A program made the position numbers and the translations under genes. From positions 1 through 41,159 of the IMG/VR virus record IMGVR_UViG_3300030116_004662: DNA of 41,159 nucleotides. One strand, 5' to 3'. This DNA is from a virus. Under the pieces are notes generated by a model. That model saw nothing but the letters and a program-made list of their open reading frames with translations. It did no database searches and was not told the DNA's origin. This document shows positions 1 through 41,159 of the stretch, one piece after another. Position 1 is the stretch's first letter. Every line of letters begins with the position of its first letter.

Positions 1-1
1 C

Positions 2-37
2 GTCAACACTCCTCTGGATAACGGCCTCAAGTCCTGA
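2..37 (+). CDS. major capsid protein, C-terminal tail (partial)
   Basis: The first bases read VNTPLDNGLKS and a TGA stop. This resembles the C-terminal tail of major capsid proteins of this kind, and a strong terminator follows at once, as is usual after a capsid gene. A capsid gene is cut at the other end of the window, so the two pieces are probably one gene split by the way the genome was opened. The frames do not join directly (the right end leaves one base of a codon and this piece needs two), so some bases are missing between them. It could instead be the end of an unrelated gene. Confidence 0.4.
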   Translation, partial: VNTPLDNGLKS

Positions 38-53
38 TCCTGACGAGACAAAT

Positions 54-85
54 GGCCCTACCATTAGGTGGGGCCTTCTTCTTTT
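54..85 (+). terminator. Rho-independent terminator after the capsid gene
   Basis: A 9-base-pair stem (GGCCCTACC with GGTGGGGCC, one G-U pair) closes an ATTA loop and is followed by TTCTTCTTTT. It lies between the capsid stop and the first neck gene and would reduce transcription from the abundant capsid message into the tail genes. Confidence 0.75.
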
Positions 86-91
86 GCTGCT

Positions 92-622
92 ATGGCTGCC
101 ACGATCACTGCCACTCTTGAAAGCGAAAGCGCCAACAGCTTTGTAACGCTGGCAGAAGCGAACGCCTACTTTGAAACCGTTCCAAGCAGCACCAACTGGG
201 ACGACAAGACTGATGACCAGAAGAACCGTGCATTGATTTCAGCCACGCGCTGGATCGATACGTTGAATTTTTACGGTGATCGGTGCAATGCAGACCAAGC
301 CCTGAGCTGGCCTCGCAATAATTACCATGTGGATCGTGTTGAGCTTGCTTGCTCCGCGATTCCAAACGACATTAAATACGCTACTTATGAATTAGCCAAC
401 GCACTGGCTAATGACACGGAGTCGATTACAGGGTCTACCGGCGATACGGGATTGTACGAATCCGTCAAGCTCGGCGAGATGGAAGTCAAGTACAACACTT
501 CTAGTCAGGCTACTGGAACTGTTAATAACGTATTCGACGTTTACCCTTGGCTTCAGTCTTATCTTGGGGCTTATTGCTCTGGTGGTAGCGGTTCGTATTC
601 TCTACGCGTTGTGAGGGGTTGA
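92..622 (+). CDS. head-tail connector, DnaT-like domain neck protein
   Basis: This 176-residue protein matches the phage neck proteins often annotated as putative DnaT-like. It has an N-terminal ANSFVTLAEANAYFETV block, then a conserved tryptophan, ALISATRWID, LSWPR and a helical segment ending in KYATYELANALA. These proteins sit on the portal ring and start the connector to the tail; the DnaT name is historical and does not imply replication. I chose the ATG at 92 because an upstream GTG at 68 lies inside the terminator hairpin. No clear Shine-Dalgarno is visible. It is the first gene of the neck operon. Confidence 0.75.
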   Translation: MAATITATLESESANSFVTLAEANAYFETVPSSTNWDDKTDDQKNRALISATRWIDTLNFYGDRCNADQALSWPRNNYHVDRVELACSAIPNDIKYATYELANALANDTESITGSTGDTGLYESVKLGEMEVKYNTSSQATGTVNNVFDVYPWLQSYLGAYCSGGSGSYSLRVVRG

Positions 623-623
623 T

Positions 624-1010
624 ATGCCAGGCGCACTTGACAAGGTTTTCAAAGAAGCAGCCAAGGCAATCGTTGCCGACCTTGGTTCATCGCTAGACAC
701 CAAAATCAACTATGTGCGCAAGCACTCTGGCGAATACGACGTCGAAACCGGAGAGTTCTCAACGGTTGATCGATCTTATAAAAACATTGATGTTCCGATT
801 GAATTTATTCGATCAGAGGAAGAGACAGAGGCCGAAAAACGAACTGCAAGGATCTATGTGTCTCCTGACCAGATCGGCGGCAACCAACCTACGTTCCAAG
901 ATGAAGTGACGTTAAAGTACGCTGGAGCGAATCGCGAGTCTCAGATCGTAGACATTCGTACGTACAGGGGCGGCCAAGAGTATCTGTTTATCCTGGAGGT
1001 GGTGTTCTGA
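624..1010 (+). CDS. putative head closure / head-tail joining protein
   Basis: A 128-residue protein, one base after the connector and overlapping the next gene by one base (TGATG). The size, the position between a connector and an HK97 gp10-like protein, and the predicted mix of an N-terminal helix with later strands fit a head-closure (stopper) protein that plugs the portal after packaging. I see no diagnostic motif, so the role is inferred from gene order, which is well conserved in siphoviruses. Confidence 0.5.
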   Translation: MPGALDKVFKEAAKAIVADLGSSLDTKINYVRKHSGEYDVETGEFSTVDRSYKNIDVPIEFIRSEEETEAEKRTARIYVSPDQIGGNQPTFQDEVTLKYAGANRESQIVDIRTYRGGQEYLFILEVVF

Positions 1011-1612
1011 TGGCTTCCGATCTTTACCGGATTAGCGGCGATGTAGAAGAGTGGTTTGACAACAGCTTTAACAAACTTATTAACGGGATAGTAGACACTC
1101 TTTCGACACAAGAAGTTAGTCCTGTTTACACCGGGTATTTTGCTTCTAGCTGGACGGCTAGGTCTCGGCAAGTTCAGGCAGAAAGTCGCAAAGATAGCGA
1201 TTCAAATAGGCGAAATAAAGCCCCGTGGGGAGGAGAGGCGGGTGGAAACAGCCCGTATCACGTAAAAACACAGGGCAAAGGCGGCGCACTGACCGCATGG
1301 GGCGTAAAAAAGAACAGAGGAGAAATTCAGCGAAGGTATCCTGGCCCATTTTATTTTAACTACAAAAAAAGTTCACCAGTTTTTATTGGAAATACAACTT
1401 TTTACAGAGCATATGCTCTTGAGGACGGAAACGTCTTGGCTTATGTGCAAGATTTAGCGCAGGAGGTGCAAAACGCATTTAGAGAAAAACCACGTCTTGC
1501 CACCCTCCGAATTGGTGCGGAACCAATGGCGCGGGTCGGCGGGGCTATTCCTACTTACAAAACAGGGTCTACGCCACGCCTTAAGCCGGCTGTTACTATT
1601 CTTGAACCATGA
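1010..1612 (+). CDS. HK97 gp10-like neck/tail completion protein
   Basis: This 200-residue protein carries the PVYTGYFASSW motif near residue 45, which corresponds to the T-G-x-L-x-x-S segment of the HK97 gp10 and lambda gpZ-type tail completion proteins. Those proteins act at the head-tail interface. A basic, glycine-rich middle (residues about 65-110) precedes a segment mentioning a carrier-like KSSPVFIGN stretch typical of the family. It overlaps the following gene by four bases (ATGA), so translation of the two is probably coupled. Confidence 0.65.
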   Translation: MASDLYRISGDVEEWFDNSFNKLINGIVDTLSTQEVSPVYTGYFASSWTARSRQVQAESRKDSDSNRRNKAPWGGEAGGNSPYHVKTQGKGGALTAWGVKKNRGEIQRRYPGPFYFNYKKSSPVFIGNTTFYRAYALEDGNVLAYVQDLAQEVQNAFREKPRLATLRIGAEPMARVGGAIPTYKTGSTPRLKPAVTILEP

Positions 1613-2037
1613 GCCTTGTAAACGTTCGAGCCGCTTTTGAAAAGGCTGTAACTGATGCTGTTGTTGCGGCCGATAGCAGCGTCCAAATGGTTTACGACAA
1701 CGTAAAATTTACAACCCCTGGTAAAACCAAAAAGTACGTTTCAATGCGGATAACTTTTAACCAGTCAACCTTGCAAAATCAAGGTGCTGCTGCTGACTAC
1801 TACAGCGGGGTGATTCAATGCAACATTTACGTTCCAAAATCTGTTGGAACGGCCGTTCTTTCTGCAATAGGAGAGTCTGTAATTGACGGGCTAACTTCCG
1901 TCAATGCAAGTGACTACAGTTCCCCTTCTAACGTCTCGCCTAGGGTTATGGATATTAGCGGTCCTACATCTATTGAACTGGAAGATCGTCCTCATTTCCT
2001 TGGAATTGTTTCTTGCCAATTTACGGCAGTTGTATAG
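1609..2037 (+). CDS. tail terminator protein (DUF4128/gpU-like)
   Basis: A 142-residue protein with an N-terminal helix (VRAAFEKAVTDAV), a strand-rich core with paired segments such as KYVSMRITF and YYSGVIQCNIYVP, and a second helix. This is the fold and order of tail terminator proteins (lambda gpU, DUF4128 group), which form a ring that stops tube polymerisation and docks the tail to the head. In most siphoviruses the major tail tube gene comes next; here it does not, and a tube gene is found near 37.1 kb instead. Confidence 0.65.
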   Translation: MSLVNVRAAFEKAVTDAVVAADSSVQMVYDNVKFTTPGKTKKYVSMRITFNQSTLQNQGAAADYYSGVIQCNIYVPKSVGTAVLSAIGESVIDGLTSVNASDYSSPSNVSPRVMDISGPTSIELEDRPHFLGIVSCQFTAVV

Positions 2038-2043
2038 TATATT
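2013..2043 (+). promoter_or_regulatory. possible promoter before the tail chaperone genes
   Basis: TTGCCA at 2013 and TATATT at 2038 resemble -35 and -10 boxes with a 19-base spacer, slightly longer than ideal. GTATATTAGTT also occurs at about 27965, again just upstream of a small gene. Weak evidence from similarity alone. Confidence 0.25.
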
Positions 2044-2063
2044 AGTTGAAACACCAATGTATT

Positions 2064-2414
2064 ATGCGTGCCACTGAGCTGCTTCGCAACAAGTTTGGCG
2101 TTAGTCAGCTTTACAAGCACGCTGTAGAGGTCGATGGCGAGGTTGTACTTGAGGTCTACTGGCACCCATTAACGATTAGTGAACGCGAGTCGATCCAAAA
2201 GAAAACCGACTCTGACGATGCCGGGGACTTTGCGCTCAACATGATGATGCAGAAAGCTCTCGACGCTGATGGCAAGCGCCTTTTTCAAGACGGTGAGAAA
2301 GCTGTGCTGAAGAATGCAGTTGAGGCCTCTGTACTGCAGGACATCCAGCTTGCAATGCTGGCTTCTGGCGCGGAAAACAAGGTGGAGGAAGCGAAGGCAG
2401 GCCTAAAAAGCTAG
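2064..2414 (+). CDS. tail assembly chaperone, short form (gpG-like)
   Basis: A 116-residue mostly helical protein placed directly before the tape measure gene, the standard position of the gpG-type tail assembly chaperone. It coats the tape measure protein while the tube polymerises and is not kept in the virion. The ATG at 2064 is preferred over an upstream TTG at 2046. The gene ends GGC CTA AAA AGC TAG. The run of five A residues just before the stop is a candidate slip site into the following frame, which encodes the gpT-like part (next entry). Confidence 0.65.
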   Translation: MRATELLRNKFGVSQLYKHAVEVDGEVVLEVYWHPLTISERESIQKKTDSDDAGDFALNMMMQKALDADGKRLFQDGEKAVLKNAVEASVLQDIQLAMLASGAENKVEEAKAGLKS

Positions 2415-2604
2415 TAACGACTGGCTCTTTATATTTTTTCTAGCGAAGGAGTTGGGGATGACGGTGGCCCAGCTGACGGTTCATTTGACCAGGGAAGAGC
2501 TGATCGGCTGGGCAGCTTTTTATGAGCTGAAGTCAGAGGAGGAAGAAAGGGTGATGGATCGAGCTAAGACAGGCAGAGGGGCGCGAACAATGGCATCGCG
2601 ATAG
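2407..2604 (+). CDS. tail assembly chaperone, gpT-like extension (frameshift or own start)
   Basis: In the frame reached by a +1 (or -2) shift from the upstream gene, reading is open from 2407 to the TAG ending at 2604. The peptide begins KASNDWLFIFLAKELGMTV and continues with a segment ending REELIGWAAFYELK, which closely fits the gpT-type C-terminal part of split tail chaperones (a D-W-L start, then E-E-L-x-x-W-x-A-F-Y). A frameshift at the A run near 2405-2409 would fuse it to the preceding protein. There is also an ATG at 2458 with a strong AAGGAG six bases upstream (2446-2451), so a separate 48-residue product is possible. Both routes may be used. Confidence 0.6.
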   Translation, partial: KASNDWLFIFFLAKELGMTVAQLTVHLTREELIGWAAFYELKSEEEERVMDRAKTGRGARTMASR

Positions 2605-2634
2605 ACTAAGGCGAGACTTCCTGCGTTTCGCCCT

Positions 2635-5520
2635 GTGGCTAATTACAACGTAGATATTGAGGTTGGCCTGAAGGGCCTTCAAAAGCTTGGCGACTTTGAA
2701 AAAAAATTAAAAACCATAGAAGAAACTTATGTAAGTATTGAGCTGTTAAACAAAAGAGCTGCGAATCAGAAGTTAAGCGATTTTTACAAAGGCAGTCGCG
2801 AGCAGCTTGTTAAGCTTTCCGGCGATCAAATGAAACTCGACTCCATGCTGAAGCAGGGAGCTGAGATTAGAGCAAGTTACGCAAAAGACAGAAAACTTGA
2901 GCAACAAAAGCAAGCTGAGGCTGAACAACAGGCTGTAGCGCAACGAATTGCAGACGAAAAAAGGGCTGCGATAGCGGCAAAAACTCAAAGCGTTCAGCGT
3001 CTTAATGATCAGACAAAAATAATCAAGCTGTTTAATCAGGCTGAGGAAATTAGAGAATTACATGCGAAGAACCGAACGGCAGCTGAAGCGAAAGCTGCAG
3101 CGGATCGTCAGGCCGCTTTTGTTGCTGAAAAAACCCAAGAACTCAAGCAGTTTTCAATAAAAGCAGAAAACCAGAAAAAGTTTAGAAGTCTCTTTGAGCA
3201 GGGCGAAAAAATCAGGCAGTCTTATGCGGCTGATCGCATTGCAGGCATAAAACTTGAAATACAGCTTGAGGAAGAGTTAAATAAAACCAAGCGTGATGGA
3301 ATTGCTGCTGATCAGCGAAGAAGCAGGGCTCGTCAAGAAGTGCTTGATCAAGCAGATAAAGAACTAGCCGCAAGAAATCGCGGCAGGTTACAGCAGCAGA
3401 AAGGTCGCAAAAAATTCTTTAATGCTGCTGTTACTGGAGGTGCTTTTCCGTTGCTGTTCGGCGGTGGAGTAGGGCAGTCACTGGGCGGCCTTGTTGGTGG
3501 CGGCTTGAGTGGAGAAATGTTCTCCGGATACACAGTTGGCCTGCAGGTGCTTGGCTCTGCAATAGACAAAATGGTCGGTGCGTCTGCAAGTCTAGGCAAA
3601 GCGCTTGATCCTATTTCTGGAGATTTTGAGGCTGTTGCTGAAGCTGCTGGCCTTGCCAACACTGCAACGCTGGAGCACATTCAAACTATTGACGAACTGG
3701 GCGAAAAAAACAGAGGGCTTGAGGTTGCAACTGCTGAGCTGACTCGCGTTGTTGGAGCGGATGGCGTTGCCGCATTAGAACGTTTTGGAAAAGCCAGTAA
3801 GGATCTTGGCGACGCTACGGCTCAAATCGCCTCTCAAGCATTTGCAACTATTGCTGCAGCTTTGGAGCCGCTGACCAGAGCCGCTGCAAAATTCTTAAAA
3901 ACAACGGCAGTTGTTACTCAAGCTCAGGTGTCTCAGGATCCAAGGATTCAAGAGATTCGGGCTGAAATAAAAGAGCGTATGCGGACGTATGACAATGAGT
4001 TTGGAGGAATGAATGATTTACAAAACCGGCAAGCAATTAGAGATCTTCGAGCAGAAGAGTTGCACCTTATAGAAATGATAAACAGGGAAGCACAGGTAAA
4101 CATTGAGCTTGAAGCAAAAAAACTAAAGTTACAACAAAATGTTAAAGCCCTTAACCTTAAAAGCGAAAAACAGCTTCGGATACAAAGAGATTTGCTTGAG
4201 GCTGGAAATGATTTGACTGACGAACGAGTTGCTTCTCTGTTGAAAGAGCAAATTCAAGAAAATTTTATAGTTGAAACGCAGAAAAAACTGAAAGAAATGG
4301 TGGACAATGAGATAGATAGTCAAAGCATAATTTTAAAACTAAAAGAGATAGAGCTAGGTCGAGACCAAGAAATGGCTGACTTGCAGGATCGTATTAATAA
4401 GGCCCTTGGAAAAGGTATAAAAAATAATCAAAAAACTGCAGAGCAGAAAGCTAACGAGCTTAAACAGGCGCAGGACTTGGCTAGAGAGTTTTCTCGCGAG
4501 GTTGAGCTGCGTCAGCTTAGCAGCGACGTAGCAAGAGATCTACTGCAAATACAATTCGAGCACGAAGACCGAAAGAGAAAGATAAACGAACTAGAAAATC
4601 AGTCGCTGAGAACAGAGCAACTGAAAAGTGCAGAGCTGCTAAACCAGCTTCAAATTAGGGAGCGGTTAGCGACGTTTGCAACAACGCGAACGGAAGGAGA
4701 AGTTGCTCGCGATGATTTGAATCGTGAAATTGCTTTGCTTGGAGCAAGGCTGGAGGGCAAAGAGGAAGAGTTTTTACTCGATGAAAAGCTAGTTGCGTTG
4801 AAAGAGGCTATGGGCGAAGCCGGGCTTGATGAAATTGCGGTTTATGAAGATCTTCTCAAACAAATTAAAGATAGGAAGACGTTAGAAGACGCTTTAAATG
4901 AAAACCTGAGAATTCAAAAAGCAAAAACAGCAGAGCTTCAAAGCGTTTACAAGCAGATTGGTCAGAGCATCGAGACGGGTGTCGTCGAAGCGATTTCTGC
5001 TGCAGTGGACAAGACCAAGACGTTGGGTGAGGTTGCTTCCAATGTGCTTCGGCAAATTGCTAATCAGCTGTTGCGGATGGGCATTAGCCAACTAATCGGT
5101 TCAATTTTTAACCCATTTGATTCATTGATGAAGCCAGGTGGTCGTTATGAAGGTGCTGCTCAATTTCCTAAGCTAACGCCACCGCCGCCCGTCCCCACTG
5201 AGGTTATTAACCCAAAAGGTTTGTATGACCCTGCTAACAGCCCATTTGCCCAACCAAGGGCGCTTGGCGGAGCGGTTGGCGCAGGTCGTCCGTATATGGT
5301 TGGCGAGCGTGGCCCCGAGTTGTTTGTCCCTGGAGCGCAGGGCAACATCGTTCCAAACAACGCAATGGGCGGCTCTAACATTGTGGTGAACGTGGATGCT
5401 TCTGGATCGTCTGTCGAAGGCGATTCTGATCAAGCCGCACAACTTGGCAAAATGCTTGGCGCTGCAGTGCAGGCTGAGTTGGTCAAGCAAAAACGTCCTG
5501 GCGGTCTTCTCGCAAGCTGA
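2635..5520 (+). CDS. tail tape measure protein
   Basis: At 961 residues this is the second longest protein of the window, and the gene lies right after the chaperone pair. It has long charged coiled-coil stretches (about residues 20-240 and 420-740), a glycine-rich hydrophobic segment near residues 265-305 (FPLLFGGGVGQSLGGLVGGG) and a C-terminal region with RPYMVGERGPELFVPG, a hallmark of many tape measure proteins. It sets tail length and is ejected ahead of the DNA; at the usual 0.15 nm per residue the tail would be about 140-145 nm. The start is GTG at 2635 without a visible Shine-Dalgarno, so coupling to the chaperone frame is likely. Its stop overlaps the next start (TGATG). Confidence 0.92.
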   Translation: MANYNVDIEVGLKGLQKLGDFEKKLKTIEETYVSIELLNKRAANQKLSDFYKGSREQLVKLSGDQMKLDSMLKQGAEIRASYAKDRKLEQQKQAEAEQQAVAQRIADEKRAAIAAKTQSVQRLNDQTKIIKLFNQAEEIRELHAKNRTAAEAKAAADRQAAFVAEKTQELKQFSIKAENQKKFRSLFEQGEKIRQSYAADRIAGIKLEIQLEEELNKTKRDGIAADQRRSRARQEVLDQADKELAARNRGRLQQQKGRKKFFNAAVTGGAFPLLFGGGVGQSLGGLVGGGLSGEMFSGYTVGLQVLGSAIDKMVGASASLGKALDPISGDFEAVAEAAGLANTATLEHIQTIDELGEKNRGLEVATAELTRVVGADGVAALERFGKASKDLGDATAQIASQAFATIAAALEPLTRAAAKFLKTTAVVTQAQVSQDPRIQEIRAEIKERMRTYDNEFGGMNDLQNRQAIRDLRAEELHLIEMINREAQVNIELEAKKLKLQQNVKALNLKSEKQLRIQRDLLEAGNDLTDERVASLLKEQIQENFIVETQKKLKEMVDNEIDSQSIILKLKEIELGRDQEMADLQDRINKALGKGIKNNQKTAEQKANELKQAQDLAREFSREVELRQLSSDVARDLLQIQFEHEDRKRKINELENQSLRTEQLKSAELLNQLQIRERLATFATTRTEGEVARDDLNREIALLGARLEGKEEEFLLDEKLVALKEAMGEAGLDEIAVYEDLLKQIKDRKTLEDALNENLRIQKAKTAELQSVYKQIGQSIETGVVEAISAAVDKTKTLGEVASNVLRQIANQLLRMGISQLIGSIFNPFDSLMKPGGRYEGAAQFPKLTPPPPVPTEVINPKGLYDPANSPFAQPRALGGAVGAGRPYMVGERGPELFVPGAQGNIVPNNAMGGSNIVVNVDASGSSVEGDSDQAAQLGKMLGAAVQAELVKQKRPGGLLAS

Positions 5521-5861
5521 TGGCTACCTTCCCTTCAATCACGCCGACCTACGGCATCCAAAAAACCAGTGCGCCTGTAATACGCAAGGTGCAGTTTGGA
5601 GATGGATTTGAGGCCAGAGTTACGTTTGGGCTCAACCAAAATCCCAAGGTTTTTAGGTTGACGTTTGAAGTGTCGGAAACAGACGCCGACACGATTGAAA
5701 CGTTTTTGGATGCACGAGCTGCTGACAACGACAGCTTTGACTTCACCCCACCAGGTGAAAGCAGTAGTTCTAAATTTGTGTGCGAGACATGGAGCAAGTC
5801 GATTCCGTACTTAAACCGCGCCACAATCCAGACAACGTTCCGTCAAGTCTTTGAACCCTAA
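5520..5861 (+). CDS. minor tail protein, lambda gpM-like
   Basis: A 113-residue protein of the Phage_min_tail family (lambda gpM). Visible marks are the N-terminal PTYGIQKTSAP, VQFGDGFEARVTFGL, the W-S-x-x-I-P segment and the ending FRQVFEP. In lambda this protein is part of the tail tip complex that initiates tube assembly. It overlaps the tape measure stop by one base and the next gene start by one base (TAATG). Confidence 0.85.
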   Translation: MATFPSITPTYGIQKTSAPVIRKVQFGDGFEARVTFGLNQNPKVFRLTFEVSETDADTIETFLDARAADNDSFDFTPPGESSSSKFVCETWSKSIPYLNRATIQTTFRQVFEP

Positions 5862-6772
5862 TGGCAGTCACAGCATGGGCCGCTAGCACCGCATTTTCAG
5901 TTGGTGATATACGTCGAGCAACAACAGTTCAAGCAACTGGACTGTGGTTTCGCTGCACAACTGCTGGAACGTCAGGCAGCAGCGAGCCAAACTGGCCAAC
6001 GGAAAGCGGGAACACCACCACTGATAACACGGTCGAATGGACAGGTTTCCCCAGTGTTTACGAAGAGCTGAGCGTCTTCAACCCCAGTGCGATCATTGAG
6101 TTGTTTGAGCTGCGCTTGGACAATAATCTGCATGGCAGCTCCGACATCCTGCGTTGGCACGCAGGCGTCAATGACCAAGTTACCGGCAACATTGTTTGGA
6201 ACGGTCAGACGTATGTGCGCATTCCGGTCAAGGCGGAAGGGTTTGAGTACACCAACACTGGTACGTTGCCACGTCCGACGTTGACGGTTGCCAACACAAC
6301 CAGTGCTGTAACGGCTTTGCTTCTCTTGGTCAACGCCACTACGGTCGGCAACGATTTAGCGGGCGCAGAAGTCCGGCGGATTCGGACGTTAAAGAAGTTC
6401 CTTGATGCTGCCAATTTTGCATCAGGCAACAGTGATGCTGATCCCTATGCGTCTTTCCCGGAGGAACGGTATTTCGTAGACCGCAAAGCAGCTGAAAATC
6501 GCAACGCTGTATCTTTTGAGCTGGCCAGCAAGTTTGATGTGGCAGGACAAAAGCTGCCGAAACGTCAGTGCATTGCCAATGTTTGCCAGTGGGAATACCG
6601 CAGCAGTGAATGTAGTTATACCGGCACCGATTATTTTGATGTGAATGGCAACACGGTTGGATCGTTAGCGCAGGACCGTTGTGGCAAGCGGATTGAATCG
6701 TGCAAGCTAAGGTTCGGCGAGAACGGGGAGCTGCCGTTTGGTTCGTTTCCGAGCGTGGGACTGACTCAATGA
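5861..6772 (+). CDS. minor tail protein, lambda gpL-like
   Basis: A 303-residue protein whose second half fits the Phage_tail_L family. The C-terminal domain has cysteines in the order RQC, NVC, SEC, DRC and ESC; in lambda gpL, conserved C-terminal cysteines hold an iron-sulfur cluster in the tail tip, so the same is plausible here. The first 65 residues form an extra domain (WAASTAFSVGDIRRA then a C-x-x-A-G-T-S-G segment) like the carbohydrate-module-like add-ons seen in marine phage tail proteins. It overlaps the next gene by four bases. Confidence 0.85.
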   Translation: MAVTAWAASTAFSVGDIRRATTVQATGLWFRCTTAGTSGSSEPNWPTESGNTTTDNTVEWTGFPSVYEELSVFNPSAIIELFELRLDNNLHGSSDILRWHAGVNDQVTGNIVWNGQTYVRIPVKAEGFEYTNTGTLPRPTLTVANTTSAVTALLLLVNATTVGNDLAGAEVRRIRTLKKFLDAANFASGNSDADPYASFPEERYFVDRKAAENRNAVSFELASKFDVAGQKLPKRQCIANVCQWEYRSSECSYTGTDYFDVNGNTVGSLAQDRCGKRIESCKLRFGENGELPFGSFPSVGLTQ

Positions 6773-7482
6773 CGTTGCCGCCAACGATTAAACAACAGAT
6801 CCTGCAGCACGCACAGGCTGAACAACCTAAGGAATGTTGCGGTCTGGTCTGCGTGGTCAAGGGCCGTCGGCGTTATTTCCCTTGTCGCAACTTGGCTGCA
6901 ACGCCAGATGAGCATTTTATTTTGGATCCTCTTGATTACGCCAACGCCGAGGATCATGGAGAGGTTGTAGCCGTCATTCACTCACATCCCACAACAAACC
7001 CAAAACCGTCAGAGGCTGATTTGGTTGCCTGTGAAAAGACCGGAATCCCTTGGTACATCATCAATCCACGAACAGAGGAGTGGGGTTTTTGCAAACCATC
7101 TGGCTATCAGCTGCCGTATGTAGGCAGGGTGTTTGCTCATGGCGTAGTTGATTGCTACAGCCTTTGCCGTGATTGGTACGCAAGGGAATGGGGCCTGCAG
7201 CTGAACGATTATGACCGTCGAGATCAGTGGTGGGAAAACGGCGAGAACTTGTACCTAGAAAACTTTGAGAAAGAAGGGTTTCGGCAAATCCCGCGTGCGG
7301 ACCTGGAACGTGGTGATGCGTTGTTAATGCAGCTAGCTTCTCCCGTGCCAAACCATGCAGCGATTTATCTGGGTGATCAGCAGGTGCTGCATCATGTGCA
7401 GGGCAGGCTGTCTAGCCGTGATGTTTACGGCGGTTATTATTGGAAGAACACTGCCTGCGCCTTGAGGCATGAAAGTCGTTAA
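6769..7482 (+). CDS. tail tip peptidase, lambda gpK-like (JAMM + NlpC/P60)
   Basis: A 237-residue two-domain protein. The N-terminal JAMM/Mov34 domain shows Glu22, then H71-S-H73 and S81-x-x-D84 (IHSHPTTNPKPSEAD), the full zinc-site pattern. The C-terminal NlpC/P60 domain has Cys129 (GVVDCYSLCRDW) and His196 (NHAAIYLG). In lambda the counterpart belongs to the tail tip; the NlpC/P60 part is a cysteine peptidase fold suited to cutting peptidoglycan during DNA entry. The ATG at 6769 overlaps the gpL stop as ATGA, which decides the start; an upstream start at 6700 would overlap gpL needlessly. Confidence 0.88.
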   Translation: MTLPPTIKQQILQHAQAEQPKECCGLVCVVKGRRRYFPCRNLAATPDEHFILDPLDYANAEDHGEVVAVIHSHPTTNPKPSEADLVACEKTGIPWYIINPRTEEWGFCKPSGYQLPYVGRVFAHGVVDCYSLCRDWYAREWGLQLNDYDRRDQWWENGENLYLENFEKEGFRQIPRADLERGDALLMQLASPVPNHAAIYLGDQQVLHHVQGRLSSRDVYGGYYWKNTACALRHESR

Positions 7483-8122
7483 GGTTTACGGCGCACTGCG
7501 TGAGTTACTCGGTCAGTGCCGTTTTGAGTTTGATGTAGTGACGCCAGGTCAGGCGATTAAGGCATTGTGCGTCAACTTCCCGCAGCTTGAGAGGTGGTTG
7601 ATGGATAGCGAGAAAAATGGTGTTGCTTATCGCGTTACGGTTGGCAAGCAAAAGGTAACGGAAGAAGACGTTAGCCCTTTGCTTCTGCCATTTGGGCAGC
7701 AGGAGGTTTTCAGCATCACGCCTGTTATCACTGGTGCGGGCCGTGGTACAGGGTTAATTGTGGCTGGAGTTGCCTTAATTGCTTTATCGACGGTCACTTT
7801 TGGCACATCTGCGGCATTTGCTGGTGCATTTACCGCAACAGGCATTGGGGCAGGAGCTGCAGCAACTGCCACGGGCTCCATCGCTTTACTGAAGGTTGGC
7901 GCTTATTTAACTTTGTCTGGCGTTGCTCAAATGCTTTCACCTACTCCAACGTTTGACACGCCTGGATCAGGTCAAAGTGTGCAAGACGTTCAAAGGTTGC
8001 AATCGTTTTCTTTTAGCGGAATCTCAAACGTTGCTCAACAAGGCGGACCTGTTCCAGTCGTTCTTGGTCGCGCCTACGCTGGCAGTGTGGTGATTTCCGC
8101 TGGTCTGGACGTCGAGCAATGA
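7469..8122 (+). CDS. tail assembly protein, lambda gpI-like
   Basis: A 217-residue protein of the Lambda_tail_I family. The N-terminal ubiquitin-like part has VKVYGALRELLG and a segment ending LERWL; a Gly/Ala-rich hydrophobic middle (about residues 90-155) follows; the end contains FSGISNVAQQGGPVPVVLG, the typical pre-J signature. It overlaps gpK by 14 bases and gpJ by four, matching the lambda K-I-J order. Confidence 0.85.
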   Translation: MKVVKVYGALRELLGQCRFEFDVVTPGQAIKALCVNFPQLERWLMDSEKNGVAYRVTVGKQKVTEEDVSPLLLPFGQQEVFSITPVITGAGRGTGLIVAGVALIALSTVTFGTSAAFAGAFTATGIGAGAAATATGSIALLKVGAYLTLSGVAQMLSPTPTFDTPGSGQSVQDVQRLQSFSFSGISNVAQQGGPVPVVLGRAYAGSVVISAGLDVEQ

Positions 8123-11100
8123 TTGTTATTCGCGGTACTGGTGGTGGTGGCGGCGGTGGCGGCAAAGGCGCTGGCAGCAGTGGTGGTGGTAGTAGCCGTG
8201 GAACGCCAACAGAAGATGCAGACACTCTCCAGTCAGTACAGTTTGCGCGAGTTCTAGACCTAATTAGTGAAGGAGAGATTGAAGGCATTGAAGGCGGCCA
8301 AAAGGGTGTATTTCTTGATGGAACACCAGTTCAAAGCCCTAACGGGGATAATAATTTTACGGGTTACTCGTTTGACACACGGAACGGCACTCAATCGCAA
8401 TCGTATATTCCAGATTCATTAGGACCTCAATCTGAAAAGGCTGTAGGGGTTGAAGTCGTTAAGGCAACACCTGTTGTACGCACGATTACTGACACTGATG
8501 TCGATCGGGTCAGAGTCACAATCCAAATTCCTCGGCTGCAGGTTGTTGAAGAGGATGGAGACATCAGAGGCACAACAGTTAAATATAAAATCCAAGTCCA
8601 GTACAACGGCGGAGGCTACAACCAAGTCATCAGCCCTGTAATCACAGGCAAAAGCAGCAGCAGTTATCAGCGGGATCACATGCTGACGCTTACGGGCGCT
8701 TTTCCTGTAGACATCCGTGTTGAGCGGGTTACCGATGACTCGTCTAGCGCAAAGCTAGCAAACAAAACAATTTGGCAGAGCTACACCGAGATTATTGATG
8801 AAAAGTTCCGCTACCCAAACAGCGCTCTGTGCTTTTTAAAGTTTGATGCGCGTCAGTTTCAAAGCATTCCGCAACGTAAATACCTTGTCCGGGGGATCAA
8901 GGTCAACATTCCACATAACGGAACAGTAGACACGACAAACCACCTAGGACGGGTCACCTACAGCGGGGTGTTCAATGGAACGCTTGCACCAAACACATGG
9001 ACAAACGACCCAGCGTGGATTCTTTACTCGCTATTGATCGATAACCGTTGGGGCGCAGGCATTCCTGAGTCCACTCTTGATGTTTTTGATTTTTACAGCA
9101 TCAGTCAGTATTGCAACGAGCTTGTCCCTGACGGCAGGGGCGGAGAAGAGCCAAGATTCTCTTGCAACATGGTTATCAATACAAGAAAAGAAGTTTATAC
9201 AGTAATTCAAGAGCTTACAAACCTGTTCAGAGGCATTTCTTACTACGGAGCTGGATCGTTTGTACTAAATCAAGATCGACCGGCGGATTCCAGCTATCAA
9301 ATCGGCCCATCCAACGTTATTAACGGCGATTTTCTGTATTCAGGTACTGCGCTAAAGACTCGTCACACCTGTGCAACTGTTGCCTATCAAAGCTATGAAG
9401 ATCTGGGAGAGGTCAAGTACGAATACGTTGAGCTAGCGGATCAAGTCGCAAAATACGGCGTCGTCAACAAAGAGATTCGCGCTATCGGCTGCTACTCGCA
9501 AGGCCAGGCTCACAGGCTTGGTAAGTGGTTGCTTTTGACGGAAGCCAGTCTCACGGATACAGTCACATTTTCCGTCTCTATCGATAGCGGCTTAGTTTTA
9601 AGGCCAGGCACCATCGTCGATATTGCCGATCCAGTGAAGTCTGGTACGCGTCGGAGTGGGCGTATTAGTTCTGCCACAACAACAGAAATAACGATTGACA
9701 GCGATACAGATTTGTCTGTCAGTTTGAGCGAATCGCCAACCATCGCAGTGATGATGCCAACAGGTCTCGTCGAGACCCGTACCATCACCAGCATTAGCAG
9801 CAGGGTGATTACGGTAAGCAGTGCATTCTCTGAGGCACCAAACGCACAGTCCGTTTACCTGATCCAGACGAACGATGTTCAGTCAAACCAGTTCCGTGTT
9901 ATTAGCGTTGTGGAAGGGGATGATGGAACGTATGCAGTAACTGCTCTGCAGTACAACCAATCGATTTACGACGCTGTTGAGCGAGATCTTGATTTAACGC
10001 AACGGGACATCACCAATTTGAGCGGTGCCCCGGATCCAGTTTCTGACATAACTGGTGAGGAGTACTTGTATGAAGAAGGCCAAGGCGTACACGTTGGATT
10101 TAGCCTTAGCTGGACCGCACCAACAAACGGTGTGGCTACATATAGGGTTTCTTACCGAGTTGATGACGACAACTACACCGAGATAACAACGCTATCACCG
10201 TCAGCGAGTCTGCTTTCACTAAAAGCCGGAACGCTTGAGGTCAAAATTCAAGCCCTTAACTTTATTGGTAAAGGCAGCACGGTTGCTGAAGCAACGTTTA
10301 ATCTTCTCGGCAAGACGGCACTGCCAGGAAATGTGCAGAACCTGTCTATTGAATCGATCTCTGGGAACACTGCTCGCCTGAAGTGGGATGAAACAGTAGA
10401 CCTAGACGTGAAGGTTGGCGGTAAGGTTCACATCCGTCACAGCAGCCTTACTGACGGTTCCGCCACGTTTTCAAACAGCGTTGATCTAATCACCGCAATA
10501 TCTGGTGCGTCAACTGAAGCCACAGTGGCTTTGCTTGAGGGTGAGTACATCGTCAAGTTTGCTGATGATGGTGGACGGTTCAGCCCTGACGACACCAGCG
10601 TAATCGTTGACTTGCCTGATGCAGTGGGCAGGTTGCTGGTGAAGAATCACCGTGAGGACCAGCAAACACCACCATTCCCAGGAACCAATTCCGGCACGTT
10701 TTACAACGACGAATACGACGCGCTGACGATTGATGGCACCACGTTATTTGACGATATTACTGACGTTGACGATGTTTCCACTATTGATTATCTAGGCGAC
10801 ATCCGGTCAACCGGTACGTACACATTTTTGGACACCGTTGATATGGGTATGGCGCTAGAGGCCGTTGAGTTCCAGCGTCGTTTTGTAACTCGTGGCATCT
10901 TGCCCTCTGACCTTATCGATGACCGCACCGCACTGATTGATGATTGGACTGATTTCGATGGAGCGGAGGTCAACGACGTCAATGCTGAACTGTATATCCG
11001 CTCTACCAATGATGATCCAAGCGGATCGCCAACCTATGGGGAATGGACGTCATTTGACAATGGAACGTTCAAGGGCCGTGCATTCCAGTTCAAGACTGAG

Positions 11101-11445
11101 CTGACCAGCGACAAAATTGACGAAAACATCTTGGTGGATGAGCTGGGGTATAAGGTCGAGCTGACTCCACGAACAGACCAGTCGGTGCAAGCGATTGCAA
11201 GCGGCACCTCGACCAAGTCAGTGACGTTCACCAAGCCATTTTTTGTTGGAACGGCAGACCTGCTGGGTGCCAACTCTCAGCTGCCAAGCGTTGGTATCAC
11301 GGTGCAAAACCTAGGCGCTGACGAGCGTTTCAACATTTCCAACGTAAGCAGCACAGGCTTTGACATCGACGTGCTGGATTCGAGCAACAACAACGTAAAC
11401 AGAAACTTCACTTACACCGCTAACGGCGTTGGCCGGGGGCAGTAG
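8119..11445 (+). CDS. tail tip host-specificity protein, lambda gpJ-like
   Basis: The largest protein of the window (1108 residues). It opens with a glycine-rich stretch (residues 4-30) followed by LDLISEGEIEGIEGG, the standard start of gpJ-type central tail tip proteins. The middle contains WGAGIPESTLDVFDFY and QFRVISVVEGDDGTYAVTALQYN, found in this family, then two fibronectin type III-like domains (roughly residues 645-735 and 740-830). In lambda the C-terminus of J contacts the outer membrane receptor, so the last 250 residues, rich in Asp and Thr, are the likely receptor-facing part. It ends the lambda-like tip operon. Confidence 0.9.
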   Translation: MIVIRGTGGGGGGGGKGAGSSGGGSSRGTPTEDADTLQSVQFARVLDLISEGEIEGIEGGQKGVFLDGTPVQSPNGDNNFTGYSFDTRNGTQSQSYIPDSLGPQSEKAVGVEVVKATPVVRTITDTDVDRVRVTIQIPRLQVVEEDGDIRGTTVKYKIQVQYNGGGYNQVISPVITGKSSSSYQRDHMLTLTGAFPVDIRVERVTDDSSSAKLANKTIWQSYTEIIDEKFRYPNSALCFLKFDARQFQSIPQRKYLVRGIKVNIPHNGTVDTTNHLGRVTYSGVFNGTLAPNTWTNDPAWILYSLLIDNRWGAGIPESTLDVFDFYSISQYCNELVPDGRGGEEPRFSCNMVINTRKEVYTVIQELTNLFRGISYYGAGSFVLNQDRPADSSYQIGPSNVINGDFLYSGTALKTRHTCATVAYQSYEDLGEVKYEYVELADQVAKYGVVNKEIRAIGCYSQGQAHRLGKWLLLTEASLTDTVTFSVSIDSGLVLRPGTIVDIADPVKSGTRRSGRISSATTTEITIDSDTDLSVSLSESPTIAVMMPTGLVETRTITSISSRVITVSSAFSEAPNAQSVYLIQTNDVQSNQFRVISVVEGDDGTYAVTALQYNQSIYDAVERDLDLTQRDITNLSGAPDPVSDITGEEYLYEEGQGVHVGFSLSWTAPTNGVATYRVSYRVDDDNYTEITTLSPSASLLSLKAGTLEVKIQALNFIGKGSTVAEATFNLLGKTALPGNVQNLSIESISGNTARLKWDETVDLDVKVGGKVHIRHSSLTDGSATFSNSVDLITAISGASTEATVALLEGEYIVKFADDGGRFSPDDTSVIVDLPDAVGRLLVKNHREDQQTPPFPGTNSGTFYNDEYDALTIDGTTLFDDITDVDDVSTIDYLGDIRSTGTYTFLDTVDMGMALEAVEFQRRFVTRGILPSDLIDDRTALIDDWTDFDGAEVNDVNAELYIRSTNDDPSGSPTYGEWTSFDNGTFKGRAFQFKTELTSDKIDENILVDELGYKVELTPRTDQSVQAIASGTSTKSVTFTKPFFVGTADLLGANSQLPSVGITVQNLGADERFNISNVSSTGFDIDVLDSSNNNVNRNFTYTANGVGRGQ

Positions 11446-11472
11446 ACTTAGGCCATACAAAGCAGACTTGTT

Positions 11473-12348
11473 GTGGCTACCCACGATTACAGTATTGCGA
11501 ACGCCTCCGGTGGGGCATTCAGAAGTGACCTGAATAACGCCCTGTCGGCTATTGCGTCAAACAACAGTAACGCGACGGACCCATCCACCACGTTTGCGTT
11601 CCAGTGGTACGTCGATACAGGCGATAGCACGCTCAAGATTCGCAACGCTGCAAATAATGCTTATGTAAACGTCAGCGCCGTTGGGGGCGTTGGAACGGCC
11701 AACCTTGGTCTAGCGACTACAGCTAGCCCGACTTTTACGGGTGATGTGACGATCAGCAGTACAACTGCTTTACGTGTACCTGTTGGAACGACAGCTCAAC
11801 GTTCGGGTTCTGCAGCTAATGGCGACATCCGGTACAACAGCACATCGTCCAGCTTTGAAGTTTATGCCGGTGGAGCCTGGGGCAACATTGGCAGTGGTTC
11901 GTCGGCAGTTATTGCTGAGCAACAATCTGCAGGGACACAAGCGGGCACGTTTACCAGCGGCGCATGGCGCACACGCAGTTTGAACACTGAGGTTTTTGAC
12001 CCTGACAATATTGTGAGCTTGAGCAGCAATGCTTTTACGCTTCAAGCTGGCACATACATTATTGAATGGATGGCAATGGCCTTTGAAGTTGATAGGCACA
12101 AAACAAAGTTGCGCGACACGACCAATTCAGCAGATATTGGCATTGGAACGTCAAAGTTTGCTCAAGCCGGAACCAACAACAGTCCAAACGACTCAATTGG
12201 TGCAGCTCGTGTGACGATTACATCGGCAACGACTTATGAGTTGCAGCATCAGGCTTCGACCACTGCTACTGGCAATGGTTTTGGCATCGAAGCTGGCTTC
12301 AGCACTGTCGAGACCTATGCTCTCGTCAAAATCTTCAAGGAGCCTTGA
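11473..12348 (+). CDS. tail fibre / distal structural protein
   Basis: A 291-residue protein, low in charge and rich in Ser, Thr, Ala and Asn. The N-terminal part (MATHDYSIANASGGAFRSDL and LSAIASNNSN) is an attachment module common in marine phage fibre proteins. A middle segment with SPTFTGDVTISS resembles repeat units of trimeric fibres, and the last 130 residues look like a C1q/TNF-type beta sandwich (AGTYIIEWMAMAFEV then TTYELQHQAST). It probably projects from the tail tip. The start is GTG at 11473. Confidence 0.6.
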   Translation: MATHDYSIANASGGAFRSDLNNALSAIASNNSNATDPSTTFAFQWYVDTGDSTLKIRNAANNAYVNVSAVGGVGTANLGLATTASPTFTGDVTISSTTALRVPVGTTAQRSGSAANGDIRYNSTSSSFEVYAGGAWGNIGSGSSAVIAEQQSAGTQAGTFTSGAWRTRSLNTEVFDPDNIVSLSSNAFTLQAGTYIIEWMAMAFEVDRHKTKLRDTTNSADIGIGTSKFAQAGTNNSPNDSIGAARVTITSATTYELQHQASTTATGNGFGIEAGFSTVETYALVKIFKEP

Positions 12349-12350
12349 TC

Positions 12351-12545
12351 ATGGACATTAACATTGCCCTGTTGCAGCTTGGCCTCAACAACAACGAGTA
12401 CGTGCTGTCTAGCAACGCACCACCACACAGCATTGTTGTTTGGCGTGGTCCTGATGACCAGCCGACGGATACTGAATTAGAGGCTGCCTACGCAGCTTGG
12501 ATTGCAGTGCCTGAAAACGCTGCAGCACTGGAAGCCAGCCCGTAA
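12351..12545 (+). CDS. small XkdW-like tail-associated protein
   Basis: A 64-residue protein that starts at the ATG at 12351, eight bases after AAGGAG (12337-12342). It has VVWRGPDDQPTDTELEAAYAAW, cut here as VVWRGPDDQPTDTE plus LEAAYAAW, a pattern like the XkdW-type proteins found beside fibre genes, where a W-x-x-x-x-x-x-P-T-x-x-E-L-x-x-A motif recurs. Function is unknown; a chaperone or tail accessory role is inferred from the neighbours. Confidence 0.5.
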   Translation: MDINIALLQLGLNNNEYVLSSNAPPHSIVVWRGPDDQPTDTELEAAYAAWIAVPENAAALEASP

Positions 12546-12563
12546 CGTTAGGTTCAACGATCA

Positions 12564-12749
12564 ATGCAAGTGGAACGACCCGATCCGATGATTCCGTGCA
12601 AGCCTGGCGCGGAGGATGTTGAGGCTATGGCCAATCGCCAAGCATGGCTCAATGAGCTGTACGTGTATGACCGTCGAGACGACCCGGATCATCCGATGCA
12701 TGGTCTATTTACTGGACTAGCGAAGAAGTACCAGCAATTCCGCGGCTGA
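12564..12749 (+). CDS. hypothetical protein, 61 aa
   Basis: Not recognised. The peptide is rich in Asp, Pro and Met, with MIPCKPGAEDVEAMANRQAW and a tail ending GLAKKYQQFRG. It sits between two small tail-region genes on the same strand with short gaps, so it is probably co-transcribed with the fibre genes. Confidence 0.5.
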   Translation: MQVERPDPMIPCKPGAEDVEAMANRQAWLNELYVYDRRDDPDHPMHGLFTGLAKKYQQFRG

Positions 12750-12797
12750 TGGCCAAGTCATCATTAACCGGTGTAAAATCTCAGGAGGAGGCTTGCC

Positions 12798-13136
12798 ATG
12801 GCTGTATCCCCCGGAACCTATAACTTCGTGCTGCAGCGCAGGTCAGATCACAGCATCACCCTGCAGTTCAAGGATTCCACTGATGCCGCCATCGACCTTA
12901 CAGGTTGGACTGTAGCGTCACAAGTTTGGAACGAAGCTCGCACAACAAAGCACGCAGATTTTTCCGTTACTTATACCAACCGATCAGCCGGAACAATCAA
13001 GCTTTCCTTGTCGTCGACTCAGACAACATCTTTCCCCGATGAAGGCTATTACGACGTGCTGTTGACTGACCCTGATGGCCTCAAGGAGTATTACCTTGAG
13101 GGTATTATTTCGGTAACGCAGGGGTACACAACATGA
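12798..13136 (+). CDS. BppU-like immunoglobulin-fold tail protein
   Basis: A 112-residue strand-rich protein. The pattern ITLQFKDSTDAAIDLTGWTV, followed by strands and a closing YYDVLLTDPDG then EYYLEGIISV, resembles the N-terminal Ig-like domain of baseplate upper proteins (BppU) that anchors fibres. A strong Shine-Dalgarno, AGGAGGAGGC at 12782-12791, precedes the ATG by six bases, the best ribosome site in this region. It overlaps the next fibre gene by four bases, so it may serve as that fibre's adaptor. Confidence 0.6.
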   Translation: MAVSPGTYNFVLQRRSDHSITLQFKDSTDAAIDLTGWTVASQVWNEARTTKHADFSVTYTNRSAGTIKLSLSSTQTTSFPDEGYYDVLLTDPDGLKEYYLEGIISVTQGYTT

Positions 13137-14365
13137 CAAAAGTTATCGTTTCTCAGTCTGACGCCTCTGTTGTTCAGGTTAAAACTGCTGGGCCTCAAGG
13201 TCCTGCTGGTGTTTCAGGCAGCGCAACGGTTGCTATCGGGACAACCACTACAGGTTCAGCCGGCACCAATGCCTCTGTTACTAACACTGGCACGACTACA
13301 GCAGCAATTCTGAACTTCACCATCCCCGCTGGGGCGACTGGTGCAACGGGTGCAGCAGGGTTATCAGACATTGTTTCTGACACCACGCCGCAACTTGGTG
13401 GTGACTTGGACATGAACTCCAAGTTCATCAGCAGCGGTATTTTGGGCGTAAAGAACCAGGGTGCTCAATCTGAGTTGCGTCTGTTTTGTGAATCCAGCAA
13501 CGCACACTACGCATCGATCAAAGCCCCTGCTCATTCTGACTTTAGTGGCGACATCACGTTTACGATGCCCGCCAACTATGGATCAGCAAACCAAGTGCTG
13601 ACAACCGACGGCTCTGGTGGAACGTCATGGGCAGCTGCTAGTGGTGGTTTACCTAACAACGCATCCGGCACGAACAGTTTAGGCGTTGGAACCAATACTC
13701 TTGATTCTGAACAGTCTGGTGCAGAGCGTAATGTTGCTCTTGGCGATGAAGCTTTAACTGCTGTTAGTACGGGTGATGATAACGTTGCCATTGGTTATGA
13801 AGCTGGTAAAGCTCTTACAACAGCAGCTAAAACTGTTTGCATTGGTACGAGTGCTGGAAAAACACAAACCTCTAGTTCAAACGTATATATAGGTTATAAC
13901 GCTGGACAAAATATTACTAGTGGACATAGCAATGTAGTCATAGGCGCATTAGCTCAAGCAGGAGCAAGTTCTAACAACGTTTACAGCAATACTGGTGTTG
14001 GCCATAATGTTCTCTCTTCTTGTCGCTCCAGCAGTAACGCAGCATTAGGCAGAGATGCTTTAAAGGATTTACAAACCGGAACCAATAATTCAGCTCTTGG
14101 TTATCAAGCTGGTGTAGGGCTTCAAACAGGCAGTAACAATGTTATTCTGGGCAGCGGAGCGCAGGCAAGTTCAAACAGTGTTTCTAATGAAATCACGCTT
14201 GGCGATGCCAATATCACCAGTTTGCGCATTCCAGGCTTGCAGTCTGGAGCGTCTAACGGTCAAGTTTTGACCTACAGCTCTTCTAACGGCAATATCACGC
14301 TTGCAGATGCTGGTGGCGGCTTGACTAGAGCGCAAGTTACCGCAACTGCGCTAATCTTTGGCTAA
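13133..14365 (+). CDS. collagen-like and YadA-head-like tail fibre
   Basis: A 410-residue fibre protein. Residues about 20-85 hold short collagen-like Gly-x-y pieces (GPQGPAG and GATGATGAAG). Residues about 180-370 are a series of 25-30 residue repeats built on N-x-x-x-G-x-x-A (NVALGDEAL, NVAIGYEAG, NVYIGYNAG, NSALGYQAG, NVILGSGA), the pattern of left-handed beta-roll heads in trimeric adhesins. A closing ITLGDANITSLRIPG is also common in cyanophage fibres. It is probably trimeric and exposed, with a role in host binding. The start overlaps the upstream BppU-like gene (ATGA). Confidence 0.75.
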   Translation: MTKVIVSQSDASVVQVKTAGPQGPAGVSGSATVAIGTTTTGSAGTNASVTNTGTTTAAILNFTIPAGATGATGAAGLSDIVSDTTPQLGGDLDMNSKFISSGILGVKNQGAQSELRLFCESSNAHYASIKAPAHSDFSGDITFTMPANYGSANQVLTTDGSGGTSWAAASGGLPNNASGTNSLGVGTNTLDSEQSGAERNVALGDEALTAVSTGDDNVAIGYEAGKALTTAAKTVCIGTSAGKTQTSSSNVYIGYNAGQNITSGHSNVVIGALAQAGASSNNVYSNTGVGHNVLSSCRSSSNAALGRDALKDLQTGTNNSALGYQAGVGLQTGSNNVILGSGAQASSNSVSNEITLGDANITSLRIPGLQSGASNGQVLTYSSSNGNITLADAGGGLTRAQVTATALIFG

Positions 14366-14376
14366 GAGGCAACGCC

Positions 14377-14739
14377 ATGACCGCTCCAAACATTGCAGGA
14401 CTAACGACCGTCACCGGCAAAAGCGTCGGGGTAGCTGTTGGAACGTCTGCGACTGACCTGGTCGCCAATGCTGCTTCTAGCAACAAGGTTTTCAAGATCA
14501 ATTCAGTTGTCATCTCGAACGTTGACGGCACCAACGCCGCGACCATTGAGGTAATTCTGCAAAAGGCTGGATCGAACAACTTCCATTTAGCTAAGACGAT
14601 CACCGTCCCAGCAAACGCCACATTGGTCGTGGTGTCTAAAGACACACAGCTGTATTTAGAGGAAAACGACAAGATTCAAGTTATTGCAAGTGTTGCGAGT
14701 GATCTGCAAGCAATCTGTTCTTATGAGGAGATTAGCTAA
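14377..14739 (+). CDS. structural protein, jelly-roll-like, 120 aa
   Basis: A 120-residue strand-rich protein with alternating hydrophobic segments (FKINSVVISNVDG, TIEVILQKAG, KTITVPANATLVVV, IQVIASVASDLQAICSYEEIS). This layout resembles small beta-sandwich virion proteins placed next to fibre genes in marine phages. The exact role is unknown. The next gene starts two bases after its stop, so they are co-translated. Confidence 0.5.
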   Translation: MTAPNIAGLTTVTGKSVGVAVGTSATDLVANAASSNKVFKINSVVISNVDGTNAATIEVILQKAGSNNFHLAKTITVPANATLVVVSKDTQLYLEENDKIQVIASVASDLQAICSYEEIS

Positions 14740-14741
14740 GG

Positions 14742-15794
14742 ATGTACTACAACAGGAATTTAATTACAGCATCGGAGCAGGAAGTTACTCGCAAAGATGC
14801 CTCTGGTGTTTTTGACTTGCAAACTCAAGCCGTAAGTCAAAATGAAAAAGATTGGCCGGGCTCTGAAACTGCTTCAATTATCTACGATATAACTATAGGC
14901 GTAGATCATTTAACGATTGAAGTACCGTCTACAGGATCTGTTAGTTATACGATTGATTGGGGCGATGGAACGATCGAGTCAAGCACGTCTAATTCACCGT
15001 CTCACACCTATTCAAGCACCGGATCGTACAAAATTAAAATTTTTTCTACAGCTGTTTACCGTCCATATATAAACAATAATATTTCGATAAGAGATGTAGT
15101 GCAAATAGTAGAAATAACAGAAAATGCTAATTTAGGAACAAACTTGACGAACGCTTTTAATGGATTAAACAAAGTGCACACGTTCAAGTGTGCATTTTCT
15201 GCTACAAATGGTGTGACAAACTTCCAAAATATGTTTGCTGCATGCACTGTTCTTGCTCACATCGATTTGTTCGATACGTCTTCAGGAACTAATCTTGCTG
15301 CTTTGTTCCGAAACATCAGAGGTGGATTTTTCCCCGCAATAAACACTTCAAGCGCTACAAATATAGGTAGCATGTACAGAGAAACTTTTACAGTTGTTGA
15401 ACTGCCTAGTATAGATACGTCAAATGTAAGTGGTTATAGTGCTACATGGCGGACTTGCAATATTAAGAGCTTTCCCTCGTTTTATGATTTTTCAAGTGGT
15501 ACAAACTTTGGGGAGGCCTGGAGAGGTTCTTCCATTTTTAATTTCCCAGCAAATATGTTTGACTCTACCGGTACTTTACCAACTAATGCCTTTAACAATG
15601 CTTTTAATGGTGCTAAGCTAACTGCTCAATCAATCGAAAACGTTCTCACCTCCTTAGACACTAACGGCGCTACAGGCATCCAACTGCACATTGGCGGCGG
15701 ATCAAACGCTTCGTATTCAACTTGGTCCAGTGCAGCACAAACCGCCTTGTCTAATCTGCAGAGCAAAAGCTGGACGGTTACTTACAACTCATGA
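14742..15794 (+). CDS. PKD-like plus BspA-type leucine-rich repeat adhesin
   Basis: A 350-residue protein. A PKD-like domain lies near residues 55-105 (VSYTIDWGDGTIESS then SHTYSSTGSYKIKIF). It is followed by irregular 21-25 residue repeats of the BspA/DUF285 type (NMFAACTVLAHIDLFDTSSG, then IDTSNVSGYSATW, then FPSFYDFSSG), and a C-terminal cap (LTAQSIENVLTSLDTNGATG then WSSAAQTALSNLQSKSWTV). BspA repeats are found in surface adhesins, so receptor or matrix binding is the likely role. The cap and domain order recur in the larger protein at 16175, so the two are paralogues. The DNA is visibly more A+T rich than the tail genes upstream. Confidence 0.7.
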   Translation: MYYNRNLITASEQEVTRKDASGVFDLQTQAVSQNEKDWPGSETASIIYDITIGVDHLTIEVPSTGSVSYTIDWGDGTIESSTSNSPSHTYSSTGSYKIKIFSTAVYRPYINNNISIRDVVQIVEITENANLGTNLTNAFNGLNKVHTFKCAFSATNGVTNFQNMFAACTVLAHIDLFDTSSGTNLAALFRNIRGGFFPAINTSSATNIGSMYRETFTVVELPSIDTSNVSGYSATWRTCNIKSFPSFYDFSSGTNFGEAWRGSSIFNFPANMFDSTGTLPTNAFNNAFNGAKLTAQSIENVLTSLDTNGATGIQLHIGGGSNASYSTWSSAAQTALSNLQSKSWTVTYNS

Positions 15795-15841
15795 TCACCT
15801 GCTAGATTGCTCTTATGAAGTGCTGAGCTTTTCTCGCTGCC

Positions 15842-16171
15842 ATGGCCCTCTTCCCTTTTACAACTGAGGCTTTGACCAGCTTGACAGCTGCAGGCACCAC
15901 CAGTTCGGTTGAAGTAAAAGCATCTGAAATCACGTTCCAGGTGACGGTCACAGACATCAACACCAATGTGGTGGTGCGGTTTGAGGGCAGCTTGGATGGC
16001 ACAAACTTTTTCAATCTTGACGAAGACGCGGCAGACACGACAATTACCGCAAACGGGACAACGGGTTATTCGCTGAGCGGCACGCCTGTGACGCATGTGC
16101 GCTTGCGTCTTGTCAGCCTGTCAGGCTCTGGCAACTCCACATCAGTCGCAACCGTTATTGGGGCGCTTTGA
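15842..16171 (+). CDS. structural protein, 109 aa
   Basis: A small strand-rich protein with FQVTVTDINTNVVVRFEGSL and LRLVSLSGSGNSTSVATVIGAL. The sequence reads like a short beta sandwich describing a mean-with-error style module that recurs in marine phage virion genes. It lies between the two leucine-rich repeat proteins and ends three bases before the second, suggesting one unit. The role is unknown. Confidence 0.5.
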   Translation: MALFPFTTEALTSLTAAGTTSSVEVKASEITFQVTVTDINTNVVVRFEGSLDGTNFFNLDEDAADTTITANGTTGYSLSGTPVTHVRLRLVSLSGSGNSTSVATVIGAL

Positions 16172-16174
16172 ACC

Positions 16175-18364
16175 ATGGGTGTAAGACTGCAGACAAGCCT
16201 CAATAATGGGCTGAACAAGGGACTGCGCCAAAGTATTTCTGGTGGCGTCGTTTCACTTGCTTTTCTGGAGTACACCACAGCTTCTGTATCTTCATTCGAG
16301 TTAAGGTCAACCGGCACGGTTAATTATGACGTTGATTGGGGAGATGGGTCAACAGATACAGGTGTTACTACCACTGCAAAAACCCATACCTATTCCACTG
16401 CAGGTGTTTACACAATTAAAATAACACCAGCAGAGGGTTCAACTTTTCGTCCAGAACATTATGGTGCTGCTGATTTTCAAACAAGTCTTACCAAAGTCGA
16501 TGGTACTGGCGGCAGCTCTTTAGACACAGATCTCACCAAGTGGCTACGTGAAACAACGTCTTTAACATCTTTCGGATCTTCCATTGACTTATCACATGTC
16601 ACCGTCCTGCAAGCTACTTGGAGAGGTTGTACTGGACTTACGTCCTTTCCTGCTATTGATACATCTAGCTGTACTAACTTTCTGAGCGCATGGCAAGGTT
16701 GCACTGGATTGACATCGTTCCCATTGATCGATACTTCAAGTGGAACAAGTATTCGTAATACCTGGCAGGGCTGTACTGGACTCACTTCGTTTCCTTCTAT
16801 TGATACTTCAAACGTTACTACTCCAAGGGACGCTTGGAATGGATGCACGGGGCTCACATCGTTTGCTGCTTTAGATCTATCAAGTGGAACTGATTTTCGG
16901 GGTGCTTGGTTTGGCTGTAGTTCACTAACTTCATTTCCGTCTATTACACCAACTAGCGGAACTGATTTTGGTGGTGCTTGGATGAACTGTACTTCACTTA
17001 CCACTTACCCTGCAAACCAATTTGATAATACAGGAACACTTGTTTCAGCTGCTTTTAATACTGCTTTTTCTAATTGTGCATTAACGGCACAATCCATTGA
17101 GAATATCCTTACTTCACTAGATACTAATGGTGCTTCAAATATCCACCTAGCGATGGGTGGTGGCACCAATGCTAATGCTTCTACTTGGACCTACGATGCT
17201 GTTGACGCTTACGTTGATTTAGCCAACAAAGGTTGGACAATTACTCAAAATGGTAACGTAGGTCTTGGCTACACCATTAGCAATAGTGGAACTTCATTTG
17301 AGTTAAGAGCTGGTGGCACGGTTAATTATAAAGTTGATTGGGGCGACGGTAGTGCTGTTGAGACAAGCACTGCTAATAATCTTTCTCATACCTACGCGAC
17401 TTCAGGGACATACAAAATAACGATAAACTCTAACTCTGGTGCTTATTATCCCCTTTTCGCCGATTCCGGTGAAGAAGACCAAATCACTTCGATTGTATAT
17501 GCAGGCACTGACTCTAATGCAGTTGGCACAAGTTTGCGGCTGGCTTTCTTTGGTGCCAATAACATGACCGAATATAAGCAAATAGAATCTGCTACAGCAT
17601 CGGTTACAACTTTCGAAAGCGCTTGGGCAAACTGTTCTGGGCTTACATCGTTTCCTTTAATTGATACATCAAGTGGAACTAACCTTAAAAGCCCTTGGTT
17701 TGGGTGTAGTGGTCTCACATCATTCCCGCTGATTGACACATCAAGTGCAACAACTCTCCAAGGTGCATGGAATGGTTGCACAAGTCTGACATCATTCCCT
17801 GCAATCGATACATCAAGCAGCACTACTTTCTTTAAAACATGGTATGCCAACAGTAGCTTAGAATCTTTTCCTTTAATAGATACATCAGCTGGTGTATATT
17901 TTACCCAAACGTGGTTTGGCAACGGTAATTTAGATAATATAAGTAATGTATCTGGTGCTACTACAAGTTTTCCTTTGATCAACACTTCAAGTGGAATTAC
18001 CTTTGAAGGGTGCTGGATGAATTGTTCTAGCTTTGTTTCGTTCCCAGCTCTTGACTTTTCAAGTGCAACTACGTTGAAGTCTGCATGGAACGGCTGCCAA
18101 TCATTGACAACGTTTCCCGCAAACCTATTCGACAGTACAGGAACTCTTGCGTCTAACGCCTTTTTCAATACATGGATAGGTTGTGCTTTAACTGCACAGT
18201 CAATTGAGAATATTCTTACTTCACTAGACACCAACGGTGCTAGCAATATCAGCCTAGTTATTAGCGGTGGTACAAACGCTGCCAAATCAACCTGGAGCAG
18301 CGCCGCAAACACCGCTTACAATAATCTCGTCACCAAGGGTTGGACCATTACCTTTAACTCATGA
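16175..18364 (+). CDS. two-module PKD-like / BspA leucine-rich repeat adhesin
   Basis: A 729-residue protein made of two similar modules in tandem. Module one: PKD-like domain (NYDVDWGDGSTDTG, residues about 47-90), then 23-residue repeats such as GCTGLTSFPAIDTSS, then a cap (LTAQSIENILTSLDTNGASN near residue 305). Module two: PKD-like domain (NYKVDWGDGSAVETS near 383), six to eight repeats (CSGLTSFPLIDTSSG and similar), and the same cap near 675. The repeat core is G-C-T-x-L-T-S-F-P-x-I-D-T-S-S. It is a paralogue of the 350-residue protein upstream. The likely role is an exposed adhesin, with a repeat number that could change by recombination. Confidence 0.7.
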   Translation: MGVRLQTSLNNGLNKGLRQSISGGVVSLAFLEYTTASVSSFELRSTGTVNYDVDWGDGSTDTGVTTTAKTHTYSTAGVYTIKITPAEGSTFRPEHYGAADFQTSLTKVDGTGGSSLDTDLTKWLRETTSLTSFGSSIDLSHVTVLQATWRGCTGLTSFPAIDTSSCTNFLSAWQGCTGLTSFPLIDTSSGTSIRNTWQGCTGLTSFPSIDTSNVTTPRDAWNGCTGLTSFAALDLSSGTDFRGAWFGCSSLTSFPSITPTSGTDFGGAWMNCTSLTTYPANQFDNTGTLVSAAFNTAFSNCALTAQSIENILTSLDTNGASNIHLAMGGGTNANASTWTYDAVDAYVDLANKGWTITQNGNVGLGYTISNSGTSFELRAGGTVNYKVDWGDGSAVETSTANNLSHTYATSGTYKITINSNSGAYYPLFADSGEEDQITSIVYAGTDSNAVGTSLRLAFFGANNMTEYKQIESATASVTTFESAWANCSGLTSFPLIDTSSGTNLKSPWFGCSGLTSFPLIDTSSATTLQGAWNGCTSLTSFPAIDTSSSTTFFKTWYANSSLESFPLIDTSAGVYFTQTWFGNGNLDNISNVSGATTSFPLINTSSGITFEGCWMNCSSFVSFPALDFSSATTLKSAWNGCQSLTTFPANLFDSTGTLASNAFFNTWIGCALTAQSIENILTSLDTNGASNISLVISGGTNAAKSTWSSAANTAYNNLVTKGWTITFNS

Positions 18365-18531
18365 CCTATCACGTTTGCCACGGCGCTGGAGCGGTGCATT
18401 ACATCGAAGTTCCTGAGGGATCCAGCTTTGTCTCAGGCCAACCTACTGTCGAAGACTTCACGGATGAAGCAGCCGCAAAAGCACGTGCCACTGAGCTTGG
18501 CTATGTCTTTGACGAGGAAGAAGAGGAGTAA
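18361..18531 (+). CDS. hypothetical protein, 56 aa, acidic tail
   Basis: An ATG overlapping the previous stop (ATGA) opens a 56-residue frame beginning MTYHVCHGAGAVHYIEVPEG and ending in a run of acidic residues (FDEEEEE). It overlaps the next start by one base (TAATG), so it lies in a coupled chain. Function unknown; it may be a tail accessory. Confidence 0.55.
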   Translation: MTYHVCHGAGAVHYIEVPEGSSFVSGQPTVEDFTDEAAAKARATELGYVFDEEEEE

Positions 18532-18656
18532 TGGCCAAGTCGCTAAGCGGACAAAACTTTGTCCCTAGCAAACCTAAAAAGACACGTCAAGGCCATGGAT
18601 CACATTCTAAACCGTCCCATGGACGGAAGAAGTATCGTGGCCAAGGAAAACGTTAG
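18531..18656 (+). CDS. small basic conserved phage protein, 41 aa
   Basis: The peptide MAKSLSGQNFVPSKPKKTRQ continues with a Gly/His/Ser stretch and ends KKYRGQGKR. From memory this resembles tiny basic proteins common in marine cyanophages that share a P-K-K-T and a K-K-Y-R-G-Q-G ending. No function is known. Coupled to the upstream gene by the TAATG overlap. Confidence 0.55.
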   Translation: MAKSLSGQNFVPSKPKKTRQGHGSHSKPSHGRKKYRGQGKR

Positions 18657-18667
18657 TTCTCTTCCAA

Positions 18668-19027
18668 ATGTTCAAACTTCTCATTGCGAGTGGTGTCGCC
18701 GTTTCAGCAGCTGCGCTGGCATCTCCTGCTCAAGCCGACGGTTTCTACCTGAACCCTGAGTTCAACGCTGGTTGGTCTGGTTCGGACTTCACCGGATCTG
18801 TCCTCGAAGGCCATGTGGGCTACGAAAAGGGTGGTCTTTACATCCAAGCTGGTCCTGCTTATGCCCAGCCTGATGGCGGCGATGCTGAGGTTGGCTTCTC
18901 AGGCAAGATGGGCATCAGTGCAGCTGTGTCTGAATCCTTTGGTGTTTACGGCGAAGTCTCTGCCGCTAAGTTCGAGGATGTGGATGCTGGCTATGGGTTG
19001 AAGGTGGGAGGCAAGTATTCTTTTTGA
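18668..19027 (+). CDS. secreted outer-membrane beta-barrel-like protein
   Basis: A 119-residue protein with a clear Sec signal peptide (MFKLLIASGVAVSAAALAS, cleavage expected after PAQA). The mature part alternates hydrophobic and polar residues in short strands separated by Gly/Asp turns (FNAGWSGSDFTGSVLEGHVG, then GLYIQAGPAYAQ, then VGFSGKMGISAAV, GVYGEVSAAKF) and ends in KVGGKYSF, the C-terminal phenylalanine typical of proteins inserted by the BAM machinery. It is about half the size of an 8-strand barrel, so it may be a small barrel or assemble as an oligomer. Lambda Lom is a comparable case. It could alter the infected cell surface, for example to block superinfection. The terminator downstream ends the unit. 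Confidence 0.65.
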   Translation: MFKLLIASGVAVSAAALASPAQADGFYLNPEFNAGWSGSDFTGSVLEGHVGYEKGGLYIQAGPAYAQPDGGDAEVGFSGKMGISAAVSESFGVYGEVSAAKFEDVDAGYGLKVGGKYSF

Positions 19028-19061
19028 GCTATAACTGAATAGTCCTCACACGACAGCAGGG

Positions 19062-19095
19062 AGCCTCCGTATTGAGCAGAGTACGGAGGCTTTTT
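19062..19095 (+). terminator. strong Rho-independent terminator
   Basis: A perfect 10-base-pair stem (AGCCTCCGTA with TACGGAGGCT), a 10-base loop and a T run (19091-19095). It ends the long late transcript after the barrel gene; a smaller gene starts only 17 bases further on. Confidence 0.9.
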
Positions 19096-19111
19096 GTTTG
19101 CTCTTCAAATC

Positions 19112-19342
19112 ATGCAAAAGCTTTTCAACGTGATGACCGTCGCATCCTTTGCGATGTCTGCAGCACTGGTTGCTGGAACGGTGGTGGCTTACACGCGCAT
19201 TCCGTCATTGACCAAGAAGTACGTCAATGATCTGAAAACTGAGTTGACGAAGACGATCCTTGATCAGGTGCCCGTCCCAGAGATCTCTGAGATGCCAAAG
19301 CTGCCAACGCAGACAGGCCCTGCAATCACGTCACCATTTTAG
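19112..19342 (+). CDS. small single-span membrane protein, 76 aa
   Basis: The ATG at 19112 gives MQKLFNVMTVASFAMSAALV, one hydrophobic span (about residues 8-31), then RIPSLTKKYVNDLKTEL and a Pro-rich end. Similar small proteins occur, from memory, in marine cyanophages. The short N-terminus and single span suggest either an uncleaved signal anchor with a periplasmic tail or a lysis accessory such as an antiholin; I cannot decide. Its 3' end overlaps the leftward gene at 19326 by 17 bases. Confidence 0.55.
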   Translation: MQKLFNVMTVASFAMSAALVAGTVVAYTRIPSLTKKYVNDLKTELTKTILDQVPVPEISEMPKLPTQTGPAITSPF

Positions 19343-19640
19343 TGTTGGCGGTTGGATCGTCGTCATGAGCTTCAGGCCCGAAGCCTTCAGCCTTGATTTT
19401 TGCCATATCAAGTTCTGGCGCGGGTGCTTGAGATTTTTGCTCAAACGACGCCAACCACTCGCGTAAAGCATCACCAGTTGGTGTGCCCTTGGGCCATTTG
19501 ACCCACTTGAGGATCGCCTTGTGGTCAGTAAACAGCCGAGCTGTTTTGCCAGACAATACGGTGTAGACAACAGGCGGTCCTTCGCGTCTGCGGTTACGTT
19601 CAATCCAAAGTTGACCTGCTGTAAACCGCTCTGACTTCAT
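19326..19640 (-). CDS. hypothetical protein, 104 aa
   Basis: Not recognised. The protein begins MKSERFTAGQLWIERNRRRE and has a compact strand-helix start (VVYTVLSGKTARLFTD then HKAILKWVKWPKG), then an Ala/Glu-rich C-terminus. It is a lone leftward gene: its ATG (19638-19640) overlaps the ATG of the rightward gene (19639) within CATG, and its 3' end overlaps the rightward gene before it. An alternative frame here is shorter and less protein-like. Confidence 0.55.
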   Translation of the reverse strand: MKSERFTAGQLWIERNRRREGPPVVYTVLSGKTARLFTDHKAILKWVKWPKGTPTGDALREWLASFEQKSQAPAPELDMAKIKAEGFGPEAHDDDPTANTKMVT

Positions 19641-20154
19641 GGAGATTCGGGAAATAGTCGTGCCTGAGATTAACGTCGTTCAGGACCTGCCACAGGTCGC
19701 AATACCGCAAGCGCCACCAGTCACGTTAGAGATTGGCGTGCCAGTGATCGATTTGCCTCACTTCAATCCAATGGATATGGAGCCTGAGGTCATGCCGCCA
19801 AAGGTCGTTCCACCAAAAATAACGCCCGCTGATCCACCAGCTGTAGAGCCTGTTCCTATAAGGGTTCCCAAAACAGAAACAGGTAAAGCAGAAGCAAAAC
19901 CAGAGCTAGAAATTCAACCAAAATCGTTACCACAGCAGGTTATTGAGGCGCTGCCTACGATTCCACAGGCAACGACAGTTGCAGCATCATCAGTGATAGG
20001 CGTTACAGCTGGATTGTGTACGCCATTTTTATTGAAGTTAATTCGACCGATCATCAAAAAGGCTGCCAAGAAACTGCAGAAAGCTCTGGGCCGCCAACCA
20101 GTTCCAGAAGGAGTTAGTGCTCGACGTGCGTTGCAGAGGTCGTTGAGGGGATGA
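19639..20154 (+). CDS. Pro-rich, C-terminally anchored membrane protein
   Basis: A 171-residue protein. Residues 1-115 are rich in Pro, Val and Glu (VVPEINVVQDLPQVAIPQAP, then PPKVVPPKITPADPPAVEP), a rod-like composition as in TonB. One membrane span follows at about residues 126-146 (VAASSVIGVTAGLCTPFLL), then a basic end (KKAAKKLQKALGRQ). By the positive-inside rule the C-terminus is cytoplasmic and the Pro-rich rod would cross the periplasm, although no signal sequence starts the protein. It could bridge the envelope during lysis like a spanin, but this is inference. Its end overlaps the convergent gene by 41 bases. Confidence 0.55.
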   Translation: MEIREIVVPEINVVQDLPQVAIPQAPPVTLEIGVPVIDLPHFNPMDMEPEVMPPKVVPPKITPADPPAVEPVPIRVPKTETGKAEAKPELEIQPKSLPQQVIEALPTIPQATTVAASSVIGVTAGLCTPFLLKLIRPIIKKAAKKLQKALGRQPVPEGVSARRALQRSLRG

Positions 20155-20911
20155 GATGCGTGTGGGGCGTCGGCGTATAAATGAGGACATCAGCGCAAAC
20201 TTTTTCATAGGGTGAGCCTTTGGCAAACCTAATGCCCTTGAGCTTGAGTTCGCCACAGTGTTTTAAACGCGAGATCTCAAAATCAAGGCGTTTATTAGCC
20301 AGCAGTTGTTTTTGGAGCGCAAGTTGAGTATCAACTGCTGCTTTACATCGTTCTTGCAGTCCACCGTCTAGCGGAATGGTTGCTTGAACAGAAAGGCCAA
20401 CATTCCAGTTGTGGTTATCTTTTTGCCCGGTGCGTGTGTCTTTGAAGAACAGGGTGTCCCCAGGATTGTCTAAGCGACCGTCGTCATCTAAATCAGAAAG
20501 GTCATAAACCGGATCTGGGTAGCTGTACTCGTAAGGCAGCCCCCATGATTTGGTGCGGTTGAGATATGGCGTAAAGGTCAACGTCGGGCCTTGACATTGA
20601 ATGTTGCCGCCATAAGTATTAGTAATCGCTGAACCTTGAAGGATTTGCACTGCTTGGTTACTAACTGACCCAGACGATGTGGCAGTTGGAGAAGCGGTTG
20701 CAGAGATACCGCCAACATCTTGGGCGTTGACTGGAGCGGTGGCAATTATTCCGAGAAGGAGGAGACCGTATCGGTAACGCTTGTGATTTCGGTGGTGCGT
20801 TGAATGGTCGTGATGTTCGACAACCCTGGCCCCTTCAGACTTTCGACAAATTGAAATGCTTCTCCTGGCCTGACGATTGACCAGTTTGGTCGCGCTCCTA
20901 AGGAGGTCCAT
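20114..20911 (-). CDS. secreted conserved protein of cyanophage type (start uncertain)
   Basis: The protein has a signal-peptide-like core (RYGLLLLGIIATAPVNAQDV) followed by ASPTATSSGSVSNQAVQILQ, TNTYGGNIQCQGPTLTFTPY, an acidic DLSDLDDDGRLDNPGD segment and a C-terminal helix with LALQKQLLANKRLDFEISRL and two cysteines. From memory, similar exported proteins of unknown role occur in marine cyanophages and their hosts. The only ATG lies at 20911, about 49 residues before the hydrophobic core and 166 bases inside the upstream gene, with no Shine-Dalgarno. The true start may be a non-ATG codon nearer the core, or translation may be coupled to the upstream stop at 20746. Third gene of a leftward operon of exported proteins. 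Confidence 0.6.
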   Translation of the reverse strand: MDLLRSATKLVNRQARRSISICRKSEGARVVEHHDHSTHHRNHKRYRYGLLLLGIIATAPVNAQDVGGISATASPTATSSGSVSNQAVQILQGSAITNTYGGNIQCQGPTLTFTPYLNRTKSWGLPYEYSYPDPVYDLSDLDDDGRLDNPGDTLFFKDTRTGQKDNHNWNVGLSVQATIPLDGGLQERCKAAVDTQLALQKQLLANKRLDFEISRLKHCGELKLKGIRFAKGSPYEKVCADVLIYTPTPHTHLIPSTTSATHVEH

Positions 20912-21138
20912 CCGTTGACCGTTGTGTTGGAGACAGGGTTAATCGCACCTGACGGGGCAACGTTTACCCCGCTGGCACTGTATTCAAAACCAGTCGAATA
21001 GTTTTCACTGACAATCGTTTCAGTGACTTTGCTGGTCGTCTCTGTGTGAGAGGTCATGGTGCCCTGTTTAAAGTTAGGGATCACCGGAGCAGCATTTACC
21101 GCTGGAGCGGACAACAACAGCAGTAAAAACCAACGCAT
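20746..21138 (-). CDS. secreted protein, 130 aa
   Basis: Starts MRWFLLLLLSAPAVNAAP, a clear Sec signal peptide cut after VNA. The mature part is rich in Thr, Ser and Val (MTSHTETTSKVTETIVSEN, then GFEYSASGVNVAPSG) with no cysteines and no membrane span, so it is expected in the periplasm or outside. Its first base overlaps the stop of the upstream secreted gene. The three exported proteins probably form one functional set at the host envelope; that is inference from the operon. Confidence 0.65.
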   Translation of the reverse strand: MRWFLLLLLSAPAVNAAPVIPNFKQGTMTSHTETTSKVTETIVSENYSTGFEYSASGVNVAPSGAINPVSNTTVNGWTSLGARPNWSIVRPGEAFQFVESLKGPGLSNITTIQRTTEITSVTDTVSSFSE

Positions 21139-21629
21139 CAGTCGATGGTGATTTCGGTCACAAGCTGACCGACAGCCAGCGTATTGGCCCCACCACCTGT
21201 AATGGTCATGCCACCGTCAGATGAGATGGTGCCAGCCAGAGTGCCAAGCGTGCCAGCTGCTGTGGAGGTAAGACTGCCAAAGTTTGCAGCATCGCCTGTG
21301 GTTACTGCTGACGTTGGAACGGCATCAGCTTGGCGGTAGGTCTGGCTAAAGGAGAACGCATCACCTGGAACGTCTTGCGTTGCAGCGATAGTGCCAGGTG
21401 AGTAGACGCCACTGGTGATCGTGCCAGCTGAGACGGTGTTGGCTGTGGTGCCGTCAGTCGTGTCGATGTTGGTGCCAGAGATGCTGAACGAGGAACCAAG
21501 ACGTTCTGCGGTAGTTACCGCACCACCAACTTGCAGCTGAACCGACGACATGATCTTGTGCTGAAGATCCGCCTTAGCAGGCAAAGCAGCTGCCAATGTG
21601 ATGCCCAATACCAGGAGTGTGCGGGTCAT
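21138..21629 (-). CDS. secreted Gly/Thr-rich protein, 163 aa
   Basis: The signal peptide MTRTLLVLGITLAAALPAKA is followed by a mature chain of low-complexity Gly, Thr, Ser and Ala with repeated short hydrophobic strands (SSVQLQVGGAVTTAERLG, then TITSGVYSPGTIAATQDV, then GTLAGTISSDGGMTITGGG). The composition suggests a beta-solenoid or fibre-like extracellular protein. It overlaps the holin candidate upstream by four bases and the next secreted gene by one base, showing tight coupling. No known family is recognised with certainty. Confidence 0.6.
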   Translation of the reverse strand: MTRTLLVLGITLAAALPAKADLQHKIMSSVQLQVGGAVTTAERLGSSFSISGTNIDTTDGTTANTVSAGTITSGVYSPGTIAATQDVPGDAFSFSQTYRQADAVPTSAVTTGDAANFGSLTSTAAGTLGTLAGTISSDGGMTITGGGANTLAVGQLVTEITID

Positions 21630-21892
21630 TTGATGCCAGCTTTGGTGTCCTTGTTGTCAACAATAGCTGGCTTCTTATTTCCATTGCCATTTGATTTGCG
21701 TTCAATGCCAAACGAAGCCATCGCACCAGTAAGCAGAGAGGCAATGAAGGTGTTGTCCATCTTCATTTTCTCGTAAATGCCGAGGTACGAGATGGTCAGC
21801 AGTGTGGCGCTCCAAGCAAGGACAGCGCATTTAACGACATCCGCTACGGAGATGCCCTCCTTTTCGTGCTGCTCTTCGGGGTTGGTGGCCAT
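21626..21892 (-). CDS. holin candidate, two membrane spans, 88 aa
   Basis: A small protein with a charged N-terminus (MATNPEEQHEKEG), two hydrophobic segments (about residues 18-41, VVKCAVLAWSATLLTISYLG, and 46-63, NTFIASLLTGAMASFGI) and a basic, polar C-terminus with an NGNGNKK stretch. The size and two-span topology fit class II holins. It heads the leftward operon of exported proteins and lies about 220 bases from the start of a wall-active-type peptidase on the other strand, which supports a lysis role without proving it. Confidence 0.5.
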   Translation of the reverse strand: MATNPEEQHEKEGISVADVVKCAVLAWSATLLTISYLGIYEKMKMDNTFIASLLTGAMASFGIERKSNGNGNKKPAIVDNKDTKAGIK

Positions 21893-21934
21893 GGCGCAAT
21901 AGAGCTACCGTTACAGCGTAACTAGGTCAATCCC

Positions 21935-22108
21935 ATGCTTCTAGTTCTCAAACCGCTGGTCATGACGATGTGGCGCTCCAGAGCGTTCAAAGAGCTGATC
22001 ATTGCGATGTTGGAGCGGATCGTTACTCGCACCGACAACGATTTGGATGATCTGGCTGTCAAGCACCTCAAGGATTTGCTTTTGCCTGACACAAGGATTG
22101 AAAAGTAA
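21935..22108 (+). CDS. small conserved phage protein, 57 aa
   Basis: An ATG at 21935 opens a 57-residue frame: MLLVLKPLVMTMWRSRAFKE, then LIIAMLERIVTRTDNDLDDL and an end with LLPDTRIEK. From memory this L-x-K-P-L-x-x-x-x-W-R-S-x-x-F-K pattern with a later T-D-N-x-x-D-D is conserved among marine cyanophages, usually near lysis genes. Function unknown. The next gene's GTG follows three bases after the stop. Only 42 bases separate it from the divergent holin candidate. Confidence 0.6.
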   Translation: MLLVLKPLVMTMWRSRAFKELIIAMLERIVTRTDNDLDDLAVKHLKDLLLPDTRIEK

Positions 22109-22111
22109 GTA

Positions 22112-22858
22112 GTGTCCGGCATTATCCAAGTGATCTTGCTGCTGCTGGCCATGGGTCTTGCTCTACTGCCGTTTTTTCAGTTTTTCCGTGGTACGCCCCA
22201 CCAGCTGGCTGCAATTAAACAGCTTGAGGAGTCAATGCCAGCGGAATTACTGGAGGAGCACGAGGCAGATTGGTTTCAGGCGTGGAAAGAAAGTGGGTAT
22301 GACCAGCAGATCTATATGCCCTACTTCAGACAGCTCGACAACAAGACTGGAACGGGATACCGCGAGTGTTTCAGTTCAGCGGCTGCGATGGTGGCAGCGT
22401 TTTACAAGAAGGTCAAAACAGATGATGAGTACAACGAGATCCGTGCTCAGTTTGGCGATACGACTTCAGTTGACGCGCAGCTCTTAGCCTTAGGAACGCT
22501 TGGCTTAAAAGCTGAGTTCCGAAAGGATGGTGATGCTGACATGGTGGAGCTTGAAATCGAAAACGGTAGACCAGTGTTGGTTGGCTGGTTGCACGCTGGA
22601 AACATGCTCCGTGGCGAACCACCAATGTGCAATGGCCTTGGCTGTGGCCATTGGAGCGTTATCAGTGGTTACGCAGGCAAGAACAGCAACGATCCAGAGT
22701 GGATCATGCAAGATCCTCGTGGCTACCCAGAAATGGAGAAAGGTGGTCACAGCAATCCGCATCTGGGACGTAACGTCCGTGTGCGACAGGCAGCGTTTTA
22801 TCAGCGTTGGCAGGCTGAAGGCCCTGGTACGGGTTGGGTGATTTTGGTTAGCGAGTAA
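22112..22858 (+). CDS. membrane-anchored C39-like peptidase (possible endolysin)
   Basis: A 248-residue protein. Residues 4-25 (IIQVILLLLAMGLALLPFFQ) form a signal anchor. The rest fits the peptidase C39-like fold: a YRECFSSAAAMVAAFYKKV segment with the candidate catalytic cysteine, RPVLVGWLHAGN, then GCGHWSVISGYAG with the histidine, and a late WIMQDPRG with the aspartate. C39-like enzymes are papain-type cysteine peptidases. In a phage without another visible endolysin, an exported peptidase next to a holin candidate is a plausible signal-anchor-release lysin acting on peptidoglycan cross-links; it might instead mature a secreted phage protein. The start is GTG at 22112. Confidence 0.65.
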   Translation: MSGIIQVILLLLAMGLALLPFFQFFRGTPHQLAAIKQLEESMPAELLEEHEADWFQAWKESGYDQQIYMPYFRQLDNKTGTGYRECFSSAAAMVAAFYKKVKTDDEYNEIRAQFGDTTSVDAQLLALGTLGLKAEFRKDGDADMVELEIENGRPVLVGWLHAGNMLRGEPPMCNGLGCGHWSVISGYAGKNSNDPEWIMQDPRGYPEMEKGGHSNPHLGRNVRVRQAAFYQRWQAEGPGTGWVILVSE

Positions 22859-22911
22859 TCGACATACACGAAAACGCTGCTTACTATTCCAAAAAGTACA
22901 CTCTGTAACAA

Positions 22912-23127
22912 ATGGGCTGGGCAGATTGGATGGTTGTCCACCAGAGCCTTGAGGAGGAGCTGGAGTTAGAGCGTAATGTTCGAGACGTGCAGAGTTGCAC
23001 GGATGAAAGTGCGTTGAAAACGCTGTGCGTGACCTTGGTTCGGACTAACTGGCACCAGGCAAAGCTGCTCAAACAAGCAGTAGGCCACATTGGTCAGTTG
23101 GATGCGTCGATGACTTGCTCTGATTGA
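22912..23127 (+). CDS. small conserved cyanophage-type protein, 71 aa
   Basis: The protein reads MGWADWMVVHQSLEEELELE, then RNVRDVQSC, then LVRTNWHQAKLLKQAVGHIG. From memory, the order of an E-E-x-x-L-E-R start and a W-H-Q-A-K-L-L-K-Q-A-V-x-H-I core is widespread in marine cyanophages. Helical, cytoplasmic, role unknown. Its last 34 bases overlap the convergent gene at 23094. Confidence 0.6.
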   Translation: MGWADWMVVHQSLEEELELERNVRDVQSCTDESALKTLCVTLVRTNWHQAKLLKQAVGHIGQLDASMTCSD

Positions 23128-23399
23128 ATAAGCCTGTCTAAATCAAGAGCTTCCCAAGCCTTTCTAGCTTTGCCTTCAACTTTGGCATTGATGCCCTCTT
23201 GACGTTTCATTTGGTCAAAAGCCTCTGCCTCTGCAAAAGCAGCTTCGTCAAAGTTGTCCTGAATGTATTTGTAGGCAAGTTCACGAAGCAGTACAGACGG
23301 TTTTGTATCAAACTTCTTGGCTAGCTTTAAGAATAGATCTCCTTTAGCAGGCTCAAACAGCACTTGGATGTTAAGGCGATAGCCGTGCTTTCGTGCCAC
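23094..23399 (-). CDS. hypothetical protein with RHH-like features, 101 aa
   Basis: The start is GTG at 23399. An N-terminal strand-like segment (HGYRLNIQVLFEPAKGDLF) followed by helices (KLAKKFDTKPSVLLRELAYK) resembles the strand-helix-helix layout of small ribbon-helix-helix regulators, though without a clear signature. The second half is charged and helical. Possible DNA-binding protein; low certainty. Confidence 0.45.
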   Translation of the reverse strand: MARKHGYRLNIQVLFEPAKGDLFLKLAKKFDTKPSVLLRELAYKYIQDNFDEAAFAEAEAFDQMKRQEGINAKVEGKARKAWEALDLDRLIQSEQVIDASN

Positions 23400-23423
23400 G
23401 CGCTAATACATTAAAGACCGATG

Positions 23424-23633
23424 TTACCACGTTATTGAATTATCAACTTTTTTCTCCCAAGCAGTCGCTTGAGCAGAACGGCTGTTGGTGCGCTGTCTGC
23501 GAGAGCCTTGCCTAACTTTTCTGGCTCCTTCTAGGAACATTGCAGCCCGTTGAAGGTCAGCTGTTGTCGAGAGTTGGATTGCTTTGCCAAGACGCTCCAT
23601 GACGATCTGACGCCCCGATTTCGGTTGCGGCAT
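23424..23633 (-). CDS. hypothetical basic protein, 69 aa
   Basis: The ATG at 23633 gives MPQPKSGRQIVMERLGKAIQ, then LSTTADLQRAAMFLEGARKV and a basic, Arg/Ser/Thr-rich tail. Not recognised. It lies 24 bases upstream of the previous leftward gene and probably shares its transcript. Codon starts at 23651 (non-ATG) are also possible. Confidence 0.4.
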   Translation of the reverse strand: MPQPKSGRQIVMERLGKAIQLSTTADLQRAAMFLEGARKVRQGSRRQRTNSRSAQATAWEKKVDNSITW

Positions 23634-23726
23634 GATGCATCGCTCCAGCAAGCGTTTGGTGGAACGTTAGCGTGCAGGAATCAGTTAGTACAATCCACTC
23701 TTTGCTATGACGAAAAATTTGAATGT

Positions 23727-23984
23727 TCATTTGTCACTACTGAACAAGTAATGAAGTCGTTTGAACTCATGAATTGGAATTGCCGTGAGAATACTGACTT
23801 CGACATTACAGGACAAAGCATTGATAACCTGTCGCTCCATATAATCCATGTTGGATTCATAAATAACTTGCTCGACACTAAGCGGTTTGTCGTCTAAGTC
23901 AAACGAGGTAAAGCGAGTAATTGCAAGCGGGCAATGTTCGTCAGCGGTCTGACAGTAGTGAAGTTGGACTTTTTTAGTCGTCAT
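23727..23984 (-). CDS. hypothetical protein, 85 aa
   Basis: The ATG at 23984 is chosen because it overlaps the upstream RHH gene by 11 bases; a longer start would run deep into that gene. The protein begins MTTKKVQLHYCQTADEHCPL and has an acidic middle (DLDDKPLSVEQVIYESN) and a C-terminal ILTAIPIHEFKRL. Not recognised. It may act together with the RHH protein encoded just upstream. Confidence 0.5.
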   Translation of the reverse strand: MTTKKVQLHYCQTADEHCPLAITRFTSFDLDDKPLSVEQVIYESNMDYMERQVINALSCNVEVSILTAIPIHEFKRLHYLFSSDK

Positions 23985-24237
23985 TTTTGTCGCTGAAAAG
24001 TTCGTTGAAGACAGTGGCGACAAGGCTTTCAGCTTGCTGCCTATCCAGACCATAGCTGGACCGACGACGAACCTTCGTAACAGCTTTGTGAAAATCACTG
24101 GTTGTGAGTCCTAAGTGATTGGGTGGTTGAGAGAGGCGTTCACGAATCAATTCTGATCGATGAACACCTTTTTCTTTGGCTTCAATGGAGAGCCGATCAA
24201 CCAGCTCTTCAGGAAGGTAAGTTTTGATTTCTTTCAT
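23974..24237 (-). CDS. ribbon-helix-helix DNA-binding protein, 87 aa
   Basis: The first 35 residues (MKEIKTYLPEELVDRLSIEA then KEKGVHRSELIRERL) match the ribbon-helix-helix fold of CopG/Arc-type regulators: a short strand, a helix with L-x-x-R-L-x-x-x-A, a G-V-x-R-S-E-L-I turn and a second helix. Such dimers bind operators through the strand pair. A helical C-terminal part of 50 residues may oligomerise or bind another protein. It lies two genes downstream of the primase, and the GGGGACA array nearby is one conceivable target, though nothing shows this directly. Confidence 0.65.
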   Translation of the reverse strand: MKEIKTYLPEELVDRLSIEAKEKGVHRSELIRERLSQPPNHLGLTTSDFHKAVTKVRRRSSYGLDRQQAESLVATVFNELFSDKNDD

Positions 24238-24246
24238 GGGGGGATG

Positions 24247-24390
24247 TTACTTACGTCTCTTAGGTTTTTTTCTTTTTTGAGACGGTTTGACACGCGGCTT
24301 GTCTGGCTTGGACTGTAGACGAGCGATGGTCTCGTGATAGCCAGGGGGCTCTGGAACGTTGCCCCGCTTCAAGATTTCAGTCCAATTCAT
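24247..24390 (-). CDS. small basic protein with PEPPGYHET motif, 47 aa
   Basis: The ATG at 24390 gives MNWTEILKRGNVPEPPGYHE followed by a strongly basic tail ending KKPKRRK. A W-x-x-I-L-x-R-x-x-V-P-E-P-P-G-Y motif recurs in small proteins of phages from several hosts, without an assigned role. A longer start at 24471 is possible but would cross the GGGGACA array. It follows the primase on the same strand. Confidence 0.5.
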   Translation of the reverse strand: MNWTEILKRGNVPEPPGYHETIARLQSKPDKPRVKPSQKRKKPKRRK

Positions 24391-24415
24391 GTCTCGCGCG
24401 TATAAATGAAAAAAA

Positions 24416-24619
24416 TGTCCCCAAAGCCCAGATGCCAGTCGTACCAATGGGTTTGGGTGGGGACAGGGCATGGGGACACCTAGATTTGTCCCTGTTCTTC
24501 CTCGCTAAAGTCAACCTCAACCGTTCCATTCATCAGATGGGGACAAGTGAGTGTGTCCCCATCCTGTTGTCCCCCATCAGATCCGTTGTCAACACTGGCA
24601 TACGTACCAGAGGGGGACA
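24416..24619. repeat. mirror-symmetric GGGGACA array in a long imperfect inverted repeat
   Basis: Copies of GGGGACA lie on the + strand at 24459, 24472, 24539 and 24613 and on the - strand (TGTCCCC) at 24416, 24554 and 24568; a 6-base copy, TGTCCC, is at 24487. The order - + + - then + - - + is its own reverse complement, and start-to-start gaps are nearly mirrored (43, 13, 15, then 52, then 15, 14, 45). ATGCCAGT also occurs in both arms (24432, and inverted at 24594-24601). The arms are therefore two diverged copies of one 77-81 base sequence facing each other around a 46-base centre. The right part lies in codons of the primase C-terminus and the left in the gap after it. Elsewhere I found the 7-mer only once (20455). 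Possible origin, operator or partition-like site. Confidence 0.75.
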
Positions 24620-26756
24620 CCTTCCACACCTCTCCGCACGCGAGGTTTGCCTTGTATTGCTTGGTACGAGACCCTTCTGGGACGTAAGAGACGATTAGCT
24701 GTTGAGATTCCAGCCGCTGGAGCGTTTTCTTGATGGCAGCAGGAGAGCCAGCCACTAAGCGATCCAGGATCAAATCGTTTTTGGTACGAGATTCGGGATG
24801 AGCAACACGAAGGCGGCTGAGAACCCGACCAAGCACCGTCGCTGGAGCGGTGTCATCGAAATCGACCTCAGGAGTGATGTCTTCGATGTAGAAGTTGAGG
24901 TCTTGGTCCTGACCCAGCTTGAGCTTGGTGCCAGAGCGCCCGCAACGGCTCTTCTCAATAGAAATGACCCGTTCATGCTTTTCGATCCGCTCGTCCTTCA
25001 TAAGGCGGTTCTCAAGCTTCTTCTGCTGCTTGATCACTTCAGCGCTGTTTGGGTTCTGAAGCGCCCATGTCTCGTCTACAGCGTCACGGATGGCTGAGGT
25101 GCCACGGAAGCCACCGTTCTTGTTTGCGTGGTGAATGATCAAGATCGTGGTGGCTGGGAACAGGTCACCGTTGTTCTTGGTCAACCAGTACAAGGGATTT
25201 GCGAAGTCAGACTTGTTCTCGTCAAATGCCTTGCCACCAGAGCATCCAATCAAGGAGTCGATGACCACCAGTTTGGGCTTGTAGGTCTCCATCAGCTTGA
25301 TGAACTGGGCGTAGCGCTGAAGCTGCCAGTCGGTCTGGATGAAGGTCTGATCGTTGATTGGGAAGTCGTTCTCAGTCAGCTGCTCCTTGAGCTGAATCAA
25401 CGGCTGATCGCCATTCAAGAGAAGGACAGGACCTTGCTGCACTGGAACGTCAGCGCCACGAACCTTGAAGGCTTTGCCGCTGACAATGTGCTTAGCAAGA
25501 GTCCAAGCGGCTGTGGACTTACCGTCACCACCAGCGCCGTAAATCAGGATGACTGAAGGGTGTGGGAGAACATCAGGGATTAGGTAGCCACGCTTGACTT
25601 CAAGCTCCATCAGCTGCTCAACAGTCATCAGGGATTGAGATTTCTCATAAGCGATCTGATCAACGATCAGCTTTTCAAGAGCGGACTGATCGCGGTAACC
25701 AGCTTGAAGCGCAAGTGAGTTGAGCTTGTAGTTGACCTCAGCAGGGTTATCGATTTCAAGGATGCTCTTAGCACGCTTCATCACCTGCTCGAAATCAAGA
25801 GTTGCGTGGCGAAACTCTTGGACCTTCTTCTCTTCAGCGTCTTTTACGATTTTTTTTGTGTCTTCCGAAAATCGATGACGTTCTGGGTCGGCACGATCCG
25901 CCATCCAAATCAGAGTGCCTAGGCCTACTCCAGAACCTTTGAAGGAGTACCAGGTCTCTTCGCAAGGGTTTTCGTTGTCAGCCCATTCATCAGCGAAATC
26001 AGGATCTTCAGCTGACCAGGCTGACCAAAGGACAAGACCAAGGTCGTTAGGCAGAGCAGAGTGGATCGCCATTCCGACCTTGACCCAATGATCACGACTG
26101 CCTTTGCCTTGGGTCGGAATGACCTTGAGGCAGTCGTTAATGATCTGACAGACCTCATCCCGAGTCCGGTCGCTGAAGTCAAGGTCGCGTTTGATCATGG
26201 CCTTAGGCGGCTGTTTCATCTCAGCCAGCAGCCAGTCGGGCGCGACAGGGATGCGGTTTAGGTCACCTTCTAGATCGTATTGCCCTGGAACGGATACCTT
26301 GCCGCCGGGGTAAGCGCCGTAGATGACGCCCTGACGCTTGCTGTTCCAGAGGATCTCGTAGTCATCCTCATCGCCAAGGCCGCGACCTTCAACCTCATTC
26401 CAAAGCGCTTCTGGAACGCGGAAGATGTATTTGGCGGCGTTTTTCTTGGTTGACGTGACCTTCGGAGCGCCTTCGAGTGTGTCACCCCAGCGAGCGATGA
26501 CTTTGTTGAGGTTGCGGTCAACGTCGAGGATGACGATGCCTTTGCCACGAATGCCAGTGAAGATGCCAACCGCCTGAATGTCAGGGTTGCGCTGAGCCGC
26601 GAGGGCAACGTCTGCTGGGCCTAGCAAGAAATCAAAGGATTCCTTGGTGGGGTTTTTGCCGCCTGCCAGCTTGCCGCCAGGCATTTTGGCTCCCTTGCGG
26701 TAGATGGCTGCGTAGACCAGCGCTTCAGGCAGCGACTTGACGAAATGCGAAAACAT
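24480..26756 (-). CDS. primase-polymerase / replicative helicase
   Basis: A 758-residue multidomain replication protein. Residues 1-180 form a primase-polymerase (AEP-type) domain: FLLGPADVALAAQRNPDIQA, then GIVILDVDRN with the metal-binding D78-x-D80. Residues about 195-290 resemble the PriCT linker domain (SRDHWVKVGMAIHSAL then LWSAWSAED). Residues 395-600 are a RecA-like ATPase with Walker A GAGGDGKST (407-415) and Walker B LVVID (496-500), followed by a TTILIIHHANKNGGFRGTSA block. The C-terminus (about 640-730) looks like a winged helix (LDRLVAGSPAAIKKTLQRLE). It would make primers and unwind the fork; no DNA polymerase is visible, so host polymerase is probably used. The 3' end lies in the GGGGACA array. 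Confidence 0.85.
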   Translation of the reverse strand: MFSHFVKSLPEALVYAAIYRKGAKMPGGKLAGGKNPTKESFDFLLGPADVALAAQRNPDIQAVGIFTGIRGKGIVILDVDRNLNKVIARWGDTLEGAPKVTSTKKNAAKYIFRVPEALWNEVEGRGLGDEDDYEILWNSKRQGVIYGAYPGGKVSVPGQYDLEGDLNRIPVAPDWLLAEMKQPPKAMIKRDLDFSDRTRDEVCQIINDCLKVIPTQGKGSRDHWVKVGMAIHSALPNDLGLVLWSAWSAEDPDFADEWADNENPCEETWYSFKGSGVGLGTLIWMADRADPERHRFSEDTKKIVKDAEEKKVQEFRHATLDFEQVMKRAKSILEIDNPAEVNYKLNSLALQAGYRDQSALEKLIVDQIAYEKSQSLMTVEQLMELEVKRGYLIPDVLPHPSVILIYGAGGDGKSTAAWTLAKHIVSGKAFKVRGADVPVQQGPVLLLNGDQPLIQLKEQLTENDFPINDQTFIQTDWQLQRYAQFIKLMETYKPKLVVIDSLIGCSGGKAFDENKSDFANPLYWLTKNNGDLFPATTILIIHHANKNGGFRGTSAIRDAVDETWALQNPNSAEVIKQQKKLENRLMKDERIEKHERVISIEKSRCGRSGTKLKLGQDQDLNFYIEDITPEVDFDDTAPATVLGRVLSRLRVAHPESRTKNDLILDRLVAGSPAAIKKTLQRLESQQLIVSYVPEGSRTKQYKANLACGEVWKVSPSGTYASVDNGSDGGQQDGDTLTCPHLMNGTVEVDFSEEEQGQI

Positions 26757-26766
26757 CGTGTACTAT

Positions 26767-26836
26767 TCGGGAGTTGTTGGTAAAATTCCCGACCATTTCT
26801 CGCTTGAGCTGGGCGAGGAGCGGTCGGGATTTTTTT
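26767..26836 (+). promoter_or_regulatory. attenuator-like leader with alternative hairpins
   Basis: On the + strand TCCCGACC (26787-26794) pairs with GGTCGGGA (26822-26829), with an inner stem CTCGC/GCGAG (26799-26803 and 26813-26817), and seven T residues follow: a complete terminator upstream of the gene at 26926. The bases TTCCCG (26786-26791) can pair instead with CGGGAG (26768-26773) just upstream, which would break the terminator. Mutually exclusive hairpins of this kind are the layout of an attenuator. No rightward gene lies upstream, so this terminator must act on the leader of the rightward block. Confidence 0.55.
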
Positions 26837-26925
26837 ATCCTACCGCAAGTTGACAGCGCCAACAGGCCTGGCCTAGCTTGCTGGGGCGTTCATCTGAACG
26901 TGTCACCCAAAAAAGGTAACTTTCA

Positions 26926-27528
26926 GTGAATCTTTCCGATTCTTATCTCTCGCTCATTAACAGCGACAACGAAGGAGGCTCCTCTACCGAGAGCTATTTG
27001 CGTTACACGAAGCTAGAGCAAGGCAAGCCTGCAAACTTTGCCCTGCTTGAGCAAGACCCGCTTCAATACTGGCTTGTCTGGGGAGTTGATGCCAACGAGA
27101 AGATGAAACCTTTTCGTTTCATGAATCAGCCAACAGCTGAAGAAATCAATCTCGAATTGGGCAATGATTACAGCCAGTGCCTCAATTACGACAAAACCGG
27201 TGTACGCAAACCGGTTGAATGTCTCACTTGGCCTGTTTACAACTGGGACATAAATCAGGTTCAAGTCCTTGAGGTCGCACACATCTCATTGGGCCGTCAG
27301 TTCGCCAAGTATGGCCTGAACAAGAAGTACAACAAGAACTTGTTGGACTGGGACTTCGAGCTGTCGAAGATCAAAGCTGACATGGTGCGCTACGAGTTGC
27401 TGATCGTTCCTCGTGACGAGGACGAGCATGACGAGGTGGCGATGGCGAAAGCCTGGAAAGCCACTGAGAAGGCTGGCTTCGACCTAAATCGGATCGTGGT
27501 TGGCGGTGATCCGTTCAGCGAGGGTTGA
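26926..27528 (+). CDS. ssDNA-binding protein candidate
   Basis: A 200-residue protein starting at GTG 26926. Residues about 25-150 have an oligonucleotide-binding-fold-like order of strands with aromatic residues: LRYTKLEQGKPANFALLEQD, then YWLVWGVDANEKMKPFRFMN, VECLTWPVYNWDINQVQVLE, and FELSKIKADMVRYELLIVP. The W-P-V-Y-N followed by V-Q-V-L-E is like phage ssDNA-binding proteins that have a zinc-free OB core, but the C-terminus (GGDPFSEG) is only weakly acidic. Its place opposite the primase and before a nuclease supports a replication or recombination role. No exact family is claimed. Confidence 0.45.
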   Translation: MNLSDSYLSLINSDNEGGSSTESYLRYTKLEQGKPANFALLEQDPLQYWLVWGVDANEKMKPFRFMNQPTAEEINLELGNDYSQCLNYDKTGVRKPVECLTWPVYNWDINQVQVLEVAHISLGRQFAKYGLNKKYNKNLLDWDFELSKIKADMVRYELLIVPRDEDEHDEVAMAKAWKATEKAGFDLNRIVVGGDPFSEG

Positions 27529-27531
27529 TCA

Positions 27532-27927
27532 ATGGAGCCTCATATCACTGAGTCTCTAGCTTCTATCTCCGGATCTCTTGACGACATTTGCTGTGCTCTT
27601 CCCGAAACTCCGTATTTCAATACTGAGGGCATTGAGCGTGCGCTCAGCGGTGTAGCCAACGGCTTTACTGAGCTTTCTCCCCATATTGGGGGGCAAGATT
27701 TATGTAAAAGCCTAGAAAACATTGATGAGCACTTGGCTGAGCTAAATGAAACCATGGACAATCACGCCAAGTGGCTTCATGACATAAACATTTCTCTGCG
27801 CCTTTTGGTCCAGATGAAAGGTTATGAGCTTGGTCATTCAAATGTTCCTATGCCAGAGGCAAGCGGCACCATTACGGAGCCGTTAGACAAAGACCAAAAC
27901 AGTCCTTATTGGGCTGACGACGATTGA
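27532..27927 (+). CDS. hypothetical acidic coiled protein, 131 aa
   Basis: Starts three bases after the preceding stop. MEPHITESLASISGSLDDIC opens a chain of heptad-like helices (ENIDEHLAELNETMDNHAKW then LHDINISLRLLVQMKGYELG) with an acidic C-terminus ending in WADDD. Two Cys residues lie near residue 21. Not recognised; the helical, acidic nature would suit a protein-protein adaptor. A terminator follows immediately. Confidence 0.5.
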   Translation: MEPHITESLASISGSLDDICCALPETPYFNTEGIERALSGVANGFTELSPHIGGQDLCKSLENIDEHLAELNETMDNHAKWLHDINISLRLLVQMKGYELGHSNVPMPEASGTITEPLDKDQNSPYWADDD

Positions 27928-27936
27928 TTTTTGAGC

Positions 27937-27961
27937 GGGGGCCTAGCGCCCCCTTTTTTTT
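27937..27961 (+). terminator. Rho-independent terminator
   Basis: GGGGGC pairs with GCCCCC around a five-base CTAGC loop, followed by eight T residues (27954-27961). It ends the message of the ssDNA-binding candidate and its neighbour. Confidence 0.85.
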
Positions 27962-27992
27962 GTGTGTATATTAGTTTTGGGGAGATGTGTCT

Positions 27993-28154
27993 ATGGAGCC
28001 ACCCGAGACAATCACGACATTTATGGAAGACGGGTGCGTCTCTGTGACTGTCGGTCATTTAACTGGGGTGGTTTCTAGCGCTCACCTGGTAGAGCCCAAG
28101 GAAAATCAGCTCCGTCAAAGGTGGCTGCAGGAAAAAGCCATTCATGACGATTGA
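27993..28154 (+). CDS. hypothetical protein, 53 aa
   Basis: An ATG at 27993, preceded by GGGGAG at 27979-27984, opens a 53-residue frame: MEPPETITTFMEDGCVSVTV, then GHLTGVVSSAHLVEPKENQL and an end in HDD. It overlaps the start of the nuclease gene by 11 bases. A TATATT box with TG upstream (about 27966) may be an extended -10 promoter for this pair. Not recognised. Confidence 0.5.
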   Translation: MEPPETITTFMEDGCVSVTVGHLTGVVSSAHLVEPKENQLRQRWLQEKAIHDD

Positions 28155-28959
28155 TCCACAAGACGCCTTGGCTTCGCTGCGTCAATGGCAGCTAGAGCAA
28201 GACAACTCAGGCCGATTCCGTGTTTACAGGGATCAACATGGGCAGATTTACCACTCCGTCACCCATATCCTGAAGAACACCGCCCCTCAATCACAGAAGG
28301 ATGCTTTGGAGCGCTGGACACAACGCGCTGGCAGTGCTTTGGAGCGTGACCTTGCTTGTAACCGTGGCACCGTTGCTCATGAGCATTGTGAATATGTTCT
28401 CAAGACCGCAGCCAAACTGGCTCGACAGAGCGCTAACAAGAAAGGCTCATGGAAGGTCTGGGATGATGGATTGGCTCGACCTCCAAAGGCGATCACCAGC
28501 TGGGCACTCAAGAAAGCGTCAGAGGGTTCACCAAAAGTTGCATGGCCAGCCCGTGAGTACGCCAGAGGTTTATCCGACTGGTTGGTGAGCGGAAGCGTTA
28601 CAGCGATCCACGCATCAGAGTTCAGTGTCAGCAGTGACGAAGGTTTTGCTGGAACGGCAGACGCTTTGATTGACACACCACTAGGTTTGACGATCTGTGA
28701 CTTCAAAACGACGAGCCGTGGCACTGACAAGCCAGAAGCGTGGTTAAAGGACCATCAGGACCAGCTCGGGGCGTACAGTCTTGCTTTACGTGAACGAGCC
28801 GGGATTCGTGTTGCAGCTGGAGTAGTGGTGATTGCGAAACCAAACGGCAATGTCCAGCTGCGGACGCTGAATGAGCTGGAGATGAGAGGATGCGAAGCAA
28901 GGTGGACCGAGCGGAACAACTTGTATAAGGAGATGTTGTTGAGCGGCGAGGTTATGTAG
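28144..28959 (+). CDS. PD-(D/E)XK exonuclease (RecB/Cas4-like)
   Basis: A 271-residue nuclease. Visible motifs are an N-terminal helix with GTVAHEHCE (His79), Glu159 in ASEFSV, Asp173 in GTADALID, Asp186-Phe-Lys188 in ICDFKTTS, and Gln207 in QLGAYSLAL: the full order of the RecB/Cas4-type PD-(D/E)XK fold. Members act as 5' or dual-polarity exonucleases in recombination or degrade host DNA. No iron-sulfur cysteines of Cas4 are evident, so a RecB-like phage exonuclease is preferred. It is encoded downstream of the ssDNA-binding candidate; an annealase partner was not found. Confidence 0.8.
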   Translation: MTIDPQDALASLRQWQLEQDNSGRFRVYRDQHGQIYHSVTHILKNTAPQSQKDALERWTQRAGSALERDLACNRGTVAHEHCEYVLKTAAKLARQSANKKGSWKVWDDGLARPPKAITSWALKKASEGSPKVAWPAREYARGLSDWLVSGSVTAIHASEFSVSSDEGFAGTADALIDTPLGLTICDFKTTSRGTDKPEAWLKDHQDQLGAYSLALRERAGIRVAAGVVVIAKPNGNVQLRTLNELEMRGCEARWTERNNLYKEMLLSGEVM

Positions 28960-29144
28960 TGGAAGAAGCGTTTGATCTGTTGTATCGCGGTAAATGCAAC
29001 GTTTGGGTTGCAGCAGAAAAAGCAGGCGTCTCACCAGAAGAGATGAAACGCCTGTTTAGAGGTTATGTAGCGGAGCGTCCAATCAATGTGAACGATCCGG
29101 ATGTGTGGCTTGCGGATGCGGAGCTGGGTTGGCCTTGGGCTTAA
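28959..29144 (+). CDS. small conserved protein, HTH-like, 61 aa
   Basis: The start GTG at 28959 overlaps the nuclease stop by one base. The protein has LLYRGKCNVWVAAEKAGVSP then EEMKRLFRGYV, which reads as a helix-turn-helix-like unit of a kind seen, from memory, in many cyanophages, followed by a short Trp/Pro-rich end (DVWLADAELGWPWA). Its stop overlaps the convergent gene by four bases. DNA binding is possible but not shown. Confidence 0.55.
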   Translation: MEEAFDLLYRGKCNVWVAAEKAGVSPEEMKRLFRGYVAERPINVNDPDVWLADAELGWPWA

Positions 29145-29881
29145 TTATTGTGTGGATCGTATTTCTGGCGTAGGTACATAGGCAATTGATATTCCATGTT
29201 GCTTTTTTTCAGGCTGCGAATCAGGATGCTCCATTGATTGCGGTATCCATTGGTAACAGCGCGATAGCTATCACCCTGGTAGATGCTTTTAGCAACTTCA
29301 GTGGTGATACCGAACTGGCCTGGGAGCGTTACGTGTAAGAAGCGCTCTAGTGTCAGGTAGTTTGGATTGCGATTTTTTTGTTTGCGGTTGTTCTGTCGCC
29401 AACGAGGGAACCAACGAAACACCTGGTGCATTAGCTCATCGACTTCCTTAAATGAAAGCCGACGAGAATCCTGCTGGCGTTTCGGCGGTGATTTGAGCTT
29501 TGGATCCTTCCAGTTGATGTCTTCAGCAGGACCAGGTTCGAGAACTGTGATCTTGCCTTCAATAGTCAACGGAGTGCGTTTAGGAATCTCAACGACCTCC
29601 GTTTGAGGCTTTGGGGCCTCTTTCGAGACCTCCTCTGCCTTGGCAGCCTTAGCGTGAACAGCTTTGAGTTGTGGAACGGTGAGAACTTGTGCCCCCTTGA
29701 TGGCTTCAATGTGAGAGCGATGGAGGTGAACGTGGAGGTGTGTTTCCACGCCATCACGATTCATTTTGAAGTTGACGACGAAGGAGCTGTTTTCACCTCC
29801 ACCGGGCATGATGCCAATCATCTCAGCATCGTCGATGACGAGGGTTTGCTCTTGGCGTGTGACTGTTTTTGATTCAAACAT
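29141..29881 (-). CDS. hypothetical protein, 246 aa
   Basis: The largest product of the leftward microgene operon and its last gene. The ATG at 29881 is chosen for its eight-base overlap with the upstream gene. The N-terminal 75 residues are strand-rich with a histidine cluster (THLHVHLHRSHIEAIKG); a Lys/Pro/Glu-rich linker follows (about 90-155); the C-terminal 90 residues are basic and aromatic (VFRWFPRWRQNNRKQKNRNP then YLTLERFLHVTLPGQFGI). The C-terminal part could bind nucleic acid. No family recognised. Confidence 0.55.
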   Translation of the reverse strand: MFESKTVTRQEQTLVIDDAEMIGIMPGGGENSSFVVNFKMNRDGVETHLHVHLHRSHIEAIKGAQVLTVPQLKAVHAKAAKAEEVSKEAPKPQTEVVEIPKRTPLTIEGKITVLEPGPAEDINWKDPKLKSPPKRQQDSRRLSFKEVDELMHQVFRWFPRWRQNNRKQKNRNPNYLTLERFLHVTLPGQFGITTEVAKSIYQGDSYRAVTNGYRNQWSILIRSLKKSNMEYQLPMYLRQKYDPHNN

Positions 29882-30095
29882 CGGTGTGTTCAGGATTGAT
29901 GGAGGTGCACTCTTCCATTGCACGCCGCTCGTAGTGGCGTTTGAGGACTAGGCATTCATTGGAGCGGTTGTGCTGGCCTAACTTGTCGAAGATCAGCGCC
30001 CGAGCTGCTTCATAGCGGATAGCAGTAGGCAGGAGATCTGTTGGAACGCGAGAACCCTTGGGTGAGTTCTTGTTGCCGTTGAGGATGCTGCTCAT
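29874..30095 (-). CDS. hypothetical protein, 73 aa
   Basis: MSSILNGNKNSPKGSRVPTD followed by an alpha-helical middle (LLPTAIRYEAARALIFDKLG then SNECLVLKRHYERRAMEEC). It overlaps the genes on both sides (4 bases upstream, 8 downstream), which argues it is translated. Not recognised. Confidence 0.5.
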   Translation of the reverse strand: MSSILNGNKNSPKGSRVPTDLLPTAIRYEAARALIFDKLGQHNRSNECLVLKRHYERRAMEECTSINPEHTDV

Positions 30096-30361
30096 GAGTG
30101 CATGTCCAACTTTTGTTTGTAAGCGGCAGCGTGCATCTCCTTAAGAGTGATAGGAGGCTCGCCACCGGTTTCATCCCAAAGGTGTTGGGGTGTTGGATCG
30201 AAGTCAAGCTCATTTTCAAGTTGTGGAATAATCTCATCCTCCAGAAGCATTTTCATTGAAGTGGTGAGATGTTGATCCATCATGTGGCGTTTGTCTTCGC
30301 GTTCAATGATGGCTTTGAGATCTTTGAGGATGTTCTCAACGTGGGTGTACTCGTTAATCAT
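30092..30361 (-). CDS. hypothetical helical protein, 89 aa
   Basis: A mostly helical protein: MINEYTHVENILKDLKAIIE, then REDKRHMMDQHLTTSMKMLL and an acidic segment with IPQLENELDFDP. Four-base start/stop overlaps with both neighbours (at 30092-30095 and 30358-30361). Not recognised. Confidence 0.5.
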   Translation of the reverse strand: MINEYTHVENILKDLKAIIEREDKRHMMDQHLTTSMKMLLEDEIIPQLENELDFDPTPQHLWDETGGEPPITLKEMHAAAYKQKLDMHS

Positions 30362-30720
30362 TTGAGGTCAACGGGGGGTTTGATGGGTTCTTGAAGGATG
30401 ATTGCGACGATGCACATAGCAGCCACAACACCAGGCGTTTGATGCAGGTGGAACGGAAGCTTTGCTCCGCCGCTAAACACCAGCCCAGAGGTGGTTACGA
30501 GGACGACATCATTCAACAATTCATCATTGGATTTCAAGTCATCCCAGTTTTCAACAAGGTGCTGGCTAAAAACAAAGGCAGTGCCATAGCGTTCCGCCGC
30601 TGCTGTTCCTTCAATAACTTTTCCGTGAACATGGTCCAAATCAATGCCAGCCTGTTCAAGTCCAGCTTGGAGAACATTTCTGAACTCCTCGACATTTTCG
30701 GAGAGTGTGGTGTGGGTCAT
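30358..30720 (-). CDS. hypothetical protein with C-terminal hydrophobic segment, 120 aa
   Basis: The first 85 residues look soluble (VEEFRNVLQAGLEQAGIDLD then AERYGTAFVFSQHLVENWDD). Residues about 92-112 are hydrophobic (TPGVVAAMCIVAIILQEPI) and could be a C-terminal membrane anchor. Four-base overlap with the gene downstream. Not recognised. Confidence 0.5.
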   Translation of the reverse strand: MTHTTLSENVEEFRNVLQAGLEQAGIDLDHVHGKVIEGTAAAERYGTAFVFSQHLVENWDDLKSNDELLNDVVLVTTSGLVFSGGAKLPFHLHQTPGVVAAMCIVAIILQEPIKPPVDLK

Positions 30721-30722
30721 TG

Positions 30723-30893
30723 TTAGAAAGGTGGTGCTTGGTCAATAAAGGTTTGAATGCGTTTCTGGATATCAACTAGGTGTTGATAGCGGTTGCATTC
30801 ACCCCAGCCAGCTTGTTTGAGAAAGTCCAGCTCCCAGGCGATTGAATCAATCAGCAGGGCATACTCTTGGATTTGAAGATCAGGGTGCATCAT
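30723..30893 (-). CDS. hypothetical protein, 56 aa
   Basis: An ATG ATG start at 30893 overlaps the upstream stop (30890-30892) and gives MMHPDLQIQEYALLIDSIAW, then ELDFLKQAGWGECNRYQHLV and an end in DQAPPF. A helical, acidic peptide. Not recognised. Confidence 0.5.
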   Translation of the reverse strand: MMHPDLQIQEYALLIDSIAWELDFLKQAGWGECNRYQHLVDIQKRIQTFIDQAPPF

Positions 30894-31165
30894 TCCCAGT
30901 TGAGTTCGTCGATAAGTTGAGCGAGGGTTTTCAGAGATTTGAGACTGTCCAGTTGGATCCGGCCAGAGACCAGGGCCTTGGACAGCTCTGCTGCGTCAGT
31001 GTTCTGCACAATCTCCTGCACCTCGTGATGAACCAGCTTCAAGCAGAACTCAATGCGTTCTAAGGGGCTGTGCTCAAGGTGGGTTGAGGCTTTGGCTTTT
31101 GCTCGGCCCATGGTGCAGGAGAGCAGTTGATTGATGGCGCGTGTGGCTTCTTTGTAGGTAATCAT
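30890..31165 (-). CDS. hypothetical helical protein, 91 aa
   Basis: The ATG at 31165 is preferred over a TTG at 31183. The protein is helical throughout: MITYKEATRAINQLLSCTMG, then HLEHSPLERIEFCLKLVHHE and LDSLKSLKTLAQLIDELNWE. Four-base overlap with the next gene. Not recognised. Confidence 0.5.
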   Translation of the reverse strand: MITYKEATRAINQLLSCTMGRAKAKASTHLEHSPLERIEFCLKLVHHEVQEIVQNTDAAELSKALVSGRIQLDSLKSLKTLAQLIDELNWE

Positions 31166-31191
31166 TGAAAGGATGTGAGACAAACGTCTCG

Positions 31192-31542
31192 TTAGATTTG
31201 AGACAGGCCACCCATGCGGGCAAGTCTTTCGTACTCCCGCACAAGGCGGGCGTAGTCTTGGACATTGCCTTCGCTGTAGGCGTCGATCAACAGCTGGCGA
31301 GTCATCCTCATCAGTGCATCACGATCAGCGAAGGATATACCTGGAACGGGATCGGCTTCGATTTTGTGATCTTCAACCTCCCGAGCTTGGTCAGCTTCAT
31401 CGACATCGCGGTAAGCGGTTGCACGACTCAGGTGATAGTTGCGCTGGAGCGTTGCAGCGACATCAGCTTTTTGGAAGCCCATGTCCAGCAGCTTTTTGGC
31501 GTGCCCTTGGTGGGACTCCTTCGCTATCTGGGAACGCTTCAT
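31192..31542 (-). CDS. helix-turn-helix protein, 116 aa (alternative TerS)
   Basis: A helical protein with a clear helix-turn-helix: MGFQKADVAATLQRNYHLSR then ATAYRDVDEAD (about residues 21-50), followed by a linker and C-terminal helices (MRMTRQLLIDAYSEGNVQDY). The layout, an N-terminal HTH followed by an oligomerisation helix pair, is that of small terminases and of some phage regulators. A better TerS candidate lies beside TerL at 34479, so this one is more likely a regulator or a paralogue. Confidence 0.55.
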   Translation of the reverse strand: MKRSQIAKESHQGHAKKLLDMGFQKADVAATLQRNYHLSRATAYRDVDEADQAREVEDHKIEADPVPGISFADRDALMRMTRQLLIDAYSEGNVQDYARLVREYERLARMGGLSQI

Positions 31543-31706
31543 GTCAGCCCCCTGTTGCGCTCACGAGCGTCAGGGATTGAATCCAAATAATCTTGGAACT
31601 CAGCCTGTTTGCGTCGTTCCTCGATCTCCTCCTCAGATTCAGGTGGCCATGGCTCCTGCAGTTCACACGGCAGGAGATCGTCGATGTCGTCAGTGCGGAT
31701 GGTCAT
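31539..31706 (-). CDS. hypothetical acidic protein, 55 aa
   Basis: Reads MTIRTDDIDDLLPCELQEPW, then an acidic run (PPESEEEIEERRKQAEFQDY) and ends RNRGLT. Its stop overlaps the next start as ATGA (31539-31542) and its own start overlaps the previous stop (31703-31706), so it is part of the coupled chain. The strong acidity would suit a DNA-mimic or inhibitor, but this is only a suggestion. Confidence 0.5.
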   Translation of the reverse strand: MTIRTDDIDDLLPCELQEPWPPESEEEIEERRKQAEFQDYLDSIPDARERNRGLT

Positions 31707-31876
31707 AAGATCAACAGTGATTGGAACGGATCGTCGGTGTAGTCCTCGGTGGCGTCACCCGTCAGAAACGAATTAACGTTGAACGTCTGGGCGTTGTCAT
31801 CGCAGATCTTCACCTGCTTTTGAAGTGCATCAGGCCCCAGTCGTTGCAGGGCCTGCAGTAGCTGCCAGTACGTCAT
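31703..31876 (-). CDS. hypothetical protein, 57 aa
   Basis: The ATG at 31876 overlaps the upstream stop by four bases, which decides the start. The protein begins MTYWQLLQALQRLGPDALQK and continues with strands (VKICDDNAQTFNV) and an acidic end (TGDATEDYTDDPFQ). The opening pattern, a helix with L-L-x-x-L then L-x-x-x-V-x-I, is common in small phage proteins of unknown role. Confidence 0.5.
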   Translation of the reverse strand: MTYWQLLQALQRLGPDALQKQVKICDDNAQTFNVNSFLTGDATEDYTDDPFQSLLIL

Positions 31877-32082
31877 ACAGGCAGCCCCTGGAAGTAGTTG
31901 ATGCAAGCTTCTACCGCGTCTTTCACGGCTTCGAGTTGCACCTCGTCATTTAGCTTGCAGGCAATGTGGGAAGCTAGTTCCTGCGCCTGTTCTGCATTTT
32001 CATCGGTTGTGGCTGTCACCGCTAACAGCAGGGCTACCGCCAGAGCTGCCGCGTGTGATTTGGGTTTGTAGTCTTGGGCCAT
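31873..32082 (-). CDS. hypothetical protein with hydrophobic helix, 69 aa
   Basis: The ATG at 32082 gives MAQDYKPKSHAAALAVALLL, with a hydrophobic stretch at about residues 11-27, then acidic and helical sequence (AEQAQELASHIACKLNDEVQ). It may be a membrane-associated peptide. A GTG start at 32163 would extend it by 27 residues over the opposite-strand frame at 32101. Confidence 0.45.
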   Translation of the reverse strand: MAQDYKPKSHAAALAVALLLAVTATTDENAEQAQELASHIACKLNDEVQLEAVKDAVEACINYFQGLPV

Positions 32083-32100
32083 TGTTGTGGGTGTTGTTGA

Positions 32101-32277
32101 TTGGAACGAAAGGAATTTCTCTCCCCGGATGAACTGGAGTTGATCCTCGAAGCGTTGCACCACTACAAGGGTTCATCGGATGGACGGAAGCACGCGGGTC
32201 GATTGACCTGGCTCCGGGAGAAGTTTGTGCGTTGCCGTGTGGAACGGACGACGATCCATTCGACAGCGGGTGAGTGA
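32101..32277 (+). CDS. small rightward gene inside the leftward operon, 58 aa
   Basis: In an otherwise leftward block, the + strand has a frame from TTG 32101 to TGA 32277: KEFLSPDELELILEALHHYK, then GRLTWLREKFVRCRVERTTI. The L-S-P-D-E-L-x-L-I-L-E-A-L start is a pattern I know from small cyanophage proteins, so I favour it as real despite the TTG start and lack of a clear ribosome site. It fills the only large gap between leftward genes (32083-32278). Confidence 0.45.
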   Translation: MERKEFLSPDELELILEALHHYKGSSDGRKHAGRLTWLREKFVRCRVERTTIHSTAGE

Positions 32278-32278
32278 G

Positions 32279-32407
32279 TCAAAGGCGGTCGATCAGTTCG
32301 CGGCGTTGCTGTTGATAAAGCAGCAGAGCTTTCTCGCGATCAACCCCGAACTTTCTCATCAGTGACCTAACGATCAGTTCGGCTCTCAGGTCTAAGGCGT
32401 GGTTCAT
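32279..32407 (-). CDS. hypothetical helical protein, 42 aa
   Basis: MNHALDLRAELIVRSLMRKF then GVDREKALLLYQQQRRELID. The ATG overlaps the upstream stop by four bases (32404-32407). A short amphipathic helical peptide, not recognised. Confidence 0.45.
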   Translation of the reverse strand: MNHALDLRAELIVRSLMRKFGVDREKALLLYQQQRRELIDRL

Positions 32408-32628
32408 TGGTCCCCCATCACGTCATAAACGAATCGGCCCTTAGCATCTTTGCTTTGTAGGTAGGTCAAGCGACCGTGCATCCATGTTGAGATTTCTAGT
32501 TTTTGATGAGCCATGGCGGCTGTTTCCGCCACGGTCTCGAATTGTTCATTGGTGGCTTCCTGTAGGAACCAATGATGGATCGGCCAGACGGCAGGATCGC
32601 CGTCAACAGTTCGCATTTTGATGTTCAT
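32404..32628 (-). CDS. hypothetical protein, 74 aa
   Basis: Reads MNIKMRTVDGDPAVWPIHHW, then FLQEATNEQFETVAETAAMA and a strand-rich end with GRLTYLQSKDAKGRFVYDVM. Part of the coupled chain. Not recognised. Confidence 0.5.
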   Translation of the reverse strand: MNIKMRTVDGDPAVWPIHHWFLQEATNEQFETVAETAAMAHQKLEISTWMHGRLTYLQSKDAKGRFVYDVMGDQ

Positions 32629-32631
32629 GGG

Positions 32632-33009
32632 TCAGCAGATGGCGAGGGCTTGGGTTGGGTAAACATTTTCGATCGGTGAACCGTTCAGATCCTCCGGTCG
32701 ATATACATACAGGGCGCAACCTCTAGGGTCCGACTGGTGGTAGATCATCAGGCCGAACCGTTGCGCAGTCTTGCGGGCACGATCCAACGCATAGTCTTCA
32801 AAGTTGAATGTAGGGCGACCTTTGGCCGTGTAGTACCCCCACTTGTCCTTGCGGTAGAGGTGGGGTTCTCCCGTGTCGTCATCCCATTGAATGCGACCGT
32901 TGCACTCATCCTCGCTCCACTTGTGGAGAATCTTCTCGCAGTCGCGTAGCTTGCGCCACGCATAGTCTGTCACCCCATAACGGGAGCGAATTCTGGTTCG
33001 GTTGCTCAT
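32632..33009 (-). CDS. hypothetical protein, 125 aa
   Basis: A charged, aromatic-rich protein: SRYGVTDYAWRKLRDCEKIL, then GRIQWDDDTGEPHLYRKDKW and ALDRARKTAQRFGLMIYHQS. Overlaps the upstream gene by four bases. The alternating W/Y and charged residues suggest a compact alpha-beta fold. Not recognised. Confidence 0.5.
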   Translation of the reverse strand: MSNRTRIRSRYGVTDYAWRKLRDCEKILHKWSEDECNGRIQWDDDTGEPHLYRKDKWGYYTAKGRPTFNFEDYALDRARKTAQRFGLMIYHQSDPRGCALYVYRPEDLNGSPIENVYPTQALAIC

Positions 33010-33227
33010 TGTTCGGTTGCCTCGTAGGTAAAGCTGCCAATTCTGTTGCCGTTGGCATCGCGGATCGGCTCAATCCATCGTGTGGCACGACAGCCGCCGC
33101 AGTCGTTCGCCGCTTCTCTTGTCATTCGCGCTCGTAACTGCCGCAGAATCCATCCAATTTCTTGGAACGTCTCGCAGTCAGTCTCACCGAATGCCGCGTT
33201 GTCGGTCTCGAATTCAAGTTTGAACAT
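33006..33227 (-). CDS. hypothetical protein, 73 aa
   Basis: MFKLEFETDNAAFGETDCET, then FQEIGWILRQLRARMTREAA, a C-G-G-C pair, and a closing DANGNRIGSFTYEAT. The strand-helix-strand order with a final G-x-x-I-G-x-F/W-x-Y-E is widespread among small phage proteins of unknown role. Four-base overlap with the next gene. Confidence 0.5.
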   Translation of the reverse strand: MFKLEFETDNAAFGETDCETFQEIGWILRQLRARMTREAANDCGGCRATRWIEPIRDANGNRIGSFTYEATEQ

Positions 33228-33228
33228 T

Positions 33229-33402
33229 TCAGGGATAGCAAACGAAATAGTGGGCCGTTGATGTAGGAATGCCAGACAGGTTCAGCCGTCCGTTCTGCTC
33301 ATCGCAGAAGTCCTCAGCATCGTCCGATGACCAAAAGCGGCCAACGTACTGCGGATCTGGTACGTCAACCGACCAAAACCGGACTAAGAATTCATCCCCC
33401 AT
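33229..33402 (-). CDS. hypothetical protein, 57 aa
   Basis: The ATG at 33402 opens MGDEFLVRFWSVDVPDPQYV, then GRFWSSDDAEDFCDEQNGRL and an end in AHYFVCYP. Repeated R-F-W motifs and acidic residues. It overlaps the upstream gene by 11 bases. Not recognised. Confidence 0.45.
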   Translation of the reverse strand: MGDEFLVRFWSVDVPDPQYVGRFWSSDDAEDFCDEQNGRLNLSGIPTSTAHYFVCYP

Positions 33403-33565
33403 AACGCCTCACGATGATGCGGACATTTTTGAGATTTGATCGGCCGCGCCACTGCTCTGCCAGTTCGTCGGCTTCTGCCATTGTTCGGCAGACTGCACCA
33501 GGGCCGATGACATTCCCCTGCATTGATAGGAAGTCCGCCTCGACTCGATAGTGTGTGAAGCTCAT
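33392..33565 (-). CDS. hypothetical protein, 57 aa
   Basis: Reads MSFTHYRVEADFLSMQGNVI, then CRTMAEADELAEQWRGRSNL and ends with RIIVRRYGG. A strand-helix-strand pattern like the small phage proteins next to it. Overlaps its upstream neighbour by four bases. Confidence 0.45.
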   Translation of the reverse strand: MSFTHYRVEADFLSMQGNVIGPGAVCRTMAEADELAEQWRGRSNLKNVRIIVRRYGG

Positions 33566-33717
33566 CGCGCCACCATCCGATAAGCCTGGGTGCCTGTGTG
33601 TTGCACTGGTACGTCAGCCAGTTGCGCTAGTCCGACATGCCATAGCGTGCCGATCATGCCAACGGTGAACAGTGCCATGCAGCCATCGTGGATGGCCTTC
33701 TCAAGTGTTCGGCTCAT
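33562..33717 (-). CDS. small single-span membrane protein, 51 aa
   Basis: MSRTLEKAIHDGCMALFTVG then MIGTLWHVGLAQLADVPVQH; one hydrophobic span at about residues 13-31. The role is unknown. Its stop overlaps the next start as ATGA. Confidence 0.45.
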   Translation of the reverse strand: MSRTLEKAIHDGCMALFTVGMIGTLWHVGLAQLADVPVQHTGTQAYRMVAR

Positions 33718-33844
33718 TGTGTTCTGTGTGGTTGGTTTTCTCTCACAATGCGACCGCAGCGGTGAAAAGGTGCGATCCGGTGAGAATGTAGGCGGCCACT
33801 GGCAGGATTAACCCGTGTTGACCGCCTGTTGCGCTGGTTTGGTG

Positions 33845-34105
33845 TCAGGCCTTGGCTTCTGCCTTGGCTGCTTGGATCTTTTCATCAAGACGCGCCATGG
33901 CGCGGAGAAGTTTGTGCTGCTGTTCTTCCGCGTTGCGATCCCAGTGGCGCTGCTCGATGTAGTTGCAGACGGCTTCCAGGACGTTGACCTCATCGAGGTA
34001 GCGAAGCTCGACGCAGTGCGTCTCGTTCTTCACTGTGATTTCAGAGCTTTTGATGTTGACTGCGCAATGCTGCGCATCGAAACGTTCTGTGGTGAGCTTG
34101 TTCAT
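33845..34105 (-). CDS. hypothetical protein, 86 aa, first gene of leftward operon
   Basis: MNKLTTERFDAQHCAVNIKS, then a strand with CVELRYLDEV, a helix, and a Lys/Ala-rich coiled end (LDEKIQAAKAEAKA). It is the first gene downstream of the control region that holds the 19-base palindrome, so its start is the most likely to be regulated by that site. Between it and the next leftward gene (33717) lie 127 bases in which I see only a possible short hydrophobic peptide. Not recognised. Confidence 0.5.
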   Translation of the reverse strand: MNKLTTERFDAQHCAVNIKSSEITVKNETHCVELRYLDEVNVLEAVCNYIEQRHWDRNAEEQQHKLLRAMARLDEKIQAAKAEAKA

Positions 34106-34210
34106 TGTGTTGCTTGTGTGTTGTGTGTTGAACGAGAGTTTGTTTTCCTCTCGCTTGAACCAATCATTGCACAGATCGGGACGGTTTCAACCCGCTGAGC
34201 AAACTTTTTT

Positions 34211-34229
34211 TGATAAGTAGTACTTATCA
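34211..34229. promoter_or_regulatory. 19-base perfect palindrome, candidate operator
   Basis: TGATAAGTA and its exact reverse complement TACTTATCA flank a single G. The position, about 105 bases upstream of the leftward operon's first ATG, suits a repressor operator. T residues precede it on the + strand and A residues follow on the other, so it is not a terminator in either direction. Confidence 0.6.
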
Positions 34230-34415
34230 GTTCCTGATGCATGTGAAAACGTCTTCAGTGAAAAGTGAAAACGATTCTCAACAGTGATGCTGTTGGTTTC
34301 GGTTGTTGGATTGCAGTCAGTTGGCATAGGTGGGGGGCGCAACTGCAATAATTTTAAGAGCCGGACTGTCGCGGGGAACCTAAATATATATCCGCTAAAC
34401 AGTTCTTTTTTCTAT

Positions 34416-34444
34416 TAAAAAAGCCCCCCAGTGATGGGAGGCTT
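34416..34444 (-). terminator. Rho-independent terminator of the leftward TerS gene
   Basis: On the - strand AGCCTCCCA pairs with TGGGGGGCT around a four-base loop (one mismatch), followed by six T residues. It lies 35 bases past the stop at 34479. Confidence 0.75.
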
Positions 34445-34478
34445 GGGTGACGGGGGTCGGGTCGAGTTTATCGAATCG

Positions 34479-34859
34479 TCAATCGGGCTTGTCCTGAATT
34501 TTGATAGTCAATTCAGGTGCTTGGATGTTGACGGTTTCAACGGACTCACCGATGACACGTCCGATGGAGTCGAGCACTTGCGTTGCAGTTTGCAGTTGTC
34601 CCTTCTTCAGAGCCTGATGAAACAGCTTAGTCCGCATGTGCTGAAGGCGAGCCAGCATATTTTCGCGGTCATTCTTCCAGTCTTCATCAACCAGCTCTTT
34701 TACGGCTGCCCAATCGCGCCAAGCGGTTTTGATTGAGACCTGTTCTTTCTCAGCGTGATCGTAAACAAGTGCCCGAGCGGACAAGCCATCCAGCTGACGA
34801 CGATACAAACGCCGGATACGGGCTTCTACGACAGCATCAGGCGATCGTCCGACGTTCAT
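34479..34859 (-). CDS. probable terminase small subunit
   Basis: A 126-residue helical protein. It has an N-terminal part with EARIRRLYRRQLDGLSARAL, an HTH-like segment (HAEKEQVSIKTAWRDWAAVK), and C-terminal helices (MLARLQHMRTKLFHQALKKG, then QLQTATQVLDSIGRVIGESV). HTH plus oligomerisation helices fits small terminases, which form rings and bind the packaging start. It lies directly beside TerL but on the opposite strand, which is unusual. A leftward terminator follows it. The other HTH protein at 31192 is the alternative. Confidence 0.55.
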   Translation of the reverse strand: MNVGRSPDAVVEARIRRLYRRQLDGLSARALVYDHAEKEQVSIKTAWRDWAAVKELVDEDWKNDRENMLARLQHMRTKLFHQALKKGQLQTATQVLDSIGRVIGESVETVNIQAPELTIKIQDKPD

Positions 34860-34887
34860 TGCCTTAATTGATTACCTTTCCTCGATA

Positions 34888-34921
34888 CTACCCCTTGCTG
34901 GAGCGGTTTGAAGGGGGGTAG
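34888..34921. repeat. imperfect inverted repeat between the terminase genes
   Basis: CTACCCCTT (34888-34896) faces AAGGGGGGTAG (34911-34921), a match with two extra G residues, around a 14-base loop that includes CTGGAGCGG. The gap between divergent TerS and TerL could hold their promoters, a TerS-binding packaging site, or both. Confidence 0.4.
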
Positions 34922-34951
34922 GGGTTGAAAACCTCCGTTAATGTGGAGCAC

Positions 34952-36205
34952 ATGGCAGTAAAAGAGCAACCAATTGAGCTTCGCTGGGCGCAAGGCGAAG
35001 TTTTTAAGTGCGACAAGCGTTTCAGGGTGCTGGTCGCAGGCCGCAGATTCGGCAAGTCGTACTTGGCTTGTGTTGAGCTGCTGCGTGGAGCGCTGAACGC
35101 ACCAGGCGAAACGTTTTTCTATTGCGCTCCGACGTATCGAATGGCGAAGGATATTGCGTGGAGAGCGTTAAAAAAGCTGGTTCCGAAGGTCTGGATTCAC
35201 AGTAAGAACGAAACCGACCTTCGAATCGAGCTAATCAACGGTTCAACGATTGAATTGAAGGGCACAGAGAACGCAATGGCGTTGAGGGGCCGCAGTTTGA
35301 GCGGTGTTGTGTTGGACGAGGCTGCATTTATGGAGCCAGAGGTGTGGTTTGAGGTAATTCGACCTGCTTTAGCGGACAAAGAGGGCTGGGCACTGTTTAT
35401 TTCAACTCCTGATGGGACGGCTAGTTGGTTTTACGATCTCTGGTGTTATGTAGAGGAAGATCCAAAAGATTTATGGCAGCGATGGAGTTATACAACGATT
35501 GAAGGAGGAAACGTCAGCAAGCAGGAGGTCGAAGCAGCCCGCGCTCAACTTGATTCGCGCACGTTTCGCCAAGAATTCGAAGCGTCGTTCGAGAACCTCA
35601 CCGGATTGGTTGCCATCAGTTTCTCCAACGACAACATTTCAACCGATGCCAAGGACATTTCGATCCAACCGTTGCTGCTGGGCGTTGACTTCAACGTTGA
35701 CCCTATGTCTGGCATCTGTGCAGTCAAAGATCAGGACACGTTGTACGTGTTTGACGAGATCATGCTTACGGGCGGGGCCACAACCTGGGATTTTGCGGAA
35801 GAGGTCACCCGTAGGTATGGGGTGGATCGTCGAGTTATTGCCTGCCCTGACCCAACAGGCGGTGCAAGAAAGACCAGTGGTGTCGGCGTAACGGACCACG
35901 CAATCCTCAGACGCAGTGGTTTTACGGTTCAAAGCCCCAGATCACCGTGGAAGATCCGAGACAAGATCACAGCGGTCAACACTGGCCTGATGGATGCTTC
36001 TGGAACGCGCAGGGTCAAGATCCATCCGAGGTGTAAGGAGCTGATCAAGTCGTTGCGGACATTGACCTATGCCCCTGGGACGGGGCTACCTAACAAAAAT
36101 TTGGGAGTGGACCATGCGTTCGACGCTTTCGGGTATCTTGTCCTTCAGCAGTTCAACTTGGCCAAGCCTGAGGCCATGGGGACTACGACATACCGCCTGT
36201 ATTAA
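34952..36205 (+). CDS. terL: terminase large subunit
   Basis: A 417-residue packaging motor. The ATPase part has Walker A AGRRFGKS (29-36), Walker B GVVLDE (118-123) and the coupling segment FISTPDG. The C-terminal RNase H-like nuclease has GVDFNVDPMSG with the first acidic residue, ACPDPTGG, and VDHAFDAFGYL near the end with the last one. It belongs to the T4/lambdoid-type terminase group with a compact N-terminus. The ATG at 34952, with GGAG at 34945, is preferred over a TTG at 34925. The protein pumps DNA through the portal and cuts it at the end of packaging. Confidence 0.93.
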   Translation: MAVKEQPIELRWAQGEVFKCDKRFRVLVAGRRFGKSYLACVELLRGALNAPGETFFYCAPTYRMAKDIAWRALKKLVPKVWIHSKNETDLRIELINGSTIELKGTENAMALRGRSLSGVVLDEAAFMEPEVWFEVIRPALADKEGWALFISTPDGTASWFYDLWCYVEEDPKDLWQRWSYTTIEGGNVSKQEVEAARAQLDSRTFRQEFEASFENLTGLVAISFSNDNISTDAKDISIQPLLLGVDFNVDPMSGICAVKDQDTLYVFDEIMLTGGATTWDFAEEVTRRYGVDRRVIACPDPTGGARKTSGVGVTDHAILRRSGFTVQSPRSPWKIRDKITAVNTGLMDASGTRRVKIHPRCKELIKSLRTLTYAPGTGLPNKNLGVDHAFDAFGYLVLQQFNLAKPEAMGTTTYRLY

Positions 36206-36207
36206 GG

Positions 36208-36462
36208 ATGTTTCGTCCGCTCAACGCGCCCCTTTGTCCAAAGTGTGGCTCAAATGAGACTCGTGTTTTAGGGAAATACACGTCACAGGAGGGGGATTCA
36301 GTACGAGACCGTGTTTGCCGCGACTGTGACCACCGTTGGAGGACGTTGCAACCACCTGAAGAGGTGCTGGATCCGTCGATTTTGGTCAAGTTTTCGCGTT
36401 GGAAGTCACCTGAGGGCAGTCGGCGTCAAGTAACGCTGGAATACGCCTCTAAGAGCAGTTAA
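36208..36462 (+). CDS. NrdR-type zinc ribbon protein without ATP-cone
   Basis: An 84-residue protein two bases after TerL. The N-terminus has CPKCGSNETRVLGKYTSQEG then VRDRVCRDCDHRWRT, which is the zinc ribbon of the NrdR family (two C-x-x-C knuckles, an R-x-R-x-C segment and a closing R-W/F-x-T). Cellular NrdR represses ribonucleotide reductase genes and carries an ATP-cone after the ribbon; here the rest is only 45 basic residues, so nucleotide sensing is missing. It could be a phage regulator, or a decoy for NrdR sites, or simply a DNA-binding accessory. Confidence 0.65.
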   Translation: MFRPLNAPLCPKCGSNETRVLGKYTSQEGDSVRDRVCRDCDHRWRTLQPPEEVLDPSILVKFSRWKSPEGSRRQVTLEYASKSS

Positions 36463-36490
36463 ACTGGGTGTATCCCATTGTTTATTTGTC

Positions 36491-36592
36491 ATGCCTGGTC
36501 ATTACGGAGCCGGTGGCAAGAAAAAGCCCAACGGCAAGAAGAAGGGTATGAAGAAGGGCAGCAAGAAGATGCGGTGCAGCTGTGGCAAGTGA
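36491..36592 (+). CDS. very basic 33-residue peptide
   Basis: MPGHYGAGGKKKPNGKKKGM then KKGSKKMRCSCGK. Over a third of residues are lysine, with a C-S-C pair at the end. Tiny M-P-G-x-Y-G peptides of this composition occur, from memory, in marine cyanophages. It overlaps the next start (GTG 36582). Possibly DNA-packing or a capsid-interior peptide; not shown. Confidence 0.5.
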   Translation: MPGHYGAGGKKKPNGKKKGMKKGSKKMRCSCGK

Positions 36593-36782
36593 AAACGTCC
36601 CAACCAACAGGGCGCTTTACAACCGCGTAAAAGCGGAAGCTGAGCGTAAGTTCGCGGTTTATCCGAGCGCGTATGCAAATGCGTGGCTGGTGCGCGAATA
36701 TAAGAAGCGCGGCGGCACCTACAAGAAGGCAACCAGTGGCGGAACGAAAAAAACCACGAAAACCCGCAAAACCAAAAAGTAA
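36582..36782 (+). CDS. DUF5872-like basic protein, 66 aa
   Basis: The start is GTG at 36582, inside the previous gene. Residues 11-45 (LYNRVKAEAERKFAVYPSAY then ANAWLVREYKKRGGTYK) match a short motif that I know from phages and large viruses under the name DUF5872. The end is Lys/Thr-rich. Together with the next gene it looks like one DUF5872-type protein split into two overlapping frames. Confidence 0.6.
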   Translation: MASENVPTNRALYNRVKAEAERKFAVYPSAYANAWLVREYKKRGGTYKKATSGGTKKTTKTRKTKK

Positions 36783-37038
36783 AGGCCGTGGTGGTCTTGG
36801 CCGATGGTTTGACGAGAAATGGGTCGATATAAAGACCGGGAAGCCTTGTGGCCGCTCCAAAGGCGAAGACAGGGCGTATCCAGCGTGTAGACCATCGCGC
36901 AGGGTGTCAGATAAGACGCCAAAAACCACAAAAGAAATGAGTCCGGCGGAAAAGGCTCGTTTTAAGAAAGAAAAAACGGGTTCAAAAAAGATTTCTTATC
37001 AACATCGGCGGCGTAAGGCGAAAAAGAAGAAGTCTTGA
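36736..37038 (+). CDS. DUF5872-like basic protein, 100 aa
   Basis: The GTG at 36736 is chosen because upstream residues in this frame are shadows of the previous gene. The core is GRGGLGRWFDEKWVDIKTGK, then PCGRSKGEDRAYPACRP, then TPKTTKEMS, followed by a tail of Lys/Arg. The C-G-R and Y-P-A-C-R-P segments are diagnostic of the family, whose function is not known. Very basic, so nucleic acid binding is plausible. Confidence 0.6.
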   Translation: MAERKKPRKPAKPKSKGRGGLGRWFDEKWVDIKTGKPCGRSKGEDRAYPACRPSRRVSDKTPKTTKEMSPAEKARFKKEKTGSKKISYQHRRRKAKKKKS

Positions 37039-37098
37039 GATGGCTTGTGGGTTGTGAACGGTTAGAATCAACCGTATAGACCCTTCCTATGTCTACTC

Positions 37099-37521
37099 AT
37101 GGCCATCCTTCGCGGAGAGCAAGGTGCGGTCCAGTTTGACGCTGCTGGCTCTTCTAATGCCACCATCGTTGGAACCCGCAGCTGGACACTGAACATCACC
37201 AAAGATACGTTGGACGTTACCGATCACGGTGACACCTTCCGCAGCTTTGTCGGCAGCATGATCAGCGGTTCTGGCACCGTTGAGCTGGTTTACGACCCAG
37301 ATGCAACTGGTCAGGCTGCATTTATTGAAGACGTGATTACTGCTGCAGACCCTGCAGACGCCACGTTTGAGCTGTTTACTACCGGCACCACCTCCGGTAC
37401 TGACAGCGTGAGCTTTGCGGGCATTATCACCAGCATGGATATTGCATCCACTGTTGGCGATTTGGTCGTTGCCACCTGCAACTTCGTCACCAGCGGCGCC
37501 ATCACCTCCAACCTTGAATAA
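37099..37521 (+). CDS. major tail tube protein (displaced)
   Basis: A 140-residue protein with the tail tube signature: a first strand (GEQGAVQFDAAG), SWTLNITKDTLDVTDHGDTF, then VGSMISGSGTVELVYDPDAT, a helix FIEDVITAA and closing strands SFAGIITSMDIASTVGDLVV and an end in SGAITS. This is the pattern of TP901-1/COG5437-type tube proteins, which stack as hexamers to form the tail. No tube gene is present in its usual place after the tail terminator (2037), so this is the sole candidate. It lies between small basic genes and the portal. Confidence 0.75.
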   Translation: MAILRGEQGAVQFDAAGSSNATIVGTRSWTLNITKDTLDVTDHGDTFRSFVGSMISGSGTVELVYDPDATGQAAFIEDVITAADPADATFELFTTGTTSGTDSVSFAGIITSMDIASTVGDLVVATCNFVTSGAITSNLE

Positions 37522-37532
37522 GGGTTAGGACG

Positions 37533-37793
37533 ATGGCAGAGCGCAAAAAGCGTAAGCGTGGTCCCAACCTTAGTGTTGGCCGTGGCGAGAAGCTGCCTGC
37601 TAGTAAAGGTGCTGGCCTGACCGCTAAAGGTCGGGCTAAGTACAACCGGGAGACGGGTTCTAATTTGAAACCGCCGGTTACAGGCAAGCCAAAGACAAAG
37701 GAAGAAGCTGCCCGTAAGCGTTCTTTCTGCGCTCGAAGTCGTAATTGGACTGGTGAACGGGGTAAAGCGGCCCGTCGTCGATGGGGCTGTTAA
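37533..37793 (+). CDS. basic protein, DUF6321-like, 86 aa
   Basis: Reads MAERKKRKRGPNLSVGRGEK, then KGAGLTAKGRAKYNRETGSN, LKPPVTGKPKTKEEAARKRS and FCARSRNWTGERGKAARRRW, ending GC. The G-L-T-A-K-G-R-x-K-Y-N-R-E-T-G-S-x-L-K-P-P-V line and the FCAR box are, from memory, a family found in many phages and annotated as DUF6321. Role unknown; the position beside portal genes hints at a head or packaging link. Confidence 0.65.
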   Translation: MAERKKRKRGPNLSVGRGEKLPASKGAGLTAKGRAKYNRETGSNLKPPVTGKPKTKEEAARKRSFCARSRNWTGERGKAARRRWGC

Positions 37794-37813
37794 TAGCTCA
37801 ACTCTGAGGTGTC

Positions 37814-39265
37814 ATGACTTACTCCGTCCCTGGTCTCGTTAGAACGCATCTCGTCAGCAGTTCCTACATGGGAAGTGTTGATAGTCCGTTCGTGCGAACA
37901 CGGGCTGTGATCGACCAGATGAAGGGCTGGGAGATCATGAAGGCCGTTACCAACGGCACGGAGTATTTACGTGACAACTGCGAGGCATTCCTGCCTCTAG
38001 AGCCCCGTGAGGACTACTCCGCATATCTGGCACGGGTCAATCGATCAGTTTTTACGCCTTACACCCAGCGTTTACTGCGAGCTGCTGCTGGGTTGATTCT
38101 GCGAAAACCAATTAGTGTCCAAGGTGATCCCTATTGGACAGATGTCTTTAACAAGGACGTTGATGGGTGTGGCTCAGATTTAGATGAGTACGCTCGACGA
38201 CTCTTGATTTGTGCCCTGACGTATGGGCACTGTCACACGCTGGTTGACTTTCCTGCGCCTACGGACGCGAGAAGTCTTGCAGAAGAGCGTGCTCTTAATC
38301 GTCGGCCCTATTGGATTGAGGTGGATCCCACTCAGGTCTACGGTTGGCGACTGGACCGCGAAACCAATTATGGAAACCTTACACAAGTTCGGATTGGGGA
38401 AAAGGCTGTAGTCCCTGACGGCGAGTTTGGCGAAAAATGTTATGACCAAGTACGTGTCATCGAGCCAGGTCGTTATCGCGTCTTTAGGCAAGAAGAGCAG
38501 AAAAAAGAGATGCAAGGGAACTTTCCATACCCCTCTTCCTTCGATCAATCCGACGCTACGTCGGAGTACAAGCTGGTTGAGTCTGGTGCTTTCTCGCTTG
38601 GTCAGATTCCATTGGTAACGGTCTACGCAAACAAAACCGATACCTTGACCAGCAAGCCACCGCTACTGGACATTGCTCATCTCAATCTGGCCCACTATCA
38701 GCGGCAAGCGGATCTTATCCACAGTCTCCACATCGCTTCGCAACCGATGCTTGTTCTTGAGGGCTGGGACGACCAAACGAAGGACATGGCTATCAGCGTT
38801 AATTACGCGATGGCGACCCAGCCGGGTAACAAGGTCTATTACGTGGAACCTGCGGCAAGCGCGTTTGAAGCTCAATCGGCGGAAATCCAAGAGTTACAGC
38901 AGCAGATGGCGACGTTGGGCATCAGCACGCTGAGCCAGCAGAAGTTTGTTGCTGAATCTGCTGACGCACGCCGTCTGGATCGTATTGACACAAATTCAAT
39001 GCTGTCGATGGTGTCGATGGATCTGGAGTCTGGTTTGCAGAAGGCTTACAACATGGCAGCTAATTACTTGGGCCTTGAGCCACCTGAGGTCAAGATCAGC
39101 CGTGACTTTGACCTGCAACGCTTGATTGGTCAGGACATTGCAGCAATGGCGCAGCTGTTTGAGGACAAGGTGATTGATCGCGAAGAGTTCCGCGACATGC
39201 TGGTTCAAGGTGAAATCCTGCCTACAGCGGCTGAGTCGCAAGATTCCGCACCAGAGTTACAGTAG
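37814..39265 (+). CDS. portal protein, DUF4055-type
   Basis: A 483-residue protein that fits the DUF4055 portal group: YSAYLARVNRSVFTPYTQRL, then LRAAAGLILRKPISVQGD, DEYARRLLICALTYGHCHTL, WIEVDPTQVYGWRLDRETNY, IPLVTVYANKTDTLTSKPPL and a helical C-terminus with QKAYNMAANYLGLEPPEV. Twelve copies form the ring at one capsid vertex through which TerL drives DNA and to which the neck proteins bind. It lies ahead of the scaffold and capsid genes as expected. Confidence 0.85.
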   Translation: MTYSVPGLVRTHLVSSSYMGSVDSPFVRTRAVIDQMKGWEIMKAVTNGTEYLRDNCEAFLPLEPREDYSAYLARVNRSVFTPYTQRLLRAAAGLILRKPISVQGDPYWTDVFNKDVDGCGSDLDEYARRLLICALTYGHCHTLVDFPAPTDARSLAEERALNRRPYWIEVDPTQVYGWRLDRETNYGNLTQVRIGEKAVVPDGEFGEKCYDQVRVIEPGRYRVFRQEEQKKEMQGNFPYPSSFDQSDATSEYKLVESGAFSLGQIPLVTVYANKTDTLTSKPPLLDIAHLNLAHYQRQADLIHSLHIASQPMLVLEGWDDQTKDMAISVNYAMATQPGNKVYYVEPAASAFEAQSAEIQELQQQMATLGISTLSQQKFVAESADARRLDRIDTNSMLSMVSMDLESGLQKAYNMAANYLGLEPPEVKISRDFDLQRLIGQDIAAMAQLFEDKVIDREEFRDMLVQGEILPTAAESQDSAPELQ

Positions 39266-39286
39266 AGCTATTGCTGCTACTTACTC

Positions 39287-39451
39287 ATGGCCAAGTCTCT
39301 CGACAAGGTATTGCAGGCTGATGGTTCGTACAAGTGGGAACTTGTTGACTCTTGGGACCCATCTTCTGAGACATCTGCCAAGCCTGCTGCAAAACCTGCA
39401 ACTAAAGCAAAAACAACCAGAAAAGCAAAAGCTAGTAAGGTAGAAGAGTAA
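39287..39451 (+). CDS. small Lys/Ala-rich protein, 54 aa
   Basis: MAKSLDKVLQADGSYKWELV then DSWDPSSETSAKP followed by a Lys/Ala/Thr-rich tail ending VEE. It lies between portal and scaffold. The tail is reminiscent of histone-like linkers. Not recognised; possibly a head accessory. Confidence 0.5.
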   Translation: MAKSLDKVLQADGSYKWELVDSWDPSSETSAKPAAKPATKAKTTRKAKASKVEE

Positions 39452-39465
39452 ATTCCTTTTTGATA

Positions 39466-40179
39466 ATGGAAGAACAAGTCATTCAGGAGACGCCCGTGGC
39501 GTCCTCTGAGCAGCCCGTGGCTGAGACGACAGGCTCCGTCAACATCGTTGACAACACTGCTGCTTACGAGCAGCAAATCAAGGCGTTGACACAACGCGCC
39601 ACTGAGGCTGAGGAAAAATTTCAAGGCATCAAAGGCAAGCTCGACGACGTTTACAAAAAACAAGACGAACAACGTCGTAAAACACTGGAAGATCAAGGCC
39701 AGTGGAAGGATCTTTGGGAAGAAGCCAATAAAACCGCGCAAACCAAAGACCAGCAAATCGCTGACCTAGAGCAGCAACTAGCAGATCTTCGTACATCTAA
39801 CGAAACTGCTGCAATGAAGACTTCTGCGCTGTCTGCGATCAGTCAGTCCGGCGCCATCAACGCCGAGCAAATGCTTCAGCTGGTTCAGAGCAATCTGAAA
39901 AAAGCAGAAGACGGCAGTGTCAAAGTCCTCAACGGTGGCGTTGAAGAGGACATCAATGTTTATCTCGCCAAACTAAAAAACCCCGGTTCTGGCTACGAGC
40001 ATCATTTCAAACCAAGCTCTCAAGCTGGTATGGGTGCCAAGCCAACTACAGGAACTGCTGGTGCCGCAGGTATCGCTAATCCTTGGTTGGAAGGTAGTAT
40101 TAACTTAACCAAGCAAATGGCCTTGGAAGCTACCGACCCCGATCTTGCAGCCGTGCTCAAGAGAGAGGCAGGTAAATAG
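39466..40179 (+). CDS. capsid scaffolding protein
   Basis: A 237-residue acidic, largely coiled-coil protein (QQIKALTQRATEAEEKFQGI, then KDLWEEANKTAQTKDQQIAD, then LEQQLADL), directly before the capsid gene. The C-terminal part, with ANPWLEGSINLTKQMALEAT and DPDLAAVLKREAG, is a motif I associate with scaffolds of this capsid group and probably binds the capsid subunits. No protease gene is visible, so the scaffold probably leaves the shell intact. The ATG at 39466 is used rather than a TTG at 39460. Confidence 0.8.
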   Translation: MEEQVIQETPVASSEQPVAETTGSVNIVDNTAAYEQQIKALTQRATEAEEKFQGIKGKLDDVYKKQDEQRRKTLEDQGQWKDLWEEANKTAQTKDQQIADLEQQLADLRTSNETAAMKTSALSAISQSGAINAEQMLQLVQSNLKKAEDGSVKVLNGGVEEDINVYLAKLKNPGSGYEHHFKPSSQAGMGAKPTTGTAGAAGIANPWLEGSINLTKQMALEATDPDLAAVLKREAGK

Positions 40180-40243
40180 TCCCCGTGGGACACCACCTCA
40201 AGTCCGTGACTTGAACCCCGCAAACCTCAATCCCGAATAAGAA

Positions 40244-41159
40244 ATGGCCGCTCCATTTCAGAATTATTCCGGCGGTGTCCTTCTGGCGGACATCGTAAAA
40301 AGGAATAATCTCAGCACCTATGTGGCTGAGGCAATCAAAGAACGTAGCCAGTTCATCAAGTCTGGCGCTGTGGTGCGTAATGCATTGCTCGACGCCCGTG
40401 AAGGTGGCACCCGAATTCAGGTTCCTGAGTTCAACCCCGTGTCTCCTACGGAAGAGATTTTTGACGGCACCGCTACCTGGGGTACCAGTGGCGCTGGTTA
40501 TCTGACTCCTCAGAAGATCGGCACCGGAACCCAGATTGCATCCATCGTTCACCGTGGCTTTGCCTACGCCGTGGATGATGTTGCAGTCTTGGCCGCTGGT
40601 GAAGACCCGATGCTTCACATCCGCAACCAACTGGCTGATGCCATCAACAAGCTGAACACTGCTCGTCTGTTTGAGCAGTTGACCGGCCTGTTCCACACTG
40701 CTCTCAACGGTCACCGTCTTGAGAAGCAGCTTGGTGGTTCCGGTTCTACCGGCGAAGCCAACTACCTGACCGCTGCAACTGTTGCAGAAGCTCGCTCCAA
40801 GCTGGGTGAGCGCGGTGAGGAGATGGATCTTTTGATCGTTCACCCCTCCGTGGCTTACTACCTGTATCAGGTGGGCCTGCTGACCTTCTCTACCTCTGCA
40901 CTTGCTGCTTCTGGCGCAGTGACTTGGGGTGGTGGCGGTGTTGGCGTCGGCGCTCGTGAGGTTGGTGAGTTTGCTGGTTGCCGCGTCATCGTTGACTCTC
41001 AGGTCAACATCAATGACCCGACCTCCACTGGCAACCGTCAGGAGTTCCGTTGCTACATGATGAAGTCCGGCACCATCCTTGAGGGTGTGCAGCAGGATCT
41101 TCGGATTGAAGCTGACCGCAACGTGCTGTCCAAGCAAGACGTGCTGTCTGTGGATTACC
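40244..41159 (+). CDS. major capsid protein (3' end cut by window)
   Basis: Open from ATG 40244 to the window end, 305 residues without a stop. It begins MAAPFQNYSGGVLLADIVKR, then TRIQVPEFNPVSPTEEIFDG, TPQKIGTGTQIASIVHRGFA, LIVHPSVAYYLYQVGLLTFS, EVGEFAGCRVIVDSQ and RIEADRNVLSKQDVLSVDY. This is an HK97-fold capsid subunit of the group with a VxxEF-type N-arm and a separately encoded scaffold. Codon use is notably rich in C-ending codons (GGC, ACC, CTG), as expected for the most abundant virion protein. The last 37 bases of the gene are probably those at the window start. Confidence 0.85.
   Translation, partial: MAAPFQNYSGGVLLADIVKRNNLSTYVAEAIKERSQFIKSGAVVRNALLDAREGGTRIQVPEFNPVSPTEEIFDGTATWGTSGAGYLTPQKIGTGTQIASIVHRGFAYAVDDVAVLAAGEDPMLHIRNQLADAINKLNTARLFEQLTGLFHTALNGHRLEKQLGGSGSTGEANYLTAATVAEARSKLGERGEEMDLLIVHPSVAYYLYQVGLLTFSTSALAASGAVTWGGGGVGVGAREVGEFAGCRVIVDSQVNINDPTSTGNRQEFRCYMMKSGTILEGVQQDLRIEADRNVLSKQDVLSVDY

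Follow-up and report, generated by a model that had tools for sequence, protein, structure and literature searches.

In phage lambda the origin of replication lies inside the initiator gene, where the iterons are direct repeats in mid-gene, and the O protein recruits the host helicase. In the plasmid pRN1, by comparison, it is the region directly 3' of the gene for a primase-helicase-winged-helix protein, ORF904, that is needed for plasmid replication (PMC4234260), and a pRN1-like origin has been proposed for the Bordetella phages BIP-1 and BPP-1 (PMC4234260). In P4, the alpha protein is a primase-helicase whose winged helix binds the origin repeats (PMC4234260), and at oriV of RSF1010, which includes ssiA and ssiB, the iterons with their binder RepC, the RepA helicase and the RepB' primase act together (PMC4234260).

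Here we describe a mirror-symmetric array of short sites in a viral genome record (IMG/VR IMGVR_UViG_3300030116_004662, positions 1 to 41,159, hereafter the window), which is very probably a landing pad for P0001, the replication protein encoded beside it. Like ORF904, P0001 joins a primase, a helicase and a C-terminal winged helix in one protein, and the array lies directly 3' of its winged-helix segment, as the pRN1 origin lies downstream of ORF904. P0001 further shares the PriCT_2 domain with the BIP-1 protein; however, pRN1 and BIP-1 employ an SF3 helicase where P0001 has a RepA/RecA-like one, and they are proposed to use a single large stem-loop where we find a symmetric, multi-site iteron array. 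P4 alpha is likewise a primase-helicase with a winged helix, but its primase is of the Toprim type, unlike that of P0001, and the P4 repeats are laid out differently from the mirror array of this phage. RSF1010 RepA is among the solved helicases nearest to P0001, but the functions that RSF1010 distributes over three separate proteins are found here in one chain. With lambda, the array has in common the placement of iterons inside an initiator gene.

An array of inverted sites at the end of a primase-helicase gene

The array spans 204 bases (24416-24619) and consists of seven exact copies of GGGGACA and one six-base copy, GGGACA, in the order - + + - / + - - +, framed by two outer boxes:

24392-24404: far-side outer box, reading TATACGCGCGAGA on the strand of the primase and approximately inverse to the primase-side box
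24416-24422, minus strand: S6, GGGGACA, outer site, beyond the primase gene on its 3' side, position conserved in relatives
24459-24465, plus strand: S5, GGGGACA, pairs with S6 at 43 bp
24472-24478, plus strand: S5b, GGGGACA, extra inner copy
24487-24492, minus strand: S4, the six-base copy GGGACA
24522-24528, minus strand: TGGAACG in the central spacer, on the strand opposite most genome copies
24539-24545, plus strand: S3, GGGGACA
24554-24560, minus strand: S2b, GGGGACA, extra inner copy
24568-24574, minus strand: S2, GGGGACA
24613-24619, plus strand: S1, GGGGACA, outer site within the primase frame
24630-24645: primase-side outer box, reading CCTCGCGTGCGGAGAG on the strand of the primase; most clades conserve it

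An earlier note on this DNA had counted eight copies of GGGGACA, one of which (24487-24492) is only the 6-mer; the order and the gaps it gave between sites were recovered at the same positions, as was its one further 7-mer outside the array, at 20455. It had also described the two halves as inverted copies of about 80 bases, which holds for parts of them, with an inverted match of 23 bases at 78%, and had the array overlap the primase gene, which is true of five of the eight sites, the frame ending at 24480 and three sites lying beyond the stop. GGGACA occurs 20 times in the whole window, 8 of them within the array. As plain k-mer shuffles allowed self-overlapping, low-complexity words, which reached 7-8 copies in a few shuffles, clustering was tested by counting non-overlapping 6-mer copies per 300-base stretch; by this measure the array holds 8 copies and the best stretch elsewhere in the window 6. 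An ORF at 24247-24471 overlaps the array, and its start probably lies later, near 24390 (MNWTEIL), as suggested by a start conserved in relatives.

The replication protein P0001 and its winged helix

The gene that the array adjoins, and the parts of it that matter below, are:

24480-26756, minus strand: P0001, 758 residues, with an N-terminal primase-type part, PriCT_2, a RecA/RepA-like helicase and a C-terminal winged helix
24648-24836, minus strand: winged-helix domain of P0001, about residues 641-703, proposed binder of the array (from the model and its fold match)
24705-24743, minus strand: recognition helix, residues 672-684
24717-24719, minus strand: codon of Q680, whose identity tracks the site sequence in relatives
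24729-24731, minus strand: codon of K676, whose identity does likewise

The N-terminal part of P0001 matches phage primase families, and its RecA-like ATPase corresponds to the AAA_25 domain. The AlphaFold model of the full chain is of moderate confidence (mean pLDDT 71), and comparison of its helicase part with known structures gave RadA, RSF1010 RepA, DnaB and KaiC as the nearest folds. When modelled alone, the C-terminal domain forms a winged helix of three helices and two strands (mean pLDDT 73) with a fold match to MarR-like winged helices. A Pfam sequence search with P0001's own winged helix gave no family match; the winged helices of its relatives gave weak matches to the TrmB, GntR and MarR families.

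Residues 35-286 are also similar to the CyRepA1 proteins of cyanobacterial plasmids, a likeness in sequence of about 30% identity. One such plasmid, pANS, carries a cluster of palindromic CTGTTAACAG copies (L274:4369-4555), a possible iteron cluster, which is placed about 1.3 kb downstream of its CyRepA1 gene, rep, and does not form an array at the rep end. Together with the terminase and portal, whose nearest counterparts among annotated records are those of cyanophage S-2L, the resemblance to CyRepA1 makes a cyanobacterial host likely. The phage contigs L121-L125 are binned under varied bacteria (proteobacteria, Microbacteriaceae, Planctomycetota) and are most likely misbinned phage DNA.

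Conservation of the array across relatives

Close relatives of P0001 are carried by hundreds of environmental contigs, and by none of the isolated or cultured phages in the collection searched. Scans of viral contigs yielded a few hundred related loci, about 250 of them distinct, with primase-helicases that are 44-86% identical to P0001 (in the first 62 relatives). In these ~250 loci the array is kept together with the similar primase, at the same position just 3' of the winged-helix segment and with the same layout, which supports the earlier note's view that a replication gene here contains sites resembling iterons. When repeated 6-mers were counted de novo, with the motif not supplied but ties favouring words with GACA, the array was recovered at this place in nearly all loci, and in 183 of 207 loci the array region scored above every one of 20 random windows drawn from the same locus. 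At least five sites are present in 239 of the 250 distinct loci, and 184 show both outer pairs.

The common layout reads S1 <, S2 >, S3 <, variable centre, S4 >, S5 <, S6 >, with mostly 42-46 bp between S1 and S2 and 43-45 bp between S5 and S6. The inner steps, S2-S3 and S4-S5, measure either 25-28 bp, mostly 27-28, or 17 bp, two spacings that differ by about one helical turn, and an extra site is often found between S2 and S3, and also between S4 and S5. The array thereby has the helical-repeat spacing of iteron-type origins (inner steps of 27-28 or 17 bp), and also their clustering, with several short sites in or adjoining a putative initiator gene. L254 and its relatives have a denser array, with copies every 10 bp in two runs of four. 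Outside the sites, 179 of 223 loci have a CTCG box close to S1 and 103 of 184 have the far-side outer box; in many clades the array is flanked by outer boxes of the CTCGYGCGGGGAG kind, and these boxes stay constant while the site changes. The end of the BPP-1 primase gene yielded no such array; neither did S-CBS4 and ctyzp037, the nearest cultured relatives of the helicase.

As to other genes around the locus, a 200-residue protein divergent from the primase (26926-27528) and without a Pfam match is encoded in 188 of the 250 related loci, a second RHH-like small protein (23094-23399) in 144 of the 250, at varying distance from the array, and the gene at 22112-22858, between small early genes, has weak peptidase C39/C70-like matches.

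Site sequence and recognition helix change together

Between clades, all sites of a locus switch jointly, to GGGACA, TGGACA, AGGACA, CGGACA or GCGACA. GACA is constant across these site classes, partly because later searches looked for it, although the de novo counts found it unprompted. The site sequence tracks two residues of the recognition helix, 676 and 680, which are four apart and so lie on one face of it. At position 676, Arg or Lys is present in 158 of 176 loci of the GGGACA class, His or Gln in 22 of 27 of the TGGACA class and Gly in 14 of 20 of the AGGACA class. All 27 loci whose dominant site contains a C have Asp or Glu at position 680, which otherwise occurs in only 2 loci (27/29), and a C-containing site accompanies Gln680 in none of 221 loci. 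When the 86 variable columns of the winged helix were ranked by their association with site class after dereplication, residue 680 came first (z 12.6; next column 5.7), while the best columns in four neighbouring proteins reached z 5.8, 5.2, 3.0 and 1.5. Residue 676 is outside the ten top-ranked columns of this ranking, and what speaks for it are the contingency tables, along with separate switches seen elsewhere among the clades (L214, L242, L325).

The correspondence has exceptions, namely R676 with AGGACA (5 loci) or TGGACA (3), A/S676 with GGGACA (18) and D680 with GGGACA (1). On a tree computed without the winged-helix domain there are at least 12 changes of site class and about four changes involving an acidic residue 680, and tree-corrected tests of the pairs were not significant, the independent events being too few. 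Given these few events, the exceptions, and the fact that both residues were chosen after inspecting the data, we regard the covariation as strong support, short of proof, for P0001's own winged helix as the predicted reader of the sites. That hundreds of phages keep the layout while the sites and the DNA-reading residues change together is the reason for which we take the array to be a landing pad for this protein.

Alternative readings of the array

One alternative is that the array works as a folded origin, in which the sites matter only as stems. Neighbouring sites are complementary, a single strand of the array folds somewhat better than shuffles (z -2.1), and large stem-loops have been proposed for pRN1 and BIP-1 (PMC4234260). 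But local complementarity would suffice for stems, and yet all sites of a locus, including same-strand neighbours, share one sequence; the 10-bp phased copies in L254 are direct, and a protein recognition helix tracks the site sequence. A single cruciform, as the earlier note had envisaged, leaves unexplained why each clade has one shared site sequence, same-strand copies included, and we consider a stem-loop or cruciform origin improbable.

It is also improbable that P0001 binds the array to control transcription, of its own gene or of those downstream, rather than to start replication. Initiators often autoregulate, and the array precedes downstream genes; however, the primase start is more than 2 kb away, a search around the array turned up no sigma-70-like promoter, and the downstream genes vary between clades where the array stays.

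A different reader is conceivable, since P0003 (23974-24237), which adjoins the array, has weak RHH matches, and RHH proteins frequently recognise short heptads in direct and inverted orientation. The array would then be an operator or partition site, for P0003 or for the RHH-like protein at 23094-23399, comparable to the heptads of CopG, ParG and omega. Linkage of the P0003 gene to the array in all members, however, was not observed: its homologues occur in 67 of 250 loci and are missing from the GCGACA, AGGACA and CGGACA classes, so that the protein, put forward earlier as a partner, is missing from most clades and is not a conserved partner. The 23094 protein is found in 0 of 13 CGGACA loci, where short flanks may hide it, and the best columns of the two proteins against site class reach only z 3.0 (P0003) and 5.2 (23094 protein). 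We consider this reading quite improbable.

Inverted sites with outer inverted boxes, such as are found here, can resemble recombinase or terminase sites, but a role in packaging or recombination is highly improbable, the terminase (34925) being about 10 kb away and the array following the primase winged-helix segment in relatives.

Selection on the sites as DNA

In the clade of the window (27 loci), 44 of 48 site bases are invariant, compared with 46 of 174 in the spacers and 70 of 150 in the coding stretch before the array, in line with the earlier proposal that the sites persist despite coding constraint. The primase stop codon falls after all sites in 105 loci and inside the array in 81; in 53 it precedes most sites, the frame covering at most two; in most loci, the coding sites fall in two or three reading frames. 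Because the stop shifts relative to the array and the sites occupy several frames, the sites are selected as DNA. That they are a by-product of repetitive protein sequence, as the primase frame running through the array in several clades might suggest, is mainly refuted by their presence on both strands, in different frames and past the stop, and retains a negligible probability.

Strand asymmetry and the TGGARCG word

The most over-represented 7-mer of the window is TGGARCG, with 75 copies against about 10 expected and a strand bias of 56 to 19, whatever the gene direction. It lies mainly on the strand opposite the primase in all 20 of the 20 records searched. Upstream of the primase the polarity is more pronounced (569 to 18) than it is downstream (351 to 192). 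Inside the arrays the word is inverted (93 to 6 in dereplicated arrays) and about twentyfold enriched over the same strand elsewhere. In the freshwater-type clades, which are more distant, the leading words are related ones such as GCTCCAG, and in S-2L and S-H1 TGGARCG is neither clearly enriched nor polar.

The cumulative plus-strand GC skew climbs almost throughout the window (1-41159), and neither it nor the polarity of TGGARCG flips at the array, which argues against the bidirectional origin of the earlier note, at least in the simple form that leaves a lasting strand asymmetry. TGGARCG may mark the direction of priming, recombination or packaging. More specifically, it could be the start signal of the phage primase, placed on one strand genome-wide for a mainly one-way replication and inverted in the array for the first strand; we hold this to be possible but doubtful. 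If true, the origin and a genome-wide TGGARCG priming code would belong to a single system, read by one protein.

A predicted origin for a group of phages

We think it likely that the array is the replication origin of this phage, or its core, with each GGGACA site bound by the winged helix of P0001. By analogy with P4 alpha, RSF1010 and pRN1 (PMC4234260), the C-terminal winged helix would bind each site, the two inverted halves of the array, with three or four sites each, would build a symmetric complex, this complex would load the rings of the RepA-like helicase, and the primase domain of P0001 would prime within the opened spacers. The array is accordingly best read, from its sequence and its relatives, as a putative origin of inverted iterons bound by their own initiator, a variant of the P4, RSF1010 and pRN1 origins.

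The array supplies this group of phages with a predicted origin and names the domain predicted to bind it, and it bears on the binding location of initiators that, like that of pRN1, combine primase, helicase and winged helix. The natural changes in site and recognition helix make the specificity between initiator and origin directly testable.
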